Below, one piece after another: positions 1 through 64,000 of a stretch of DNA of 64,000 nt (position 1 is the stretch's first letter; each line of letters opens with the position of its first letter). This DNA is from Lachnospiraceae bacterium oral taxon 096. GTDB lineage: Bacteria; Bacillota; Clostridia; Lachnospirales; Lachnospiraceae. Made by a program: the position numbers and the translations under genes. Location of the stretch: positions 351,001-415,000 of the forward strand of contig CP073340.1 in assembly GCA_018141845.1 (NCBI GenBank), read 5' to 3'. Below the pieces are notes generated by a model. It saw nothing but the letters and a program-made list of their open reading frames with translations. It did no database searches and had not been told where the DNA came from.

Positions 1-276
1 ACCATTTACCTCAAGAACCTTCTCATAACCAGCGGTTACACCAACGATCATGTTGTGGATCAATGTTCTTGTCAAACCGTGCAATGACTTATTTCTCTTT
101 AAATCATTTGGTCTTGTAACTACAATCTCTTCACCTTCCTGCTTGATTGTCAACTCTGCAGGTAATGTTCTCTCAAGAGTTCCCTTAGGACCCTTTACAG
201 TCACATGGTTATTTTCTGCAATCGTAACAGTAACGCCTGCTGGGATTGCGATAGGCATTCTTCCTATACGTGACAT
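1..276 (-). CDS. rplF: 50S ribosomal protein L6, N-terminal part (runs off the window)
   Basis: The first 92 codons of L6 are present, beginning MSRIGRMPIAIPAGVTV and continuing through GPKGTLERTLP. The rest lies before base 1. L6 is a primary 23S rRNA-binding protein near the sarcin-ricin loop and the factor-binding site. The ATG at 276 follows a GGAGG box, about 58 bases after the rpsH stop. It is the last visible gene of the spc part of the operon. Identification is firm from the N-terminal sequence and gene order. Confidence 0.97.
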   Translation of the reverse strand, partial: MSRIGRMPIAIPAGVTVTIAENNHVTVKGPKGTLERTLPAELTIKQEGEEIVVTRPNDLKRNKSLHGLTRTLIHNMIVGVTAGYEKVLEVNG

Positions 277-334
277 GCCGTCTACCTCCTTAAATTCATC
301 GTGGGGCTTTCGCCCCATGTTTTCAGGTTATAAA

Positions 335-736
335 TTACCAAACAAATGCCAAAACTTCACCACCAACGCCAAGCTCTCTAGCCTTCTTGTCTGTGATTAC
401 GCCCTGATTTGTTGAAATAATTGCTGTTCCAAGTCCACCCAATACTCTAGGTAACTCTTCCTTGTTTGCATAAATACGAAGACCTGGCTTAGAAATTCTC
501 TTGATGCCACTGATGATTCTTTCTGTCTTATCTGCATTGTACTTTAATGTGATGCGGATTGTCTGGAAAGCACCGTCTTCAATGAGTTCATATTTCTTTA
601 CGTAACCTTCATCGACCAAAATGTTAGCGATAGCTACTTTCATCTTTGATGAAGGAATGTCAACTACGTCGTGCTTTGCAGTATTTGCATTACGAATTCT
701 TGTCAGCATATCTGCAATCGGATCGCTCATTGTCAT
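335..736 (-). CDS. rpsH: 30S ribosomal protein S8
   Basis: This 133-residue protein starts [17 protein letters not shown], the standard S8 N-terminus, and ends [10 protein letters not shown] as S8 proteins do. S8 binds the central domain of 16S rRNA and is needed for assembly of the 30S platform. The ATG at 736 has GGAGG eight bases upstream. It lies between the S14 and L6 genes, the usual spc order. Confidence 0.98.
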
Positions 737-810
737 GGATATTGCCTCCTTAAAATTAATCTAAATTATATTCTTCACACCGCCTTGTGCCGTGTGCTTA
801 TAGCCTCTGT

Positions 811-996
811 TTACCAGCTTGCTTTCTTGACACCTGGAATCTGTCCCTTGTAAGCTAACTCACGGAAGCAAATTCTGCAGATACCATATTTTCTAAGATA
901 AGCGTGTGGACGACCACAGATCTTACATCTGTTGTACTCTCTTGTAGAGAACTTCGCTGGGCGTGCCTGCTTAATCTTCATCGAAGTCTTTGCCAT
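811..996 (-). CDS. rpsZ: 30S ribosomal protein S14, zinc-binding short form (type Z)
   Basis: At 61 residues this is the short S14 typical of Firmicutes. Two zinc-ligand pairs are visible: CKICGRP and CRICFRE. The protein sits in the head of the small subunit. The zinc-carrying form implies that zinc-free S14, if present, is encoded elsewhere. It lies between rplE and rpsH with short spacers, as expected for the spc operon. Confidence 0.97.
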
Positions 997-1011
997 GGAT
1001 ATCCCTCCTGA

Positions 1012-1551
1012 TTATTTTGCAAATGGCATATTGAATAATGTCAAAAGTTCACGTGCTTCTTCATCTGTGTTCGCTGTTGTAACGAAGATAACGTCCATAC
1101 CACGAACCTTGTCTACCTTATCGTACTCAATCTCAGGGAAAATCAACTGCTCCTTGATGCCAAGTGCATAGTTTCCTCTGCCATCAAATGCGTTAGGATT
1201 TACACCTCTAAAGTCACGTACACGAGGTAATGCAAGGTTGATCAAGCGATCTGCAAACTCGTACATCTTATCTCCACGAAGAGTTACCTTACATCCGATT
1301 GGCATACCCTCTCTCAACTTGAAGTTTGCGATTGACTTCTTAGACTTTGTAACCACTGGCTTCTGTCCGGAGATGATCTCTAAATCTCTGATTGCGGAAT
1401 CAAGAATCTTTGCGTTCTCCTTAGCCTCACCGACACCCATGTTGATGACGATTTTGTCAAGCTTTGGAACCTGCATCATATTCTTATAACCGAACTTCTC
1501 TGTCATCTTTGCGACGATTTCGTTCTTATATGTATCTCTAAGTCTTGCCAC
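1012..1551 (-). CDS. rplE: 50S ribosomal protein L5
   Basis: A 179-residue protein of the usual L5 length, with the characteristic stretches [13 protein letters not shown] and [16 protein letters not shown]5 binds 5S rRNA and contacts the P-site tRNA across the central protuberance. The start codon is GTG at 1551, supported by GGAGG seven bases upstream. It follows rplX after about 20 bases. Confidence 0.98.
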
Positions 1552-1571
1552 TTTTCTTCCTCCTCTCCGAA

Positions 1572-1877
1572 TTAGTTGATTGTCTTTCCGGTCTTCTTAG
1601 CAAAGCGAACCTTTTTGTCGCCTTCCATTCTAAAGCCAACTCTTGTTGCCTGGCCATCAACCACAAGCATAACATTAGAAATGCTTACTGCACCCTCTTT
1701 TGTTACAATTCCGCCCTGCTGATTTGCTGCATTTGGCTTAGTGTGCTTTGTCTGCATATTGCAGCCTTCAACAACAACCTTGTTCTTCTTAGTGTCTACG
1801 CTTAAAACTTTACCTGTCTTGTCTCTATCCTTACCTGATATAATCTTTACCAGATCGTCTTTTTTAATTTTATGCAC
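1572..1877 (-). CDS. rplX: 50S ribosomal protein L24
   Basis: The frame is open further upstream, but the start best supported is GTG at 1877. It gives [17 protein letters not shown] and is preceded by AAGGAGG at an eight-base spacing, giving 101 residues, the normal L24 length. The KOW-type start ([18 protein letters not shown]) is clear. L24 is an early assembly initiator on 23S rRNA. A longer upstream start at 1919 would overlap rplN and has no Shine-Dalgarno box. Confidence 0.96.
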
Positions 1878-1890
1878 AGTAGACACCTCC

Positions 1891-2259
1891 TTATAATACT
1901 TCCGGAGCAAGAGATACAATTTTCATGAAGTGCTTTTCACGAAGCTCTCTAGCAACCGGTCCAAAGATACGAGTTCCCTTTGGAGTCTTGTCATCTTTGA
2001 TAATTACTGCTGCATTCTCATCGAATCTAATGTATGAACCGTCCTTACGACGAGTGCTGTTTACTGTTCTTACAACAACAGCCTTAACAACATCGCCCTT
2101 CTTTACAACGCCACCTGGTGTTGCATCTTTGACGGAAGCGACGATTACATCGCCGATATGAGCATATCTTCTTGTTGAACCACCCATAACACGGATGCAA
2201 AGCAATTCCTTTGCTCCAGTATTATCAGCGACCTTCAATCTTGTTTCCTGCTGGATCAT
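1891..2259 (-). CDS. rplN: 50S ribosomal protein L14
   Basis: The 122-residue product begins [19 protein letters not shown] and ends [10 protein letters not shown], both diagnostic for L14. It sits at the subunit interface beside L19 and helps form intersubunit bridges. Spacing to rpsQ (26 bases) and rplX (13 bases) is that of a tight operon. Confidence 0.98.
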
Positions 2260-2285
2260 GCTGAATACTCCCTTCCTAACGAATA

Positions 2286-2540
2286 TTATTTTGCCTTCTC
2301 AATAATCTCTACAAGTCTCCATCTCTTATCCTTAGAGATTGGTCTTGTCTCCATAATCTTTACTGTATCGCCGATGCCACACTCATTCTTCTCATCATGT
2401 GCCTTGAACTTCACAGTCTTCTTAACGATCTTACCGTATAGAGGATGCTTTACATGATCCTCAATCGCAACAGTGATTGTCTTGTCCATCTTGTCACTGA
2501 CAACCTTGCCGATTCGTGTTTTTCTAAGATTTCTCTCCAC
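2286..2540 (-). CDS. rpsQ: 30S ribosomal protein S17
   Basis: This 84-residue protein has the S17 OB-fold sequence [19 protein letters not shown]17 is a primary 16S rRNA binder. The initiation codon is GTG at 2540, with AAGGAG upstream. It lies between rpmC and rplN as in the canonical S10 operon. Confidence 0.97.
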
Positions 2541-2558
2541 GTTCTATCTCCTTCCGGC

Positions 2559-2765
2559 TTACGCCATCTTCGCATTCTCAGTAATAACTGTCTGAATTCT
2601 CGCAATGTTCTTACGAACCTGGGTAATCTTGGCTGTATTGTCAAGCTGACTTGTTGCGTTTTGGAAACGCAAGTTAAACAGCTCTTTCTTAGCGGAAACT
2701 AATTCTTCTTTTAACTCTGCTACTGTCTTACCCTTTAATTCATTCACATACTTATTAGTTTTCAC
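2559..2765 (-). CDS. rpmC: 50S ribosomal protein L29
   Basis: A GTG at 2765 gives [18 protein letters not shown], the standard L29 N-terminus, and a 68-residue product. A start three codons upstream (2774) is also open but adds residues the family lacks. The gene overlaps the 3' end of rplP by 11 bases, so translation is probably coupled. L29 sits at the peptide exit tunnel beside L23. Confidence 0.95.
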
Positions 2766-3192
2766 TCTTCTCACCGCCTTCTAAATCTGCCTTGGAAACG
2801 ATCTTGCATCTGCAAGGAAGTTTGTGCATTGCCAGACGAAGTGCCTCTCTTGCTGTGTCCTCAGGAACGCCAGCAATCTCAAATAACACACGGCCTGGTT
2901 TAACAACTGCTACCCAATACTCTGTTGAACCTTTTCCTGAACCCATTCGAGTCTCAGCAGGCTTTGCTGTGACTGGCTTATCTGGGAAGATCTTGATCCA
3001 AACTTTACCACCACGCTTGATATAACGTGTCATAGCAACTCTGGCTGCCTCGATCTGATTTGATCTGATCCAGCAAGGATCAAGAGAAACTAAACCGAAT
3101 TCACCATTGGAAATCTTATTTCCTCTAAGCGCCTTACCAGCCATAGATCCACGGAACTGCTTTCTGCGCTTTACTCTCTTAGGCATTAACAT
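2755..3192 (-). CDS. rplP: 50S ribosomal protein L16
   Basis: The 145-residue protein begins [15 protein letters not shown], the common Firmicutes L16 start. It contains [19 protein letters not shown], the conserved loop of L16. It organises the A-site region of the large subunit. The start is one base from the rpsC stop, and its stop overlaps rpmC. Confidence 0.98.
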
Positions 3193-3193
3193 A

Positions 3194-3853
3194 TTACTTT
3201 ACGCTCCCTTCCTTTGTATTTGACTTTGCTGGAAGTATTTCGCCCTTATAGATCCAAACTTTAACTCCAACCTTACCGTATGTGGTATTTGCCTCAGCAA
3301 AACCATAATCAATGTCTGCACGAAGTGTCTGAAGTGGAATGGTACCCTCTGAGTAGAACTCTGTACGAGCCATATCAGCACCACCAAGACGACCTGAACA
3401 GCAAGTCTTGATACCAAGTACACCTGACTTCATACTTCTGCTCATTGTTGACTTCATTGCTCTACGGAAAGCAATACGATTTTCCAACTGCTGTGCAATG
3501 GACTCTGCAACTAACTGTGCATCTCTATCTGGTCTCTTAATTTCCTTAATGTCAATAAATACCTTCCTTGTTGTGTACTTACTAACTTCTACCTTTAACT
3601 TCTCAATCTCTGCGCCGCCCTTACCAATGACAACACCTGGCTTAGCTGTGTGAATAATGATCTTCACTTTGTCTGACGCACGCTCAATTTCAATATCTGA
3701 AACACCGGCACTGTACAGCTTCTTCTTTAAGAATTTTCTGATGTTGTAATCTTCAACGAGATAATCAGCAAAATCAGCTTCTGCGTACCATCTTGAGCCC
3801 CAGTCTTTGATAACACCGACTCTAATGCCATGTGGATTAACTTTCTGTCCCAT
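3194..3853 (-). CDS. rpsC: 30S ribosomal protein S3
   Basis: 219 residues, starting [18 protein letters not shown], with the KH-domain GxxG loop in [14 protein letters not shown]3 lines the mRNA entry channel with S4 and S5. Length and order (rplV before, rplP after) are normal. Confidence 0.98.
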
Positions 3854-3869
3854 TTTTTGCCTCCTCTAA

Positions 3870-4256
3870 TTATCTTTCGTCAAGTATTACAGTGATATTG
3901 CTCATTCTCTTCTCAATTCTATAAGCTCTACCCTGTGCTCTTGGTTTTACTCTCTTCATAATTGGACCATCGCTTGCGAAGCACTCTGCAACATAAAGTC
4001 TCTCTGGGTCCATATGATTGTTATTCTCAGCATTTGCAACAGCTGAACTTAATAACTTCTCGATAACGCTTGAAGCATATCTAGGATTGTATGTTACGAT
4101 AGCCAATGCCTCAGCAATATTCTTTCCACGAATTGCATCCAAAACAAAACATGCCTTCTGCACTGGTACTCTAGCATAAGAAAGCTTTGCAGACGGTCTC
4201 TTATCCTTTACTGCATTTCTTTCTCTCTTAAACTGGGATCTATGTCCTTTAGCCAT
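3870..4256 (-). CDS. rplV: 50S ribosomal protein L22
   Basis: A 128-residue L22 with a basic N-terminal extension before SAKLSYARVPVQKA and the exit-tunnel hairpin around KRVKPRAQGRAYRIEKR. The hairpin lines the nascent-peptide tunnel, a macrolide-relevant site. The ATG at 4256 follows a GGAGG box. Confidence 0.97.
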   Translation of the reverse strand: MAKGHRSQFKRERNAVKDKRPSAKLSYARVPVQKACFVLDAIRGKNIAEALAIVTYNPRYASSVIEKLLSSAVANAENNNHMDPERLYVAECFASDGPIMKRVKPRAQGRAYRIEKRMSNITVILDER

Positions 4257-4285
4257 TGATGAAACCTCCTTTCAAACCTTTCTTA

Positions 4286-4564
4286 TTATCTTGCTGCCTT
4301 CTTATCGTCGCCCTTATGACCTCTGTAAGTTCTTGTCGCTACGAACTCACCAAGCTTATGTCCAACCATATCCTCTGTAACATATACTGGAACATGCTTT
4401 CTGCCATCATGAACTGCGATTGTGTGGCCTAACATCTGTGGGAAGATTGTAGAACGACGAGACCAAGTCTTGATAACACTCTTATCATTGCTCTTGTTCA
4501 TCTCATCGACTTTCTTTAATAAACTCGCATCTGCGAATGGTCCCTTTTTAAGTGAACGTGACAT
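4286..4564 (-). CDS. rpsS: 30S ribosomal protein S19
   Basis: The 92-residue sequence begins [18 protein letters not shown] and carries the [19 protein letters not shown] segment, both diagnostic. S19 forms a complex with S13 in the 30S head that contacts A-site tRNA. It lies directly after rplB in the operon. Confidence 0.98.
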
Positions 4565-4581
4565 TTGTCTTCTCTCCTCCT

Positions 4582-5430
4582 TTATTTCGTAGCGCCCTTA
4601 CCGTCTCTTCTTCTTACGATAAGCTTGCTTGACTGCTTCTTGTTATTTCTTGTCTTAAGGCCAAGAGCTGGCTTGCCCCAAGGTGTAACAGGGCCTGGAC
4701 GACCAATTCCTGTCTTACCTTCACCACCACCATGTGGATGGTCATTAGGGTTCATAACAGATCCACGAACTGTAGGTCTAATACCCATATTTCTCTTTCT
4801 TCCGGCCTTACCAATCTTTACAAGAGAGTGCTCACCATTGCCTACAACACCAATTGTTGCACGGCAGATCATTGGAACCATACGCATCTCGCCTGATGGA
4901 AGACGAAGTGTTGCGTACTTACCTTCCTTTGCCATAAGCTGAGCTGCATTACCAGCAGAACGAACGAGCTGTCCGCCCTTTCCTGGATAGAGCTCGATAT
5001 TGTGAATCTGTGTACCAACTGGGATGTCAGCAAGCTGTAAACAGTTACCAACCTTTGCCTCTGCTGTGGAACCATTCATCACTGTCATACCAACCTTAAG
5101 TCCCTCTGGAGCAAGGATGTATGCCTTAGCACCATCTGCATAGCAGATCAATGCAATATTTGCTGTTCTATTTGGATCATACTCGATTGTAACAACCTTA
5201 GCTGGAATACCGTCCTTGGCATTTCTCTTAAAGTCGATCAATCTATATTTTCTTCTGGAGCCGCCTCCATGATGTCTTACTGTAATCTTACCCTGGTTAT
5301 TACGTCCTGCATGCTTCTTCAATGAAACAACGAGTGACTTTTCTGGTGTTGACTTTGTAATCTCAACAAAGTCTAAACCTGTCATATTACGTCTGGACGG
5401 GGTATAAGGGCCATACTTTTTAATTCCCAT
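4582..5430 (-). CDS. rplB: 50S ribosomal protein L2
   Basis: 282 residues with the conserved [16 protein letters not shown] start and the C-terminal [16 protein letters not shown] motif, whose histidine lies near the peptidyl-transferase centre. L2 is required for subunit association and peptidyl transfer. Gene order L23-L2-S19 is standard. Confidence 0.98.
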
Positions 5431-5480
5431 TGTATTCTCCTTCTTCCTTTATCACGGTTTTACCGTATAGTCAAAAATTC

Positions 5481-5780
5481 CTACAGTCCCTCAAAGATCT
5501 CGATATCCTTGCTATCTGCTGTCAACTGAATAATAGCCTTCTTTGTCTTTGCAGTCTTACCTGTGGTCAAACCACGGCGCTTGTTCTTTCCGTCAAGGTT
5601 CATTGTATTTACAGAAGAAACCTTTGTTCCTGGGAACATCTTCTCTACAGCTTCCTTGATCATTGTCTTGTTAGCCTCTGTATGTACTAAGAAAGTGTAC
5701 TTCTTATCAGCCATACCAGCCATGCTCTTCTCTGTAATTACAGGCTTGAGGATTACATCATAGTATTTAATGTCTGCCAT
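5481..5780 (-). CDS. rplW: 50S ribosomal protein L23
   Basis: A 99-residue L23 with the typical [15 protein letters not shown] start and the [12 protein letters not shown] loop. It forms the docking site for trigger factor and SRP at the tunnel exit. Its ATG overlaps the rplD stop by one base (TAATG), so the two genes are probably translationally coupled. Confidence 0.97.
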
Positions 5781-6400
5781 TATGCGTATACCTCCTCGAT
5801 TGTATTTACTGCAGCCTTAGAAGCAATAACTGTGTTGTACTTTAAGATGTCATATACATTGATTGTCTTAGGAGAAGCTGTCTTCATTCCCTTGATATTT
5901 CTTGTTGAAAGCACTGTATTTGTCTCACCCTCACTGACAACGACAAGACCCTTATTGATCTTTAAGTTATTGAGTGTCTGCTGCATCTTCTTTGTCTTGA
6001 TCTCGTCCATCTTAAAGTCGTCAACGACAATGAACTTATTCTCATTTACTCTGCTTGTAAGAGCGCTCTTTAATGCAAGTCTTCTCTCTTTCTTATTCAA
6101 AGTAATTGTGTAATCTCTAGGTGTTGGTGCGAATACAACTCCGCCACCCTTCCACTGTGGTGATCTTGTTGATCCCTGGCGAGCATGACCTGTTCCCTTC
6201 TGCTTCCAAGGCTTTCTTCCTCCACCGCTTACTTCGGAACGGGTCTTTGCCTTTTGTGTTCCCTGACGCTTATTTGCAAGCTGTGCAACTACTGCTAAAT
6301 GTACAAGGTGCTCATTCACATTTACACCAAAAATTGCATCATTTAACTCTAATGTGTCTACTTCTTTACCGTTAATATCGTAAACAGATACCTTAGCCAT
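5780..6400 (-). CDS. rplD: 50S ribosomal protein L4
   Basis: 206 residues with the L4 signature [19 protein letters not shown] followed by [14 protein letters not shown]4 lines the exit tunnel. In several bacteria it also represses its own S10 operon through the operon leader, which is relevant to the structured leader at 7529-7633. It overlaps the rplW start by one base. Confidence 0.98.
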
Positions 6401-6427
6401 CTGTGCGTTCCTCCTTTCTTGTAAAGA

Positions 6428-7108
6428 CTAGTTTGTCTTTACTGTTTCCTTAAGTGTTACAAGTGCCTTCTTTGGTCCTGGTACTGAACCCTTAACAAGA
6501 ATCAAACCGTTCTCCACATCAACCTTTACCACTTCAAGGTTCTGTGTTGTAATCTGCTTAGCGCCCATATGTCCAGGCATTCCTTTGCCTTTGAATACAT
6601 GGCTTGGGTCAGATGATGAACCATTAGATCCCTGATGACGATGGAACTTAGATCCGTGAGCCATAGGACCTCTTGACTGTCCGTGTCTCTTGATCGCACC
6701 CTGGAAACCTTTTCCCTTGGAGATTGCTGTTGCGTCAACCTTATCGCCCTCAGCAAAGATATCCGCTTTGATCTCATCTTTTACAGAATAATCAGCTGCA
6801 TTCTCAAATCTAAACTCCTTTAAGAATCTACCTGCTGTATAAACTTCTCTCTTTTGACCATTGCTCTTTTCAATCGTCTTCTTTTCGATACCAGCCTTGT
6901 CAAGGTGACCGGCCTTAGCCTTGTTCACAAGCTTTGTACGGATCTGTCCGTATGCAACCTGTACTGAATTATATCCGTCGTTTTCTTCTGTCTTAACCTG
7001 TGTAACTACACATGGTCCAGCCTGAAGAACGGTTACTGGAACCAACACACCAGCTTCATTGAAGATCTGTGTCATTCCAACTTTTGTAGCAAGAACTGCC
7101 TTCTTCAT
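6428..7108 (-). CDS. rplC: 50S ribosomal protein L3
   Basis: The 226-residue product begins [20 protein letters not shown] and has the conserved [13 protein letters not shown] and [15 protein letters not shown] motifs. L3 is an assembly initiator that reaches the peptidyl-transferase centre. It is somewhat longer than the usual ~209 residues because of an insertion in the first half (roughly residues 60-95). Confidence 0.97.
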
Positions 7109-7140
7109 TTCAAAATTCCTCCTGATTTTAATCTACAGCG

Positions 7141-7156
7141 GAGCACTTTCGTGCTC
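7141..7156 (-). other. Small GNRA-type hairpin between rpsJ and rplC
   Basis: On the transcribed strand the 62-base rpsJ-rplC spacer contains GAGCAC-GAAA-GTGCTC, a perfect 6-bp stem with a GAAA tetraloop. No U-run follows, so it is not a terminator. It may be an RNA processing or stability element. Function is unknown. Confidence 0.5.
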
Positions 7157-7170
7157 ATCCTAGAGCAGGA

Positions 7171-7488
7171 TTATCTACTCTTCATTTTAATATCGATATG
7201 AACACCAGCTGGCATCTCAAGACGTGACAATGCGTCAACTGTCTTGTCGCTTGGTGCAACAACATCAATCAATCTCTTATGTGTTCTCTGCTCGAACTGC
7301 TCACGAGAGTCCTTATACTTATGAACCGCTCTCAAGATTGTTACTACTTCCTTCTTTGTTGGAAGTGGAACTGGTCCTGACACCTTTGCTCCTGTCTTCT
7401 TTACAGTTTCGACAATTTTACTAGCTGAATTGTCTACCAATTGATGGTCATAAGCCTTTAATGTGATTCTCATTACCTGATTTGCCAT
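7171..7488 (-). CDS. rpsJ: 30S ribosomal protein S10
   Basis: A 105-residue S10 with the standard [16 protein letters not shown] start and the [18 protein letters not shown] end. S10 sits in the 30S head and doubles as the NusE antitermination factor in many bacteria. It is the first gene of the operon. The ATG at 7488 has AAAGGAGG upstream, at the end of a structured leader. Confidence 0.98.
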
Positions 7489-7528
7489 AAAAAAAGTCGC
7501 CTCCTTTTCGCACTTTTTGATTTAAGTA

Positions 7529-7633
7529 CGACAAGCGGTGACTGTACACATTTCCGGGCGTGTCTTCTCTATTCTACCCGAAAAAACTACCTCCCTGTTG
7601 GGTTGCTGTTAACTTGTACAGTGACTTGTCGCC
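7529..7633 (-). promoter_or_regulatory. Structured 5' leader of the S10 operon (long-range stem)
   Basis: Two arms, 7529-7548 and 7615-7633, pair over 8 bp (ACTGTACA with TGTACAGT) and a further 7 bp (CGACAAG with CTTGTCG), separated by a small internal loop. They enclose about 66 bases. The element lies between the promoter at 7725-7753 and rpsJ, inside an untranslated leader of roughly 230 bases. Ribosomal-protein operons are often autoregulated through such leaders, and L4 does this for S10 in some bacteria. The ligand here is not known. Confidence 0.5.
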
Positions 7634-7724
7634 AGTTTAGTAACATGACTTTCGCTCCACGGAAAACCCATCCTCTTGAGACGGCAACCTCACGCTTCAC
7701 AGCTATCAATGTCACAGCTCGTTT

Positions 7725-7753
7725 ATGATAGCACACTCAAGTGTGCTTGACAA
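7725..7753 (-). promoter_or_regulatory. Promoter of the S10 ribosomal operon with an inverted repeat in the spacer
   Basis: On the minus strand TTGTCA (7748-7753) and TATCAT (7725-7730) are separated by exactly 17 bases, each matching the sigma-A consensus at five of six positions. The spacer is almost entirely the inverted repeat GCACAC-TTGA-GTGTGC (7731-7746). It is the only good promoter seen upstream of rpsJ. The rest of the 7489-7805 stretch holds the leader and no gene. Confidence 0.7.
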
Positions 7754-7805
7754 GGGCTTTTTTCGGTTTTTTTATTTTTTTCTAAAAAACATTATTACTA
7801 TAGAA

Positions 7806-7849
7806 GAAAATCCCTCCACTGAAATTACTATTCCAGCGAAGGGATTTTC
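7806..7849 (-). terminator. Terminator after the choline microcompartment cluster
   Basis: A 10-bp outer stem (GAAAATCCCT with AGGGATTTTC) encloses an inner stem (CTGGAAT with ATTTCAG) and begins directly after the merR stop codon. A U-rich run follows on the minus strand. It separates the microcompartment cluster from the S10 promoter downstream. Confidence 0.75.
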
Positions 7850-8671
7850 CTACAGTGTACACATAATTTCTGTTACAAATAATTGCTTGTTCTGTGTCGT
7901 CCAATAGTCCACAACATAGCGTTCAAATACATCACCTCGAATTTGTAATCCCTTTTCTTCCATATATCGATACATCCGCTCATAAGAAGATTCAATCTCT
8001 TGTAAATCTCCTATGTGATAGGTAGAAAGAAATTTGCCACCAAATTCTATTTTTTTTAGCCCATGACAAGCACAACTTTGTCCTCTTTGTAATATCGTCG
8101 CTTCCTGTGCTTGCCGCCTTCTTTTTTCTTCAAATGAATTGAAGTGCAATATTACCGCTCCCTCCACTTCTTCCCTGTTCATTTCTAACTTCGTCACCCA
8201 CGGGAGGTTGACAATCGATGTCTTGTAGTCATATTGAAATTCCTGTCTTAGACAACAGTACTCCTCAACAGGAACTTCCTTAATCCGAACCGAAGTGTCA
8301 TTGTATTCTGCCGCCAGCTTTGCCTCGCCAATTAAATTTCTCCATGCCCTTGCAGCTTGGATTTTATTATCCAACTTTTTTCTCTCCACCTCGAGCTCAT
8401 CAATCTTCTTTGTCAAACTTGAAGACACCACTTCTAAATCATGCGTTCCTAAAATATGTTTCACTTCCATCAAGCTATAGCCCATTTGCTTAAAATATTT
8501 CAAAATCATAATATCACTCATATTATCTAAACTGTAATAGCGATAACTATTTGTCTTTGAAATGGTTTCTGGCTTAATGACATCAATATCATCATAATAG
8601 CGCAATGTTTTCTTAGGAATATTGCATATTTCACTCACTTCTCCAATTAAATACTTTTCTTTCCTCTTCAT
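7850..8671 (-). CDS. MerR-family transcriptional regulator with C-terminal effector domain, probable regulator of the cut cluster
   Basis: 273 residues. The N-terminal winged HTH of the MerR family is clear (YLIGEVSEICNIPKKTLRYY, then a YRYYSLDNMSDI wing). A coiled coil follows at about residues 80-115 (KKIDELEVERKKLDNKIQ), and the C-terminal ~150 residues resemble the GyrI/BmrR-like small-molecule domain. MerR activators distort promoters with 19-bp spacers, and the cluster promoter at 23631-23661 has exactly such a spacer filled by a dyad. The gene is the last of the minus-strand cluster, 18 bases after the DUF4125 gene. The natural signal is presumably choline or a product of its metabolism, but the sequence does not show this. 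Confidence 0.85.
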   Translation of the reverse strand: MKRKEKYLIGEVSEICNIPKKTLRYYDDIDVIKPETISKTNSYRYYSLDNMSDIMILKYFKQMGYSLMEVKHILGTHDLEVVSSSLTKKIDELEVERKKLDNKIQAARAWRNLIGEAKLAAEYNDTSVRIKEVPVEEYCCLRQEFQYDYKTSIVNLPWVTKLEMNREEVEGAVILHFNSFEEKRRRQAQEATILQRGQSCACHGLKKIEFGGKFLSTYHIGDLQEIESSYERMYRYMEEKGLQIRGDVFERYVVDYWTTQNKQLFVTEIMCTL

Positions 8672-8689
8672 TGTGCACCTCTCTCACCC

Positions 8690-9244
8690 TCATCTAAGTG
8701 CTATTAAATTTTCCTTCAAGCGATTTTTGCCACACAAATAATTCTCCAAATCTGCAATTAAAATTTTTTTCAATGTCTTCTCTGAGTAGGAGCAATATTC
8801 TCCAAAGAAATAGGTTTCTACTGAAGTTTGATCTTGGTTATCCTCTTTTGAATAAAATTTTCTTCTGCTTTGCCACTCCATATCCTGAATATCACGCAAC
8901 CAATTTTGAACAAAAAACATCAAACAATCGACCAGATTCTCTTTTTCTTGTGTGCACTCTATCAATTGATGTTGAATATTTTTAAAATAGGATGGATTTG
9001 TTTTTTTCATCATATATCCATACTTATTGGCCACTAACGATATTCCTCTTGTTTTTGCCCTAATCAGGTCATCTCGGTAAGATAATAAAATTTGCTCTGA
9101 ATAGCCCCAAAAATACGCCCTTCTAGAAAATAAAAATGTTTTCTTTCGATCCTGGCAATAAGCTCGTTTACCAATGTTTTTTACATGGGTAAATTGCTCC
9201 CATTCCATCTCCATAATTTCTTTTATCAGCCAATCTCTATCCAT
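8690..9244 (-). CDS. DUF4125-like protein, partner of the TPR/DUF4037 protein
   Basis: The ATG at 9244 gives MDRDWLIKEIMEMEWEQF, which matches my recollection of the DUF4125 family start. That gives 184 residues. The longer open frame from 9307 would overlap the upstream gene by over 60 bases. The stop of the DUF4037 gene and this ATG are one base apart (TGATATG), so translation is probably coupled. The protein is aromatic- and charge-rich with no signal peptide. Its biochemical role is unknown. Its place between microcompartment genes and the merR gene suggests regulation or signalling rather than catalysis. Confidence 0.7.
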   Translation of the reverse strand: MDRDWLIKEIMEMEWEQFTHVKNIGKRAYCQDRKKTFLFSRRAYFWGYSEQILLSYRDDLIRAKTRGISLVANKYGYMMKKTNPSYFKNIQHQLIECTQEKENLVDCLMFFVQNWLRDIQDMEWQSRRKFYSKEDNQDQTSVETYFFGEYCSYSEKTLKKILIADLENYLCGKNRLKENLIALR

Positions 9245-9245
9245 A

Positions 9246-10922
9246 TCACTTTGTCCACTTATCCCCCTCTCTGATGGCTTGATCCTGAATCTTTTCAAAA
9301 ATCTCATCTGCCTGCACGGTCAAAAAACTCTCTTCACTCCTTGTCATTCCTTCCCGATGAAGATAATCCACAAGAAATTGACACAGCTTTTCCATCTCTT
9401 TTTCTCTCTGTTCAACACTGCTTTCTATCAACACTTCCAAGGCCACTCTGCTCTGTCTTCCCATGATCGGCAGTGCTTCTAGACTCTTTGCACTCCACTT
9501 ATAAAACGGTGTGTACTTTCGATTGATCAAATGAATACACTGAATATAGTGCTGAATAAATTCGTTTAGTGTCAATTGCAATGCTACTTTATCTTTTCTC
9601 TTGAAAATTCTTTGATAATTATATTGTCCCGATTGTGCTAAAAAATTCAAGTGATACGCAAGTCTCTTTAGCCACAAATCCCTTGGATAATGTTCAAGCA
9701 GGCGATTTCGTATTCTTGTAAAATCGCCTCGATTGTCAAGAAAAACTTCTCCATTTGTCGCCGCACTCAAATACTCCTCTTCCACTTTGCGATACTCTTC
9801 TATCGTTTTTGGCCCCTCGGAATACGCTGTATAAAGGCGATAAAATGTTGAAATCCTCCAAATTTCTATTTTCTCTCGAAATTTTTCCTTTAAACATTTC
9901 GCAAGTTTTGCCCCATAATGAAAATAGGTCTCATCATCCAAAAAAATCATGCAGCGGTCTTCGCTGTCATGGTCTCTTGAAAATTCATCATCATAGCCAT
10001 AACATTCAGATCCTTTTCCCACTAGACCTATACTTAAGTTTTTATATACTTCCACATGATTTTCCCGAATAAAATCAATAACTCGTTCAGAAAGCTTCCT
10101 TGCTCTTTCCAATCCATTTTCTGGCTTTTTCATTGTCTGTGAGAGGATTTGAAGATTTTTTTGAATAACTCTCCATGGTTGACTCTCTTTTCCATATTTC
10201 TTTTCAATAATGTTTATCGCCTTTAAATAATTTCTAGCCGCCTCAATATAATTTTTCTTTCGCATACAAAAATCTGCTCTATTATTTAATACAGCAGCAT
10301 ATAAGGGATGATCTATTCCTAATTTTTCTCTAACCATTTGTTCTGACTTAACTAAATATTTTTCCGCTTCTTTCATATCACCTAAATGTTGATAAATCTC
10401 ATACAAATTATTGTAGCTAATGGCCAATGGAACATCATATCCTGTCATTCCTTCCAACAAAGAAATCGCTTCCAATTGTATCTTTTCTGCTTCTTTCGCT
10501 TTTTCTTCTTCCAATAAAAGTAGAGCGTAATTATTTAACAACCCAATATAAGAGTAATCTCGAAGTCCCAAATCATCACAAATCTTTTTGGCTTCTTCAA
10601 ATCCCTCCCTAGCTTTTTTTCTATTTTTTGCTTCCCGATAAGTATTCGCCAAATTCATCAATGTCATCGCATAGGGTTGTTTATTTTTCAATCTTTCTCC
10701 CTCACAATATACTTTAGCTTCCTCAAAGGCCTCCACGGCCTCTGCATAATGGCCAATAACACGCAAAGCTCCACCATATTCATTTAAAATTGCAATTAAA
10801 TTTCCATTATCTTTTTCTTCTCTGGCTGCATTGACTGCTTCTTTCAAATATTGTGCAGCCTCCATCTCCCTGCCTTCTCTCCAAAAGATATGTGCCCTCT
10901 TTAAAATTTCTCTACTTTCCAT
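9246..10922 (-). CDS. TPR protein with C-terminal DUF4037 nucleotidyltransferase-like domain
   Basis: 558 residues in two parts. Residues 1-260 are tetratricopeptide-like helical repeats, with recurring A-x-x-x-Y/F-x-x-A spacing (for example HYAEAVEAFEEAKVYCE and NYIEAARNYLKAINIIE). From about residue 295 a nucleotidyltransferase fold follows: SIGLVGKGSECYGYDDEFS then RDHDSED, close to the GSx(n)DxD core of polymerase-beta-like transferases. A helical C-terminus completes DUF4037. It could nucleotidylate a protein or small molecule, but neither substrate nor activity is known. It lies 54 bases after a BMC-H gene and is coupled to the DUF4125 gene. Confidence 0.75.
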   Translation of the reverse strand: MESREILKRAHIFWREGREMEAAQYLKEAVNAAREEKDNGNLIAILNEYGGALRVIGHYAEAVEAFEEAKVYCEGERLKNKQPYAMTLMNLANTYREAKNRKKAREGFEEAKKICDDLGLRDYSYIGLLNNYALLLLEEEKAKEAEKIQLEAISLLEGMTGYDVPLAISYNNLYEIYQHLGDMKEAEKYLVKSEQMVREKLGIDHPLYAAVLNNRADFCMRKKNYIEAARNYLKAINIIEKKYGKESQPWRVIQKNLQILSQTMKKPENGLERARKLSERVIDFIRENHVEVYKNLSIGLVGKGSECYGYDDEFSRDHDSEDRCMIFLDDETYFHYGAKLAKCLKEKFREKIEIWRISTFYRLYTAYSEGPKTIEEYRKVEEEYLSAATNGEVFLDNRGDFTRIRNRLLEHYPRDLWLKRLAYHLNFLAQSGQYNYQRIFKRKDKVALQLTLNEFIQHYIQCIHLINRKYTPFYKWSAKSLEALPIMGRQSRVALEVLIESSVEQREKEMEKLCQFLVDYLHREGMTRSEESFLTVQADEIFEKIQDQAIREGDKWTK

Positions 10923-10976
10923 ATGTACACCTCAAAAAACAGAGGGCAAAGGCGATGGCCTCTGCCCTCCCATATC

Positions 10977-11258
10977 CTACTTTGCAGACTTTGGAAGAAT
11001 TACCTCAACCTCTGCATGTGGTCTTGGAATAACATGCACAGAAACCAACTCGCCAACTCTTGAGGCTGCTGCTGCCCCTGCATCTGTTGCTGCCTTCACC
11101 GCTCCGACATCTCCACGAACAAGAACAGTAACTAAACCTCCACCAATCAATTCCTTTCCAATCAATGTTACATTGGCTGCTTTTACCATAGCATCCGCTG
11201 CCTCAATTGACCCTACCAATCCCTTTGTTTCCACCATTCCCAATGCATCATACATCAT
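10977..11258 (-). CDS. BMC-H microcompartment shell protein (PduA/EutM-like)
   Basis: A 93-residue single BMC domain starting [20 protein letters not shown] and with the [19 protein letters not shown] helix. Proteins of this type form flat hexamers that tile the shell facets, with a central pore for small substrates. It is the near-twin of the cluster's first gene (23274-23567), suggesting two major facet proteins. The ATG follows AAAGGAG. Confidence 0.95.
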
Positions 11259-11275
11259 GTTTATTCTCCTTTATA

Positions 11276-11923
11276 TTATCTTATGATTTTCACCTTTGTT
11301 GTTGCTGTCACACCAAGTGCATTGGCCTCTTCCATATCCAGATGACATTCCAAAGTAGAAGTGTCCGTCACACGAATGGCAACCTGATGAAGCACTCCAC
11401 CTCGTTCTCCGCTAATCTCAATACTGACCACATCACCATCATTCACTTGAAAATTTCTTGCATCCATTGGAGACATATGAATATGTCTCTTTGCTACAAT
11501 TGCTCCCTCTCCAATTTGAACACTTCCCTTTGGTCCGACCAAAGTAAGTCCTGCCGATTGACTAACATCGCCTGACATCCTCAGCGGCGAGCGAATACCT
11601 AATTTATAATCATCTGAGCGAAACAACTCTACCTGCGTCTTACTTCTACATGGTCCAAGAATTCTTATCCCCTCAATCACACCCTTTGGTCCACAGATGG
11701 TGATGGTTTCTTTTGCCGCATACTGACCTTTTTGTGATAAATCCTTCATCTTTGTGAGGGCATATCCTGCACCAAACAATTTTTCTAATTCTGCCTTGGC
11801 CAAATGAATATGTCGATTTGAAATTCCCACAGGAATCTCCTGATCGGATATTCTTTCTGGCTTAACTTGCAAACCTTCAATCGCTGCTCTTAGTACTTCA
11901 TTTAACTCATCGAAATATTCCAT
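11276..11923 (-). CDS. pduL: Phosphate acyltransferase PduL of the microcompartment
   Basis: 215 residues with the two PduL beta-barrel repeats. The zinc-site histidines are in SNRHIHLAKAEL (about residues 35-46) and AKRHIHMSPMDA (about 143-154). PduL converts acetyl-CoA plus phosphate to acetyl phosphate and free CoA, recycling CoA for the aldehyde dehydrogenase inside the shell and allowing ATP synthesis by acetate kinase outside. Residues 1-20 (MEYFDELNEVLRAAIEGL) are an amphipathic helix of the kind used for encapsulation. It lies 18 bases after the ALDH gene. Confidence 0.93.
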   Translation of the reverse strand: MEYFDELNEVLRAAIEGLQVKPERISDQEIPVGISNRHIHLAKAELEKLFGAGYALTKMKDLSQKGQYAAKETITICGPKGVIEGIRILGPCRSKTQVELFRSDDYKLGIRSPLRMSGDVSQSAGLTLVGPKGSVQIGEGAIVAKRHIHMSPMDARNFQVNDGDVVSIEISGERGGVLHQVAIRVTDTSTLECHLDMEEANALGVTATTKVKIIR

Positions 11924-11941
11924 AAACTTACCTCACAGCCA

Positions 11942-13519
11942 TTAACTATTTGCAATTTGTAAGATCAAGTTTTTTAAATCTTCCACAGACAATGCATCAA
12001 TCCCCTTGAGTAAATCATCACTTGAATTCGTCTTTGTGCTCTCTTCAAACATCATTTGAATTTCATTTGGACTCATTGCAACTCCATTGTAATAGCAACC
12101 ATTCACACAACAACTCTTCTCATGAAATAGTGCCTGAAATTTTGCATCATCTGCCAATGTTGTCACATCCTTTATTCCATAGGCCACTCTCTTTAAATTG
12201 ATCAAATGCTGTGGTCCGACATTCTCTGAAACTGAACTTCCACCCATGGTTCCACAACCCAGAGTAAAGGAAGTCAGTAGTCCTGTTGAAAGCCCAGTGC
12301 CTCCCTGTGTTCCACCTGTATTGACTAAAATTCTCGAAGCTGGCTTTACAGAAAACTTTTCTACAATTTGATCATCATTTGTATGAAGGCTCAATGTATG
12401 GCCGATACCATTTTGTAACAAGCTAATGCTAAGCTCACAAGCTTCCTTCCAGTCCTTAACTACATAAAAACCAAGTACACAGGTCAACTTCTCGTAAGAG
12501 AGCGGATTGTCTTTCCCCACACCATATTGCCTTCCAATCAACACCCTTGTATTACTTGGCACTGTAATTTTTGCAGCTGAGGCAATAAATTTTGCATCTT
12601 TTCCAACATACTTGGCATTCATTGCCATCTTGTCTTTAAAAAGCAACTTGCACACTCTATTACATTCTTCGTCTGTCATAAAGTATCCACCAGCTTTGAC
12701 AAACTCTTGGATAACTTCATCTTGATTTACTTCTTCGCAAATAATAGATTGCTCCGACGCACAAATTGTTCCATTGTCAAAGGTCTTACTTGCCATAATT
12801 CTTTCCACAGCTTTTGCCACATTGGCACTTCTTTCAATGTAAGCTGGAGAATTTCCTGCACCGACGCCAATCGCCGGCTTGCCCGCACTGTATGCCGCCT
12901 TTACCATTCCTGGGCCACCTGTGGCAATAATTAAGGCAACTTCCTTTGACTTCATCATTTCATTTGTCGTCTGTAAGGATGGCATTGTAATACAACTAAT
13001 AATTCCTTTTGGAGCTCCCGCCTCCTGTGCAGCCTCTGCCATAATTTTTGCTGTCTTTAGTGAACACTCCAATGCCGCTGGATGTGGCGAAAAGATAATG
13101 GCATTCCTTGATTTTAGTGCAATCATGGATTTAAAAATAATTGTCGATGTTGGATTGGTTGATGGCACAATTCCCATCACTAAACCAACAGGATCAGCAA
13201 CTTCTAGGATTTTATTCTTCTCATCTCGACGAATAATTCCCACGGTTTTCATGTCCTTAATATCTTCATAAAGTAGTGCTGATGCCGCATAATTTTTATA
13301 TGCCTTATCCTTTGCAACACCAAAACCTGTTTCTTCCTGTGCAAGTCTTCCAAGCTCTACCGCATGCTTTAATCCAGCCTCAGCCATGCTCTTTAAAATC
13401 TTATTTACTTGTTCATCGGAAAAACTTGCAAACTCTTTATATGCACTGTAGCCCTGTCTCAGGAAATTTCTTGCCTCCTGAATGGACCTCAAATCATAAT
13501 CAAAATTTTCTGTTCCCAT
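11942..13519 (-). CDS. CoA-acylating acetaldehyde dehydrogenase of the choline microcompartment
   Basis: 525 residues of the EutE/PduP aldehyde dehydrogenase family. The catalytic cysteine is C253 in FDNGTICASEQSI, and the nucleotide-binding ATGGPGMVKAA and GVGAGNSPAYIE segments are intact. It should oxidise the acetaldehyde released by CutC to acetyl-CoA with NAD and CoA. The last ~25 residues (from DDLLKGIDALSVEDLKNLIL) are set off by a linker and form an amphipathic helix, a probable C-terminal encapsulation peptide. In cut loci this enzyme is often called CutB or CutF. I leave the symbol blank because a second, inactive-looking ALDH is also present. Confidence 0.92.
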   Translation of the reverse strand: MGTENFDYDLRSIQEARNFLRQGYSAYKEFASFSDEQVNKILKSMAEAGLKHAVELGRLAQEETGFGVAKDKAYKNYAASALLYEDIKDMKTVGIIRRDEKNKILEVADPVGLVMGIVPSTNPTSTIIFKSMIALKSRNAIIFSPHPAALECSLKTAKIMAEAAQEAGAPKGIISCITMPSLQTTNEMMKSKEVALIIATGGPGMVKAAYSAGKPAIGVGAGNSPAYIERSANVAKAVERIMASKTFDNGTICASEQSIICEEVNQDEVIQEFVKAGGYFMTDEECNRVCKLLFKDKMAMNAKYVGKDAKFIASAAKITVPSNTRVLIGRQYGVGKDNPLSYEKLTCVLGFYVVKDWKEACELSISLLQNGIGHTLSLHTNDDQIVEKFSVKPASRILVNTGGTQGGTGLSTGLLTSFTLGCGTMGGSSVSENVGPQHLINLKRVAYGIKDVTTLADDAKFQALFHEKSCCVNGCYYNGVAMSPNEIQMMFEESTKTNSSDDLLKGIDALSVEDLKNLILQIANS

Positions 13520-13540
13520 CTCAACCTTCCCGTCTGATCA

Positions 13541-14119
13541 CTACGACTTTTTGTAGAACGACATAATCAAATCAACAAGCTGAGTCTTATTCATCTTTTG
13601 TATTCCTGCCTGTTGTTCCTGAGAAAGTACAAATTCTTGCAATAAGCTCTTTAATGCTTTATTGGTCAGTGATCGCAATACCTTTTCGCCTTCTTCTTCT
13701 GTATAACTTTCTAAAAGAGCTGTCACATCATCTTTTGTCTTTACTAGAAAAGCGAGCTGTTCTTCAGCTTCATCTGTCTCTACTTCATCCTCAAGCTCTT
13801 CCTTAGATTCTTCAGCTTCTTTTTCTTTCTTTAAATCTTTCTCTGCTGTTTCATCACAAATAAAGATTTCCAATTCGTCAGATGGACTTGGGATAACATT
13901 ATGCGAATGAACCACTCCTCTTAGCGAATGCACAGCCTCTACTCCTGCTTCTACTGCTGACTGTACGGCTCCGACATCTCCTTCCACAATAATGGTCACC
14001 AGTCCTTTTCCCACATATTCCTTTCTTATCAGAGATACATTTGCTGTCTTTACCATAGTGTCTGCTGCCTCAATTGCTGCAATCAATCCACTGGTCTCAA
14101 TAAATCCCAATGCATTCAT
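13541..14119 (-). CDS. BMC-H shell protein with acidic linker and helical C-terminal domain (PduK/EutK-like architecture)
   Basis: 192 residues. Positions 1-90 are a BMC domain (ALGFIETSGLIAAIEAADTM; VEGDVGAVQSAVEAG). Residues ~103-135 are a highly acidic linker rich in E, K and D. The last ~65 residues form a helical domain ending KMNKTQLVDLIMSFYKKS, reminiscent of SAP or Rho-N modules. Similar extended shell proteins (PduK, EutK) carry C-terminal domains of uncertain role; that of EutK is a proposed nucleic-acid binder. The extension may face the cytosol or tether cargo. The BMC call is firm, the tail function is not. Confidence 0.88.
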   Translation of the reverse strand: MNALGFIETSGLIAAIEAADTMVKTANVSLIRKEYVGKGLVTIIVEGDVGAVQSAVEAGVEAVHSLRGVVHSHNVIPSPSDELEIFICDETAEKDLKKEKEAEESKEELEDEVETDEAEEQLAFLVKTKDDVTALLESYTEEEGEKVLRSLTNKALKSLLQEFVLSQEQQAGIQKMNKTQLVDLIMSFYKKS

Positions 14120-14128
14120 CTAGGCCTC

Positions 14129-14734
14129 CTATCGGTTTGCACAACTATAGAAAACATCTGCATATCCATTCGATGAACACTCTATCGAAGCCCCCTTAGG
14201 GACATTCACCATATCTCCCTTTTGTGCATGAAATACCTTTCCGTCAATGAGAATGTCCATCGTTCCTTCCATCACACAATAGGTCTCATACTGCTCAGCG
14301 GTTGTCTTAAAGGACGAATGATCAATTGTAAATCGCCCCGATTGCATTGCAGATTCTGTATCGTGAATGACTTCCAAATACTTCACTTTATCCCCTGTCT
14401 TAGAATCTAGTGGGTCGAGACAAAGAGAATTTCCCCTGACAACCTTAAATCCACATGGCAAGCATTCACTATCATACTTTTTCTTTGGAACTTCTAACAA
14501 ACCATGCTCAACCAGTACCTTCAATATGTTATACAAATCTTCCTTTGTTAATCCTGATAAATCGGGAATAATACTTGTATTATCCATTACTTTTCCCTCC
14601 ACAAACAAAATGTTTGCTGCCTTTGCATAATCTTTTGCCGCAGGTGTGATAATCGTTTGATCGTCAATATATATTCTACTCTCTCCCTTTTCACCCGCCG
14701 CTTTTACATCACTTAGACAGATGAGTTTTTTCAC
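14129..14734 (-). CDS. EutQ-like cupin protein of the microcompartment
   Basis: GTG at 14734 with AGAGGTG five bases upstream gives a 201-residue protein; the open frame continues 12 codons further but overlaps eutN. The N-terminal ~75 residues carry the KKLICLSDVKAAGEKG segment. The C-terminal half is a EutQ cupin (KVVRGNSLCLDP, then EQYETYCVMEGTMDILIDGK). EutQ has been reported to have acetate kinase activity in Salmonella; whether this homologue does is not visible. It sits between the pentamer-type shell gene and the extended BMC-H gene. Confidence 0.82.
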   Translation of the reverse strand: MKKLICLSDVKAAGEKGESRIYIDDQTIITPAAKDYAKAANILFVEGKVMDNTSIIPDLSGLTKEDLYNILKVLVEHGLLEVPKKKYDSECLPCGFKVVRGNSLCLDPLDSKTGDKVKYLEVIHDTESAMQSGRFTIDHSSFKTTAEQYETYCVMEGTMDILIDGKVFHAQKGDMVNVPKGASIECSSNGYADVFYSCANR

Positions 14735-14756
14735 GCTTACACCTCTTTTCTTCCCC

Positions 14757-15032
14757 TTACTCACCTTCAAAACTCAATCGGCAATCTTCATCAATAATAC
14801 CTACAATCGCTGCATCTGCGGCACTTTGATCATCCCCAAGCATCTTTCTTGCACTAGATCCCGTTGCAATAATTACTCTATCCCCAATTCCAGCACCAAT
14901 GGTATCCACAACGACCATGACCTCACCTTCTGTAGCTCCTCCTATCGTTTGAGCCAACATCAATTTGTATCCTCCAAGGCTCTCTGTCTTTCTTGTTGCC
15001 CAGATATTTCCAATCAATATTGCTGCCTTCAT
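14757..15032 (-). CDS. BMC-P pentameric vertex protein (EutN/CcmL family)
   Basis: 91 residues starting MKAAILIGNIWATRKTESL and with the family segment VDTIGAGIGDRVIIATGSSA. EutN/CcmL proteins form pentamers that cap the twelve vertices of the shell. It is the only vertex protein in the cluster. The ATG follows GAGGAAAAGAA, 15 bases after the preceding BMC gene. Confidence 0.95.
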   Translation of the reverse strand: MKAAILIGNIWATRKTESLGGYKLMLAQTIGGATEGEVMVVVDTIGAGIGDRVIIATGSSARKMLGDDQSAADAAIVGIIDEDCRLSFEGE

Positions 15033-15047
15033 TTCTTTTCCTCGCTA

Positions 15048-15329
15048 CTACAGTGTATTTTTGATCTTTTCAATTGCACTTTCCACTGATGAAGTATCCC
15101 CAAAAATTGCAATCGCAATCATATTTTGCGGACAACTTCCTCTCAATTCTTCCACCCAAACGCCTGCACTCTTTTCCGCAATATCAGAGGCTACAATCAT
15201 ATCAACGAGTTTGCCCTGCACTAATCCAACAGCACCAACCTCTCTTGTCAGCTCTTCTTTTGCCCCCTTGCGTCTTTGCAAAATTTCCAAAGTGCTCTTA
15301 CTTGGCGATTGAATTATTCTTACATCCAT
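15048..15329 (-). CDS. BMC-domain shell protein of EutS/PduU type
   Basis: The ATG at 15329, with AGAGGT seven bases upstream, gives 93 residues; a TTG two codons earlier is less likely. The N-terminal strand VRIIQSPSKSTLEILQRR precedes a BMC core (VDMIVASDIAEKSAGV; IAIAIFGDTSSVESAIEKI), the order seen in EutS/PduU-like proteins with a blocked or barrel-capped pore. The unusual ELRGSCPQNM segment replaces the normal pore loop. The start overlaps the ADH stop by about 10 bases. Confidence 0.8.
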   Translation of the reverse strand: MDVRIIQSPSKSTLEILQRRKGAKEELTREVGAVGLVQGKLVDMIVASDIAEKSAGVWVEELRGSCPQNMIAIAIFGDTSSVESAIEKIKNTL

Positions 15330-16456
15330 GGGCAAGACCTCTGTAATTTAGCATAAATGGCTTCCAAATCTTTCACCTGTACTTCTACAGGATTTGTCAC
15401 TGTGCATCGGTCATCCACTGCCAACTTTGCCATTTTTTCCATTGCCTTTGAATATTCTTCTCCATCTACCATTCCATTAATATAGCTGTCAATGCCCACA
15501 CTCTTAATGAGATTTTGCACCTGACGAATCAATGATTTCACACTGCTGATATCATCATAATTTCCAAATCCCATTCGTCTGGATAGTCTTGCATATCTTT
15601 GGATTGTTTCTTTATTTTGACTTTGTATAGTGTTAAACTCCATCACATGAGGAAGTAAAATGGCGTTGGCTCTTCCATGGGGAATGTGGAAAAATCCGCC
15701 GAGTGCATGAGCCATACTGTGACAAATTCCGAGAGAAGCTTCATTGAAAGCAATTCCTGCCAGTGCAGATGCATTGTGCATATGTTCTCTCGCACATAAA
15801 TCATCTCCATGTTCCACAGCTCTCTTTAAGTATTGGAACACCAACTCCACAGCCATATAGGCATTGGCATCTGTAAAATCCGTCGCTTTACTTGATGCAA
15901 CCGCCTCAAGTGCATGAGTCAAAACATCAATTCCTGTGTCTGCTGTAATCGATGCGGGCACTGATGCTGTAAATACACAATCTAAAATTGCTATATCCGG
16001 AAGTAAAGAAAAGTCAATCAATGGAATTTTGCTCTTTGTTTCCTTGTCTGAAACGACAGCAAATGAAGTCAACTCACTTCCTGTTCCACTCGTTGTTGGA
16101 ATAGCAATAAATTGAACCTTTTTCTCTATGGCCGCCTCAAAAATTTTTCTCACAACCTTTGCTGTATCAATCGCTGAGCCACCACCCAATGCAATAATGG
16201 TGTCCGTATCCTCGTCTACCATTTTGACTGCCAAAGATACAACTTCTAATGTTGGATCAGGAATGACTTTATCAAAAATTTGATATGGAATTTCTCTCAT
16301 TCCCAAAATCCCACTCACTAGATTGACTTTTCCTGAACTTTTCATAAAAGGATCACAAATAATGAATACCTTTTTTGCCTCAATTTTTTCTAATTCCTTT
16401 AGACTTCCCTCTCCCATACACAGTTTCGTGGGCATTCTAAAGTATTCCATTTGCAT
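15320..16456 (-). CDS. Iron-dependent alcohol dehydrogenase of the choline microcompartment (CutO-like)
   Basis: About 378 residues of the type III (iron) alcohol dehydrogenase family. Visible marks are the NAD-binding GGGSAIDTAKVV and the metal-site stretch ASLGICHSMAHALGGFFHIPHG, rich in His. It should reduce acetaldehyde to ethanol and regenerate NAD for the acylating dehydrogenase. The Shine-Dalgarno AGGAGG overlaps the cutD stop, favouring ATG 16456 (MQMEYFRMP) or 16450 (MEYFRMP); the open frame to 16510 would overlap cutD. It is translationally linked to cutD. Confidence 0.92.
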   Translation of the reverse strand: MQMEYFRMPTKLCMGEGSLKELEKIEAKKVFIICDPFMKSSGKVNLVSGILGMREIPYQIFDKVIPDPTLEVVSLAVKMVDEDTDTIIALGGGSAIDTAKVVRKIFEAAIEKKVQFIAIPTTSGTGSELTSFAVVSDKETKSKIPLIDFSLLPDIAILDCVFTASVPASITADTGIDVLTHALEAVASSKATDFTDANAYMAVELVFQYLKRAVEHGDDLCAREHMHNASALAGIAFNEASLGICHSMAHALGGFFHIPHGRANAILLPHVMEFNTIQSQNKETIQRYARLSRRMGFGNYDDISSVKSLIRQVQNLIKSVGIDSYINGMVDGEEYSKAMEKMAKLAVDDRCTVTNPVEVQVKDLEAIYAKLQRSCPWM

Positions 16457-16464
16457 TTCACCTC

Positions 16465-17409
16465 CTAATGTCGGATTACTCTCACCATTAAATTTTCTTT
16501 TGCAATCCATTGTTCAATTTGATCCAAATCTTCCTTATCTAAACTTGGATCTCCCTCAATTTCATACTTCATCCCAAGTTGGTAATATTTATTTACTCCC
16601 AATTTATGATATGGCAAAAGATGTACACCCAAAAAATTTTCATAAGAAACAAACTTCTTCAAAAATACTGAAATCTTTTCAATTTCTTCCTTGCTATCAT
16701 TTATTCCCTTGAGCATTGGCATACGCACAATTAATGACTTTCTCTTTTTAATTAAAGTTTCTAAATTTGAAAGAATCACTTCATTGCTCATTCCCGTCAA
16801 TTCTGTATGACGCTTGGGATCCATATGTTTTAAGTCAAATAGATATAAATCCACATATTCTGATAGAGCCAATGCCTTTTGAGGCTCTGTATATCCGCAG
16901 GTCTCAATTGCTGTGTGAATGCCATACTCCTTGCAGGCTTTCAATAAATCTCTAGCCGCCTCAAATTGTAATGTACATTCTCCGCCACTCAATGTTACTC
17001 CGCCCCCTGAGATTTCATAAAAGGATTCATCTTCCTTAATCACATCCAAGACTTCTGAAATTGTTTTAAATTCTCCACTAATATCCAATGCTGATTTTGG
17101 ACATACAGAAACACATTTTCCACAGCCTGTACAGTTTATACTTCGATCTACAATATGCTCTTGGTTTTCCATTTGATGAATGCCCACTGGACAAACCGAT
17201 AGACAAGCACCACAGTGAATACAGTAATTTTGTTTAAACATTACATTATACTTCCGATCTAAACCTTCTGGATTAGCACACCACTTGCAGCGCAGGGGAC
17301 AACCCTTAAAAAAGACAATTGTCCTTGTTCCTGGTCCGTCATATAAACTGTACTTTTGAATATTAAAGATCATTGCTCTTCTTTCAATATCATTGCCGGC
17401 TGTCTTCAT
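16465..17409 (-). CDS. cutD: Choline TMA-lyase activating enzyme (radical SAM)
   Basis: 314 residues. The radical-SAM cluster motif CPLRCKWC (CX3CX2C) lies at about residues 38-45. Two ferredoxin-like [4Fe-4S] motifs follow (CIHCGACLSVCPVG and CTGCGKCVSVCPKS), as in glycyl-radical activases of the CutD/GRE type. It would abstract a hydrogen from G822 of CutC to form the glycyl radical, using SAM and an electron donor. The ATG has AGGAG seven bases upstream. It follows cutC by 23 bases. Confidence 0.95.
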   Translation of the reverse strand: MKTAGNDIERRAMIFNIQKYSLYDGPGTRTIVFFKGCPLRCKWCANPEGLDRKYNVMFKQNYCIHCGACLSVCPVGIHQMENQEHIVDRSINCTGCGKCVSVCPKSALDISGEFKTISEVLDVIKEDESFYEISGGGVTLSGGECTLQFEAARDLLKACKEYGIHTAIETCGYTEPQKALALSEYVDLYLFDLKHMDPKRHTELTGMSNEVILSNLETLIKKRKSLIVRMPMLKGINDSKEEIEKISVFLKKFVSYENFLGVHLLPYHKLGVNKYYQLGMKYEIEGDPSLDKEDLDQIEQWIAKENLMVRVIRH

Positions 17410-17432
17410 TTTCTATCTCCTACTGCTTATCT

Positions 17433-19976
17433 CTAAAAATGATCTAGCATTGTTCTACTAATAATCTCATCTTGAACATCTTTACAAAGCTCTGAGAAGA
17501 ATGCACTATAGCCTGCCACACGCACAATCAAATCCTTATACTTTTCTGGCTCTTTTTGTGCTGCAAGCAAAGTCTCGTTGCTCAAATAATTAAATTGCAT
17601 CTCACCATTTCCAAGAATAGACGCTGTTCTTAGCAATGTAATCAAGCTCTCTTCTCCCTCTTGGGTATCCAAAATTCCTGACATAATCTTAAAGTTATGC
17701 ACCATTCCAATATTCATATTGTCATTGGACATCTTGGAAACCGATTTAATAATCGCTGTAGGCCCCTTAAAGTCAGATCCCTGTGTTGGACTGATACCAT
17801 CAGAAAGTGGTGTCCAAGCAGCTCGTCCATTGGCACTGGCCCCTGTCATCTGACCAAATGGTGTGTTATTTGAAATTGACAATGTACCATGACTAAGTCT
17901 TGAATACAAAGTCTTATACTTTCTATGCTCATTCTCTGTAAACTGAATCAAATTTGTCGCAATGAGATCTACATAGTCATCATCATTTCCATACTTTGGT
18001 GCGTTCAAACAATCTGTCTTTATTGCCTCATAGCCCTTAAAATCAGCCTTTAGTGCTTCATTCAGTTGCTTTAAAGTATACTTTTTGTCATCAAACACCA
18101 ACTTCTTAATTGCTGCCATAGAATCGGCATAAGTGGCAAGACCTGACCAAACAACACCTGGTCCGAAATTATACATTGCACCACCAGATTCCACTCCTCT
18201 TCCCTTTTCCATGCAACCTTCGTACATCAAGGACATCAATGGCTTTGGTGCCAATTCCTTGTGCACTCGTTGTGAAATCACAGTGGCTACACTTGTCCAC
18301 TTGGTAATATACTTAATTTGTGCCTTTACTGCGGCATCAAACTCCTCATAGGTCTTGTATTGATCTAAGTCTCCCATATCTGGTGTTACCTGCTTTCCAT
18401 ACCAAAGTGGCACACCATGATTGAGGACAAGCTCTATACAAATTGGCCACTGTGTATAGGAAGTCGATGTCCATTGATATAGTCTTCCAGCCTTTTGTGG
18501 TTCAACACAGCCCATCAAGCAATAATCTCTTGCATCTTCTATAGAAACACCCTTTGCAAGCATCATCTTAATATGGGTATCATCAAAATGACACGCTGGA
18601 AATCCCATGCCCGCGCGAATAACAGAGACGATCTTTCTCAAATACTCCTTTGGTGACTTATTGTGAATACGACATGCTAGAGATGGCTGATAAATCTTGA
18701 CATGGCGAACAGCATCCATCAACAAATAAGTCAACTCATTTGTTGCATCTCTTCCCTCTCTTGTTACACCGCCCACACACATATTGACAAACGGCTGATA
18801 TCCTGCAAAGAACTTGGAACCACCTTCACTTGTAATCCACATCATTTCCGACATCTTAATTAACATACAGCCCGCAAGCTCAAATGCCTCAAAATCATTC
18901 ATTCTTCCAGATTCGATATCTGCCTTGTAATATGGATACATATATTGATCCACACGACCAATGGACATACCTGTCTGATTTTCCTCTACTACAAGTAAGG
19001 ATTCAATCGTCCAAACGGCTTGAATTGCCTCCCAAAATGTCTCCGGTTTATTGGCTGGAACTCTCTCATTGACCTCGGCAATTTTAAAAAGTTCTGCCTT
19101 TCTCTTTGGATCTACTGTCTTTTCTGCCAATTCTCTTGCATAATTTGCCATTCTCTTTGCATAAATCATGACACCTTCTGCTGTCTCAATCAGCCCCTTG
19201 TAGAAGTAAATCTTGTCAATGTCCTCAGGGATATCATAGCTTAAGTGCTCCAAATGCTCTCTGGCCTCTCTTTGGATATCCTTCATTCCCTTTTTCATCA
19301 AGATCACATCATATCCTGGATTGGAATCACCACCACCATTTAGTGCATGGTAAGAGCAATCTGACACAAAGGATTCTCCCGAAAGTTCCCACACGCCAGC
19401 TTCTCTGTATTGATCCTCACAATACTCGTCAACCGATTTGCCCCTCCAGAATGGGAACAATTCCTCTCTCATAATCTTTTTGTCTTCTTCAGAAATATAA
19501 AATGGATCCTGTGGTCTTGTCCCAATAGTTTCAATCTCATCGACCATCCATCTCCATGCAATATCTGGAGAAAAAGCTCCTGCTCTTGGTGCACCCTGTG
19601 GAGCACCTACAATGAGCTCATGATCTTGAATAACCAATGGTGCTGTCTCACAACAGTACTTAAAGCACTTTGCTCTGAGCAAAATCTTTGGCATACCTGG
19701 ATTTTCCTTGGTAATCTTTGTAATTGCTCTTGCTCTAAATGTCGTGATACTTGGCTTGTGCGTCATATAAATATCCTTTAACGCCTGTAGCCTCGGTGTA
19801 ATTCCATCCGGAACCGTTGTTCTATTCTCTGAAAAATTGTACGTTGGCGTTTCTGTTTCTTTTTTCGTGATGTCACCAGAAACTTTTTCAAATACCTTCA
19901 TCAACGCCAATTTCTCTTCTGCACTCATATTTTGTGTGGCCTTTGCCAGCTTCTCTGAAAAATCTCGTAAGTCCAA
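17433..19976 (-). CDS. cutC: Choline trimethylamine-lyase, glycyl radical enzyme
   Basis: 847 residues, the size of the short CutC type. Residues match the active site known from Desulfovibrio alaskensis CutC with a one-residue offset: Y209, D217 (in [10 protein letters not shown]), F396, C490 and E492 (in [19 protein letters not shown]), Y507, and radical G822 in RVAGYSAFF. This supports choline over diols or glycerol as substrate. The enzyme cleaves choline to trimethylamine and acetaldehyde. The start codon is TTG at 19976, with AGGAGG eight bases upstream; the next ATG would remove the N-terminal helix. That helix may serve for encapsulation. Oxygen-sensitive, so anaerobic use is implied. 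Confidence 0.96.
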
Positions 19977-19988
19977 TTCTTATTCCTC

Positions 19989-21314
19989 CTATATATTTTT
20001 ATCTTTTCTCACAATTGCCCTCTGATAAATTAAATCCTTCGCCTCCAAATTTCCCGAAAGACTTCCAATGCCTCTTGTTGCTGCACCTAATATCGCACTT
20101 GGTGTAATATTTCCATCAATACCCATTGCCGAAAATGTCGTGTTGGTATTGACCATAACTCTTCCCACTGGCTTCTTTGTAATAAATTGATAAATAATCT
20201 CTTCGTCTTCACTGTAGATAGACAGACTATGTCCGTCGTGCTCACTCGTCAACAATTTAATGCACTTTTCACAGGCATTGAGCCAATCACTTTCCTTATA
20301 CATAATTAAAACTGGACAAGGAATCTCTTTTCGATAGCCATCAAATTCTGACATATATTCTTGATAAGAAACTAATAATTTTGTATTTTCTGGCACGAAA
20401 AATCCTGCTTCTTTTGCTAGAGTATAGGCTGTCTTTCCGATCTGCTCGATATCAACCTCTCTCCCCTGTAAAAGTATTTGAATGAGTCGCTTTTCCTCAG
20501 CAGCACTCATAAAATAACAACCTTCCCTTTGCAGGTTTTCGATTACTTTTTCAGCCACTGGTTCATCAACAATTAAAAACTGTTCTGCTCCAGGAAGAGT
20601 CCCACAATTAAACCCTTTGCTCTTTACAATTTCTTTGACCGTCTCTTCTATTTTGGCCGACCGTTCAATAAATACTGCACTTGCTCCTGTTGATCCATAA
20701 TAAAAAACTTTTCCCGAATTCCTACAAATAGGGACAAGTTTTTGATTTCCCGCATTGACTACGACTTTTAGCGAGCTATAATTTAATAACTCCTCAATTC
20801 CTGCATCATCCACATTCTTTAGACAAGAAATCACATCTAATGGATAACTCTTCTGATGCAACGCCTCTATTACTAAAGAAACCAACTTTTTCGTTGTCTC
20901 CTCTGCACGAGCATTTGTGCCAATAATCAATGTGTTTCCCGACTTTATACAGAGCAAAATAATGCAGATCATTCCCAATAATGCATTCTTTCTATCAGGA
21001 ATAAAAATTACACCTCCACGGGCTATCCCTACTTCTGTTTGATGTACACCAAGAATTTTTTGATCTTTGAGCTTTTGATAAAGTGCATCCAACAATTGCA
21101 ATTCAATATTGGATTCATCTTGCAGATTTCCATATCCACTTTCATCAACAAATAGTTGCACCAAACTATATATATTTTGCCTTATCATGCAATATACAAT
21201 TTCTAGTGCCTCCTTGATTCTTCTCTCATCCAATAGTTCTAACTGCCTCTGTGCAACCTTTGCATTGTCACTTAAAACTCTTGCTTCTTGTCTCGAAGCC
21301 AAATCTCTATCCAC
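19989..21314 (-). CDS. Aldehyde dehydrogenase-like protein lacking the catalytic cysteine (probable pseudoenzyme)
   Basis: 441 residues aligning over most of its length with the acylating ALDH of the same cluster, but diverged at key points. FNCGTLPGAEQ replaces FDNGTICASEQ, putting P241 at the catalytic cysteine. VVNAGNQKLV replaces ATGGPGMV, and YYGSTGASAVFIE replaces GVGAGNSPAYIE. A cysteine four residues earlier (C237) is present. The encapsulation tail is absent. It starts at GTG 21314 with AGGAG seven bases upstream and ends 12 bases before cutC. Conserved length and codon frame argue against decay, so it may be a scaffold or regulatory partner. A different catalytic role cannot be excluded. 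Confidence 0.82.
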   Translation of the reverse strand: MDRDLASRQEARVLSDNAKVAQRQLELLDERRIKEALEIVYCMIRQNIYSLVQLFVDESGYGNLQDESNIELQLLDALYQKLKDQKILGVHQTEVGIARGGVIFIPDRKNALLGMICIILLCIKSGNTLIIGTNARAEETTKKLVSLVIEALHQKSYPLDVISCLKNVDDAGIEELLNYSSLKVVVNAGNQKLVPICRNSGKVFYYGSTGASAVFIERSAKIEETVKEIVKSKGFNCGTLPGAEQFLIVDEPVAEKVIENLQREGCYFMSAAEEKRLIQILLQGREVDIEQIGKTAYTLAKEAGFFVPENTKLLVSYQEYMSEFDGYRKEIPCPVLIMYKESDWLNACEKCIKLLTSEHDGHSLSIYSEDEEIIYQFITKKPVGRVMVNTNTTFSAMGIDGNITPSAILGAATRGIGSLSGNLEAKDLIYQRAIVRKDKNI

Positions 21315-21336
21315 AAAAAAGCTCCTATTCTTCCCA

Positions 21337-21642
21337 CTACTCGCCCAACAAATTCTTTATATTGTATTTTGCAAGGATCTTTTCCAAATCCTCGTGTGGA
21401 CGAGGAATAACTACGCTACTATATACCTGTGCTCCCATTTTTTCTACAGCAGCAACTCCTGCTTCCACGGCCGAATAGCATGCGCTGACATCCCCTCGAA
21501 CAATGACAGAAATATATCCAGATGCCACATTTTCATATCCAATAACTTCTACATCTGCCGCCTTACACATGGCATCAGCCGCCTCTAATACAAACACCAG
21601 ACCGAAGGTTTCAATCGATCCAATGGCCTCATACTCTCTCAT
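21337..21642 (-). CDS. BMC-H microcompartment shell protein
   Basis: 101 residues, one BMC domain (AIGSIETFGLVFVLEAADAM; VRGDVSACYSAVEAGVAAV) with a short C-terminal tail (EDLEKILAKYNIKNLLGE). The pore-region segment ENVASGYIS lacks the usual GG motif, so its pore should differ from the other hexamers. Chosen start is ATG 21642, five bases after AGGAGG; GTG one codon upstream is too close to it. It lies 9 bases after the next shell gene. Confidence 0.92.
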   Translation of the reverse strand: MREYEAIGSIETFGLVFVLEAADAMCKAADVEVIGYENVASGYISVIVRGDVSACYSAVEAGVAAVEKMGAQVYSSVVIPRPHEDLEKILAKYNIKNLLGE

Positions 21643-21651
21643 CACAACCTC

Positions 21652-21948
21652 CTACGCGTCTATATCGTGTACAGAGACAATATCTCCAACAGCTGGAATT
21701 GGTCTTGGCATTACATTCTGTGCCGTTACTTTTCCAATTTTTGCCGCTGCTCTAGCCCCTTCTTCCACAGCACTTGTCACTGCTGCCACATCTCCCTTGA
21801 CCATAATCGTCACCAATGTTGATCCTACATTTTCATAGGAAATCAATTCAACATTTGCTGCCTTCAACATCTTATCGGCCGCTTCTAATGCTGGTGTAAG
21901 TCCAAGAGTCTCAACTAATCCAAGTGCCTCATTTCCATAGTATCTCAC
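21652..21948 (-). CDS. BMC-H microcompartment shell protein
   Basis: 98 residues with a standard BMC domain (ALGLVETLGLTPALEAADKM; VKGDVAAVTSAVEEGARAA). GTG at 21948 is the start, with GGAGG eight bases upstream. The pore-region segment is YENVGSTLV rather than the GGG-type of the cluster's facet proteins. It lies between the winged-helix-like gene and another BMC-H gene, with tight spacing. Confidence 0.92.
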   Translation of the reverse strand: MRYYGNEALGLVETLGLTPALEAADKMLKAANVELISYENVGSTLVTIMVKGDVAAVTSAVEEGARAAAKIGKVTAQNVMPRPIPAVGDIVSVHDIDA

Positions 21949-21965
21949 CTATGCCACCTCCATTA

Positions 21966-22247
21966 TCATCGAAACTTTTGCGATATATATTTTTCTACGG
22001 ATGCTTTTCCATCTTCCGTAATCGAATAAAATAACTCTAAATTTCCATCCTTCATCAATTGATAATCTACAAGCTCTGCAAATCCATTTGCCTCAAGAGA
22101 CATAAAATGTTCTAGATATGCCGAAGAATTAAACTGTCCTTCCTGTCCATAATCCCTCTTTAGATCTTCCATTGCCTCACTGATACTCAACTTTTTTACC
22201 TTGCTCAATTGATTTAGCACGGCCATTCTTGCCGGTAATAACATCAT
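21966..22247 (-). CDS. Small winged-helix-like protein of the cut cluster, function unknown
   Basis: 93 residues, not recognised as a named family. The pattern is winged-helix-like: a helical start (MLLPARMAVLNQLSKVKK), a helix after SISEAMEDLKR, a recognition-like helix SSAYLEHFMSLEANGFAEL, then a beta wing LELFYSITEDGKASVEKYI resembling PadR/MarR-type ends. Its ATG overlaps the permease stop (ATGA), so both are translated together. It could be a second regulator of the locus or a small structural protein. The fold call is an inference from sequence pattern only. Confidence 0.6.
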   Translation of the reverse strand: MMLLPARMAVLNQLSKVKKLSISEAMEDLKRDYGQEGQFNSSAYLEHFMSLEANGFAELVDYQLMKDGNLELFYSITEDGKASVEKYISQKFR

Positions 22248-23257
22248 TGCTCTCCTTTCTTAAGGAAATCCAATGGATTCATTGTTACAGTAATTGCACC
22301 GATAATAATCACAAGACATCCAATCGCCATTGTCGGTGTGAGTTTCGTTCCAAGGAATAATACAGATAATGCAACTCCCCAAAAAGCATAAGTTACATTG
22401 AGCGACATCCCAATTGCACAGCCAACCATAGAGTTTGCCTTATACCAAGTTAAATAGGCTGCGGATGCACTAAGACCTGATAATACTAGCCACATCATTG
22501 GAGATGGCGAAACAATAGCCTTTCCCAACAACCCAGTTGCTCTAATAATCGGAACAACAACAATTAAAATACTAAGACCAGAAACTAGCTCTCGAATATT
22601 TACCGCAACATCGCAGTCCAAAATTGCACCACCAAAGCTTGAAATTGTTCCTTCCAATCCCCAACAAATTGCTGCAATAAAAGCACAGATAATGCCAAGA
22701 GTAAAGTTTGATGCTCCCTCTGGCTTCACTAAATTAATAATGACTGCCCCTGCAACACAGATCAACATACCAAAGACAATTCGTATGGTTGGTTTTTGCT
22801 TTAAGAAAATCCAAGCAAATAACGCTCCAAACAATGCACAAGTTGCTGAAATCGGAATAGCCGACGCTCCAGCTGTCGAAATTCCCAACAAATACGCTCC
22901 ATTGGCAATTGGACCGCCCAGTAGTGATGCAATCACAATAATTTTTCCTGGAAATGTATTTAGGCTTCTTGGAATCTCTGCTAATTTTCCATTCTTTGCG
23001 TTAGAAATCAATAGCCAAATTCCTGCAAACAAATCGTTCAATCCACAAGTTACAAGCGCAACAGCCAACGCGCTCATCAGAGTATTTTTTGCACTCGCTG
23101 ACAAAAATGGATCTTTTGCACCGGCCACACCCACTAAGGTGCTATAAATTCCATAGGTCAAACCAGAAACCACACCCATCAAAATTCCTGTCTTTCTGAA
23201 TTTGCTCTGCAACTTTTTCATTTTGCTCTCTGCCTGAGCACTTACTCCCTGTCCCAT
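22244..23257 (-). CDS. EamA/DMT-family permease of the choline cluster
   Basis: 337 residues with about ten hydrophobic segments and the internal EamA duplication (AIPISATCALFGALFAWIFL in the first half, MVGCAIGMSLNVTYAFWGVA in the second). Its position as second gene in the cluster suggests it imports choline or exports a product such as trimethylamine. The substrate is not shown by sequence. A paralogue sits just outside the cluster (24056-24979). No BCCT-type choline carrier is in the window. Confidence 0.85.
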   Translation of the reverse strand: MGQGVSAQAESKMKKLQSKFRKTGILMGVVSGLTYGIYSTLVGVAGAKDPFLSASAKNTLMSALAVALVTCGLNDLFAGIWLLISNAKNGKLAEIPRSLNTFPGKIIVIASLLGGPIANGAYLLGISTAGASAIPISATCALFGALFAWIFLKQKPTIRIVFGMLICVAGAVIINLVKPEGASNFTLGIICAFIAAICWGLEGTISSFGGAILDCDVAVNIRELVSGLSILIVVVPIIRATGLLGKAIVSPSPMMWLVLSGLSASAAYLTWYKANSMVGCAIGMSLNVTYAFWGVALSVLFLGTKLTPTMAIGCLVIIIGAITVTMNPLDFLKKGEQ

Positions 23258-23273
23258 ATGCGCTTCCCCCTAA

Positions 23274-23567
23274 TTAGCTTTCTTCTACCTCATGATCTGG
23301 TAAAATTGCATTCACCTCTCCATGTGGTCTTGGAATAACATGTACAGAAATCAATTCACCAACTCTCTTTGCTGCCTCTGCTCCTGCCTCAGTTGCCGCC
23401 TTCACTGCACCGACATCTCCACGAATTAATACGGTAATCAGTCCTCCGCCGACCTTCTCTTTTCCAATCAAGGTCACATTTGCAGCCTTCACCATTGCAT
23501 CTGCCGCCTCAATAGACGCAACCAATCCCTTTGTTTCAATCATCCCAATCGCATCATACTTTGTCAT
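23274..23567 (-). CDS. BMC-H microcompartment shell protein, first gene of the cut cluster
   Basis: 97 residues, PduA/EutM-like ([39 protein letters not shown]), nearly the same sequence as the BMC-H at 10977-11258 with a longer acidic C-terminal tail. Being promoter-proximal, it is probably the most abundant shell protein. The ATG at 23567 follows AAAGGAG, roughly 57 bases after the predicted transcription start. Confidence 0.95.
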
Positions 23568-23630
23568 AACCTTCTCCTTTGTAAAAAATTGTCGTATTCA
23601 TTTAGATAAATGAACTTTTATTATAAAAAT

Positions 23631-23661
23631 AGTATAACTTTACAGTCGACTGGAATGTCAA
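23631..23661 (-). promoter_or_regulatory. Promoter of the cut cluster with 19-bp spacer and MerR-type operator
   Basis: The minus strand reads TTGACA (23656-23661), a 19-base spacer, then TATACT (23631-23636). An imperfect 22-bp dyad spans 23637-23658 (ACTTTACAGTC / GACTGGAATGT, 9 of 11 positions symmetric, perfect core CAGTCGACTG), centred within one or two bases of the spacer middle. Long spacers with a central dyad are the hallmark of MerR-activated promoters, and a MerR gene closes this cluster. From 23662 to 23790 I see only AT-rich sequence. Confidence 0.75.
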
Positions 23662-23794
23662 TATGTGCTATATGTCTATATGTTTTGACAACTACCTTTT
23701 ATTATAGCGTATATTTTCGTCAGTTTTTTATTTTAAAACAATAATAAATATTACTTTCTACTCTCTTTTAAAAAAAATATAATATTTCTTTTAG

Positions 23795-23992
23795 AAAAAT
23801 CCAAAAATCGCTCTTGTCACAACCTCTTATCATGTATTCCGTGCTCTGGTATTTGCCAAAAAATTACATATCCCGTGCATTGGCTACGGTTCAAAGACAA
23901 AGTGGTACTTTACACTCAATGCCTTGATCAGAGAATATATTGGCTATCTATCCATTAGCTATCAATTTCATATGATCATTATTTTAGTGTAA
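23795..23992 (+). pseudogene. C-terminal remnant of a DUF218 (SanA/YdcF-like) protein
   Basis: The plus strand is open for 65 codons between an in-frame TAG (23792-23794) and TAA (23990-23992). It encodes a DUF218-type C-terminus, with TTSYHVFRALVFAKKL, then IPCIGYGSKTKWYF and TLNALIREYIGYL. No start codon or N-terminal half is present. It resembles the C-terminal part of YdcF-type proteins more than the DUF218 gene at 48009-48641 does. It is the only gene trace in the 488-base gap between the cut promoter and the next permease, and probably marks an old rearrangement. Confidence 0.7.
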
Positions 23993-24009
23993 AATCTTTT
24001 TCATCCATA

Positions 24010-24047
24010 AAAAAAGTCACTGGCTCGCAAGAACCAGTGACTTTTTT
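24010..24047 (-). terminator. Strong rho-independent terminator after the second DMT permease
   Basis: Arms 24010-24023 and 24034-24047 form a 14-bp stem (AAAAAAGTCACTGG with CCAGTGACTTTTTT), with T-runs on both sides, so it works in either direction. It lies 8 bases after the permease stop. Confidence 0.9.
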
Positions 24048-24055
24048 CTTTATTT

Positions 24056-24979
24056 TTAACTTTCCGCTGACACAATCATAGCCCCTATCACAATGAGTAC
24101 ACAGCCGACCATCATTCCTAAAGTCAAACTTGTCCCCAAAAATAGAACTGAAAGAAGTACCCCCCACAGTGCATAGGTCACATTTAGCGACATTCCCATG
24201 GCACAACCAATGCTGGCATTGGCCTTATACCACAACAAATAGCTAATCGCCGCACTAAAACCAGATAGCACTAAAAAAAACATTGGCGAAATCGCCACCA
24301 AAGTAGAAAAAAATAATTTTCCACCACCAAGCAATGGCAAGAGGATAATAATAATTGTTGTCCCTGAGACCAATTCTCTGATATTTACGGCAATATCGCT
24401 GTCTAAGACAGATCCACCAAAACTAGAAATCATTCCTTCCAGCCCCCAGCAAATTGCTGCAATCAAGGCACAAAACACACCGAGCAAAAAACTTTTGCTC
24501 TGTATCTGTCCAGAAAAATTAATAATCATTGCTCCGATGACACATCCCATCATTCCAAGTCCCACTCTCTTTGAGAGTTTTTGCTTTAGAAAAATACGAG
24601 CAAAAATTGTTCCAAATATCACATTGAGTGCCGAAATGGGAATGGCCGCAGCTCCGGCAAGGGCAATACCTAATAGATAAGCACCATTGGCAATGGGTCC
24701 GCCCAAAAGAGAGGCTAAAATCACCATTTTCCCCGCAAAGCTTCCCACTGCCCCTGGCATTTGATTGAGCTTTTTTTGCTTCGCATTATATATCGTCAAA
24801 AAAATACCTGCCAAAAAATCATTGATACCACAAATAACCATAGCTACAACAAGGGCATTTTGTACTATACTTAAAGGCGACTTTGTCCCCGCCACACCAA
24901 CAAATGTACTATAAACGCCATAGGCCATTCCAGAACCAAGCCCCATGAGTATGCCCATTTTTTTCTTCCATTTATCCAT
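24056..24979 (-). CDS. Second EamA/DMT-family permease, paralogue of the cluster permease
   Basis: ATG at 24979 (GGGGAG seven bases upstream) gives 307 residues; the frame is open to a TTG at 24994. It shares long stretches with the cluster permease, such as ASLLGGPIANGAYLLGI, CALIAAICWGLEG and SSFGGSVLDSDIAVNIRE. The two must be recent paralogues and probably carry related substrates. It lies outside the cut cluster, downstream of the cell-wall-repeat gene, with its own terminator. Confidence 0.85.
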   Translation of the reverse strand: MDKWKKKMGILMGLGSGMAYGVYSTFVGVAGTKSPLSIVQNALVVAMVICGINDFLAGIFLTIYNAKQKKLNQMPGAVGSFAGKMVILASLLGGPIANGAYLLGIALAGAAAIPISALNVIFGTIFARIFLKQKLSKRVGLGMMGCVIGAMIINFSGQIQSKSFLLGVFCALIAAICWGLEGMISSFGGSVLDSDIAVNIRELVSGTTIIIILLPLLGGGKLFFSTLVAISPMFFLVLSGFSAAISYLLWYKANASIGCAMGMSLNVTYALWGVLLSVLFLGTSLTLGMMVGCVLIVIGAMIVSAES

Positions 24980-25048
24980 ATTTTCTCTCCCCAAACACCA
25001 TTCTATGGCAAAGTAGCATGCACTGACTGATAAATTGAATGTATGACT

Positions 25049-26404
25049 TTAATAATCCATTACATCAGGTTCTTGAGGACTTTCAAATCTTCCATTGACT
25101 CCTGATTTTGAGCCATCATATTCAATTAAAATTCCCTTTTTATCAGTCTTATACTTTACCTTATTGTTGTCTGTCACTGTAGTATTCTTGCTCACTCTTC
25201 CATTTGAATTGATGACATAGTTTGCCCTTCCATTTCCCTGTGGAATAGAAATAGCAATGTACTTACTTGCCTTGTCAGCCACTTGCAATTTTCCCTTGTA
25301 ATAGAGTTTCCCATCATGCACTCCAGTATAACCTTTTCCATTGTTTTCAAAATAATATTCTGCCGTTGCACCGCCAGCTTCCTTTACTTCCTGCTTTCCC
25401 TTTTGCACATTGCTCTGTGCTTGAGTGCCAAAGTAATAAACATCATAGTTATCATCACTTGTGTAAACCCGCTGTAAACCATAGACAGGTGTTCCATTGC
25501 TACGAAAAATATAAGTCAAACCATTGATTTTCTTTAGTCCAGTGCTTCTTAAATGCTTTTCACTCTCAGAACTTTCTGGCTTTCCATCTCGGTTAAAATA
25601 AAACCACTCGACATTGTTTAAATAAGTCTCTTTAATTCCTGTTGGTGGCTTTAGTGAATACCATCCTTTTCTCATTGTGCCATCGCTGTTGTAGTAGCGA
25701 AAATCCTTAATTTTGGCATTGGAAGATTCTTTCAAATTGACCCAACCTGTGTCCATATATCCATCTTCATTAAAGCTATAGGTCGCCCCATCAATTTTGT
25801 ACTCTGAATGTTTGCTTCCACTCTTTGCTTGATACTTTTTTCCATCTTTTCCAAAGTAATGCCAACGCTTGCCATCGTCGCTCTCTCCAGGTACATTCTT
25901 GACTCTAATTTTATCTGCTGGTGCAATTTTTCTCCATCCTGTTGCCATTGCACCATTTTCATCGCAATAGTATCGGTCATCGTCGACCCATCCCGTCTGC
26001 ACTCGTCCCTCATCATCCAAATAAAACCAAGAATCGCCATTTTTTCGCCACATGGAAGTTTGTTTTTCTCCCTTGGAATTAAAGTAGTACCAGTAACTCT
26101 TGCCATTTTCTGTCGCCTTGACCCAATTGTTGGCCACCATTACGCCCTTTTCGTCCACAAAGTAATTTCGATTGTCCACCCAAGTGCTTGTGGCCATCAC
26201 ACCATCTGATCCAATCCAACGCCACAAATTATCTCCACCACGCTGCCATTCATTCGTTACAAATTTTCCATTATCATTCTTGTACTTCCATTTACTGCCG
26301 TCTTGTACCCACTGCCCTGCATACACACTCGAAAAATACCCCATCGCAAATGCCACAACCAATGCAGGAATTGCCCATTTCTTTTTTGCCATGATTTTCT
26401 TCAT
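25049..26404 (-). CDS. Exported cell-wall-binding-repeat protein
   Basis: 451 residues with a signal peptide (IPALVVAFAMGYFSSVYAG). At least ten aromatic- and glycine-rich repeats of the cell-wall-binding (choline-binding/glucan-binding) type follow, for example WVDNRNYFVDEKGVMVANNW and WFYLDDEGRVQTGWVD. The repeats become irregular after residue 230. No catalytic domain is evident, so the protein may be wholly a wall-associated structural or adhesive protein. It lies 13 bases after the lipoprotein gene and is probably co-transcribed with it. Confidence 0.85.
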   Translation of the reverse strand: MKKIMAKKKWAIPALVVAFAMGYFSSVYAGQWVQDGSKWKYKNDNGKFVTNEWQRGGDNLWRWIGSDGVMATSTWVDNRNYFVDEKGVMVANNWVKATENGKSYWYYFNSKGEKQTSMWRKNGDSWFYLDDEGRVQTGWVDDDRYYCDENGAMATGWRKIAPADKIRVKNVPGESDDGKRWHYFGKDGKKYQAKSGSKHSEYKIDGATYSFNEDGYMDTGWVNLKESSNAKIKDFRYYNSDGTMRKGWYSLKPPTGIKETYLNNVEWFYFNRDGKPESSESEKHLRSTGLKKINGLTYIFRSNGTPVYGLQRVYTSDDNYDVYYFGTQAQSNVQKGKQEVKEAGGATAEYYFENNGKGYTGVHDGKLYYKGKLQVADKASKYIAISIPQGNGRANYVINSNGRVSKNTTVTDNNKVKYKTDKKGILIEYDGSKSGVNGRFESPQEPDVMDY

Positions 26405-26417
26405 TTCTCCCTCTTCT

Positions 26418-27188
26418 TTATTCTTGCATAGCTTTTACACTGCTCTCAGGAACATAGCCAATATACTCCAAATAGTTGACCAATGCATAGCCATCCACCT
26501 TCTTTAAAACAAGGACAGGACTATCCTTTGGCACGGTTGTTATTTGTGCCGCATCTTCACTTGCCCCCTCCCTCATCGCTACATCGTTATTTGTCTGTGC
26601 CACTGCTTCTTCTCCAATATTTTCGATTTCTTTTGGCACTTGTGTACTAATATTCTCCTTTGTCATATATCCCGTCTTGTCAAGATATTGCACCTTTTTC
26701 ATTCCATTTGTATCTGTTGTCACCTGAACGACACTAAAGACAGGGACATTCGCTATAACCTTACTTTTCTTATCTGCACTTTGATAGAGCGGATAATTTT
26801 GTGCATCCCCCGTCACAAAATAAGGTGTCTTCTCCTCAGGTGCTTGCGCAGGAACAAACTTCTGTGAACTCTCCTGTTCACCAGTGACCATCTTACCTGT
26901 CTCTGATGCAACTTTGGTTGTTTCCTTCGCTGCAGTGGTTGCCATCGCAGAGCTCTGTGCTACAGCAGTTGAATTTTCTGTGACGGCCTGTGCTGTCGTT
27001 GATGGTGCACTAGTCGATGCACTCGTTGGGGCTGTCGTCATCTTTTTTGTCACTGTCGCCTCTGATCCACTCGTTCCCACAATTACGCCCGCCGATTCCT
27101 GTGTCTTTTTTTCCCTACATCCTGTGGCAAGAATTGCTATAATGATAATTGCCGAGCAAATCCCCCATCTCTTTTTATTTTTTATCAT
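26418..27188 (-). CDS. Lipoprotein with Ser/Thr/Ala-rich linker and SH3-like repeats
   Basis: ATG at 27188 (GAGGAG six bases upstream) gives 256 residues. The signal sequence ends in a lipobox, LATGC. A flexible linker rich in T, A and S covers about residues 20-110. Two SH3-like modules follow, around NYPLYQSADKKSKVIANVPV and VAMREGASEDAAQITTVPKD, of the type that binds peptidoglycan cross-bridges. Next to the wall-repeat gene it suggests an envelope function. It follows the rpiB terminator. Confidence 0.8.
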   Translation of the reverse strand: MIKNKKRWGICSAIIIIAILATGCREKKTQESAGVIVGTSGSEATVTKKMTTAPTSASTSAPSTTAQAVTENSTAVAQSSAMATTAAKETTKVASETGKMVTGEQESSQKFVPAQAPEEKTPYFVTGDAQNYPLYQSADKKSKVIANVPVFSVVQVTTDTNGMKKVQYLDKTGYMTKENISTQVPKEIENIGEEAVAQTNNDVAMREGASEDAAQITTVPKDSPVLVLKKVDGYALVNYLEYIGYVPESSVKAMQE

Positions 27189-27211
27189 CACTTTCTCCTC
27201 TATAGAAAACA

Positions 27212-27249
27212 AAAATGGAGGCACAAGTCATTGCTTTTGCCCCCATTTT
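27212..27249 (-). terminator. Terminator after rpiB
   Basis: Arms 27212-27223 and 27238-27249 pair over 12 bp with one G-U (AAAATGGAGGCA against TGCCCCCATTTT), followed on the minus strand by TTTTTGTTTTCT. It starts one base after the rpiB stop. Confidence 0.75.
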
Positions 27250-27250
27250 A

Positions 27251-27718
27251 CTACTGACCGTCCACAGCCTTTAAACTTCCCGTCTTTTCAATCTCTGTAA
27301 TCATAGCAACTCGCATCTCATGACGGCCACCTTCAAACTCTGCATTTATCCACTCATCTACAATCATCTTTGCCATATCCATTCCAATCACTCTGGCACC
27401 AAAAGCAATAATATTTGTATTGTTATGCTGCTTACTCAATCTTGCTGTATATGGTTCACTGCATACACAACAGCGAATTCCTGGAATCTTATTTGCTGCA
27501 AGGCTAATTCCCACACCTGTTCCACAAATTAGCACACCTCCATCAACTTCACCAGAAGCCACCATCTTAGCCACGCGGTAGCCACTTTCTGGATAATTAA
27601 CTCGGTCATGTGTATCCGTCCCAACATTGACAACTTCAATTCCCTTGCTCTCTAAATAGTCCTTTATTTCATTCTTCATTTCCACTGCTGCGTGGTCATT
27701 TCCAATAGCCAACTTCAT
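27251..27718 (-). CDS. rpiB: Ribose 5-phosphate isomerase B / RpiB-LacAB family sugar-phosphate isomerase
   Basis: 155 residues, the family length. GNDHAAVEMKNEIKDYL at the start carries the DHA substrate motif, and VLICGTGVGISLAANK holds the catalytic cysteine and anion-hole loop. It interconverts ribose 5-phosphate and ribulose 5-phosphate in the pentose-phosphate pathway. Position after a phosphoribosyltransferase fits ribose metabolism. LacAB-type specificity cannot be ruled out. Confidence 0.9.
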   Translation of the reverse strand: MKLAIGNDHAAVEMKNEIKDYLESKGIEVVNVGTDTHDRVNYPESGYRVAKMVASGEVDGGVLICGTGVGISLAANKIPGIRCCVCSEPYTARLSKQHNNTNIIAFGARVIGMDMAKMIVDEWINAEFEGGRHEMRVAMITEIEKTGSLKAVDGQ

Positions 27719-27750
27719 CTCTTTCCTCTTCCTCCCACTTCTTTCTGCAT

Positions 27751-28332
27751 CTATTGCTCTCTAAATACGACCGTACCCTTATCTGCATCCATGCTCTCAA
27801 TAATGGCCAAGGACTCCAATTGGTAACCCATATTTCGAATCATTCGACCGCCTTGCTGAAACCCCTTCTCAATCGCAATGCCAATGCCAGCAACACTCCC
27901 GCCCGCCTGTTGTACAATCTGAATGAGCCCCTGTAGTGCACAACCATTGGCCAAAAAGTCATCGACAATCAATACACTGTCTTCTGGTTTTAAAAATTTC
28001 TTTGATACAATAATCTGGTTTTTGCACTTATGAGTAAAACTCTCCACCTGTGCAGTATAGATCTCTCCATCTAAATTGATAGATTCTGACTTCTTTGCAA
28101 AAACAACTGGAACGCCAAATTTCTGTGCAACAATTGCTGCAATTCCAATTCCCGATGCCTCAATCGTCAAGATTTTTGTCACTTTCTTTCCAGCAAACCT
28201 CTGCTGATACTCTCTTGCCATCTCTTCAAAGAGTTCAATATCCATTTGATGATTCAAAAAGCTATCCACTTTTAGGACATTTCCCTCCTTTACAATCCCA
28301 TCCTTTATGATGCGCTGTTCCAGTGCGTTCAT
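27751..28332 (-). CDS. xpt: Xanthine phosphoribosyltransferase
   Basis: ATG at 28332 (GAGGAG nine bases upstream) gives 193 residues starting MNALEQRIIKDGIVKEGNVL, as in Bacillus Xpt. The PRPP loop SVLIVDDFLANGCALQGL is present, as are LTIEASGIGIA and the FAKK purine segment. It salvages xanthine to XMP with PRPP. I saw no purine riboswitch in the 28333-28485 upstream region. It is probably co-transcribed with rpiB, 32 bases downstream. Confidence 0.92.
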   Translation of the reverse strand: MNALEQRIIKDGIVKEGNVLKVDSFLNHQMDIELFEEMAREYQQRFAGKKVTKILTIEASGIGIAAIVAQKFGVPVVFAKKSESINLDGEIYTAQVESFTHKCKNQIIVSKKFLKPEDSVLIVDDFLANGCALQGLIQIVQQAGGSVAGIGIAIEKGFQQGGRMIRNMGYQLESLAIIESMDADKGTVVFREQ

Positions 28333-28485
28333 GTCAAAAATCTCCTCATTTCCTTTTTTAAAATACAAATGTCACTTCATATTATTCTTTTTAGTATATA
28401 ACAAATCTCTTCCTTTCTCAACATAAAGATGGTATGATAATGACAAATTTACAATACAACATAGAAATAGAAACAGAATGAAAGG

Positions 28486-29400
28486 ATGAACAAAATGTGG
28501 GTTGCCAATCAATGGAATGATTATGAAGTTTTAGACACTTCAAGTAGAGAAAAATTAGAACGCTGGGGGGATTATATTCTTGTAAGACCAGATCCACAGG
28601 TCATTTGGAATACCCCAAAAACCCACTATAGTTGGACACACAAAAATGGACATTATCACAGAAGTGCCAAGGGTGGAGGAGAATGGGAATTTTTTAATCT
28701 TCCAAAGCAATGGACCATTGGCTATGATTTGCCAAAGGAAGTGGCACAGGGGAAGAGACACCTTGTCTTTAATTTAAAACCATTTAGCTTTAAACACACA
28801 GGTGTATTTCCTGAACAGGCCACCAACTGGGATTGGTCTTCTCTCCTTATTTCTGATGCCATCAACAAAGGTCGTAAAATTAAAGTTTTAAATCTCTTTG
28901 CCTACACTGGTGGTGCAACGATTGTTGCTGCCGCTGCAGGTGCACAAGTAACTCATGTCGATGCAAGCAAAGGAATGGTTGGATGGGCAAAGGAAAATGC
29001 AATTTCTTCTGGTTTAGAGAGTGCTCCTATTCGCTGGCTTGTCGATGACTGTGTCAAATTTGTCGAGCGAGAAATTCGCCGTGGCAATCAATATGATGCC
29101 ATTATTATGGATCCTCCTTCCTATGGTCGAGGCCCAAAGGGAGAAATTTGGAAAATTGAAGAGTCCATCTACTCCCTAATTCAGCTTTGCTCAAAACTGT
29201 TGAGTGACACACCGCTTTTCTTTTTAATTAATTCCTATACTACAGGACTTCAGCCAGGTGTCCTCACCTATATGCTCTCCACAGAGGTCGCAAGCAAAAA
29301 GGCAGGAGCCACAGTAGAGGCAGAAGAAATTGGTCTTCCTGTCACAGAAAAAAATTTAGTGCTCCCATGCGGTGCAAGTGGAAGATGCTATTGGAATTGA
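28486..29400 (+). CDS. Class I SAM-dependent methyltransferase, RlmI/RlmK-like
   Basis: 304 residues. The SAM site VLNLFAYTGGATIVAAAAGA and the catalytic/target-binding DAIIMDPPSYGRGPKGE motif are those of 23S rRNA (cytosine or guanine) methyltransferases of the RlmI/RlmK group. A PUA domain is not obvious, so the exact target is open. It stands alone on the plus strand between minus-strand genes, with AAAGGATG near the start and a bidirectional terminator after it. Confidence 0.8.
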   Translation: MNKMWVANQWNDYEVLDTSSREKLERWGDYILVRPDPQVIWNTPKTHYSWTHKNGHYHRSAKGGGEWEFFNLPKQWTIGYDLPKEVAQGKRHLVFNLKPFSFKHTGVFPEQATNWDWSSLLISDAINKGRKIKVLNLFAYTGGATIVAAAAGAQVTHVDASKGMVGWAKENAISSGLESAPIRWLVDDCVKFVEREIRRGNQYDAIIMDPPSYGRGPKGEIWKIEESIYSLIQLCSKLLSDTPLFFLINSYTTGLQPGVLTYMLSTEVASKKAGATVEAEEIGLPVTEKNLVLPCGASGRCYWN

Positions 29401-29419
29401 AAATAATATCACAACAAAA

Positions 29420-29460
29420 AGCGAGGATGCGATCACCTTTCGCATCTTCGCTTTCTTTTT
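29420..29460. terminator. Bidirectional terminator between convergent genes
   Basis: Arms 29420-29432 and 29440-29452 (AGCGAGGATGCGA against TCGCATCTTCGCT) form a 13-bp stem with one G-U, with a T-rich run on the plus side and an A-rich run on the other. It serves the methyltransferase gene and the convergent surface-protein gene. Confidence 0.8.
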
Positions 29461-29467
29461 CTTGGCT

Positions 29468-31570
29468 CTATTCTTCGCCTTGCTTTTTCTTTCTCAACTT
29501 ACCTGCTGTAAATAGACCTACAATAGAGGTAAAAATTGCCGTTGCACTTGTTGATAATGGTGCAACATCCGCTGTCTTTGGCACAACTTTATTTTCCTTT
29601 TCTTTGGTCTTCTCTTTGGTCTTCTCTTTGGTCTTCTCTGTTGTATATCCCCTATTTGTCGAAGAACTTGCCCTTTGACTGATTCCAGTATCTAAATCCG
29701 TCACCGTCTTCCTAGGTCTACTGTGCTCACTTGGGGGTTCTGCCGTTGTTCTTCTAATGACAGGATCTCCCAGTAGGGTGTCTGCATCTGTTTTTAATGA
29801 CTTTTCAAATTGTTTTGGTTCAGTTGGCACCTCCTCTGGTACCCTTGTGGAATTTGTTGTTGTCAATCCTGTATTTGGTTCAGGCACAACTCTTGATCTT
29901 CTTGTTGAAGTACTGGAACCTCCTGGATTCGAAGCCCCGCCACCTGTCGTTCTCCTCCTTGCGTCTGTAGGTGTTGCCACCTGTTTATTAGGTAAGGTTG
30001 TGGTAACCCTAGGATCTATTGGTTCTGTCGGGTGAGTCAACCCTGCCGTTGTCGGCTGTGTTGGTGTTTGGGTGGATACCGGCGGTTGCATCGGTTGCCT
30101 TGGCTGTGCCGTTGTCGGTTGTGTTGGTTGCGTGGATACCGGCGTTGGCGTTGGTTGCGTTGGCGTTGGCTGTGTCGGTCTTGCCGTTGTCGGCTGTGTT
30201 GGTTGTACCGTTGTCGACTGCGTTGGTGGTAGCGTTGGCGTCGGCTGCGTTGGTGGTTGCGTTGGCTGTGCCGTTGTCGGCTGCGTTGGTGGTAGTGTTA
30301 ATGTTGGTTGCGTTGGCTGTGCCGTTATCGGCTGCATCGGTTGCGTTGGCGTTGGCTGTGTCGGTCTTGCCGTTGTCGACTGTGTTGGTTGCGTCGTTGT
30401 TGGCTGTGTTGGTTGCGTCGTTGTTGGCTGTGCCGGTCTTGCCGTTGTCGACTGTGTTGGTTGCGTCGTTGTTGGTTGTGCCGTTGTTGGCTGTGCCGTT
30501 GTCGACTGTGCCGTTGTCGGCTGTGCCGTTGTTGGCTGTGCCGTTGTCGACTGTGCCGTTGTTGGCTGTGCCGTTGTCGACTGTGCCGTTGTTGGCTGTG
30601 CCGTTGTCGACTGTGCCGTTGTCGGCTGTGTTGGTTGCGTCGTTGTCGGTTGTGCCGTTGTTGATTGCGTCGTTGTTGGCTGTGTTGGTTGCGTCGTTGT
30701 CGGTTGTGCCGTTGTTGATTGCGTCGTTGTTGGCTGTGTCGGTTGCGTCGCCTGTGTTTCTGACTGTATATCACCAATCGTAGATGCTAAATACCTATTA
30801 TCTGAGTACTTACTTATCACTTTTATATACGCCTTTTTTCCTACTGGAACCCGATCATTATTTGGCAAATCTAATGTTATTGTCGCCTCTCCGCTACTCG
30901 ATCCTGCAATATTGCTCACTGTTGCTTGTTGAAATACAACACTGTCCCCCGATGTCCCAAATCCATATTCATAAATATAATCATCCGGACTGCTATTGAT
31001 AGGATTTCGTATTGAAATTTTAAGCTGAGAATCTCCCTCCGATGGCATTACAACGGCCTTTCCCGAAAGTTGATTAATCGGTATACCAAGGACAAATTTC
31101 ATTGTCACACCAGATATCGTAGAGTGCACTTTAATACCAATTTGCTCATCATTATGATAATCTCTTGGATCAATTCTTACCTTAACTCCCTTCCACTTTC
31201 CCGACGATCCCGGAATCATATCTGCTGACACTAATGTTCCTGACTCTTCTAACTTATGTTGTGATGTTTGATCATCTCTTACAATCTCTGCTTTAATCGT
31301 ATTTTTTACTGTACCACTTATTTCTCGTTCAAATTCAACTGTAATTTCTGTATTGTTTGCATTTATTTCTGTGCTTTTCACAACTGCAAATCCTACATCC
31401 ACTGCAATCCGACCATCAATTGCTTGTCCTGGAGCTGACACTCTTTCTGTTGCATAGGGACCTGGAGCAGCCATTACTATTATTGCTGGAATAACATTCG
31501 TTGCTACTACTGGTGTGGCAACAGCCACAGTTAGAGCCAGTGCTAGATATTGTTTACCCTTCTTTTTCAT
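29468..31570 (-). CDS. Large Thr/Gln/Pro-repeat surface protein with LPXTG-like tail
   Basis: ATG at 31570 (GAGG eight bases upstream) gives 700 residues. A signal peptide (YLALALTVAVATPVVATNV) is followed by a folded domain of about 240 residues that is homologous to the next gene. Then comes a ~240-residue stalk of TTAQPT/TQPTT repeats, a Gly/Ser/Arg region, three near-perfect KEKT repeats, and the tail VPKTADVAPL, a hydrophobic stretch and GKLRKKKQGEE. The tail resembles a sortase signal with Ala in place of Gly (VPKTAD for LPXTG). It is probably a wall-anchored adhesin or glycosylated stalk protein. No sortase is in the window. Confidence 0.8.
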   Translation of the reverse strand: MKKKGKQYLALALTVAVATPVVATNVIPAIIVMAAPGPYATERVSAPGQAIDGRIAVDVGFAVVKSTEINANNTEITVEFEREISGTVKNTIKAEIVRDDQTSQHKLEESGTLVSADMIPGSSGKWKGVKVRIDPRDYHNDEQIGIKVHSTISGVTMKFVLGIPINQLSGKAVVMPSEGDSQLKISIRNPINSSPDDYIYEYGFGTSGDSVVFQQATVSNIAGSSSGEATITLDLPNNDRVPVGKKAYIKVISKYSDNRYLASTIGDIQSETQATQPTQPTTTQSTTAQPTTTQPTQPTTTQSTTAQPTTTQPTQPTTAQSTTAQPTTAQSTTAQPTTAQSTTAQPTTAQPTTAQSTTAQPTTAQPTTTQPTQSTTARPAQPTTTQPTQPTTTQPTQSTTARPTQPTPTQPMQPITAQPTQPTLTLPPTQPTTAQPTQPPTQPTPTLPPTQSTTVQPTQPTTARPTQPTPTQPTPTPVSTQPTQPTTAQPRQPMQPPVSTQTPTQPTTAGLTHPTEPIDPRVTTTLPNKQVATPTDARRRTTGGGASNPGGSSTSTRRSRVVPEPNTGLTTTNSTRVPEEVPTEPKQFEKSLKTDADTLLGDPVIRRTTAEPPSEHSRPRKTVTDLDTGISQRASSSTNRGYTTEKTKEKTKEKTKEKENKVVPKTADVAPLSTSATAIFTSIVGLFTAGKLRKKKQGEE
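30044..30760 (-). repeat. Tandem repeats coding the Thr/Gln/Pro stalk
   Basis: Degenerate 15- and 18-base units coding TTAQP, TTAQS and TTTQPTQP-like pentamers and hexamers. The stretch 30481-30640 alternates two 15-base units (plus-strand GCCGTTGTCGACTGT and GCCGTTGTTGGCTGT) almost perfectly. Such arrays change length by slippage or recombination. The array creates long spurious open frames on the plus strand. Confidence 0.9.
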
Positions 31571-31682
31571 CACAATTTCCTCAGCTTCCTTATTCCTTTT
31601 TTTGTTAATAATGTAATATACATCTATTTATGTTACATAATAGTAATGTAACATAAATTTATCAATGTGATATATAGTTGCA

Positions 31683-31748
31683 TGAACTGCGGTATTTAAG
31701 GAATGAAATACGGTAAATATTACATTTGTGTTACTTTTCTGATTTAAC
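31683..31748 (-). promoter_or_regulatory. Conserved 66-bp block upstream of surface gene 1
   Basis: Matches the block at 33976-34041 at 61 of 66 positions, although other parts of the flanking DNA differ. It contains an imperfect inverted repeat (CGGTATTT ... AAATACGG on the plus strand) and lies about 110 bases before the start codon. It is a probable common promoter and operator. A short shared TAATGTAACATA element lies nearer each gene. Confidence 0.65.
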
Positions 31749-31770
31749 ATGATAATTTATTTTAAAAAAA

Positions 31771-31810
31771 CAAAAAAAGAGTTCTCAAATCAATAATTTG
31801 AAAACTCTTC
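31771..31810 (-). terminator. Terminator after surface gene 2
   Basis: Arms 31777-31790 and 31796-31809 form a 14-bp stem with one mismatch and are followed on the minus strand by a T-run. It separates the two paralogous surface genes, so they are independent transcription units. Confidence 0.85.
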
Positions 31811-31861
31811 CCTTATTCTTACTTTTTATTTGATCTATCTTCCTACTCTCTATATTCAGCT

Positions 31862-33883
31862 CTATTTATCTTCTTCCTTTTTTCTCAACTTACCTGCTGT
31901 AAATAGACCTACAATAGAGGTAAAAATCGCAGTTGCACTTGTTGCTAATGGTGCAACATCTGCTGTCTTTGGCACTTTCTTCGTTGATGTCTTTGCTGAG
32001 GTTACTTTCTTTCCTGATGAAATGCCTGCATTTCCACTGTCTGCTTTCACGGCTGCCTTTGTTTTTCTTCCCTCGCTGCGTTCTTCAACCGGCGTTGCTG
32101 TAACCTTTCTTGTGGAAGAATCACCACCTGTAATGCCTGCATTTTTCTTATAATCTTGTGAAAATGGTGCTGGTGCTGGTGTTTCTGTCGTTGCACTCGT
32201 AGCAATTTCTTCCTCTTTTGCTCCATTTGTCGCACTCATATTTACTGTGCTTATTTCTGTTCTTGGTTGAGATACAACTCTTGATATTCTCGTTGACGAA
32301 CCTGAACCACCTGAGCTTGAAGAACCACCACCACTACTTCTTCTTCTCGCATCCGTTGGCGTTGCTGTCTCTATTGGTTTTGTTGGAATAACCACCGTAT
32401 TTGGTGTTGTCGTCTCTACTAGGGACCCTGTTGATTGCGTTGGCTGTTGTGCCACTGTGGTCTGATCCACCTGCGTTGTAGTAGGCTGCGTTGGCTGTGC
32501 GACCTGCGTTGTAGCTGCTGGTGTTGGCTGTTGTGCTGCTGTTGTTGTGCCTGCTGCTGTTGTACTTGCTGCTGTTGTTGCTCTTGCTGTTGTTGTACTT
32601 GCCGCTGTTGTTGCTCTTGCTGTTGTTGTACTTGCCGCTGTTGTTGTACTTGCTGCTGTTGTTGTACTTGCCGCTGTTGTTGTACTTGCCGCTGTCGTTG
32701 CTCTTGCTGTTGTACTTGTACTTGCCGCTGTTGTTGTACTTGCCGCCTGTGTTGACAATGTTACTCTGACATTCGCTGATGCTCCTGATGCTGTTCCTGT
32801 TAATTCTACAGTTTCACCTGCTGTCAGTGGCGTATTTAAGTGAATCTGAAATGTAGTCTGACCTCCACTAACATTGCGTGTCACACTAGATGCTGGGACA
32901 GTGATCGTTTGTCCATTTCTTGTGAGTGTAAAACTTGTTGAATGTGCGTTGTCATCATAGTTTCCCACTACAGTCAAAGTATTTGATCCTGCTGTAAATC
33001 CACTGTTAGATATATAGGAAATCTGAAACGCCTGCACAACTCCCAATGTCGTCGTTGTATAGCTACTACTAGAATGCCTGCTTACAATTCTTAAAAATAC
33101 TTGCTGTCCTGCTGGCACAGTCACACCACTTGGCAATTCCAATTTCACGGTTGCACTGCTGCCACTTCCACTGACTGCTCCTACAGTTGCTGGTCGATAA
33201 GTGATATTTGTCGCATTGGCTGGACCAAATCCATACTCGTAAGTATAATCATTGACATCAATTGGGGTATTCACATTACTATTTTTTGTCATCGAAAGTG
33301 TAAGCTCTGAAGCTCCCGCAGATGGCATGGCTAAATCCGTTCTTGCCAATTGATTAATAATTGTTCCCACTGCAAAGCCTCTTGATATTCGTGATGTATT
33401 TCCCGTTTGAGGTCCCGTTTGTACCGTTCCATTCACCGCGGATTCAACTTGTACAGCAACAATTTCATTGTTATGATACTGTGACGGTGTAATATTGACT
33501 TCCAATCCCGTCCAGTTATTTGGCCTTCCAGTATATGATGGCGTGATCCTGATTGTTGGGTCTTCAATAAGACCATGTGCACTTGTGCCATCATCCCTTA
33601 AGAGCTTTGTCACAATAGTATTTTTTACAGCATCTGTGATCGGATGTTCAAATTCTACAATAAGCTTTGTGTTGTTTGTATTTGCTGTGGTCTTTTTCAC
33701 AACAGCAAAACCCGCTTGCACAACTGTCTTTCCATCTAGATCTGTATTTGTTCCACTAATTGTCATTGCAGCATTTGGACCTGCATCAGCCATAGCCATG
33801 ACGGATGGAACTATATTGGTAACTACCAGTGGCGTTGCTGTTGCAATTGCAAGAGCCATTGCTAGATATTGTTTACTCTTCAT
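31862..33883 (-). CDS. Thr/Ala-repeat surface protein with LPXTG-like tail, paralogue of the neighbouring gene
   Basis: 673 residues: signal peptide (YLAMALAIATATPLVVTNI), a folded N-terminal domain aligned with the neighbour's (TKLIVEFEHPITDAVKNTI; YHNNEIVAVQV), then an extra beta-sandwich-like segment at about residues 290-380 (FTLTRNGQTITVPASSVTR). A TTAAS/TTARA stalk follows, then a Gly/Ser-rich linker and the tail KVPKTADVAPLATSATAIF. The last ~35 residues are nearly identical to the neighbour's. The folded domain is unrecognised. A wall-associated, possibly glycosylated adhesin is the likeliest role. Confidence 0.8.
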   Translation of the reverse strand: MKSKQYLAMALAIATATPLVVTNIVPSVMAMADAGPNAAMTISGTNTDLDGKTVVQAGFAVVKKTTANTNNTKLIVEFEHPITDAVKNTIVTKLLRDDGTSAHGLIEDPTIRITPSYTGRPNNWTGLEVNITPSQYHNNEIVAVQVESAVNGTVQTGPQTGNTSRISRGFAVGTIINQLARTDLAMPSAGASELTLSMTKNSNVNTPIDVNDYTYEYGFGPANATNITYRPATVGAVSGSGSSATVKLELPSGVTVPAGQQVFLRIVSRHSSSSYTTTTLGVVQAFQISYISNSGFTAGSNTLTVVGNYDDNAHSTSFTLTRNGQTITVPASSVTRNVSGGQTTFQIHLNTPLTAGETVELTGTASGASANVRVTLSTQAASTTTAASTSTTARATTAASTTTAASTTTAASTTTAASTTTARATTAASTTTARATTAASTTAAGTTTAAQQPTPAATTQVAQPTQPTTTQVDQTTVAQQPTQSTGSLVETTTPNTVVIPTKPIETATPTDARRRSSGGGSSSSGGSGSSTRISRVVSQPRTEISTVNMSATNGAKEEEIATSATTETPAPAPFSQDYKKNAGITGGDSSTRKVTATPVEERSEGRKTKAAVKADSGNAGISSGKKVTSAKTSTKKVPKTADVAPLATSATAIFTSIVGLFTAGKLRKKEEDK
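32520..32755 (-). repeat. Tandem repeats coding the Thr/Ala stalk
   Basis: Units of mostly 18 bases built from plus-strand GTTGTTGTACTTGCCGCT and GTTGTTGCTCTTGCTGTT code for TTAAST and TTARAT. The repeat differs in sequence and period from the neighbour's stalk, so the two stalks expanded independently on a shared scaffold. Confidence 0.85.
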
Positions 33884-33975
33884 TAAAATTTCTTTAGCCT
33901 CCTTGTTCTATTTTCTTTTTCATTTTCTATTTGGTTAATGTAACATATTTCTAATTCAGTTTCATTTAGAAATGA

Positions 33976-34041
33976 TGAACTGCGGTATTTAAGGAACGAA
34001 ATACGGTAGATGTTACATTTGTATTACTTTTTTGATTTAAC
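33976..34041 (-). promoter_or_regulatory. Conserved 66-bp block upstream of surface gene 2
   Basis: The counterpart of 31683-31748, with five differences in 66 bases and the same internal inverted repeat. It lies about 93 bases before the ATG. Conservation of this block between genes whose stalks are unrelated points to shared regulation. Confidence 0.65.
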
Positions 34042-34043
34042 GC

Positions 34044-34080
34044 AAAAAAAGCCACAACAAAAACATTGTTGTGACTTTTT
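34044..34080 (-). terminator. Terminator after the nucleotidyltransferase-phosphatase fusion
   Basis: AGCCACAACA (34050-34059) pairs with TGTTGTGACT (34067-34076), one G-U, flanked by A- and T-runs. It lies just downstream of the gene ending at 34098. Confidence 0.8.
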
Positions 34081-34097
34081 ATTCTTCATTGCTATTT

Positions 34098-35414
34098 TTA
34101 TTTTTTTATAATCTTTTCTACAACTTCAAGGAGATCCCTGCCCTCGATTTCACAATCTCTACTAAACTTGCCATCTTCTCCCGCCAGTCCTGTTTGAACA
34201 AGTGCTGTGTGAAGCCCTCCTCGTCGACCTGTTTCCAAGTCAATGGTGCTATCGCCAATCATCCAAGAATTTTCCAAGTCAAGATTCCACTTCTTAGCAG
34301 CCTCGAAAATCATTCCCGGCTTTGGCTTTCTGCAATCACAATCAACTTTATAGAGGAGATTTTCCCCTTCAAAGCCTCGATCTGGATGATGTGGGCAAAA
34401 GAACACATCATCTAAATACACCCCCTCTTTTCCAAGCAAGGTACTCATTTTCTTGTGAATATTTTCTATGTCTTCCATCGTGCACTGTCCACGAGCCACC
34501 ACAGGTTGATTGGACACCACAATGGCCATCATTCCCGATTGATTAATTCTTCGAATCGCCGAAATTACATTTTTCTCAAGCACAAAGTCATCGATATGAT
34601 CCAAGAAACCACAATATTGATTGATTGTTCCATCTCGATCCAAAAAAATCGCACGCTGTGGATTTTCAAGATTCTTTTTTTGAATCAACCCACTAGAAAG
34701 TTCTTTCATTGTCGCCTCAATGCGATCAACTGTGCCGACATCTTTGACATACTCTGGAGAAATATAGGCATAAATTGGCTCACCCTGCTCGGCCATCACC
34801 GCCAAAATCTCCTTTTCGAGATCAATTTTTTGGGGCTTTACAATATGCCTACAAAAGCTCTTGTTCATCACATATAAGCCCGCATTGACACAATTATTAT
34901 ACCAATAATTGCGCACATTATTTTTTGAGTCAAATTTTATCACTCGACCATCCTGGTCACTGACAATCAAATCAGAATCATAGGGATGAGCATTGGGATG
35001 AGCAAAGAGTGTCACCTGTGCATGATGATTTCTGTGAAAATCAACCATCCTTGGAATATCAATATCAAAGAAAATATCGCCAAAGATAAGAAGAAAATTT
35101 TCACTTATCAATCGCTCACCGACATAGCCCAAAGCACCTGCTGTTCCCAATGGCTTATCCTCAACAATATAGTCAATGGCTACACCAAATGCACGACCAT
35201 CGCCAAAATATTCCTCAATCTTATGACCGAGATGACCAATCACCATGGTAATGCGAAAAATGCCATATCGCTTTAGCTGTTCAATTTGCCATTCCAGCAG
35301 GGGTTTTCCCTCAATGGGAACCATGGGCTTTGGAATCTCGCCCTTTGTTATGGCCGAAAGTCTTGTTCCCTTTCCTCCAGCCATAATGACGGCATGTTGT
35401 ATATCTTTTTCCAT
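34098..35414 (-). CDS. Bifunctional sugar-1-phosphate nucleotidyltransferase / HAD phosphatase (HddC-GmhB-like fusion)
   Basis: ATG at 35414 gives 438 residues; the frame continues upstream into the kinase gene without a family-like sequence. Residues 1-230 are a nucleotidyltransferase (MAGGKGTRLSAITKGEIPKPM, the GxGxRxxPxxxxxPK core; GDIFFDIDIP metal site). Residues ~255-438 are a HAD phosphatase with the GmhB pattern: FLDRDGTINQY, VVSNQP, zinc ligands CPHHPD and CDCRKPKPGM, and GDSTIDLETG. Together these suit heptose 1,7-bisphosphate dephosphorylation and nucleotide activation. Isomerase and kinase partners of that pathway are not recognised here. It follows the PfkB kinase gene by 14 bases. 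Confidence 0.85.
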   Translation of the reverse strand: MEKDIQHAVIMAGGKGTRLSAITKGEIPKPMVPIEGKPLLEWQIEQLKRYGIFRITMVIGHLGHKIEEYFGDGRAFGVAIDYIVEDKPLGTAGALGYVGERLISENFLLIFGDIFFDIDIPRMVDFHRNHHAQVTLFAHPNAHPYDSDLIVSDQDGRVIKFDSKNNVRNYWYNNCVNAGLYVMNKSFCRHIVKPQKIDLEKEILAVMAEQGEPIYAYISPEYVKDVGTVDRIEATMKELSSGLIQKKNLENPQRAIFLDRDGTINQYCGFLDHIDDFVLEKNVISAIRRINQSGMMAIVVSNQPVVARGQCTMEDIENIHKKMSTLLGKEGVYLDDVFFCPHHPDRGFEGENLLYKVDCDCRKPKPGMIFEAAKKWNLDLENSWMIGDSTIDLETGRRGGLHTALVQTGLAGEDGKFSRDCEIEGRDLLEVVEKIIKK

Positions 35415-35428
35415 CAATTGTTCTGATC

Positions 35429-36397
35429 CTATCCTCTCTTGAGACGTGCATCGACCTCTTCGCGAGATGGAATGCCTGAGATTCCTCCACGCTTTTCTAC
35501 ACAAAGACTTGCCACCGCATTTCCAAATCTTGCAGCTTCAACTAATTGCTCTGTGCTAACAGTATTTAAATTGACATCCATCTCAATCAACTTGGCAACA
35601 AAGCTTCCCCAGAACGAATCTCCTGCACCTGTTGTGTCGACAACATTGGACTTAAATCCTGGCACAATGGTCATTCCATCCTTGCTAGCAACCAAAACAC
35701 CTTCGGCACCAAGTGTCACACCGACAACACGAACGCCCTGAGAAAGTAAATACTTGGCTGCCTGCTCTGGCTCCTTATATGGGGTCAAAAGGTCTGTCTC
35801 CTCGTCAGAAATCTTCATCATATCTGCAAATGGGACGAGGCTCTTCATTAATTCCTTTGCTGTCTCCTCAGATTCCCAAAGTGGATCTCTGTAATTTGGG
35901 TCATAGGAAATGGTCACTCCATGCTCCTTTGCAAAGCGCACAGCCTCATAGGTTGCACTTCTTGCTGGCTCATCAGTCAAGGAGAGAGAACCCACATGAA
36001 ATACCTTGCTGTTCTTTAATAAGTCCTTGTCAATGTCTCCCACATTAAACATGGTATCTGCACCTGGTTTTCTTGCAAATGAAAATCTTCTCTCTCCATT
36101 CTCGGCCAAGGTCACAAAGGCCATTGTGGTAAAATACCCCTCATCAATGACCAATGCTCTGGTATCAATACCTGCCCCCTCTAGTACAGATTCCAAATAG
36201 ATGCCATGCATATCTGCACCCACTTTTCCCATAAAGGCCACATTCAATCCAACCATCTTTGCTGCCGCAAGCATATTTGCTGGCGCACCACCTGGATTTT
36301 GTTCAAAGAGCTTCATTCCTGTGTCAGATTTTCCTGCTGGTGCAAAGTCAATTAGTAATTCCCCCATTGCTGTAATATCAAATTTTTTTTCCATCAT
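35429..36397 (-). CDS. PfkB-family sugar kinase, probably fructokinase
   Basis: 322 residues from ATG 36397 (GAGG six bases upstream). The N-terminal GELLIDFAPAG, the GGAPANMLAAAKMVG substrate loop and the C-terminal DTTGAGDSFWGSF catalytic/anion-hole motif define the family. The sequence is closest to ScrK-type fructokinases. Because the next gene encodes a sugar nucleotidyltransferase-phosphatase, a heptose or other sugar 7-phosphate kinase is an alternative. Confidence 0.88.
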   Translation of the reverse strand: MMEKKFDITAMGELLIDFAPAGKSDTGMKLFEQNPGGAPANMLAAAKMVGLNVAFMGKVGADMHGIYLESVLEGAGIDTRALVIDEGYFTTMAFVTLAENGERRFSFARKPGADTMFNVGDIDKDLLKNSKVFHVGSLSLTDEPARSATYEAVRFAKEHGVTISYDPNYRDPLWESEETAKELMKSLVPFADMMKISDEETDLLTPYKEPEQAAKYLLSQGVRVVGVTLGAEGVLVASKDGMTIVPGFKSNVVDTTGAGDSFWGSFVAKLIEMDVNLNTVSTEQLVEAARFGNAVASLCVEKRGGISGIPSREEVDARLKRG

Positions 36398-36474
36398 TCT
36401 TCGCCTCATCCTTTACTTATGATTATGATTTCACAATACATTTATTTTATCACAAGCCCACTAATTTTTCATCT

Positions 36475-36507
36475 AAAAAATAGAGACTGACAAAAAATCA
36501 GCCTCTA
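36475..36507 (-). terminator. Terminator after the second wall-repeat protein gene
   Basis: TAGAGACTGA (36481-36490) and TCAGCCTCTA (36498-36507) form a 10-bp stem with one G-U, followed by a T-run on the minus strand. It ends the gene starting at 37349. Confidence 0.8.
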
Positions 36508-36530
36508 CTTTGCAATTCTAATCCTTTTTG

Positions 36531-37349
36531 CTATCTCTTTGCGTATCCAAACTCCATATTGTTTGATTTTGTCACATACACACCTGCACCGACAAAGCGA
36601 AATACCGTAGAATCATCATTTTCTACCTTAAATGTATTATTTCCTGTGCTAATGAGCTTCAAGCTTGTGCCTGCAGTTGGATAGTTCACTGAAAGTGCTC
36701 CGTCCTCGCCTGCGGAAACTACCATGGTCTTCTTTCCACTCTCTAGGCGAAGTGGAGTCTTGCTCTCATCCAGTTGCTTTGATGACTTAAAGATATAGGT
36801 TCCCTCAAAGTTCATCTTATATGCGTGGGATGGCTTCTTTGAACCTGTATTTGATGCTGCAGCTGTTGTAGATGCACTGCTTGATGCTGCTGCACTGGTT
36901 GTATTTTTGCTGCTTCCAGGTCCTGCTTGCGAATTTCCACTTGGTGTTGAGGCCACATTCTTCTTTGGAACGCTTGCATTCCAAGCTCCATTTGCATCCA
37001 CTGTATAGCCATCTGGAGTCACTGTACTCTTTAGCATTGCACCTGAAGCACCCATATAGTACTTGTCCTGTATCCACTGATTGCTTGCCATCGCACCGCT
37101 GCCAAGGAAGTAGTACCAAGAGCCATTGACCTCTTTCCAGCTATTGGCTACCATGTATCCATCTTGATCAAGATAGTACCAAACGCCCTTATCCTCAATC
37201 CATTGACTAGTCGCATAGGACTTGTTTGTATTTTCCCAGCGCCAACCTCTATGGTCATGTTGCCAAGCTCCACTGGCTGCAAATGTTGGCAGAGCGGTTG
37301 CCATCATCAAAAGACCTGAAACTACTGCAATTCCAATCTTCTTCATCAT
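36531..37349 (-). CDS. Exported protein with cell-wall-binding repeats and a C-terminal domain of unknown function
   Basis: 272 residues with a signal peptide cleaved near LPTFAASG. Four or five wall-binding repeats follow (WYYLDQDGYMVANSWKEVNG; WYYFLGSGAMASNQW). A Ser/Thr/Ala linker lies at about residues 130-175. The ~95-residue C-terminal module (FEGTYIFKSSKQ ... VYVTKSNNMEFGYAKR) is beta-rich and unrecognised. The repeats would hold the module at the wall. It is a monocistronic gene. Confidence 0.82.
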   Translation of the reverse strand: MMKKIGIAVVSGLLMMATALPTFAASGAWQHDHRGWRWENTNKSYATSQWIEDKGVWYYLDQDGYMVANSWKEVNGSWYYFLGSGAMASNQWIQDKYYMGASGAMLKSTVTPDGYTVDANGAWNASVPKKNVASTPSGNSQAGPGSSKNTTSAAASSSASTTAAASNTGSKKPSHAYKMNFEGTYIFKSSKQLDESKTPLRLESGKKTMVVSAGEDGALSVNYPTAGTSLKLISTGNNTFKVENDDSTVFRFVGAGVYVTKSNNMEFGYAKR

Positions 37350-37478
37350 TTCTCATCAATCCCTTTCGTTTTTTTCTAAATAGATTATAATATCTATTAT
37401 AACACTATCAATGTATAATGTAATTACAGATTTTTTACAGTTTTATAACTAATAAATATCGACTTGTGAGGTGAATTT

Positions 37479-38591
37479 ATGCTAAATAAAAAAAGACTAT
37501 TACAAACCTTTTGCGAACTTGTTTCCATTGACAGTCCTTCCTTTGGGGAGCGTACAGTTTGCGACTACATCACTAAGGTGCTAAAAGAGCTTGGTATCAC
37601 ACCAATAGAAGATCAAGCTGGCAAAAAAATCGGAGGAAATACAGGAAATCTCTATGCCAAAATTCCAGGCAATATTGCACTTTCCCCTATTCTTTTGTCC
37701 ACACATATGGATACTGTCGAGCCTTCGTGTAATAAAAAAGCCATTGTCGAAGAAAGTGGGCTCATTCACAGCGACGGCTCAACCGTTCTTGGTGCCGATG
37801 ATTTTGCAGGCGTAGCTTCTGTCATTGAAGCCATTCGCTCTGTCAAAGAAGGCGCTCTCTCCCATCGCCCAATTGAACTCATTTTTTCTGTGGCCGAAGA
37901 ACCATTTTGTAGAGGTATTCGTGAATTTGACTCTTCTTTGATTACATCAAAGGAATGTTATGTCTTTGATTTGACAGGAAAGGTTGGCTCTGCAGCTAAT
38001 CAAGCTCCAACTATTATTTCTTTTACTGCAAAATTTTTGGGCAGAGCCGCTCATGCAGGATTTGCCCCTGAAGAAGGAATTCACTCCATCAAGGCTGCGG
38101 CCGAGGCCATTTCCTCTATTCGCTGTGGAAAAGTGGACGATGTCACCGTAAATATCGGCACCATTTCAGGTGGAACAACCATCAATACCGTCCCTGCACA
38201 ATGTACTTTTTCTGGAGAAATTCGCTCATACAGTGATGAGCACGCCCACGAACAGCGAAATCTCATTCAATCCGCCTGCCAAACAGCAGCAAATCACTTT
38301 GGTGCTAGCTGTGACTTCTCAAGCACAGACAACATTATTGCTTATAAAACCAGTGAGCAAAGTCCTGTTGTCACCCGCTTTCAAAAGATTTGCCAAAAAA
38401 ATGCCCTGCCCTATTCTATGACAAGTACATTTGGTGGAAGCGACAATAATTTCTTTGCCCTCCACGGCATCGAAGGACTTGTTCTCGCCACAGCAATGAA
38501 TCATTGTCACAGCACAAAGGAATATACCGACATCAACGAACTATTTCTTGCAGCAACAGTTGCACAAGATATTATTTTATCAAAGGAGTAA
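37479..38591 (+). CDS. M20-family metallopeptidase, peptidase T-like
   Basis: 370 residues. Metal ligands and catalytic residues of the M20 family are visible: LLSTHMDTVEP (His-x-Asp), LGADDFAGVAS, FSVAEEPFCRG (Glu-Glu), and a terminal MNHCHSTKEYT. The dimerisation domain starts near FTAKFLGRAAHAGFAPEEG. It probably removes N-terminal residues from short peptides in the cytosol. It lies 12 bases before a C39-like peptidase gene and shares its transcript. Confidence 0.88.
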   Translation: MLNKKRLLQTFCELVSIDSPSFGERTVCDYITKVLKELGITPIEDQAGKKIGGNTGNLYAKIPGNIALSPILLSTHMDTVEPSCNKKAIVEESGLIHSDGSTVLGADDFAGVASVIEAIRSVKEGALSHRPIELIFSVAEEPFCRGIREFDSSLITSKECYVFDLTGKVGSAANQAPTIISFTAKFLGRAAHAGFAPEEGIHSIKAAAEAISSIRCGKVDDVTVNIGTISGGTTINTVPAQCTFSGEIRSYSDEHAHEQRNLIQSACQTAANHFGASCDFSSTDNIIAYKTSEQSPVVTRFQKICQKNALPYSMTSTFGGSDNNFFALHGIEGLVLATAMNHCHSTKEYTDINELFLAATVAQDIILSKE

Positions 38592-38602
38592 ACAACATAC
38601 CT

Positions 38603-39220
38603 ATGAAAAGCCCTCTACACTATCAAATTTCAGAATACGACTGCGGTCCAACCTCAATGCTCAATGCGATTAAATTTTTATTTGAGCGAGAACAAATCTC
38701 TCCAGAACTAATTCGAAATATTATGCTCTACTCCCTTGACAGCTACTCCACCGAGGGTGCAGGAAAAAGTGGAACTTCTCGAATCGCCATGATGTTTTTG
38801 AGCAATTGGATCAATGGCTTTGGTGCCGTCGGACAACTCCCCATTCGCTCTGAATACCTCACACAGGAATCCGTGTTTATTGGCTCAACTAGTCGAATCA
38901 ACGATGCCCTTTCTCGAGGAGGTGTGGTAATTCCAAGGCTTTACTATGATGTGGAACACTATGTACTTTTAACTGGCAGCAGTGAAAAAGGCATCCATGT
39001 CTTTGATCCCTATTTTCACACAGATGCCTTTCCCGAAAGGGATATTTTGCTCGACCAAAACCATCCCTTTGCCTACAATACCATTGTCCCACAAAAGTAT
39101 TTTAATCGCACCAATAAAGAAATTTACTCCCTCGGTGAAATGGCAAGAAGAGAGGCCATTATTATCTACAACACCGATACCTTTGTCACACCCGATCGCA
39201 CCATCGAGTATTTTATTTAA
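38603..39220 (+). CDS. Freestanding C39-like papain-fold peptidase
   Basis: ATG at 38603 gives 205 residues; an open frame further upstream overlaps the peptidase T-like gene. The catalytic cysteine is in ISEYDCGPTSMLNAI near the N-terminus, the histidine in YYDVEHYVLLTG, and the aspartate in HVFDPYF, in the order of the C39 bacteriocin-peptidase fold. There is no ABC transporter domain or signal peptide, so it acts in the cytosol on an unknown substrate. A short overlap (4 bases) with the convergent Nudix gene is present. Confidence 0.75.
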   Translation: MKSPLHYQISEYDCGPTSMLNAIKFLFEREQISPELIRNIMLYSLDSYSTEGAGKSGTSRIAMMFLSNWINGFGAVGQLPIRSEYLTQESVFIGSTSRINDALSRGGVVIPRLYYDVEHYVLLTGSSEKGIHVFDPYFHTDAFPERDILLDQNHPFAYNTIVPQKYFNRTNKEIYSLGEMARREAIIIYNTDTFVTPDRTIEYFI

Positions 39221-40371
39221 TCTTGGTTCATCTTGGGAATCATCATTCGCATAGGAATTCCTCTTTTGTCCTTCATCGGTCTTTCTGGAATCACTTCGAC
39301 TTCTCCCAATGCGGCCATATTGGCAGTAACCGCTAAGCAGGCCGCATCAATAATATTTGCCGTGTGACATTGTAATTTTTCTGCGGCCGTTTTCACTAAT
39401 TCAATGCTGAATCCATCAATATATGGCTTTAAAATTTCCACTCGCTCCACCAGCCCCTCAAGCTTTGTTTTGCTTGTCATCACCGTCTCACCAAGTAGCC
39501 TAGCATAGCAAACTTCTGGACTGCTTTCTTTTAATAGCGACTTAAACTCTGGATAAGATTGAATAAATTCATCAATCTCTCGCATTTTAGGGATAATGGC
39601 TGTAATCTGTCTTCCCAACCCCTTTCCAAGACAGGCAATATTTTCCTCAATCATCTCCTCTTCTGTATCCATATACACGGCCTGACGACAGGGCACAGCA
39701 AAAATAGCCGTTGCCCTTCCTTGAATCAACCTTCTCGCAAAACTATCTGGTCGAATATCTCTACTGCTTTCTGGAAGTCCCACAGCCATATCAATAAATA
39801 ATTCTTCAAAATTGTGATACCTTGTCACCACCTCTTGAATGGTGTTATATTTTTCTACAATAAAGTTTTTATCTTCTATATAGCCTACAACCCATCCATC
39901 CTTACAGCTGTCAACCCCCAAGCATATGCCCCTTTGTCTCTGTGAACCCATGCCATATCGTCTCACTTGCTCCACCATATGCCCAATATTTCCTTCTCCT
40001 GCAAATCGCTTGCAGTCAAAAAAATCTTGATCCTCATTAAACCAAATCAAGGGATTTTTTTCTTCCACTAACCGAATGCCATCCTCCCTTAAGACGCCTG
40101 CATAGACTTCCACATAGCATTGCTGATTGTGATATAAAAAATTCATCATATGATAGAGCTCAATATCGTCTCTGCCCAGTCCCGTCTCCTCAAAGAGTTC
40201 TCGATAAGCCGCCTGAAATCCATCTTCCCCGTCGTCAATTTTGCCACCAACAAAATTATAGAGACCTTGATAGGGATCTTTTTTTCGCTTACAAAACAGA
40301 AGTTTCGTTCGATCCTTATTGTAGACCATGATTAGATTATATCCCTGAAACTTTTCTGTGCTGTTTAACAT
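39217..40371 (-). CDS. Nudix hydrolase fused to DUF429
   Basis: 384 residues. The N-terminal ~135 residues are a Nudix domain with the box GGKIDDGEDGFQAAYRELFEET. The C-terminal ~235 residues (GICLGVDSCKDGWVVGYIED; FIDMAVGLPESSRDIRPDSFARRL; NIIDAACLAVTA) are DUF429, a predicted RNase H-fold nuclease-like family with conserved acidic residues. The fusion suggests a nucleotide or nucleic-acid hygiene role, but substrate is unknown. The start at ATG 40371 is 223 bases from the divergent suf operon. Confidence 0.8.
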   Translation of the reverse strand: MLNSTEKFQGYNLIMVYNKDRTKLLFCKRKKDPYQGLYNFVGGKIDDGEDGFQAAYRELFEETGLGRDDIELYHMMNFLYHNQQCYVEVYAGVLREDGIRLVEEKNPLIWFNEDQDFFDCKRFAGEGNIGHMVEQVRRYGMGSQRQRGICLGVDSCKDGWVVGYIEDKNFIVEKYNTIQEVVTRYHNFEELFIDMAVGLPESSRDIRPDSFARRLIQGRATAIFAVPCRQAVYMDTEEEMIEENIACLGKGLGRQITAIIPKMREIDEFIQSYPEFKSLLKESSPEVCYARLLGETVMTSKTKLEGLVERVEILKPYIDGFSIELVKTAAEKLQCHTANIIDAACLAVTANMAALGEVEVIPERPMKDKRGIPMRMMIPKMNQD

Positions 40372-40525
40372 TCATACCTCACTTCTGCATTTTCTACAGA
40401 ACAATCCTGTGTTTTCCTACATTTCTTTTATAATATACTACTCAAGCTTATCTATCAATGATATAATACAATCTCGATTATGTATACTATTTTTTAATCC
40501 CTACTGATTTAGTATAGTTTTGTAC

Positions 40526-40554
40526 TTGTAAATTTTACACAATCAATATATAAT
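40526..40554 (+). promoter_or_regulatory. Promoter of the suf operon
   Basis: TTGTAA (40526-40531), 17 bases, then a perfect TATAAT (40549-40554), about 44 bases upstream of the sufC start. Just upstream is an inverted repeat TATACTA (40483-40489) / TAGTATA (40510-40516). It could bind an iron-sulfur or redox regulator, but the wide spacing makes this tentative. Confidence 0.6.
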
Positions 40555-40597
40555 CTAATATTATCAGAGGAAATTTTTTTTATTTCAGGAGGAAATG

Positions 40598-41347
40598 ATG
40601 AGTAACGAATTATTAAACATTCAAAATTTATCGGTTCGTGTCACAGAAAAACCGATATTACATAACTTAAATTTGAGCGTGGGTGCAGGTGAGACTCATG
40701 TCTTAATGGGACCAAATGGTGCAGGTAAATCAACCCTTGGAAATGCCATTATGGGAAACCCACACTATGAAATTACTGATGGAAAGATCTTTTTTGATGG
40801 CAAGGACATCACCCATGACTCCACCGACAAGCGTGCAAAGGCAGGGATCTTTTTGTCCTTCCAAAATCCAATTGAAGTTCCAGGAATCTCTCTCGGAAAC
40901 TTTACAAGAGGAGCACTTGAAGCTGTAACCGGTCAAAGAATGCGACTTTTAGCCTATAAGAAGGAATCGGAAAGAATTTTAAAGCTCCTCTCTATGGATC
41001 CTTCCTATGCAAGCCGTGACCTCAATGTTGGTTTTTCTGGTGGTGAGAAAAAAAAGGCAGAAATCTTCCAGCTTTTAATGTTAAAGCCAAAGTTGGCTAT
41101 TCTCGATGAGACGGACTCTGGTCTTGATGTCGATGCCGTTCGCATTGTATCTGAGGGCGTTCGCATCTATCAAGAAGAAGTGAAGGGAACTTTAATTATT
41201 ATCACCCACAGCACAAGAATTCTCGAATCACTCAATGTCGACCGCACCCATGTCCTTGCAGGCGGCAATATTATTGCTTCTGGAGATGCCTCCATGATTG
41301 CCGACATCAATGAAAATGGCTTTGAGAAATACCTTGAAAACAACTAG
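40598..41347 (+). CDS. sufC: Fe-S assembly ATPase SufC
   Basis: 249 residues from the second of two adjacent ATGs (AGGAGG five bases upstream). ABC ATPase motifs are intact: Walker A GPNGAGKSTLGNAI, signature FSGGEKKKAEIFQ, Walker B AILDETDSGLD. SufC drives the SufBCD scaffold that assembles [4Fe-4S] clusters. It is first in a five-gene operon, 11 bases before sufB. Confidence 0.97.
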   Translation: MSNELLNIQNLSVRVTEKPILHNLNLSVGAGETHVLMGPNGAGKSTLGNAIMGNPHYEITDGKIFFDGKDITHDSTDKRAKAGIFLSFQNPIEVPGISLGNFTRGALEAVTGQRMRLLAYKKESERILKLLSMDPSYASRDLNVGFSGGEKKKAEIFQLLMLKPKLAILDETDSGLDVDAVRIVSEGVRIYQEEVKGTLIIITHSTRILESLNVDRTHVLAGGNIIASGDASMIADINENGFEKYLENN

Positions 41348-41358
41348 GGGGTGATGAC

Positions 41359-42765
41359 ATGAAAGAAAAAACATTTGTCGATGATGTCAACCGCAGTATA
41401 TATGACTTTCGATACGAAGAGAAAGACAGTTATCGTGTCAGTGGCGGTTTGACACCCGAAATTATTGAACAAATTTCAAAGGAAAAACATGACCCCGATT
41501 GGATGAGAGAGTTTCGTCTAAAGTCATTAAAGTTGTACAATGAGATTGCCATTCCTGACTGGGGTCCAGATATCACCGACTTAAATATGGACGAAATTGT
41601 CACCTATGTCCGTGCCAACACAGATATGAAGGGCAAGTGGGAGGAAGTGCCAGAAGACATCAAGGATACCTTTGAAAAGCTCGGCATCCCACAGGCTGAA
41701 AAGACTTCTCTTGCAGGTGTCGGTGCCCAATACGATTCTGAGGTTGTCTATCACAGTCTGCAAGAAGAAGTGGCGGCCATGGGTGTTGTCTACACCGATA
41801 TGGAGACGGCACTCACTGGTCCTTATGCGGATATGGTCAAGGAACATTTTATGAAGCTTGTTCCACCGACAGATCACAAATTTGCTGCTCTTCACGGTGC
41901 GGTTTGGTCTGGAGGTTCCTTTGTCTATGTGCCAAAGGGCGTAAAAGTCGAAGTTCCCCTTCAGTCCTATTTCCGCCTCAATGCCGCAGGTGCTGGCCAA
42001 TTTGAACACACCCTCATTATTGTCGACGAGGGTGCAGACCTTCACTTTATCGAAGGCTGTTCTGCTCCAAAATACAATGTTGCCAACCTTCATGCCGGCT
42101 GTGTGGAGCTCTATGTGAGAAAGGGTGCAAGACTTCGCTACTCCACCATCGAGAATTGGTCAAAGAATATGTATAACTTAAATACAAAGCGTGCTCGTGT
42201 AGAAGAAGGGGCAAAGATGGAATGGGTCTCTGGATCCTTTGGTTCCCATGTCTCCTATCTCTATCCAATGACCATTTTAAATGGTGAGCGTTCTTCTATG
42301 GAATTTACCGGTGTTACCTTTGCAGGTAAGGGACAAAACCTAGATACAGGTGCAAAGGTTGTACACAATGCACCAAAAACTAGCTCATTTATCAATACTC
42401 GCTCCATTTCAAAAGGTGGTGGTATCTCCACATTCCGAAGCTCTGTTGTTGTTGCAAAGGATGCCAGCGAAAGTAAGGCAGCTGTTTCTTGCCAATCTCT
42501 GATGGTCGACAACATCTCTCGCTCCGATACCATTCCTGCAATGGACATTCGAAATGCCAATTCTGACATCGGTCACGAGGCCAAGATTGGTAAGATTTCT
42601 GATGACTCTGTATTCTACTTGATGAGTCGAGGTATGTCAGAGGAAGAAGCTAGAGCAATGATTGTCAGTGGTTTTGCTGACAATGTATCGAAGGAACTTC
42701 CACTAGAATATGCCGTAGAGATGAATAATCTCATTCGTCTAGAAATGATTGGAAGTATTGGTTAA
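41359..42765 (+). CDS. sufB: Fe-S scaffold protein SufB
   Basis: 468 residues. The beta-helix core includes GAVWSGGSFVYVPKGVKVEV and FEHTLIIVDEGADLHFIEGC, whose end cysteine lies where SufB binds nascent clusters. The C-terminal AKIGKISDDSVFYLMSRGM segment is characteristic. It partners SufC and SufD. AGGGGGTG precedes the ATG. Confidence 0.97.
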   Translation: MKEKTFVDDVNRSIYDFRYEEKDSYRVSGGLTPEIIEQISKEKHDPDWMREFRLKSLKLYNEIAIPDWGPDITDLNMDEIVTYVRANTDMKGKWEEVPEDIKDTFEKLGIPQAEKTSLAGVGAQYDSEVVYHSLQEEVAAMGVVYTDMETALTGPYADMVKEHFMKLVPPTDHKFAALHGAVWSGGSFVYVPKGVKVEVPLQSYFRLNAAGAGQFEHTLIIVDEGADLHFIEGCSAPKYNVANLHAGCVELYVRKGARLRYSTIENWSKNMYNLNTKRARVEEGAKMEWVSGSFGSHVSYLYPMTILNGERSSMEFTGVTFAGKGQNLDTGAKVVHNAPKTSSFINTRSISKGGGISTFRSSVVVAKDASESKAAVSCQSLMVDNISRSDTIPAMDIRNANSDIGHEAKIGKISDDSVFYLMSRGMSEEEARAMIVSGFADNVSKELPLEYAVEMNNLIRLEMIGSIG

Positions 42766-42777
42766 AGGGAGGAAATG

Positions 42778-43839
42778 ATGATGGAAAATAAAGAAATAAT
42801 AATTAATCGCCTGCCTTCGATTACTTGGCATAGATTAAAAATAAATGAGGGGCGAGTAAATTGCCCCGATGAGGTTGAAAGCACCAAAGTCGATATTGTG
42901 TGCCCTGAGGAATTTTCTTATAATCATTCCTCTTCTCTTTCTGATATCGCCACTGGTGCAGGTGCAGAATTTAAAGATTGGATGGAAAGTCGCAATATCA
43001 CCACTCACGCCTTCGTCCTTTCTAAGGAAACAAAGGCCAATGATCCCCTTCGCCTCTCCTTTGTTGCTGAACCTACACAAAGTGCTGTAGCGATTGAATT
43101 GCTTGCAGAAGAAAATACACAGGCAACTTTGATTATGGACTACACAGCAACGGAGAATGCACAATTTCTTGCGGTTCAAACCAAAATTCGTGCAAAAAAG
43201 GGGGCCAAAATTAAACTTGTACAAATGCAAAGAATTGATCAAAAGATTACCTTTATCAATGATTTTGGTGCTGATCTTTCTGAACACGCAGATTTACACT
43301 TAATTCAGCTTATCTTAAATGGCGAAAAATCCTTTGATGGATGTAAGGTCATTCTTGCTGGCGAAGGTGCTAATTTTGATGCCAGCCTTGGTTACACCTT
43401 AAAGAATAGCCAAAAATTAGATATCAACTATGTCGTTGAGCACAAGGGCATTGCCTCTAGCTGTGACATTCAAGTCAATGGTGTATTGCGTGATCAGAGC
43501 GAAAAAGTCTTTCGTGGAACCATCGACTTACAGCGCGGTGCGTCCAAATCTGTCGGCACAGAAAAAGAAGATGTTTTGATGATTGACGATGGCGTTGTCA
43601 ATAAGAGCCTTCCTGTGATTTTGTGTGATGAAGAAGATGTCGAGGGAAATCACGGTGCAACCATGGGCCGCCTCAATGAAGACTTATTATTCTACATTAA
43701 ATCAAGAGGAATTCCTCAAGAAGAAGTCTATGAATTGATGTCCCGTGCAAGAATCGAAGAAATTGCACAAAAAATTGAAGATGTACAGGCAAGAAATACT
43801 GTTTTAGAATATATTGGAGGCGATACCGATGAGGACTGA
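42778..43839 (+). CDS. sufD: Fe-S scaffold protein SufD
   Basis: 353 residues, shorter than SufB but with the same C-terminal ending (GATMGRLNEDLLFYIKSRGIP). Three ATGs follow GGGAGG; I chose the second for spacing, though 42775 or 42781 are possible. SufD completes the SufBC2D complex and helps deliver iron. The 3' end overlaps sufS by 11 bases. Confidence 0.95.
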   Translation: MMENKEIIINRLPSITWHRLKINEGRVNCPDEVESTKVDIVCPEEFSYNHSSSLSDIATGAGAEFKDWMESRNITTHAFVLSKETKANDPLRLSFVAEPTQSAVAIELLAEENTQATLIMDYTATENAQFLAVQTKIRAKKGAKIKLVQMQRIDQKITFINDFGADLSEHADLHLIQLILNGEKSFDGCKVILAGEGANFDASLGYTLKNSQKLDINYVVEHKGIASSCDIQVNGVLRDQSEKVFRGTIDLQRGASKSVGTEKEDVLMIDDGVVNKSLPVILCDEEDVEGNHGATMGRLNEDLLFYIKSRGIPQEEVYELMSRARIEEIAQKIEDVQARNTVLEYIGGDTDED

Positions 43840-45064
43840 TCTGACCAGTAAGGAAAGGGAACTTCGCGATGCATTTCCTCTCCTTAAAAATTCAACCCTA
43901 GCCTATTTAGATAATGGTGCAACATCACAAAAGCCACAGGCGGTCATTGACGCTGTGGCCAAATACTACGAACACGACAATGCCAATCCTATGCGTGGTC
44001 TCTATGATTTGAGCATTCGTTCCACAGAAATTTATGAAGAGGCAAGAGCAAAGGTTGCCAAGTTTATTCACGCACCAAAGGCAGAGGAAATTGTATTTAC
44101 CCGCAATGCTTCGGAGAGTTTAAATCTCATTGCCTACAGCTACGGCATGCATTTTTTAAAGGAGGGTGATGAAATTTTAGTGGGCATCACAGAGCACCAC
44201 TCCAATTTCCTTCCTTGGCAACAAGTGGGAAAGGTAACCAAAGCGAAGGTCAATTTTTTAGAGTGTGCAAATGACGGAGAAATCAGCATTGATGCCTTTC
44301 GTGCTGCACTCACACCAAATACAAAGCTTGTTGCCATCACTCAAGTTTCCAATGTTTTGGGCAGAGAAAATCCGGTCAAGGAATTTGCAAAGATTGCCCA
44401 TGAGCAGGGAGCTGTCATTGTGGTTGATGGCTCACAAAGTGTTCCACATATGCCAGTCAATGTCTCTGACATTGACGCTGACTTTTTTGTCTTCTCTGGA
44501 CATAAGATGTTTGCTCCAATGGGCATTGGTGTACTCTATGGAAAGATGGAACTTCTTGACAAGATGCCACCATTTCTCTATGGCGGAGAAATGATCGAGA
44601 CAGTTTCTAAGGAAAAGGCAACATTTGCCGAGGTACCTCATAAATTTGAAGCAGGAACCGTCAATGCCGGAGGTGCAAGGGGACTTTCTGCCGCCATTGA
44701 CTTTATGGAAAGTGTCGGATTTGAAACCATTATGCAGCGTGAAGATATGCTCACCAAAATAGTGATGGAAAAATTACAAAAATATCCTTATGTTCATATC
44801 CTCGGTTCAAAAGACCCTAGTGAGCATCACGGCATCATTAGCTTTACTGTAGACGGCGTTCATCCACATGATATCTCTGAGATTTTAAGTTCTGATGATA
44901 TCGCCATTCGTGCAGGTCACCACTGTGCACAGCCACTCCTCACTCACCTTGGCATTATGTCCAGTGCACGTGCAAGTTTTGCCTACTATAACACCGAGGC
45001 AGAAGCTCGTAGATTTGTTGAATCAGTAATCACATTGAGAAAGAGGATGGGCTATGGCGAATAA
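43829..45064 (+). CDS. sufS: Cysteine desulfurase SufS
   Basis: ATG at 43829 with GGAGG eight bases upstream gives 411 residues; the frame is open five codons earlier. The PLP lysine is in FVFSGHKMFAPMG and the persulfide cysteine in IRAGHHCAQPLLTHL. It takes sulfur from cysteine for cluster assembly and passes it to SufU. It overlaps sufD by 11 bases and sufU by 11 bases. Confidence 0.96.
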   Translation: MRTDLTSKERELRDAFPLLKNSTLAYLDNGATSQKPQAVIDAVAKYYEHDNANPMRGLYDLSIRSTEIYEEARAKVAKFIHAPKAEEIVFTRNASESLNLIAYSYGMHFLKEGDEILVGITEHHSNFLPWQQVGKVTKAKVNFLECANDGEISIDAFRAALTPNTKLVAITQVSNVLGRENPVKEFAKIAHEQGAVIVVDGSQSVPHMPVNVSDIDADFFVFSGHKMFAPMGIGVLYGKMELLDKMPPFLYGGEMIETVSKEKATFAEVPHKFEAGTVNAGGARGLSAAIDFMESVGFETIMQREDMLTKIVMEKLQKYPYVHILGSKDPSEHHGIISFTVDGVHPHDISEILSSDDIAIRAGHHCAQPLLTHLGIMSSARASFAYYNTEAEARRFVESVITLRKRMGYGE

Positions 45065-45485
45065 TTTTTATAACGAAATTTTGACGGACCACAATATCCG
45101 TCCCTTACATAAAAAAGCCATCGAGGGAGCAAACTTCTCCCTCGAAGGCGTAAATCCTTCCTGTGGGGATGACATTGTCTTAAGCCTTCGTGTGGAAAAT
45201 AATGTCGTTGTCGATGGTGGATTTACTGGAAGTGGCTGTGCCATTTCCCAGGCTTCTGCGGACATTATGCTTGACCTGATCATTGGTCAAACCAAAGAAG
45301 AGGCTCTTCGCCTCTTTGATATGTTTATGCGTATGATCAAGGGCACCGCCACAGAAGAAGAAATCGAAGAACTCGATGAAGCAGGTGCTCTCAAAGATAT
45401 CTCCCACATGCCTGCTCGTGTTAAATGTGCTGTCCTTGGCTGGAGAACAATGGCGGAGATTTTTGATGAAAAAGCCGAGGAATAA
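45054..45485 (+). CDS. sufU: Sulfur-transfer protein SufU
   Basis: 143 residues with the SufU zinc/sulfur site: NPSCGDDIVLSL, GSGCAISQASADIM and ARVKCAVLGWRTM. In Firmicutes SufU is the zinc-dependent sulfurtransferase that receives persulfide from SufS. It overlaps the sufS 3' end, so it is coupled. No clear terminator follows before the SemiSWEET gene. Confidence 0.95.
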   Translation: MANNFYNEILTDHNIRPLHKKAIEGANFSLEGVNPSCGDDIVLSLRVENNVVVDGGFTGSGCAISQASADIMLDLIIGQTKEEALRLFDMFMRMIKGTATEEEIEELDEAGALKDISHMPARVKCAVLGWRTMAEIFDEKAEE

Positions 45486-45571
45486 TCAAACTTTTCTCTT
45501 ATATTTTCCACTGACTTGTGATAGAATAGCCCTGTTCCAATAGGTTCAATTTTATGCAAGGAGGTGTATTT

Positions 45572-45832
45572 ATGTCAGAAAAACAATCTGCTATCTTGGG
45601 TTGGATAGGAACATTGCTATCTGTGATTATGTATGTGTCCTATGTTCCACAGATCATTAACAACTTACATGGGATGAAGGGAACACCAATTCAGCCTCTA
45701 GCTGCTGCTGTCAACTGTACTATTTGGGTAATTTATTCTCTCACAAAGAAGAATCGTGACTACCCTGTGGCGGCTGCAAACACTCCTGGCATTATTTTTG
45801 GTCTTATCGCAGCAATCACAGCGGTAATCTAA
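45572..45832 (+). CDS. SemiSWEET-type sugar transporter
   Basis: ATG at 45572 with AAGGAGG upstream gives 86 residues. Three transmembrane segments carry the PQ-loop signature YVSYVPQIINNL and an inner Asn/Trp region LAAAVNCTIWVIYSL. SemiSWEETs are three-helix units that dimerise into a sugar uniporter. The gene is monocistronic and ends before a strong terminator. The sugar is not predictable. Confidence 0.9.
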   Translation: MSEKQSAILGWIGTLLSVIMYVSYVPQIINNLHGMKGTPIQPLAAAVNCTIWVIYSLTKKNRDYPVAAANTPGIIFGLIAAITAVI

Positions 45833-45841
45833 AAATTGATG

Positions 45842-45895
45842 AATAGAGACTTTCGAATTTTACATTGATAATGTTCGAAAGTCTCTATTTCTTTA
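45842..45895 (+). terminator. Terminator after the SemiSWEET gene
   Basis: A perfect 16-bp stem: AATAGAGACTTTCGAA (45842-45857) with TTCGAAAGTCTCTATT (45874-45889), followed by TCTTTAACTTTTT. Confidence 0.9.
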
Positions 45896-46002
45896 ACTTT
45901 TTCTACCTTAAAATTAAACAAAAATTTATATATTATCCCCTCTCTCTTATGCTATAATAACTAGTGAACAATTGTTTGTTTTATAATAAAGGGGGTTTAT
46001 TT

Positions 46003-47493
46003 ATGAAAAAAAATGTAGCTATTGGTGTTGGTATTGCCGCAGCAGTGGTTGTGATTGGTGGCGGAACAGCATTTGCACTCAATGGTATGGGTGGTGGAGG
46101 ATCTGCAAACTCAAAGTTCTTGCAATATAATCAGCAAGTACTCAAGGAAAAGACAGACTTCCTTAACCAATTTATAGGATCTGCGGCCACGGCAAAAACT
46201 GTAGATAAAACGGTCACCATCACCGCAGATGTCACTGGCAACTCTAGTGCTGCCACTTCTTTCAATTCTGCACTAAAAGATTCTTCCATCACAATGAAAA
46301 TGAAGGGCGATGAAAAAAATGCCGTGATGGGCATGAATTTACATCTTATGGGTTCAGACCTACTGGATATGACAACAACCGTCGATGCATCTCAAAATTT
46401 GATTGGTTTCTACATCCCAGCAGCTGACGAAAAGTATTACACCTTTGATCTCAACAAGCTGTACAAGAACCTTTACAATGAAGATACCAACTTCTCTCTC
46501 CAAGGCAATCGTACTCTCTCTGAGAAAGAACTCGAAGATCTGATGAAGCCATATATGGATATCTTCGCCAATGCCGTCAAGGGCTCAAAGATTGTTGTTG
46601 AAAAGAACAAGGAAGTGAGCCAGGACTATTTGGCTGACAAATTTACTGGTGATACTTACAGCTTTAAGCCAACCCAGCAAGAAATCGAAAAGACATTAAA
46701 TACACTTGCTGACACATTGGAAAAGGATACAAAGCTCGTTGACTTCTTAAAAAAGTACAATTATGATGCAAGCTCATTGCAGCAACTCAACCAACAGCTT
46801 GGTGTCACAGACGATGACGGAAAAGATCCAGCAAAGACATTGCAAGCTCTGGCAAAGAAAATCCGTGATAATGCAGCTTCTACCTCAAAGACAATGGCCG
46901 ACAATGGTTTCCATTGGACTGTAGCTGTAGAGAAAAATCAAGTAAAGCAGATTCGCATCGGTACAGAGAAGGTTTCTGATTTTGTCTATGAAATTAAGCA
47001 GGCGGACAACACTACAACTTCAGCTTACTATGTGAGCACAGACAAGGATCAAGGTATCTCTAATTCTGTGAAAAAAGATGGCAATAAGGTAACAGGTGAC
47101 TTGACAGCAAATGTAGAACACCAGTCGATCAAGTTTAGCTATGATGTCGATACTTCGAAAAAGGATGCCCTTCTTGCCTATGGATCCTACAGCATTCAGG
47201 AAGAGAATGCTGCAAAGACAAGTGCAAACTTGACTATTGGTCCTGGTGCCAATGGCGGAACAGAGTATGCACTCAACCTCAACGATATCTCTAGCACAAC
47301 GGGCAGCAGTGGTATCGATGGCATCAACCTACATTTTAATGTCACAGATGGTGCTGATGTTTCTGCTCCTAGCATTGCTCCAACCGATATCAGCGATTAC
47401 TCACAAGAAGACCTGCAAAAGCTCTTTAGTGGTATGGCCGAAAAGTTATATCCAAGCTTTTTCAAGGCTTTTTCACAGCTTTCTTCTCTGTAA
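46003..47493 (+). CDS. Exported or membrane-anchored protein of unknown function
   Basis: ATG at 46003 with GGGGG box upstream gives 496 residues; the open frame begins 13 codons earlier. Residues 4-28 are hydrophobic (VAIGVGIAAAVVVIGGGTAFAL), followed by a Gly-rich break and a long extracytoplasmic part with strand-rich repeats and helices (KELEDLMKPYMDIFANAVKG; LEKDTKLVDFLKKYNYDASS). No catalytic motif was found. Length and pattern suggest a periplasmic-face or wall-side lipocalin-like or scaffold protein, but I do not recognise a family. A strong terminator follows. Confidence 0.75.
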   Translation: MKKNVAIGVGIAAAVVVIGGGTAFALNGMGGGGSANSKFLQYNQQVLKEKTDFLNQFIGSAATAKTVDKTVTITADVTGNSSAATSFNSALKDSSITMKMKGDEKNAVMGMNLHLMGSDLLDMTTTVDASQNLIGFYIPAADEKYYTFDLNKLYKNLYNEDTNFSLQGNRTLSEKELEDLMKPYMDIFANAVKGSKIVVEKNKEVSQDYLADKFTGDTYSFKPTQQEIEKTLNTLADTLEKDTKLVDFLKKYNYDASSLQQLNQQLGVTDDDGKDPAKTLQALAKKIRDNAASTSKTMADNGFHWTVAVEKNQVKQIRIGTEKVSDFVYEIKQADNTTTSAYYVSTDKDQGISNSVKKDGNKVTGDLTANVEHQSIKFSYDVDTSKKDALLAYGSYSIQEENAAKTSANLTIGPGANGGTEYALNLNDISSTTGSSGIDGINLHFNVTDGADVSAPSIAPTDISDYSQEDLQKLFSGMAEKLYPSFFKAFSQLSSL

Positions 47494-47522
47494 TTTTGTA
47501 ATTACATTTTAGAGAAAAGTCA

Positions 47523-47560
47523 AAAAGACCAGCCGCTTTCCTGTGGCTGGTCTTTTCTCT
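47523..47560 (+). terminator. Terminator between convergent genes
   Basis: AAAAGACCAGCC (47523-47534) pairs perfectly with GGCTGGTCTTTT (47545-47556). It follows the exported-protein gene and, through its A-run, may also serve the convergent DUF1934 gene. Confidence 0.9.
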
Positions 47561-47581
47561 TATATGAACTACATCTAAGGA

Positions 47582-48007
47582 TTATACATAAAGAATCTCA
47601 ATATCCTGCACGCCCTCCAATTCACCACCCGTCTGACCACTAGCATCATGGAGTACATATTCAATATGCACACGAAGGCCATTCTCATCCTCATCAACCT
47701 CATAGCATTTTGTGTGCAACAAAAAATTTGTGCTCACCAAAAAAGTGCTATAGGAGACAATGGAATCTGCCAACACATCAAAGAGCATATCTGAGGTCAC
47801 ACCACCTACACGGTGCAAAAACAATTTGTCGACATCGATGTGCATGCCATTTTTTGTCACACGATTTCCTGTGTAGTCGTTGTAGGCAATCATATGTATG
47901 CCCTCACTTTTGGCGTATTCGCCCTCTCCTTTCCATTCATTTTCTTCTCCATTGACTACACTCTTAATTTTTATCTTTACATCTTTTTCCTTCTCTAACT
48001 TGGCCAT
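47582..48007 (-). CDS. DUF1934 (YwiB-like) beta-barrel protein
   Basis: 141 residues with the DUF1934 pattern: VKIKIKSVVNGEENEWKGEG at the start, LLHTKCYEVDEDENGLRVHI, and a terminal ASGQTGGELEGVQDIEILYV. The family folds as a lipocalin-like barrel and has no established function. The gene starts two bases before the DUF218 gene's end, so it is translated with it. Confidence 0.8.
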   Translation of the reverse strand: MAKLEKEKDVKIKIKSVVNGEENEWKGEGEYAKSEGIHMIAYNDYTGNRVTKNGMHIDVDKLFLHRVGGVTSDMLFDVLADSIVSYSTFLVSTNFLLHTKCYEVDEDENGLRVHIEYVLHDASGQTGGELEGVQDIEILYV

Positions 48008-48008
48008 A

Positions 48009-48641
48009 TCAATAACTTAGCGGTATCACCGCTCCCCTTCCCAAAAAATGAAATACACAATATCCTATATAATACACCGTCTCCTTTGCCAAAAATGGCA
48101 ATTGTGTGCGCAGGGAAACATAGCGAGTCGTCTTTGTTGGAGATGAGTAGACCTCCATTCCCAGATCTTTTGCCATAGCCACTGCTCGCTTCATATGGAG
48201 CGGATCACTCACCAAAAGTGCCGTCTGCATTCCCTCTTCCTGCATCACTTGATGGGCATAATACAGGTTTTCTTCTGTAATCTTTGATCTTTCCTCAAGC
48301 AAAATGTCTTCCTCAGCGACACCGTGAGCAATCGCATAATTTTTTGCCGATTGTGAATCTGACATATGACTCCCCTCACCAAATCCCCCTGTAAACATTA
48401 ATTTCTTGGCATATCCTTCCTGATATAAGCGAATACCATGATTGATGCGCTCAGCAAATACAGGTGATGGCTTTCCATGCGAAGTCAGCCCTGCCCCCAA
48501 AACAATAATGACATCTACCTCTCTTGCATAGTCATGCATACCAAAGGTTACAATATTGCCAGCAACAATACTGATAATGGCAAAAATCGCCACAACAACT
48601 GCTACTACTACCTTTATGATTAGTCCCAGTAATTTTTTCAT
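48009..48641 (-). CDS. DUF218 (SanA/YdcF-like) membrane-anchored protein
   Basis: 210 residues. An N-terminal anchor (GLIIKVVVAVVVAIFAIISI) precedes the DUF218 domain: DVIIVLGAGLTSHGKPSP, KKLMFTGGFGEGSHMSDSQ, and EERSKITEENLYYA. The family is linked to envelope integrity and vancomycin tolerance in E. coli (SanA). The domain should face outward. It is followed within two bases by the DUF1934 gene. Confidence 0.85.
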   Translation of the reverse strand: MKKLLGLIIKVVVAVVVAIFAIISIVAGNIVTFGMHDYAREVDVIIVLGAGLTSHGKPSPVFAERINHGIRLYQEGYAKKLMFTGGFGEGSHMSDSQSAKNYAIAHGVAEEDILLEERSKITEENLYYAHQVMQEEGMQTALLVSDPLHMKRAVAMAKDLGMEVYSSPTKTTRYVSLRTQLPFLAKETVYYIGYCVFHFLGRGAVIPLSY

Positions 48642-48650
48642 GGATTACTT

Positions 48651-49553
48651 CTAGGATACCTTACTCCTATTCCTTTCTCTTTGTCTAAACTCCACTGGTG
48701 TACTCCCATATTCCTCTAAAAACATCTTATTAAAATAACTTTGATTGGCAAAACCACAGGATTGCGATATCGCCGATACCGTATCCGTCGTATTGCGCAA
48801 AAGATTTCTGCTCACCTCCAATCGATATAAATTCAAAAAATGAATTGGTGTCTTTTGAATAAATTGCTTAAATAAAGAACAGCATTTACTCCGACAGACA
48901 TTTCCAGAAAGTGCAATTTCTTCAAGTGTAATCTTCTCCGCATAGTGCTCATGAATAAAACTAATCATCGCTCTCTGTGCGTGAAGGTCTGGATCTAGCC
49001 TAGTCTTAGCCACCATGCGAATCCTATCATCTGCATTAAATAACCGAGCAAATATAATATGTAAATATCCAATAATCTCTAACTCTTGAGAAACCTTATC
49101 CTCCTCATGAATATCTACCATTCGCTCAATTAAGGAATTGATTTGCTTTGTGTGTGTATCTCCCGCCATCAAATAAAAGTACTTGATTTGATCACTTGAG
49201 AGAACAGGATCAATGACCTCATCGACAATCTTCTTATTTCTTGTCAATAACTCTGGATGAAACAAGATTCGATTGTAGGTACAGTCGTCCTTTGTATCAT
49301 TAAAACAATAATGCATTTGCAAAGCTGTAATAATCAGACAATCCCCCTCATGTAAGAATACTCTCTCATTGTCAATCATACAACACATATTTCCATGAAT
49401 AATTTGTAAAAGTTCAATATCCTCATGCCAATGTGGCATTGTCTGGGAATTTAATCGATACGACAACTTCTCATGACGAATATAGAGTGGAATATCCTTT
49501 GTATTATAGTGAATACTCTTGGAATCTCCCTGTAATGTGCTAGTGTTTATCAT
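48651..49553 (-). CDS. AraC-family transcriptional regulator
   Basis: 300 residues. A cupin-like N-terminal sensor (MPHWHEDIELLQIIHGNMCCMIDN) is followed at about 195-295 by the double helix-turn-helix of AraC/XylS proteins (ITLEEIALSGNVCRSKCCSLFKQF; TDTVSAISQSCGFANQSYFNKMF). The HWHED motif suggests a sugar or metabolite ligand. The gene diverges from the rubrerythrin gene across a 142-base gap and may control that or the DUF218 pair. Confidence 0.88.
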   Translation of the reverse strand: MINTSTLQGDSKSIHYNTKDIPLYIRHEKLSYRLNSQTMPHWHEDIELLQIIHGNMCCMIDNERVFLHEGDCLIITALQMHYCFNDTKDDCTYNRILFHPELLTRNKKIVDEVIDPVLSSDQIKYFYLMAGDTHTKQINSLIERMVDIHEEDKVSQELEIIGYLHIIFARLFNADDRIRMVAKTRLDPDLHAQRAMISFIHEHYAEKITLEEIALSGNVCRSKCCSLFKQFIQKTPIHFLNLYRLEVSRNLLRNTTDTVSAISQSCGFANQSYFNKMFLEEYGSTPVEFRQRERNRSKVS

Positions 49554-49695
49554 TATCTTCCCCCTATAAATACGATTTTTTTATATTTTAAAACTTTATT
49601 GCTATATTTATCTTAGATTATATACTATTATATTAATTGTTTCAAGGAAAATTCAATATGTAAAGCTTATAAAGAAAAAGTAGGAGGAAATTTTT

Positions 49696-50355
49696 ATGGC
49701 AAAGTATAAATGTAAAGTTTGCGGTTACATCCATGAGGGTGACTCAGCTCCAGAAGTTTGCCCTCTTTGCAAGAAGACCAATTGTTTTGAAGAAGTAAAG
49801 GAAGATGGTGCTCCAAAAAATAAGTACGCAGGTACAAAGACAGAGAAGAACCTTCAGGCTGCATTTGCTGGCGAGTCACAGGCAACCAATAAGTATACTT
49901 ACTTTGCATCTGTTGCAAAGAAGAATGGTTACGAGCAGATTGCTGAGATCTTTTTACACACTGCCGCAAACGAGAGAGAGCACGCAAAGTTGTGGTTCAA
50001 GGCACTCAATGGCGTGAGCAACAACACGGCAGATAACTTAAAAGCTGCTGCTGAAGGCGAGAACTTCGAGTGGACCGATATGTATGTTCAGATGGAAAAG
50101 GACGCAAGAGAAGAGGGATTTGATGAGCTCGCAGATCAATTCGCAGGCGTTGCAGCTATCGAGAAGATGCACGAGGAAAGATACAGAAAGCTCTTACAAA
50201 ACATTCAGGATCTTGAAGTATTTAAGAAGGCCGGCGTTACTATCTGGGAGTGCCGCAATTGTGGTCACATCGTAGTTGGTACAGAGGCTCCAGAGGTTTG
50301 CCCTGTTTGCCATCATCCACAGGCATTCTTTGAGGTAAGAGCTGAGAATTACTAA
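49696..50355 (+). CDS. Rubrerythrin with rubredoxin domains at both ends
   Basis: 219 residues in three parts. Residues 1-35 are a rubredoxin-like zinc/iron knuckle ([20 protein letters not shown]). Residues ~45-175 are the ferritin-like diiron domain ([39 protein letters not shown]). Residues ~185-219 are a second rubredoxin ([25 protein letters not shown]). Rubrerythrins reduce peroxide in anaerobes. Having the rubredoxin at both ends differs from classical (C-terminal) and reverse (N-terminal) forms. AGGAGG precedes the ATG. Confidence 0.9.
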
Positions 50356-50417
50356 TCTCAAGACAAACAAAGACTTTACAAGTCACACATGATTTAAACC
50401 AATAAATTGCTCAAAAT

Positions 50418-50450
50418 AGGCGGAGGAAATATCCTCCGCCTAAAACTTTT
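50418..50450. terminator. Bidirectional terminator
   Basis: AGGCGGAGGA (50418-50427) with TCCTCCGCCT (50432-50441), 10 perfect GC-rich pairs, then AAAACTTTT. It separates the rubrerythrin gene from the convergent DUF421 gene. Confidence 0.85.
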
Positions 50451-50476
50451 CTAGTCCTTCTATCCCAAATATTTAA

Positions 50477-51115
50477 CTAATTATAGCGAATAATATTCAC
50501 CTTGCCCTTTTCATACTCAGCAAGGAAGACATCTCCCACATCATTACATCCTTGCTCCCTTAATTTCTCAAGGAGCCACTTCTCATCCTTATCTAATGAT
50601 TCCAATGTCGGAATGCGAATAACGCCATCGGTAATTAATGGATACTTTGGATTTTCTTCGCCATACAAAACAATAATCAATTGACCATTCTGCTCAAGAT
50701 CAGCTCTCTTGACTTTACTAATGGTATAAACTCCTTGACTTCTCAACTTAAAGGAAATATCATGTCCACTATATCCCGCTTTTCGGCAAGCCTCGACATC
50801 AAGTTTTCCATTTTTAATCAAAGTCACGGCCTCTCCGTCGAGATACTTCTTCACGGTATTATTATTTGTCTTTAGCCACTTTAAACCGATAACCAACAAA
50901 AACCATATCAATAAAATAATAAAAAATTGCAATATCGTAATCGCTGGATTATAGATAACACCGCCAATTATTCCACCGAGCACATAATTTTGTATTTGAT
51001 CAGCCGCAGAAGTCGGTGCAAGATTGCCCTTTCCCGAAATATTGATTACCAAAATTAAAGAAAGCATTCCCAATGCCAACTTAATTAAAATCTGAATATA
51101 CGATAAATTCACCAT
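50477..51115 (-). CDS. DUF421 (YetF-like) membrane protein
   Basis: 212 residues with three N-terminal transmembrane segments (IKLALGMLSLILVINISGKG, IIGGVIYNPAITILQFFIILL) and a cytosolic DUF421 domain (VTLIKNGKLDVEACRKAGYS; FKLRSQGVYTISKVKRADLE). The role is unknown. It is fused in operon with a DUF3290 gene, whose stop overlaps this gene's start by one base at 51115. DUF421 and DUF3290 genes commonly occur together, which implies a joint complex. Confidence 0.85.
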   Translation of the reverse strand: MVNLSYIQILIKLALGMLSLILVINISGKGNLAPTSAADQIQNYVLGGIIGGVIYNPAITILQFFIILLIWFLLVIGLKWLKTNNNTVKKYLDGEAVTLIKNGKLDVEACRKAGYSGHDISFKLRSQGVYTISKVKRADLEQNGQLIIVLYGEENPKYPLITDGVIRIPTLESLDKDEKWLLEKLREQGCNDVGDVFLAEYEKGKVNIIRYN

Positions 51116-51561
51116 TACTTTGCCTCCACTAATTCTACATCTGGTTGATATAAGTCAAGCTTTTCAAAGAGATACTTATCTCCCGATCCTTTAATCACTC
51201 GATAAAAATGATCGTCAACCTTAATAATTGCCCCATCAACGGAAGTTTCTGTATTGATATAAATATGGCTTTTGTCTGTTCCCAACTGCTCAGCTGCATT
51301 TTCTACAAAATGAATTGCCGCCTGCTTCTGGTCAAGCACAACCACCGAGGAGCGATAGTCCCCGAAGGTTGTTCCCACAATCAATAAAATAACAATAATT
51401 CCAAGGATGATTAACTCCCGATACTTTGTCTCATAGCGATCCTTGTTATGACGCACAATAGCCACAATTACGCCAATCAAAACAATCGCCGCAACTACAG
51501 CCTTTAGCCAACTAAAGGCGTGTACCTGACCAACCAAATACTCATACGAATAAAACTTCAT
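51115..51561 (-). CDS. DUF3290 membrane protein
   Basis: 148 residues: two transmembrane helices (WLKAVVAAIVLIGVIVAIV; ELIILGIIVILLIVGTTF) and a C-terminal extracytoplasmic domain (GAIIKVDDHFYRVIKGSGDK). It is the usual partner of DUF421. Its start is about 36 bases after the ftsH stop. Function is unknown. Confidence 0.82.
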   Translation of the reverse strand: MKFYSYEYLVGQVHAFSWLKAVVAAIVLIGVIVAIVRHNKDRYETKYRELIILGIIVILLIVGTTFGDYRSSVVVLDQKQAAIHFVENAAEQLGTDKSHIYINTETSVDGAIIKVDDHFYRVIKGSGDKYLFEKLDLYQPDVELVEAK

Positions 51562-51597
51562 TTTCTTTCACCTTTTTACCATTTCCCCTTGCCTATC

Positions 51598-53448
51598 TTA
51601 ACCATTTAAGATCTGCATAAACTCATCTCCTGTAATGGTTTCCTTTTCATACAAAAATCTTGCAATTTCTTCTAGCTTCTCTCGATTTTCTAAAAGAATA
51701 GATGCTGCCTTTTCATGCTGTTTTTTTACAAGTTCAACGACCTGCTCATCAATCTTCGCTGCCGTTGACTCTGCGGCTGCGAGAGAGGTATCCCCACCAA
51801 GGTATTTATTGCTCACTGTCTCCAAGGCCACCATATCAAAGTCTTTGCTCATACCATAGCGAGTAATCATCGCCCTTGCCAGCTTTGTTGCCTGCTCAAT
51901 GTCATTGGACGCTCCGGTGGAGGAATCACCAAAGACCACTTCCTCCGCAGCCCTTCCGCCTGTCAGTGTCGCAATGCGATTTTCAAGCTCCTTCTTTGTC
52001 ATCAAATAGTGATTGCCCTCTTCCACCTGCAAAGTATAACCCAGTGCACCTGAAGTTCTTGGAATAATTGTAATCTTTTGTACTGGTGCCGTATTACTTT
52101 GTTTTGCGGCCACAAGGGCGTGCCCCACTTCATGGTAGCTCACTCTCCACTTCTCGCTGTCGGTCAAAATGGAATTCTTCTTTTGATATCCTGCAATGAC
52201 AACTTCAATACTCTCCTCTAGATCGGTCTGTGTAGCAAACTTTCGACCATCGCGAACGGCTCGAAGTGCCGCCTCATTGACGATGTTGGCAAGCTCTGCT
52301 CCCGAAGCACCGGAGGCCATTCTTGCAATCACCTTAAAGTCCACATCTGAACCCACCTTGACCTTCTTTGCATGTACCTTTAAAATCTCTTCCCTTCCCT
52401 GCAAATCTGGCAACTCCACGGGAACTCTTCGATCAAATCTTCCCGGGCGAGTCAATGCTGGATCAAGAGATTCAGGGCGGTTTGTTGCTGCCAAAATCAT
52501 AACTCCAGAATTTCCTTCAAAGCCATCCATCTCCGTCAACAATTGGTTGAGTGTCTGCTCCCTCTCATCATTGCCACCAATCTGACCATCTCTTTTCTTT
52601 CCAATGGCGTCAATTTCATCAATGAATACAATACAAGGAGCCTTTTCCTTTGCCTGACGAAATAAATCTCTAACTTTCGATGCACCCATTCCAACAAACA
52701 TCTCCACAAACTCTGAACCTGACATCGAAAAGAAGGGCACATTCGCCTCACCCGCTACTGCCTTTGCCAGCATCGTTTTACCTGTTCCCGGTGGTCCCAC
52801 AAGCAAAATTCCCTTTGGCATTGATGCACCAATCTCTTTATATTTTGTCGGATTGTGCAGGTAATCCACAATCTCGGTGAGATTTTCCTTTGCCTCATCC
52901 TCACCAGCGACATCACTAAACTTAATGCCCTCCGATGACTTTACATAAATTTTTGCATTGGATTTTCCCATTCCGCCAAAACCGCCCAGTCCGCCAAAAC
53001 CACCAAAACCGCCAAAGCTCATGGAATCCTCGTTGGACTTATTGTTGATTCTTTTGTTCAATCTGCTCCACAACCAGTAAAAGATCATCATAGGGACTAA
53101 CCATGTCCAAAAGAAATTTAGAAGCGGTGATTCCTTTCGAATAATCTCACTGGAAAATTGGACTCCTGCCGCGTGAAGCCTTTCTGTAAGCTTATCATCC
53201 GCCACAATTCCTGTCTTATACAATTGTTTCCCATCTTTGTCTTGAAATACAATCTGATTGCTTTGAATATCCACTTTGCCAATCTGGTGATTGTCCGTCA
53301 TGGTCATAAATGTTCCATAGTCGACCAGTTTCACCTGTCTCTCCTTTAAAAAAGGAATGGCAAGGAAATTAAAGACCATCACAATCACTAAGGCAATGAT
53401 ATAGTAGTACGCAAACATCTTGCGTGGATCTCTTGGCTTTTTCTCCAC
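51598..53448 (-). CDS. ftsH: ATP-dependent zinc metalloprotease FtsH
   Basis: 616 residues. Two transmembrane helices flank an exported loop (residues ~15-125). The AAA+ module has Walker [17 protein letters not shown] and Walker [11 protein letters not shown]. The protease zinc site is [11 protein letters not shown] Gly/Phe-rich stretch ([15 protein letters not shown]) precedes the AAA domain. FtsH degrades membrane and short-lived cytosolic proteins. The start is GTG at 53448, with GGAGG seven bases upstream. The promoter carries a CIRCE box, so HrcA control is expected. Confidence 0.97.
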
Positions 53449-53476
53449 ATCTTATCCTCCATTATTTATCGATACA

Positions 53477-53510
53477 TTAGCACTCTATCACAATGAGTGC
53501 TAGTTGTCAA
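53477..53510 (-). promoter_or_regulatory. CIRCE operator over the ftsH promoter
   Basis: TTAGCACTC (53477-53485), nine bases, then GAGTGCTAG (53495-53503): the CIRCE consensus TTAGCACTC-N9-GAGTGCTAA with one mismatch at the last base. On the minus strand TTGACA (53505-53510) and TAGAGT (53482-53487), 17 bases apart, with a TGN extension before the -10, put the operator over the promoter. HrcA repression of ftsH is thus predicted. Confidence 0.9.
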
Positions 53511-53612
53511 TGGAGTTTAGATTTATTTTATATCTCTTTCACAATTTTATCTCTGCCAGTGCGTTATCACATTATCTATTTGTTACGACGATTACTGATG
53601 ATATTTTCATTC

Positions 53613-54551
53613 CTACAACAAGTTTGCCAAAGATCGCATCACTAAATCAATATCTTGATTTTCCAACTCGTGAATAATATGTAAATAAGTCTTTTGCGTT
53701 GTATTCATGCTGGCATGTCCCAATCGCCTCGCCACACTTCCAATGGAGACACCTGCAAACAACAAAATAGAGGCATGGGTATGTCTCAGCCCATGAATGG
53801 AAATCTCTGGTATACCAAGCTTTTTGCAGTATCTTTCCAAGATGGTATTGACGGTAGCATTATAGATCGGAATATAGCTACCGTCCTTTTTTGCCGGAAT
53901 AAAAAATGGTTTATCCCTTGGCCTATCCTTCAAGAGTCCAGAAAATTGCATCACGGTCTGCCAATCAATTTGGATTTTTCGCATAGAAGACTTATTTTTC
54001 GTCGGCATAAATCCTCTATTAGACTTATAGTCCCAAGTCTTTGAAATCTCCACTGTCTGATGGGCAAAGTCAAAATCACTTGGTGTCAGTGCCAGTGCCT
54101 CTGAAAAACGCATTCCTGTTTTGGCCACCAACAAAATAAAATAATCCCAGTTCACCTTGTCGCCAAGCTTTAAACTCTCCAACAATTTGTGCAACTCAAA
54201 TTGATTTAAGAATTTTTTCTTCTTCTTTCTCGGCTCTTTCCCCTTGATAATCACCTTTCTTGTCGGATCTCTCTCAATGAGGCCATCATCCAATGCGTCC
54301 AAAATTGCTCCCTTCACCTGATGGTGAAAGTCCATTGTCGTCTGACGCTCGTGAAACTTTGCATAGTCATTGATCAGTTGCTGATAGACGATCCTTGTCA
54401 TCTCACAAACCTTTACATCTGGAATAAGGCGAGCAATCCACTGCTGTGTCATTCGATACTTTTCCATTGTAATCTCACGAATTGCTCCCTCTTTATAAAT
54501 CTTTATCCACTGTGCATAGTAGTTCAAAAATAAATCGGTCTTCTTATCCAT
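53613..54551 (-). CDS. Tyrosine recombinase (phage-type integrase) next to hsdR
   Basis: 312 residues from ATG 54551. The N-terminal SAM-like DNA-binding domain covers about residues 1-110. Catalytic residues are visible: R in TGMRFSEALAL, H-x-x-R in IHGLRHTHASIL, H in LGHASMNTTQ, and Y in KTYLHIIHE. The gene is only 35 bases after hsdR and in the same direction. Recombinases encoded beside hsdS genes invert or shuffle target-recognition domains in many bacteria, which fits the duplicated domain at 57850-58317. It could alternatively be a relic of the island's own integration. Confidence 0.9.
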   Translation of the reverse strand: MDKKTDLFLNYYAQWIKIYKEGAIREITMEKYRMTQQWIARLIPDVKVCEMTRIVYQQLINDYAKFHERQTTMDFHHQVKGAILDALDDGLIERDPTRKVIIKGKEPRKKKKKFLNQFELHKLLESLKLGDKVNWDYFILLVAKTGMRFSEALALTPSDFDFAHQTVEISKTWDYKSNRGFMPTKNKSSMRKIQIDWQTVMQFSGLLKDRPRDKPFFIPAKKDGSYIPIYNATVNTILERYCKKLGIPEISIHGLRHTHASILLFAGVSIGSVARRLGHASMNTTQKTYLHIIHELENQDIDLVMRSLANLL

Positions 54552-54586
54552 ACTCCTCCATCCCACACACTGACAGAGCAATTTCT

Positions 54587-57500
54587 TTATTTTTCTTCCT
54601 CCTCGCCAAATGGAATGGGATGATCGTACATAATAAATTCCTTTAATACTTTTTTTGCATAACGAATTGCCTGCAAGTTCGTACCTTCCCTATGGTGTAC
54701 TCGCTGATAATATTTTCTTGCCAGTTTATCATCAATACTGTTTTCCAATGCAACTGCTCGTCCCCCTTCTTTATAATATTTTGGCTTATTCATTACCAAA
54801 TCTCTAAGTTTTTCTTCATCCACACCCAACTTCTCTACCGGATCTCGAATTTCTCTATTTTTCCTACTTTCGCCGTAGCTCGCAATATAATCTCGAAAAG
54901 TCTTTCCTTCTTCAACTTCTAACCTTCCTGTCTCAATATCGCGAATAATTTCTCTAGCTAAGTTTTGATCATCCTCCGACAAGGTAGATAAATTCTTCTC
55001 TAGCTCCTTGAGAAGCTCTTCCTCCCTTTCCTTGATTGGATTTTTTCCATTTCGATAATCCGTCCAGATTTTAAATTTCCTATCCAGATACTCAGCCGTA
55101 ATTTTTTCGTTCTGAATGGCTGATAAATTCACACCAATATCATAAGCAAAGGCTCCCGCACGATTTCTTTCTTTTCCCCGCTTTGCCATCTCATTGCAAC
55201 GCATCAACAGTGTCAGATACTCTTTCTCTGTCACCTTAACCTCAATGCCATCTTTTCCAATCTCATCAGAAACAACGACTTTATTCCAATCAAAACCTTG
55301 CAATCTTGCCGAAGTATAACTTTCTTGAAACTTTCTTGTCAATTGAGCAATCCTTGCCTGTGTGCTCTCATCCTCTGGAAGTCTTGACATATCCAAAATT
55401 CCATTTGCCACAAAGATGTCCTGAATTTGCTCAAAAATCTGATTCATATTCTCTACATTGGACGGTAGTTTATTGGCAAAAATGCCATCTTCCCTCTTCC
55501 TAGCAAACAATGCAAACGCATCATCCATATTTTTCTTCATTGTATGCGGACTTCGATAGTAGCGAATAATACCAAAGGGCTTTTCATTTCGATTATAAAT
55601 TCGATTTGTTCTCGAAAATGCCTGAATAAGATTTTGATAATCTAATAGCTTATCCAAATAGAGCGTATTGACAAACTTGGAATCAAATCCTGTGAGTAAC
55701 TGATCGACAACAATCAATAAATCTAATTGCTTTTCTTTTTCTACTTGAGAATAATTTTCCTTGTGGGCCAGTCGTCTGGTCACATCCTTTTTAAACTCTG
55801 GCCATCTTGCAATATCAAAGTCTGGGCCAAATTGGTGTTGATAACCTTCCAAAATCTCAACAAGACCTCTTTCCTTATCCATGGACTGCTCGCCCTTTGT
55901 ATCATCAAGATTCTTATCAAAAAGACTCGTCACTTTAAGCTCTGGCCATTGTCTTCGAAATCGCCTATAGTAGTCAATGGCTGCAGGAATACTGCTGGTT
56001 GCAAAAATAGCATGAAATTTTCCACCAAAGCTCAATCTATCCCAATGATCTTTGATGTCCTTGATTACCCCATCTCTATAGTTATCGCTGTCATACTGCC
56101 CTTTGGGAAGCTTAGCTTCAATATCCACCTCTGACATATTTTGATACTTTTGATAGACTTCTAGTTTTTTTGGATTAGTGCGAATCTCATTCATGTCTTT
56201 AGCCTTGCACTCATCCTTTGTCAATTCCTCTTTTAAGTCCTCATCTGCATAAATTTTTACCATTGTCGGATCAAATCCCAACACATTTTCATCTCGAATG
56301 CCATCTGCAATCGTATAGGTATGAAGATTATCTCCAAAAATATCTGCTGTCGAAAGGGAACTCTTTGCATTCTCATCAAATATTGGTGTTCCCGTAAACC
56401 CAAAGAGTAATGCCCTAGGAAATGCTTTGCGAATATTGGCAAACATATCTCCATTTGTCGTCCGATGACATTCATCAAAAATAAAAACCAATCTCTTTTT
56501 TCGAATTTCCTCTAATTCCTTTTCTCTTCGTAAGCTCACTGCTTCCTCGCTCACTCTATCCATTTTTTGAATTGAGCTCACAATCAACAAGTCCTTTGGA
56601 TGATTTCCCTTCATCTTCGACAATAAAACTCCTGAGTTTCCTGTCTCTTGCACAATATCTTCATCTGCAAATGCCGTGTACTCTCGAAATGACTGTGTGC
56701 CCAACTCAATGCGGTCCATCAAAAAAATAACTTTATCTGCCAATTTATCTCTCGCAATTAACTCTGCTGCCTTAAATGAAGTCATGGTCTTTCCTGAACC
56801 AGTGGTATGCCATACATATCCCCCCTGTCCATCCTTGCTATCCCAATCATGCTCTCTTGTCTTTTCATAAATTTTGTGCACTGCATAATATTGATAGCTT
56901 CGCATAACCTTTAACACACAATCATTGTCATCTGCAATCGTATACCAACCAATCAACTCATGAGCCATAGGAATACTCAATAAATGTTTTACCACTTCTT
57001 GCCAATCCCTAATTTGATTATTTTCTATATCCGCCCAATGAAAACAAAAATCTGGATTGACTGCCTTTCCTGAACTAGGATTTGCAAAATAAATCGCGTC
57101 TTCTGGAGTCATGGCCACAAAGATTTGCACCAGTGAAAAAATACCTTCAAATATATTTTCCTCACAATACTTTGAAATCTGTCCCCTTGCCTCTTCAACA
57201 TTCCCACCCGATCGCTTTAATTCAATGTGAATTACTGGCATTCCATTGATTAACAGCATCAAATCCCCACGCCGATCCTGTAATTTTGAATGTTTTCGAC
57301 TAAACTTTGGCTGTTGAACAACTTGATATCTACTCTCCCCAGCTCTTACCTTTTTGGGATCATAAATATTCAAACTAATTTCTTTTCCAAAATTCTCTCT
57401 ATCTTCTTCATTTGTCCTCTTAATGGTTACACTCTTGCCCTTAATGATTCCATTAATAGCATATGGTGTGGCTATCTTAATCTGATCAATAATTTGTTGC

Positions 57501-57721
57501 ATCTCATCTTTATTAAGCTTCACACCATTGAGCCTTGACCTCTCACTATTATTCTTATACAGAATGTCCGCCCAATTTTGAATTAAATCTTCCTCTGTTG
57601 GATACTTAATGACATTCTTCTCACGACTTCCCGTCTCATTGCCATTGCTCCAACCATATTTTAGCAATAAGTCAATCACGGCCTCCTCAAAATCTGCTTC
57701 TTTTTCAAACTTCACACCCAT
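54587..57721 (-). CDS. hsdR: Type I restriction enzyme, endonuclease/translocase subunit HsdR
   Basis: 1044 residues from ATG 57721, or 1042 from GTG 57715, which has the better Shine-Dalgarno spacing (eight bases after AGGAGG; two for the ATG). The PD-ExK nuclease is around MPVIHIELKRSGGNVEEARGQ (about residue 170). Walker A HTTGSGKTMTSFKAAEL, DECH box FDECHRTTNG and later helicase motifs follow. A C-terminal helical domain binds the methylase. The reading frame is open upstream as far as 58255 and joins an hsdS fragment, but RBS and family length favour the internal start. It needs HsdM and HsdS to cleave DNA. Confidence 0.93.
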   Translation of the reverse strand: MGVKFEKEADFEEAVIDLLLKYGWSNGNETGSREKNVIKYPTEEDLIQNWADILYKNNSERSRLNGVKLNKDEMQQIIDQIKIATPYAINGIIKGKSVTIKRTNEEDRENFGKEISLNIYDPKKVRAGESRYQVVQQPKFSRKHSKLQDRRGDLMLLINGMPVIHIELKRSGGNVEEARGQISKYCEENIFEGIFSLVQIFVAMTPEDAIYFANPSSGKAVNPDFCFHWADIENNQIRDWQEVVKHLLSIPMAHELIGWYTIADDNDCVLKVMRSYQYYAVHKIYEKTREHDWDSKDGQGGYVWHTTGSGKTMTSFKAAELIARDKLADKVIFLMDRIELGTQSFREYTAFADEDIVQETGNSGVLLSKMKGNHPKDLLIVSSIQKMDRVSEEAVSLRREKELEEIRKKRLVFIFDECHRTTNGDMFANIRKAFPRALLFGFTGTPIFDENAKSSLSTADIFGDNLHTYTIADGIRDENVLGFDPTMVKIYADEDLKEELTKDECKAKDMNEIRTNPKKLEVYQKYQNMSEVDIEAKLPKGQYDSDNYRDGVIKDIKDHWDRLSFGGKFHAIFATSSIPAAIDYYRRFRRQWPELKVTSLFDKNLDDTKGEQSMDKERGLVEILEGYQHQFGPDFDIARWPEFKKDVTRRLAHKENYSQVEKEKQLDLLIVVDQLLTGFDSKFVNTLYLDKLLDYQNLIQAFSRTNRIYNRNEKPFGIIRYYRSPHTMKKNMDDAFALFARKREDGIFANKLPSNVENMNQIFEQIQDIFVANGILDMSRLPEDESTQARIAQLTRKFQESYTSARLQGFDWNKVVVSDEIGKDGIEVKVTEKEYLTLLMRCNEMAKRGKERNRAGAFAYDIGVNLSAIQNEKITAEYLDRKFKIWTDYRNGKNPIKEREEELLKELEKNLSTLSEDDQNLAREIIRDIETGRLEVEEGKTFRDYIASYGESRKNREIRDPVEKLGVDEEKLRDLVMNKPKYYKEGGRAVALENSIDDKLARKYYQRVHHREGTNLQAIRYAKKVLKEFIMYDHPIPFGEEEEK

Positions 57722-57757
57722 GCCCTCCTGACAGCAATAATTTCTAACCATTTTATA

Positions 57758-57786
57758 ATTATAATCTACTCCATAGAATAAAGAAA
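57758..57786 (-). promoter_or_regulatory. Possible separate promoter for hsdR
   Basis: A perfect TATAAT (57758-57763) lies about 37 bases upstream of the hsdR ATG, with a weak TTTCTT (57781-57786) 17 bases before it. It would let hsdR be expressed despite the element inserted between hsdS and hsdR. The -35 match is poor. Confidence 0.4.
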
Positions 57787-57849
57787 AGCAACAAAGGCAT
57801 ATAATTTCAATTATCTGTATTATTGTATTCAACATTACAATGCTAAAAT

Positions 57850-58317
57850 GCTTACGCTGATGAAGGGATATGAGGTGGTCGAGATTGGTAAAATAGTTGC
57901 CTATCGACACCTGTTCTTGTTTTTTAGGTAAAAGCATATTAATTTCCATAAGTGTTTCTGCATTCAACTTGGCACGACCCCCGCCAACCAGTAATGCTTC
58001 AATATCTGCTTGACTGATAGCAAATGCGAGAAACTTGTTGTCTGCAATTTCATTCTTGCTTTGCAGCACATGGGCGTGGTTGTTCACCCAAATACGCCCT
58101 TTTACACACTTTACGGGATAGTTTTTGAGGTCATTCGCCCCGTCCTCAGCAACAAGAACAAACTCGCCTTCGTGAGTATAACCGTCAACATAATCTTGTA
58201 TTCCGTTTGCTCCATAATAAGGAGTCGAGCCAGAAATACGAAGATTTGCAGCCACAGGAATGCGAAGATTATCATATCTATCTGCGACTTCTCGAACCTT
58301 ATGTTGTTCCCAAGCGT
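57850..58317 (-). pseudogene. Displaced copy of the second HsdS target-recognition domain
   Basis: 468 bases, identical base for base to 59961-60428 in hsdS, same orientation. It codes from AWEQHKVREVADRYDN through AANLRISGSTPYYG to LDHLISLHQRK, exactly one target-recognition half with its bounding conserved segments. It lacks an hsdS N-terminal half and start. It begins after an in-frame stop and an FNN-AWEQ junction resembling that of domain 1. It is open into hsdR, so a 1222-residue reading frame exists. Most likely it is a silent cassette or a by-product of recombination, not an expressed specificity subunit. Confidence 0.85.
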
Positions 58318-58393
58318 TATTAAATACTCCCCTATATTATCTGCAATGCTACCTATAATATTTTTGATAAAATATTCAAAGATTAACTTACTT

Positions 58394-58560
58394 TTATGCT
58401 CTTATTAGCTGTAGTGAACTACCCATCACCTAAAGGTAATGGGCTTCTAAGAGCCTAACAGCTCTATTTAAGAAGTTTGATATTTAAGTTTCCACCTAAG
58501 TAATTAGGCAATCCTTATTCTTATCGGCGTGTCCACTTCGCCTCTACTGTATAGGATATT
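58394..58560 (-). ncRNA. Predicted omega/reRNA at the right end of the TnpB element
   Basis: In IS200/IS605-type elements the tnpB 3' end and right terminus are transcribed as a guide RNA bound by TnpB. Here a hairpin CCCATTACC-TTTA-GGTGATGGG (about 58423-58444) precedes AGTTCAC (58414-58420), a plausible right end. The next 20 bases outward, minus strand TACAGCTAATAAGAGCATAA, would be the guide. RNA limits are approximate. Confidence 0.45.
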
Positions 58561-59754
58561 CATATCCACAACACTACTTTTACGCATGATATTTAATGCT
58601 CCGTTAACATCTGCATTGATTGTTTTACCACTTGCCGTTTTGTATAGACCACGATGTAATCTTCTGCCACTAAACGGATACTCTTTTGGATTATCGGCAT
58701 TGTAAACAGGGAGATCGTCTCTATCCCAAAAAGATGATTTCGATGTATAGGATTCTTCCTGTTTTACAAAAACAATGTCATTTAGTTTGCAAAGATATTC
58801 CAATTTGTTACGCAACTGTCCATAAGGGATATTTACAAAATTTTGATTGTTTTGCTTTCCAATATGACTGTTATGTTGAAAAGTCTCATTGTAACCAACA
58901 ACAAGCGTACCTATATTATTGATGATACAATAATCTATCACCCTACGAACAGTTTTATTCATATAGTCGTTCACCTTATTGTTGCGATTACGAGCAACTG
59001 CTTTTTGTCTATTTGTAGGCTTTCTACTAAAATGCTGTTTATCTTTTATCGATTGCAAACGGGCATTTTCTTTATTGAACCACTGATTGATCGATTTCAG
59101 TCTTTTCCCGTCAATAATGAACGATTGACCACTATTTGATACAGCTGTTACAAGATTGTTGATACCTAGGTCAAGTGCAAGTGCGTTGTTCGTGTTTAGA
59201 TTTCTTTGAATACATTCAGCTTCATATATATACTGGATTTCAAAGAACCTTGCATTCGCTTTCGGTATAATGCGTATCTCTTTTATCGTCTTATCAAGAA
59301 GTATGGGTGGTATCGTAATTTCAACAGACTTATGCGTTTTCTTAAAACTATTGGAAAACGGAAGTATCAGCTGATTACCCTTAAGTCTTACAAAACCAAT
59401 GATCAGTGTTGTGTATCCATCTTTTGGAAGATAATGTGGCAGTTTACAATCCGTAAAAGCATATTTTCCCTGCTTGACAAGTTTAAGCAGACCAAAAAAT
59501 GATTTAAACGAGCCATCAACCTCTTTCAGTATCTGCTGTGCCATATTGGAATTTAAGGCCTTATAATTAGGGCTATTCTTTAAAAGAGTGTAATTCTTCT
59601 CATACTTGAGAAATTCACCTTCTGTAAAATAATGCTGACGCACATTATAGATTGCCTCATTAGCAAGATTCTTAGCCGTATGACAAAGTTCCCTGATTGT
59701 GATGTAATCTTCCTTGGACAGATGTTTCACTTGTTGTTTTACAGTAAGATACAT
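58504..59754 (-). CDS. tnpB: RNA-guided endonuclease TnpB (IS605 OrfB family), zinc-ribbon-less form
   Basis: ATG at 59754 (AAAGGAG eight bases upstream) gives 416 residues. The split RuvC site is intact: NALALDLGINNLVTAV (D), GTLVVGYNETFQ (E) and INADVNGALNIMRKS (D). The usual four-cysteine zinc ribbon between RuvC-II and RuvC-III is missing; in its place is ESYTSKSSFWDRDDLPVY, with no Cys-x-x-Cys pair. Zinc-ribbon-less TnpB lineages exist. It would cut DNA guided by the RNA from the right end, with a target-adjacent motif not identified here. Confidence 0.88.
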   Translation of the reverse strand: MYLTVKQQVKHLSKEDYITIRELCHTAKNLANEAIYNVRQHYFTEGEFLKYEKNYTLLKNSPNYKALNSNMAQQILKEVDGSFKSFFGLLKLVKQGKYAFTDCKLPHYLPKDGYTTLIIGFVRLKGNQLILPFSNSFKKTHKSVEITIPPILLDKTIKEIRIIPKANARFFEIQYIYEAECIQRNLNTNNALALDLGINNLVTAVSNSGQSFIIDGKRLKSINQWFNKENARLQSIKDKQHFSRKPTNRQKAVARNRNNKVNDYMNKTVRRVIDYCIINNIGTLVVGYNETFQHNSHIGKQNNQNFVNIPYGQLRNKLEYLCKLNDIVFVKQEESYTSKSSFWDRDDLPVYNADNPKEYPFSGRRLHRGLYKTASGKTINADVNGALNIMRKSSVVDMNILYSRGEVDTPIRIRIA

Positions 59755-59862
59755 ACGATTTTCTCCTTTCATAGACTCGGAAATAGGATTTCCTATATAT
59801 GTATTATAGCATATATTTTAAATGATAGTATTTAAGTAAAATATATATGTTGTAAACCTAAC

Positions 59863-59902
59863 GCCATTCATCCCATGGTCTAAAGACCATGGGATGAATG
59901 GC
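59863..59902 (-). other. Perfect 18-bp hairpin just after the hsdS stop (left-end hairpin or terminator)
   Basis: GCCATTCATCCCATGGTC (59863-59880), loop TAAA, then its exact complement (59885-59902). It lies two bases after the hsdS TAA. The absence of a U-run and its resemblance to the right-end hairpin suggest a transposon left-end structure, but a role in hsdS mRNA decay or termination is possible. Confidence 0.6.
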
Positions 59903-59904
59903 TG

Positions 59905-61065
59905 TTATATTATAAACATCTTTTCGAGCATAGATTTCTTGATATTTTTCAGTTTTTCCAGCTTACGCTGATGAAGGGATATGAGGTGGTCGAGATTGGT
60001 AAAATAGTTGCCTATCGACACCTGTTCTTGTTTTTTAGGTAAAAGCATATTAATTTCCATAAGTGTTTCTGCATTCAACTTGGCACGACCCCCGCCAACC
60101 AGTAATGCTTCAATATCTGCTTGACTGATAGCAAATGCGAGAAACTTGTTGTCTGCAATTTCATTCTTGCTTTGCAGCACATGGGCGTGGTTGTTCACCC
60201 AAATACGCCCTTTTACACACTTTACGGGATAGTTTTTGAGGTCATTCGCCCCGTCCTCAGCAACAAGAACAAACTCGCCTTCGTGAGTATAACCGTCAAC
60301 ATAATCTTGTATTCCGTTTGCTCCATAATAAGGAGTCGAGCCAGAAATACGAAGATTTGCAGCCACAGGAATGCGAAGATTATCATATCTATCTGCGACT
60401 TCTCGAACCTTATGTTGTTCCCAAGCGTCAGTAAAATCACTAAATCTAAGTTCTGGAACTTTTGCATCATTTTTTGGAAACATTTTTTCCAGCATTGATT
60501 TTTTTACTTTTTTCAGCATTTCTAACTTACGCTGATGAAGGGATATGAGGTGGTCAAGCTTATTAAAAAATTTTCCTATTATCTCTTGCTCTTGATATGA
60601 AGTTACCACCAAATCCATATTTAAAAATACATCTTCATGTACTCGCTTTGCTTTTCTACTACCATTAGCAGTCATCCCATTTCTAAGATAAAAATCTTTT
60701 TGAGTAACTCTTTCCAATAAAAATTTTCCATCTATATTATGAAGATCAAATGCAGGAGAATCTAATGTAGACTCATAATTATCAAGATCGTCAGGAACTA
60801 TTCCAAATGCTGCATGAAGAAAATCTAATTTCCCATACATAAACTGACCAGCATATCTCACATAATATCTAGTATTCTCACTTCCACTCAGTTTATCTGT
60901 CTTTTCTATGATACCCTTACCCCATAATTTTACAGTCAACTTCTTCGCATTTAATCCTGTATGTCCTGGAACTTTGCTTATAGAAAGAAACTCCCCTACC
61001 CGTCGTTGTTCCCAAGCGTTATCAAAACCTCTAAATCTCAATGCAGGTACTTTCTTTTCTTCCAC
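59905..61065 (-). CDS. hsdS: Type I restriction enzyme specificity subunit HsdS
   Basis: 386 residues with two half-domains. Domain 1 starts LRFRGFDNAWEQRRVGEFL and domain 2 LRFSDFTDAWEQHKVREVAD; each ends in LDHLISLHQRKLE plus a helix (LKNIKKSMLEKMF). The two target-recognition domains differ, so the site is bipartite and asymmetric. GTG at 61065 overlaps the hsdM stop by one base (TAGTG), ensuring co-translation. Domain 2 is duplicated at 57850-58317. HsdS forms the M2S methylase and R2M2S nuclease and sets the target sequence. Confidence 0.95.
   Translation of the reverse strand: MEEKKVPALRFRGFDNAWEQRRVGEFLSISKVPGHTGLNAKKLTVKLWGKGIIEKTDKLSGSENTRYYVRYAGQFMYGKLDFLHAAFGIVPDDLDNYESTLDSPAFDLHNIDGKFLLERVTQKDFYLRNGMTANGSRKAKRVHEDVFLNMDLVVTSYQEQEIIGKFFNKLDHLISLHQRKLEMLKKVKKSMLEKMFPKNDAKVPELRFSDFTDAWEQHKVREVADRYDNLRIPVAANLRISGSTPYYGANGIQDYVDGYTHEGEFVLVAEDGANDLKNYPVKCVKGRIWVNNHAHVLQSKNEIADNKFLAFAISQADIEALLVGGGRAKLNAETLMEINMLLPKKQEQVSIGNYFTNLDHLISLHQRKLEKLKNIKKSMLEKMFII
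59961..60428 (-). repeat. Expressed copy of the duplicated target-recognition domain
   Basis: The hsdS half of the 468-bp perfect direct repeat with 57850-58317. A 30-base element (plus-strand start CTTACGCTGATGAAGGGA) recurs at 57851-57880, 59962-59991 and 60526-60555. A 15-base element, GTTGTTCCCAAGCGT, recurs at 58303-58317, 60414-60428 and 61005-61019. Both domains of hsdS and the silent copy are therefore bounded by the same short repeats. Confidence 0.95.
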
Positions 61066-63653
61066 TAGTGCTCCCTCCCGCTCAAAAGTTTTTGAAGTTC
61101 CCGAATTCCTGCAAGGTCGGTCTCTGAACCTGTCAATTCGCCCAGCATTTTTGAAAGCTCGTCTTGAGTATCTTGAATTTCCTTTTCCAAGTCCTCAAAT
61201 GTGTCGGCATACTTATTTACTAATGCCTCAATGCCCTTTTTAAATTCATCGACAACCTTTATTGAGATAGCAATAATCTCATCATAAATTGGCACAATCC
61301 ATTTCTGTTGCAAAAGTTCAACAACCTCTGTATCACTCAAATTTTCAATCCGATCTCTCGTCTCCAAGTGAAGTGCATCATCTCCTGCCTTAATTTCTGA
61401 CTTTAGCTTCTTTTCCTCTTTTGTCAGTGCATCCACTTCCTCTAGTTTTTCCACAAGGCTCTTGCTCTCCTCGCTGTCCTCAGACTTGAGTGCCTTTATC
61501 ATTGCTGGAATGGTTTTGATGACAAAAGCTGTATTATCTTCATTGAGTGTCTCTGAAATACTTTCCTTGTCGTCCTCTGAAAGTTCCTCAAAAATTTCCT
61601 CTATGCGAGATGGAATTTCTGTAAGGCGGTTTTTCTTCTCCTCTACTTCTGCCAGTTTGTCCTTGAGAAGTACTCTTTGTACGAGGTCAAATGGCAAAAT
61701 ATGTCCCTTCCATCCATCCTGTTGCTCCTCTTCTCGATTGTTCTTCTTTCTGAGTACCATGTTGGGATCGACCATACGAACAGCATTGATTCCCTCTTTT
61801 TGAATGTTTTCTAAATCACCTGCAATGCCACCATATGCCTTTTTAAAAATTTCATAGACTTCATACTTATCAACCAATGGAATATCGCCAAGACGCTCAA
61901 AAATATCTTTGACAATATCCTCCTCTGTTGCCTGAATTCTTACACTTTCTGCATGGTCAATAAGATTCTTGGAAAGCTTTTCTGTAAAGTCAGCAAATTT
62001 TTCTCTGTAATTTTCCTGAAACTTTTGTACTCCTTGATTTTCTCTCAATATCTTTGGCAACTGATCTGTTTCCACGACCAAGTTGGCATAATTTCCATCA
62101 CTGTGAAATAGCTCTTCTTTGAGATGATCAAAAACGGCAAAGTACTTTGCAAATTTTTTCAACTCACTCTCTGGAATTCCGCCAAACATTGAAGCATAGA
62201 TATCCCAGCTCTCGGCATCTTCTGAGGAATCCACATATCTTGGAATATTGAGATTGTAATCATTCTTTCTAATTTCTTCGATGCCAACTAGGCGAGAATA
62301 TTTTTCAATATCTGCTCTTGCACGAACGGTATCAACAATTTTTCGGATGTCACAGGCACGGAGCTTATTGCTCTTTCCCTCCTTGATAAATCCTTTGGAC
62401 GCATCAATAAAGAGAATAGCTCTAGAAGTCTTATTTTTCTTTAATACAATGACAATGGTCGGAATTCCTGTTCCAAAGAAAATATTTGCAGGCAATCCGA
62501 TAATGGTGTCAATGTTATTTTTTTCAATTAAGTTGGTTCGAATCCGTCCTTCCTCTCCCCCTCTAAATAATACGCCATGGGGAAGAACAATAGTCATAAT
62601 GCCCTCTGGTTCTAGGTGATAGAGATCATGCAGCAAAAAGGCATAATCTGCCTTGGCTTTTGGTGCATAGCCATACTCGCTGTATCTAGGATCTCCATCA
62701 TGTTTGCTCGGATCCCAGCTCTGTGAATAGGGTGGATTGCTGACAACTGCAGAGACGGCCTTTCTCTGATAAGTGCCCACAGGGTCAACTTCATCAAAAA
62801 TTGGCCAGTCATTATCCAATGTATCTCCATTTCTCACTGTGATGTTGTCCTTATTGATATCTCTCATAACCAAATTCATTCGAGTCAAATTATAGGTATT
62901 GGTGTTTAATTCCTGTGCATAGTAGTGAATCGCATTTTTATCATTCTCATACTTTTGCCAAGCTTCACCAATATTTAATAACAAAGATCCTGAACCTGAA
63001 GTCGGATCATAGACATTGATCTCCTTGCATCCCTTTAAATGATCAGCTACAATTTCTGCCATTAGAGCTGACACTTCATGTGGTGTGTAAAATTCCCCTG
63101 CCTTTTTTCCTGCATTAGAAGCAAACTTTTCAATCAAATACTCATAGACATAACCCAGAACATCATAGCCCTGTTTTCCATCCGTTGGAATGTCCTTAAT
63201 CAAGTGAACGAGCTCCCTCACCGCTCTATTTTGTGCCTGTGTATTTTCTCCAAGCTTACTCAGTCCTGTTTCCAAAGTATTAAAGATTCCGCCAAATACC
63301 GCCCTTGCTTTCTCCCCTTCAATGCTATCAGAAAATTTACTAAGAGCTAAACGCACATCATCAACTCCAAAATCAAGCCCCTTGTCTAACCAAGTCTGAA
63401 AGAGATTTTCATAGGTAATCACATATCCTAAATCATCACAAATCTCACTGTGAATTTCCTCATTTTGTAGCTCTTCCATTGCTTCTTCCCTGTTCTGGCA
63501 ACCATTTTCTATAAGCCAGTTGATTTCCTTATCAGAGATAAACTTATAGAAGATAAATCCCAAGATATAATCCTTATACTCATACGCCTCAATCTTTGAG
63601 CGCATACGATTTGCCGATTCCCAAATTTTTGCTGCTAATTGCTGTTTATTCAT
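61065..63653 (-). CDS. hsdM: Type I restriction enzyme modification subunit HsdM
   Basis: 862 residues, long for HsdM because of an added C-terminal coiled-coil region (about residues 620-862, rich in E, K and L). The N-terminal HsdM domain (LAAKIWESANRMRSKIEA) is followed by the SAM site DPTSGSGSLLLNIGEAWQ and the adenine-methylase motif VSNPPYSQSWD. It methylates adenine in the bipartite site set by HsdS and protects host DNA. It lies 51 bases after the partial DIP1984-like gene. Confidence 0.95.
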   Translation of the reverse strand: MNKQQLAAKIWESANRMRSKIEAYEYKDYILGFIFYKFISDKEINWLIENGCQNREEAMEELQNEEIHSEICDDLGYVITYENLFQTWLDKGLDFGVDDVRLALSKFSDSIEGEKARAVFGGIFNTLETGLSKLGENTQAQNRAVRELVHLIKDIPTDGKQGYDVLGYVYEYLIEKFASNAGKKAGEFYTPHEVSALMAEIVADHLKGCKEINVYDPTSGSGSLLLNIGEAWQKYENDKNAIHYYAQELNTNTYNLTRMNLVMRDINKDNITVRNGDTLDNDWPIFDEVDPVGTYQRKAVSAVVSNPPYSQSWDPSKHDGDPRYSEYGYAPKAKADYAFLLHDLYHLEPEGIMTIVLPHGVLFRGGEEGRIRTNLIEKNNIDTIIGLPANIFFGTGIPTIVIVLKKNKTSRAILFIDASKGFIKEGKSNKLRACDIRKIVDTVRARADIEKYSRLVGIEEIRKNDYNLNIPRYVDSSEDAESWDIYASMFGGIPESELKKFAKYFAVFDHLKEELFHSDGNYANLVVETDQLPKILRENQGVQKFQENYREKFADFTEKLSKNLIDHAESVRIQATEEDIVKDIFERLGDIPLVDKYEVYEIFKKAYGGIAGDLENIQKEGINAVRMVDPNMVLRKKNNREEEQQDGWKGHILPFDLVQRVLLKDKLAEVEEKKNRLTEIPSRIEEIFEELSEDDKESISETLNEDNTAFVIKTIPAMIKALKSEDSEESKSLVEKLEEVDALTKEEKKLKSEIKAGDDALHLETRDRIENLSDTEVVELLQQKWIVPIYDEIIAISIKVVDEFKKGIEALVNKYADTFEDLEKEIQDTQDELSKMLGELTGSETDLAGIRELQKLLSGREH

Positions 63654-63704
63654 CTTCCTTTCTCCCTCACTTACCTCTGTCTCTTATGCCATCTATCTAT
63701 GGAT

Positions 63705-64000
63705 TTATTCTTCCAATTCCACTGTCCAATTGCTTGCCTGTAGAGCATTGTCGAGCAGGCGAACTTCCTTTGCAATATCGTCTGCTTGCTTTTGAATCTT
63801 TGCCACATCCACTGTCGATAAAATCTTAATTTCTGTTCTCGTTGCACGATGTGTATTTTGACTTGCTTCTTCTATGATATTTCTTAGAACTCTTTGTTTG
63901 AGAATCAATGCATCTTTTCTGGCGATGCAAGCGGTCATTGTCTTTCCATCGACCAATGTCTTACTATTGGTGATATTGATTCTCTCCATCAAATACTCTA
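63705..64000 (-). CDS. DIP1984-like protein, C-terminal part (N-terminus beyond the window)
   Basis: The visible ~98 codons end the gene at 63705 and match the C-terminal half of DIP1984-family proteins: RINITNSKTLVDGKTMTACI, EIKILSTVDVAKIQKQADDI and a terminal ASNWTVELEE. Helical, probably septicolysin-like in naming only; the function is unknown. These genes are often found next to type I restriction genes, so it may be part of the island. Confidence 0.8.
   Translation of the reverse strand, partial: EYLMERINITNSKTLVDGKTMTACIARKDALILKQRVLRNIIEEASQNTHRATRTEIKILSTVDVAKIQKQADDIAKEVRLLDNALQASNWTVELEE

Follow-up and report, generated by a model that had tools for sequence, protein, structure and literature searches.

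The bacterium has an exact spare copy of part of the gene through which its restriction enzyme selects the DNA to be recognized. In close relatives the corresponding slots are filled by different pieces, and the type I restriction-modification locus described here therefore belongs to a generally known kind of store for reshuffling. It lies in the window, a stretch of 64,000 nucleotides from the genome of Lachnospiraceae bacterium oral taxon 096. In the reading that we favor (probability roughly 0.78), target-recognition domains (TRDs) move between two short elements, W and L, among the two hsdS positions and a silent slot, with a tyrosine recombinase as the presumed agent. At the level of sequence comparison, the pieces have exact ends and location-specific flanks; within one hsd lineage different TRDs lie in the same slots and the same TRD lies in both positions. 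We infer that the recombinase acts here and that a clone can switch. At the locus hsdM, hsdS, and hsdR are all present together, and every restriction-modification and TRD coding sequence is on one strand, with direct repeats:

61065..63653, minus strand: hsdM, modification subunit, 862 aa (Pfam N6_Mtase and HsdM_N; NCBIfam TIGR00497 above cut-off)
59905..61065, minus strand: hsdS, the specificity gene that is expressed, encoding TRD1 and TRD2, 386 aa, GTG start (PF01420 at residues 214-373; PDB 1yf2)
57722..57849, minus strand: hsdR-side tail, sharing one reading frame with hsdR and the silent cassette
54587..57721, minus strand: hsdR, restriction subunit, 1044 aa (HSDR_N, SWI2_SNF2; TIGR00348 above cut-off)
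53613..54581, minus strand: tyrosine recombinase, 322 aa from TTG (PF00589)

The hsdS product matches the HsdS of PDB 1yf2 with an E-value of 6.2e-8, and the NCBIfam search gave no match for HsdS. The hsdR gene has its own AGGAGG (57724-57729), immediately upstream of its ATG, and for this reason we do not claim an HsdS-HsdR fusion as a real protein. Two Rfam matches were the only ones over 57500-61200; both fall under their gathering scores and are taken as chance.

The earlier note on this DNA had described a perfect repeat of 468 bp, and the window sequence agrees at every base: 57850-58317 and 59961-60428 are shared with zero mismatches and no extension on either side. The repeat unit is TRD2, the C-terminal recognition domain of hsdS, and its second copy lies between hsdS and hsdR in direct orientation. 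In the Pfam search, PF01420 is above cut-off at both copies, and the locus thus holds extra hsdS/TRD sequence. Each TRD is bounded by W (TTGGGAACA..., AWEQ codons) and L (...CTTCATCAGCGTAAG, LHQRK codons):

61005..61019, minus strand: W element before TRD1, 15 nt
60526..60555, minus strand: L element after TRD1, 30 nt
59961..60428, minus strand: TRD2 cassette inside hsdS, one copy of the exact repeat (repeat comparison)
60414..60428, minus strand: W element before TRD2 in hsdS
59962..59991, minus strand: L element after TRD2 in hsdS
57850..58317, minus strand: silent TRD2 cassette, the other repeat copy, containing W at 58303-58317 and L at 57851-57880 (repeat comparison)

The cut points of the repeat do fall on 30- and 15-base elements that also flank domain 1, as had been proposed. 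The hsdR-side copy was also said to continue as domain 1 does, and its 27 nt from 58303 are 89% identical to domain 1 and 81% to domain 2, which is weak evidence when taken alone. W and L border the silent slot next to hsdR just as they border each TRD position within hsdS; hence, a TRD could move in frame among hsdS position 1, position 2, and the silent slot, and the moved TRD would alter the DNA sequence recognized. As the repeat is exact, an assembly artefact could have produced the second copy. The genome, however, is a single contig of 2.24 Mb, and TRD2 is found in separate database proteins both ahead of the hsdR tail (P0232 and P0105) and in hsdS position 2 (P0001 and P0049-P0051), which makes an artefact exceedingly improbable. 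P0001 and P0232 may derive from a genome near that of the window.

The hsd lineage was sampled through database proteins, most of them from metagenome assemblies, and the variant proteins may include assembly chimeras. HsdR is 97.2-99.6% identical in 27/27 same-lineage proteins, and 14 single-TRD slots beside hsdR hold 12 TRD families. The 53 lineage proteins fall into 26 TRD families; of the 13 families with more than one member, seven occur in both the first and the second HsdS position, and TRD1 is likewise found in both. These database proteins reveal TRD exchange between close relatives, and they show what marks domain movement (DOMO): a given TRD occurs at either position, and two pairs of repeats flank the positions. 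The cassette varies among relatives in the database proteins, with many different TRDs next to hsdR as well as in the two halves of hsdS, and the comparative data support the idea of a complete recognition-domain cassette that lies outside the gene and is exchanged at short repeats. By contrast, if TRD2 had been tandemly duplicated a single time, and an insertion sequence (IS) had then separated the copies with no functional exchange, the exact identity and the direct orientation would be accounted for, and a single recombination event is enough for the window alone. Such a history would not account for the 12 families beside a near-identical hsdR, for TRD1 in both positions, or for three other loci with the same duplication pattern. 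The variability of the hsdR-adjacent slot refutes, at the level of database sequences (mostly metagenome assemblies), a single duplication without alternative arrangements, and we consider such a duplication highly improbable.

Near-identical (at least 99.4%) cassette-long copies ending at W and L occur in 4/34 recombinase-bearing loci, that is, in four loci from four genera. This recurrent duplication suggests copying. Moreover, two copies are not what conservative swapping would produce by itself, and the present state of the window, with TRD2 in both places, would therefore reflect recent copying through conversion or sister-chromosome exchange. Among 27 fused ORFs, seven (P0233, P0237, P0238, and P0240-P0243) start at the hsdS start and pass two TRDs into hsdR. 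Excision between the last two L elements would yield such ORFs, but we do not claim an excised state, since in strains whose TRD is duplicated an assembler could pass over this very loop.

In the reshuffling model, the tyrosine recombinase beyond hsdR would perform the exchange at W and L. The earlier note had overlooked this gene, which is single-copy in the genome. Its relatives align from about residue 12; R158, K195, H263, R266, and Y299 are kept in 38/38 aligned relatives and H289 in 37/38, and these conserved R, K, H-x-x-R, H, and Y residues we take to be catalytic. Against NCBIfam the protein gave sub-cut-off matches only. At 24/30 loci of the recombinase family hsd genes are present (the other 6/30 are without an hsd match), two or more HsdS ORFs are found at 15/30, and the recombinase is directly 3′ of hsdR at 15/30. 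An unrelated phage integrase is disfavored because the gene is single-copy and 24/30 relatives adjoin hsd genes.

The core of L is exact in its three window copies. W is degenerate there in its right half, with 2/15 mismatches to the consensus TGGGAACAGCGTAAG before TRD2 and 4/15 before TRD1. At loci selected through the recombinase, the W codons are identical in 51/54 sites (controls, 2/30 to 4/16) and L is identical in only 12/31; the W 15-mer is also present in 10/14 sites of loci without a recombinase match. These elements bear on whether a recombinase is needed, as the ordinary RecA pathway of homologous recombination, working at short repeats inside one cell or from cell to cell, has been proposed for DOMO, and the published account describes under that name both such movement and TRD duplication (PMC3077401). 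The degeneracy of W in the window and the occurrence of W and L as shared repeats of 15 and 30 nt agree with this proposal, and gene conversion suits the near-identical copies. On the other hand, W is only 15 nt long, which is short for RecA-dependent exchange, its conservation at the nucleotide level is far above that of control peptides, and at 24 of 30 loci the recombinase family has hsd genes as neighbors. We therefore regard recombination by RecA alone as clearly less likely than recombinase-mediated reshuffling.

The sequence between the two TRD2 copies is largely taken up by a mobile element:

59912..59916, minus strand: TTTAT target adjoining the left end of the IS (10/10 genomic copies)
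58414..59911, minus strand: IS200/IS605-type element carrying only tnpB (edges from 10 copies)
58504..59772, minus strand: tnpB, 422 aa (PF01385, PF07282; NF040570 above cut-off)
58318..58413, minus strand: 96-bp spacer from the right end of the IS to the silent cassette, its first bases being the predicted TnpB guide

The genome contains 10 full copies of this IS, with constant edges and placed 3′ of TTTAT in 10/10. The earlier note had placed the silent copy beyond a TnpB element; the element does lie between the copies, but it is a mobile element that has inserted into the 3′ end of hsdS, whose final codons extend into the IS, and 96 bp of non-IS DNA precede the cassette. The present place of the IS is between the last two L elements. 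Because its edges and TTTAT target equal those of the nine other genomic copies, it looks like a bystander. TnpB, a fixed target 5′ of the left end, and constant edges are what is found in TnpB-only insertion sequences of the IS200/IS605 type, and nothing is unusual here except the place in a TRD-shuffling locus. In a plasmid search, one Butyrivibrio plasmid matched, in the TnpB-element part. The position of the element exactly between the two copies raises the idea that the guide directs TnpB to cut hsdS and that the silent cassette then serves as template for repair of the break. However, the right end, as defined by the 10 copies, is 96 bp from the cassette, the adjoining predicted guide is not cassette sequence, and three other loci have the same duplication with no TnpB relative matched there; we reject a guide derived from the cassette, and TnpB-driven copying has hardly any probability left.

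A wider form of the reshuffling model is possible, and we put it forward tentatively. The recombinase would copy any of 26 or more lineage TRDs, at W and L inside the coding sequence, into either hsdS half or the silent slot, giving up to n x n specificities. It would commonly copy instead of swapping conservatively, and perfect duplicates would mark recent events; the TnpB element would now be part of the inter-L segment, where tvr keeps regulators, and some cells may have lost the segment, reading hsdS straight into hsdR. If true, this restriction system would generate specificities in an open-ended way, since either HsdS half can take up a TRD, and it would bear on phage defense, gene exchange, and methylation-based gene regulation. 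The near-identical duplications also pose a question that can be tested, namely whether recombinases that shuffle hsdS copy as well as swap. In addition, W and L are a nucleotide signature by which loci of this type can be located, also those in direct orientation, which a survey of inverted repeats was, by its published description, not designed to find (PMC7394358).

Several known systems share parts of this organization, the nearest being DOMO, the pneumococcal tvr locus, and the Listeria hsd locus. The invertible hsd locus of Listeria monocytogenes CC8 is described as a type I system with an integrase that has tyrosine-recombinase residues, and W and L resemble its two reported recombination sequences, agcttgggaacagcgt and ctatcgctcttcatcagcgtaagttagat; it undergoes inversion and has two complete hsdS genes that face opposite ways, whereas here there is one direct TRD, the recombinase is beyond hsdR, and an IS lies between (PMC4783014). 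In pneumococcal Spn556II/PsrA, a one-TRD hsdS adjoins a tyrosine recombinase acting at a 15-bp repeat, but the reported repeats are inverted and the outcome is inversion (PMC4948785). Inverting hsdS loci (Listeria CC8, SpnIII/Spn556II) have inverted repeats between hsdS copies; the TRD2 copies are direct, and inverted repeats between hsdS copies were not found in the window. The pneumococcal tvr locus (SpnIV) is similar in its same-orientation TRDs between hsdM and hsdR in a 2+1 layout, its two types of direct repeats with a shared core, and its tyrosine recombinase (PMC6265443). According to that report, tvrATR is in the middle of tvr, and TRDs do not change between the N-terminal and the C-terminal position; in the present locus the middle is occupied by an IS with tnpB, the recombinase is beyond hsdR, and seven of the 13 multi-member families occur in both positions. 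DOMO in Helicobacter pylori and others has the same x-TRD-y-x-TRD-y repeats with TRDs moving between positions, and includes TRD loss and duplication, while the parts of the account cited here name neither a linked recombinase nor a silent slot beside hsdR, both of which are present in the window (PMC3077401). Relative to these systems, the layout, the position-independent shuffling of a large TRD pool, and the recurrent duplication are new.

Read along the minus strand, the locus runs hsdM, hsdS, the TnpB element, a second cassette copy, hsdR and the tyrosine recombinase:

63705-63992, minus strand: DIP1984-family ORF, upstream of hsdM
63653-61065, minus strand: hsdM
61065-59905, minus strand: hsdS
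58414-59911: TnpB element within the 3′ end of hsdS (edges from ten copies)
57721-54587, minus strand: hsdR
54581-53613, minus strand: tyrosine recombinase

The earlier note had claimed a perfect 468-bp direct repeat, which is real: direct comparison within the window shows that 57850-58317 and 59961-60428 match at 468/468 positions, and identity breaks off at both ends with no extension on either side. What is duplicated is TRD2, the recognition domain (TRD) at the HsdS C-terminus, and Pfam Methylase_S scores above cut-off on both copies. No further place for a TRD2 cassette was found in the genome beyond these two.

On the coding strand, the repeat opens with W, a 15-nt element at the AWEQ codons, and closes one base past L, a 30-nt element at the LHQRK codons. 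Outside the cassette, before W and after L, the sequence is specific to the place and not to the TRD: GFDN and SDFTD precede W at the two hsdS positions, while L is followed by LEMLKK at position 1, LEKLKN at position 2 and HFSIV on the hsdR side. In the window, the L core is intact and W is degenerate in its right half, which argues against a simple site model requiring the whole W 15-mer. At the W sites (61005-61019, 60414-60428 and 58303-58317), AWEQ is followed in this lineage by HK, RR, CK, RC, KE or RH, rarely RK; at other recombinase loci, RK with fixed codons is the rule.

The edges of the TnpB element were set from ten full copies in the same genome, the left end lying directly 3′ of TTTAT and the right end at ...GGGTAGTTCAC in 10/10. 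With the element flanks rejoined, the hsdS frame continues to ...KMFITANKSIKVS and then stops; with the element in place, the HsdS C-terminus is ...KMFII. TnpB guide RNAs end in sequence adjoining the right end of the element, the predicted guide here being TACAGCTAATAAGAGC... and not the cassette. The element is without tnpA, and PF01797 (the TnpA-type transposase family) has 18 matches elsewhere in the genome, several of them broken. A second copy in the same orientation lies just beyond the window end (G000:C1:415175-416677), ~520 bp upstream of hsdM, so that one direct copy stands on either side of hsdM and hsdS. A literature search for hsdS and TnpB together, judged by titles and abstract openings, found no such locus described.

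Protein searches with HsdS queries (best 120 of 7989 and best 120 of 7472) gave 231 distinct proteins (P numbers). The linker LEMLKK[VI]KKSMLEKMFPKNDAKVPE of the window hsdS is present in 26 of these 231 (among the best 120 of each search); P0003 is contained within the window's own HsdS, and P0001 differs from it, by eye, at two residues. The ends read ...FII in 22 of the 26 and ...FI in one, and P0080, P0091 and P0105 (3/26) run on into the hsdR-side tail; an uninterrupted FITANK tail was found in 0/313 proteins examined. Because FII is the end predicted by the junction with the inserted element, the element is probably present in the 22, judging by these two residues. Using the silent cassette-hsdR junction as query, a third search gave 82 proteins, of which the first 27 were used, the remaining ones being distant. 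Their HsdR part is 97.2-99.6% identical to the window's, and in 27/27 an open frame leads from a TRD across the tail and on into HsdR; one TRD is present in 14 and two in 13. The window likewise has one open frame comprising silent cassette, tail and hsdR (58255-54587, minus strand), and HsdS and HsdR are fused in one ORF in four fetched loci as well (L044, L166, L173 and L175). No unfused HsdR of this lineage was among the 82 junction-search proteins, and gene callers choosing the longest frame may account for all of this absence. Judged from the hsd genes alone, the lineage proteins appear to come from one species.

From 53 lineage proteins, 92 TRD segments were cut, and single linkage at 90% identity yielded 26 TRD families, four known only from truncated pieces. 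Among multi-member families, 7/13 were found at both positions of two-TRD proteins, and P0184 and P0185 carry one and the same pair of families with the order reversed. The window TRD1 takes first place in P0001, P0003, P0032, P0036, P0044 and P0048, and second place in P0080 and P0091. TRD2 occupies the second position of P0001, P0003, P0049-P0051 and P0105, and P0232 has it as its only TRD, on the hsdR side; it was not seen at 100% identity in first position among the lineage proteins. The 14 single-TRD ORFs beside hsdR hold 12 families. Hence the proposal that TRD cassettes shuffle at short repeats holds, with TRDs varying in the same slots within one lineage. The residues before L are LDNLIS in P0232 vs LDHLIS in P0001 and both window copies, so some strains may carry two copies that are not fully identical. 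Since most lineage proteins are metagenome-derived, individual junctions are open to error; the whole pattern is hard to explain in this way.

The recombinase was matched at 1e-30 or better in 31/397 Lachnospiraceae genomes, own genome counted. All 30 other family loci were fetched, some ending early at contig ends; hsd genes were matched in 24/30, two or more HsdS ORFs in 15/30, and the recombinase directly follows hsdR on the same strand in 15/30. No hsd match was found in the fetched stretches of L165, L180, L184, L186, L187 and L188; three of these six contain recombinase fragments, and the recombinase of L186 is only 42% identical. Within this group lacking a matched hsd gene, the recombinases of L165 and L180 are close relatives of the window's, at 71% and 64% identity. 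Among 80 loci found through HsdS (genome_contigs, best 80 of 240), 12 have a recombinase match, weak in L048. Extra HsdS sequence between hsdS and hsdR in direct orientation, as in the window, occurs in eight family loci (L160, L161, L162, L167, L170, L173, L174 and L175) and in three genome_contigs loci among those best 80 (L044 Peptostreptococcus porci, L052 Absicoccus porci and L053 Atopobium fossor); inverted copies occur in three family loci and six of those best 80. A second type I-like locus in the window's own genome (L128, G000:C1:532000-551000) has HsdS-like genes of 398 and 368 aa with a 331-aa ORF between them, and no relative of the window recombinase was matched there.

Thirty-four loci have both recombinase and HsdS (the window, 12 genome_contigs and 21 family loci). 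Here the WEQRK codons are TGGGAACAGCGTAAG in 79-80/85 sites, the difference being one site at an ORF start, and in 51/54 sites when the count is confined to the 21 family loci, which were selected solely by recombinase match. The commonest encoding of control peptides reaches 3/14 (LEKMF), 4/16 (KKSML) and 2/11 (PEIRF), that of HsdR controls 2/30 (TGSGKT) and 3/21 (DECHR), and that of EFYTP in HsdM 3/24. The LHQRK codons are CTTCATCAGCGTAAG in 34/56 sites but in 12/31 in family loci, and L is therefore less constant; CAGCGTAAG is common to both consensus elements. Of the genome_contigs loci, the 68 lacking a recombinase match carry the W 15-mer at 10/14 WEQRK sites and the L 15-mer at 12/19, a group that includes short contigs and is thus not a clean negative control.

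Self-comparison revealed, in 4/34 loci, a copy of cassette length with an identity of 99.4% or more:

Near-perfect cassette copies
Window: 468 bp, exact
L054, Bifidobacterium callitrichos: 518 bp, inverted
L170: 501 bp, direct
L177: 523 bp, direct

All four pair a full-length HsdS ORF with a one-TRD HsdS ORF, and hold 0, 2, 3 and 2 mismatches. In 4/4, identity sets in no more than a few bases ahead of TTGGGAACA and stops within or at the end of L. As inversion or excision and reintegration alone would not leave two copies, these duplicates suggest copying or exchange between sister chromosomes, and the recurrence of near-perfect duplication points to copying. The least expected features are this recurrence and the single lineage's pool of 26 TRD families, used independently of position.

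The locus belongs with the recombinase-associated TRD-shuffling type I systems, as a new variant in which a role for the recombinase and switching within one clone are putative. Excerpts of published accounts describe, for pneumococcal tvr, a recombinase that excises and reintegrates TRD sequences at direct repeats, with 2+1, 3+1 and 2+2 layouts (PMC6265443) and, for DOMO, movement of TRDs between positions as well as TRD duplication (PMC3077401). Likewise in excerpt, PsrA acts at a 15-bp inverted repeat (PMC4948785), and a REBASE survey looked for inverted repeats (PMC7394358). A literature search with the element letters gave one relevant match, the Listeria paper, an excerpt of which describes in the CC8 hsd locus two recombination sequences that are the counterparts of W and L, together with an integrase (PMC4783014).
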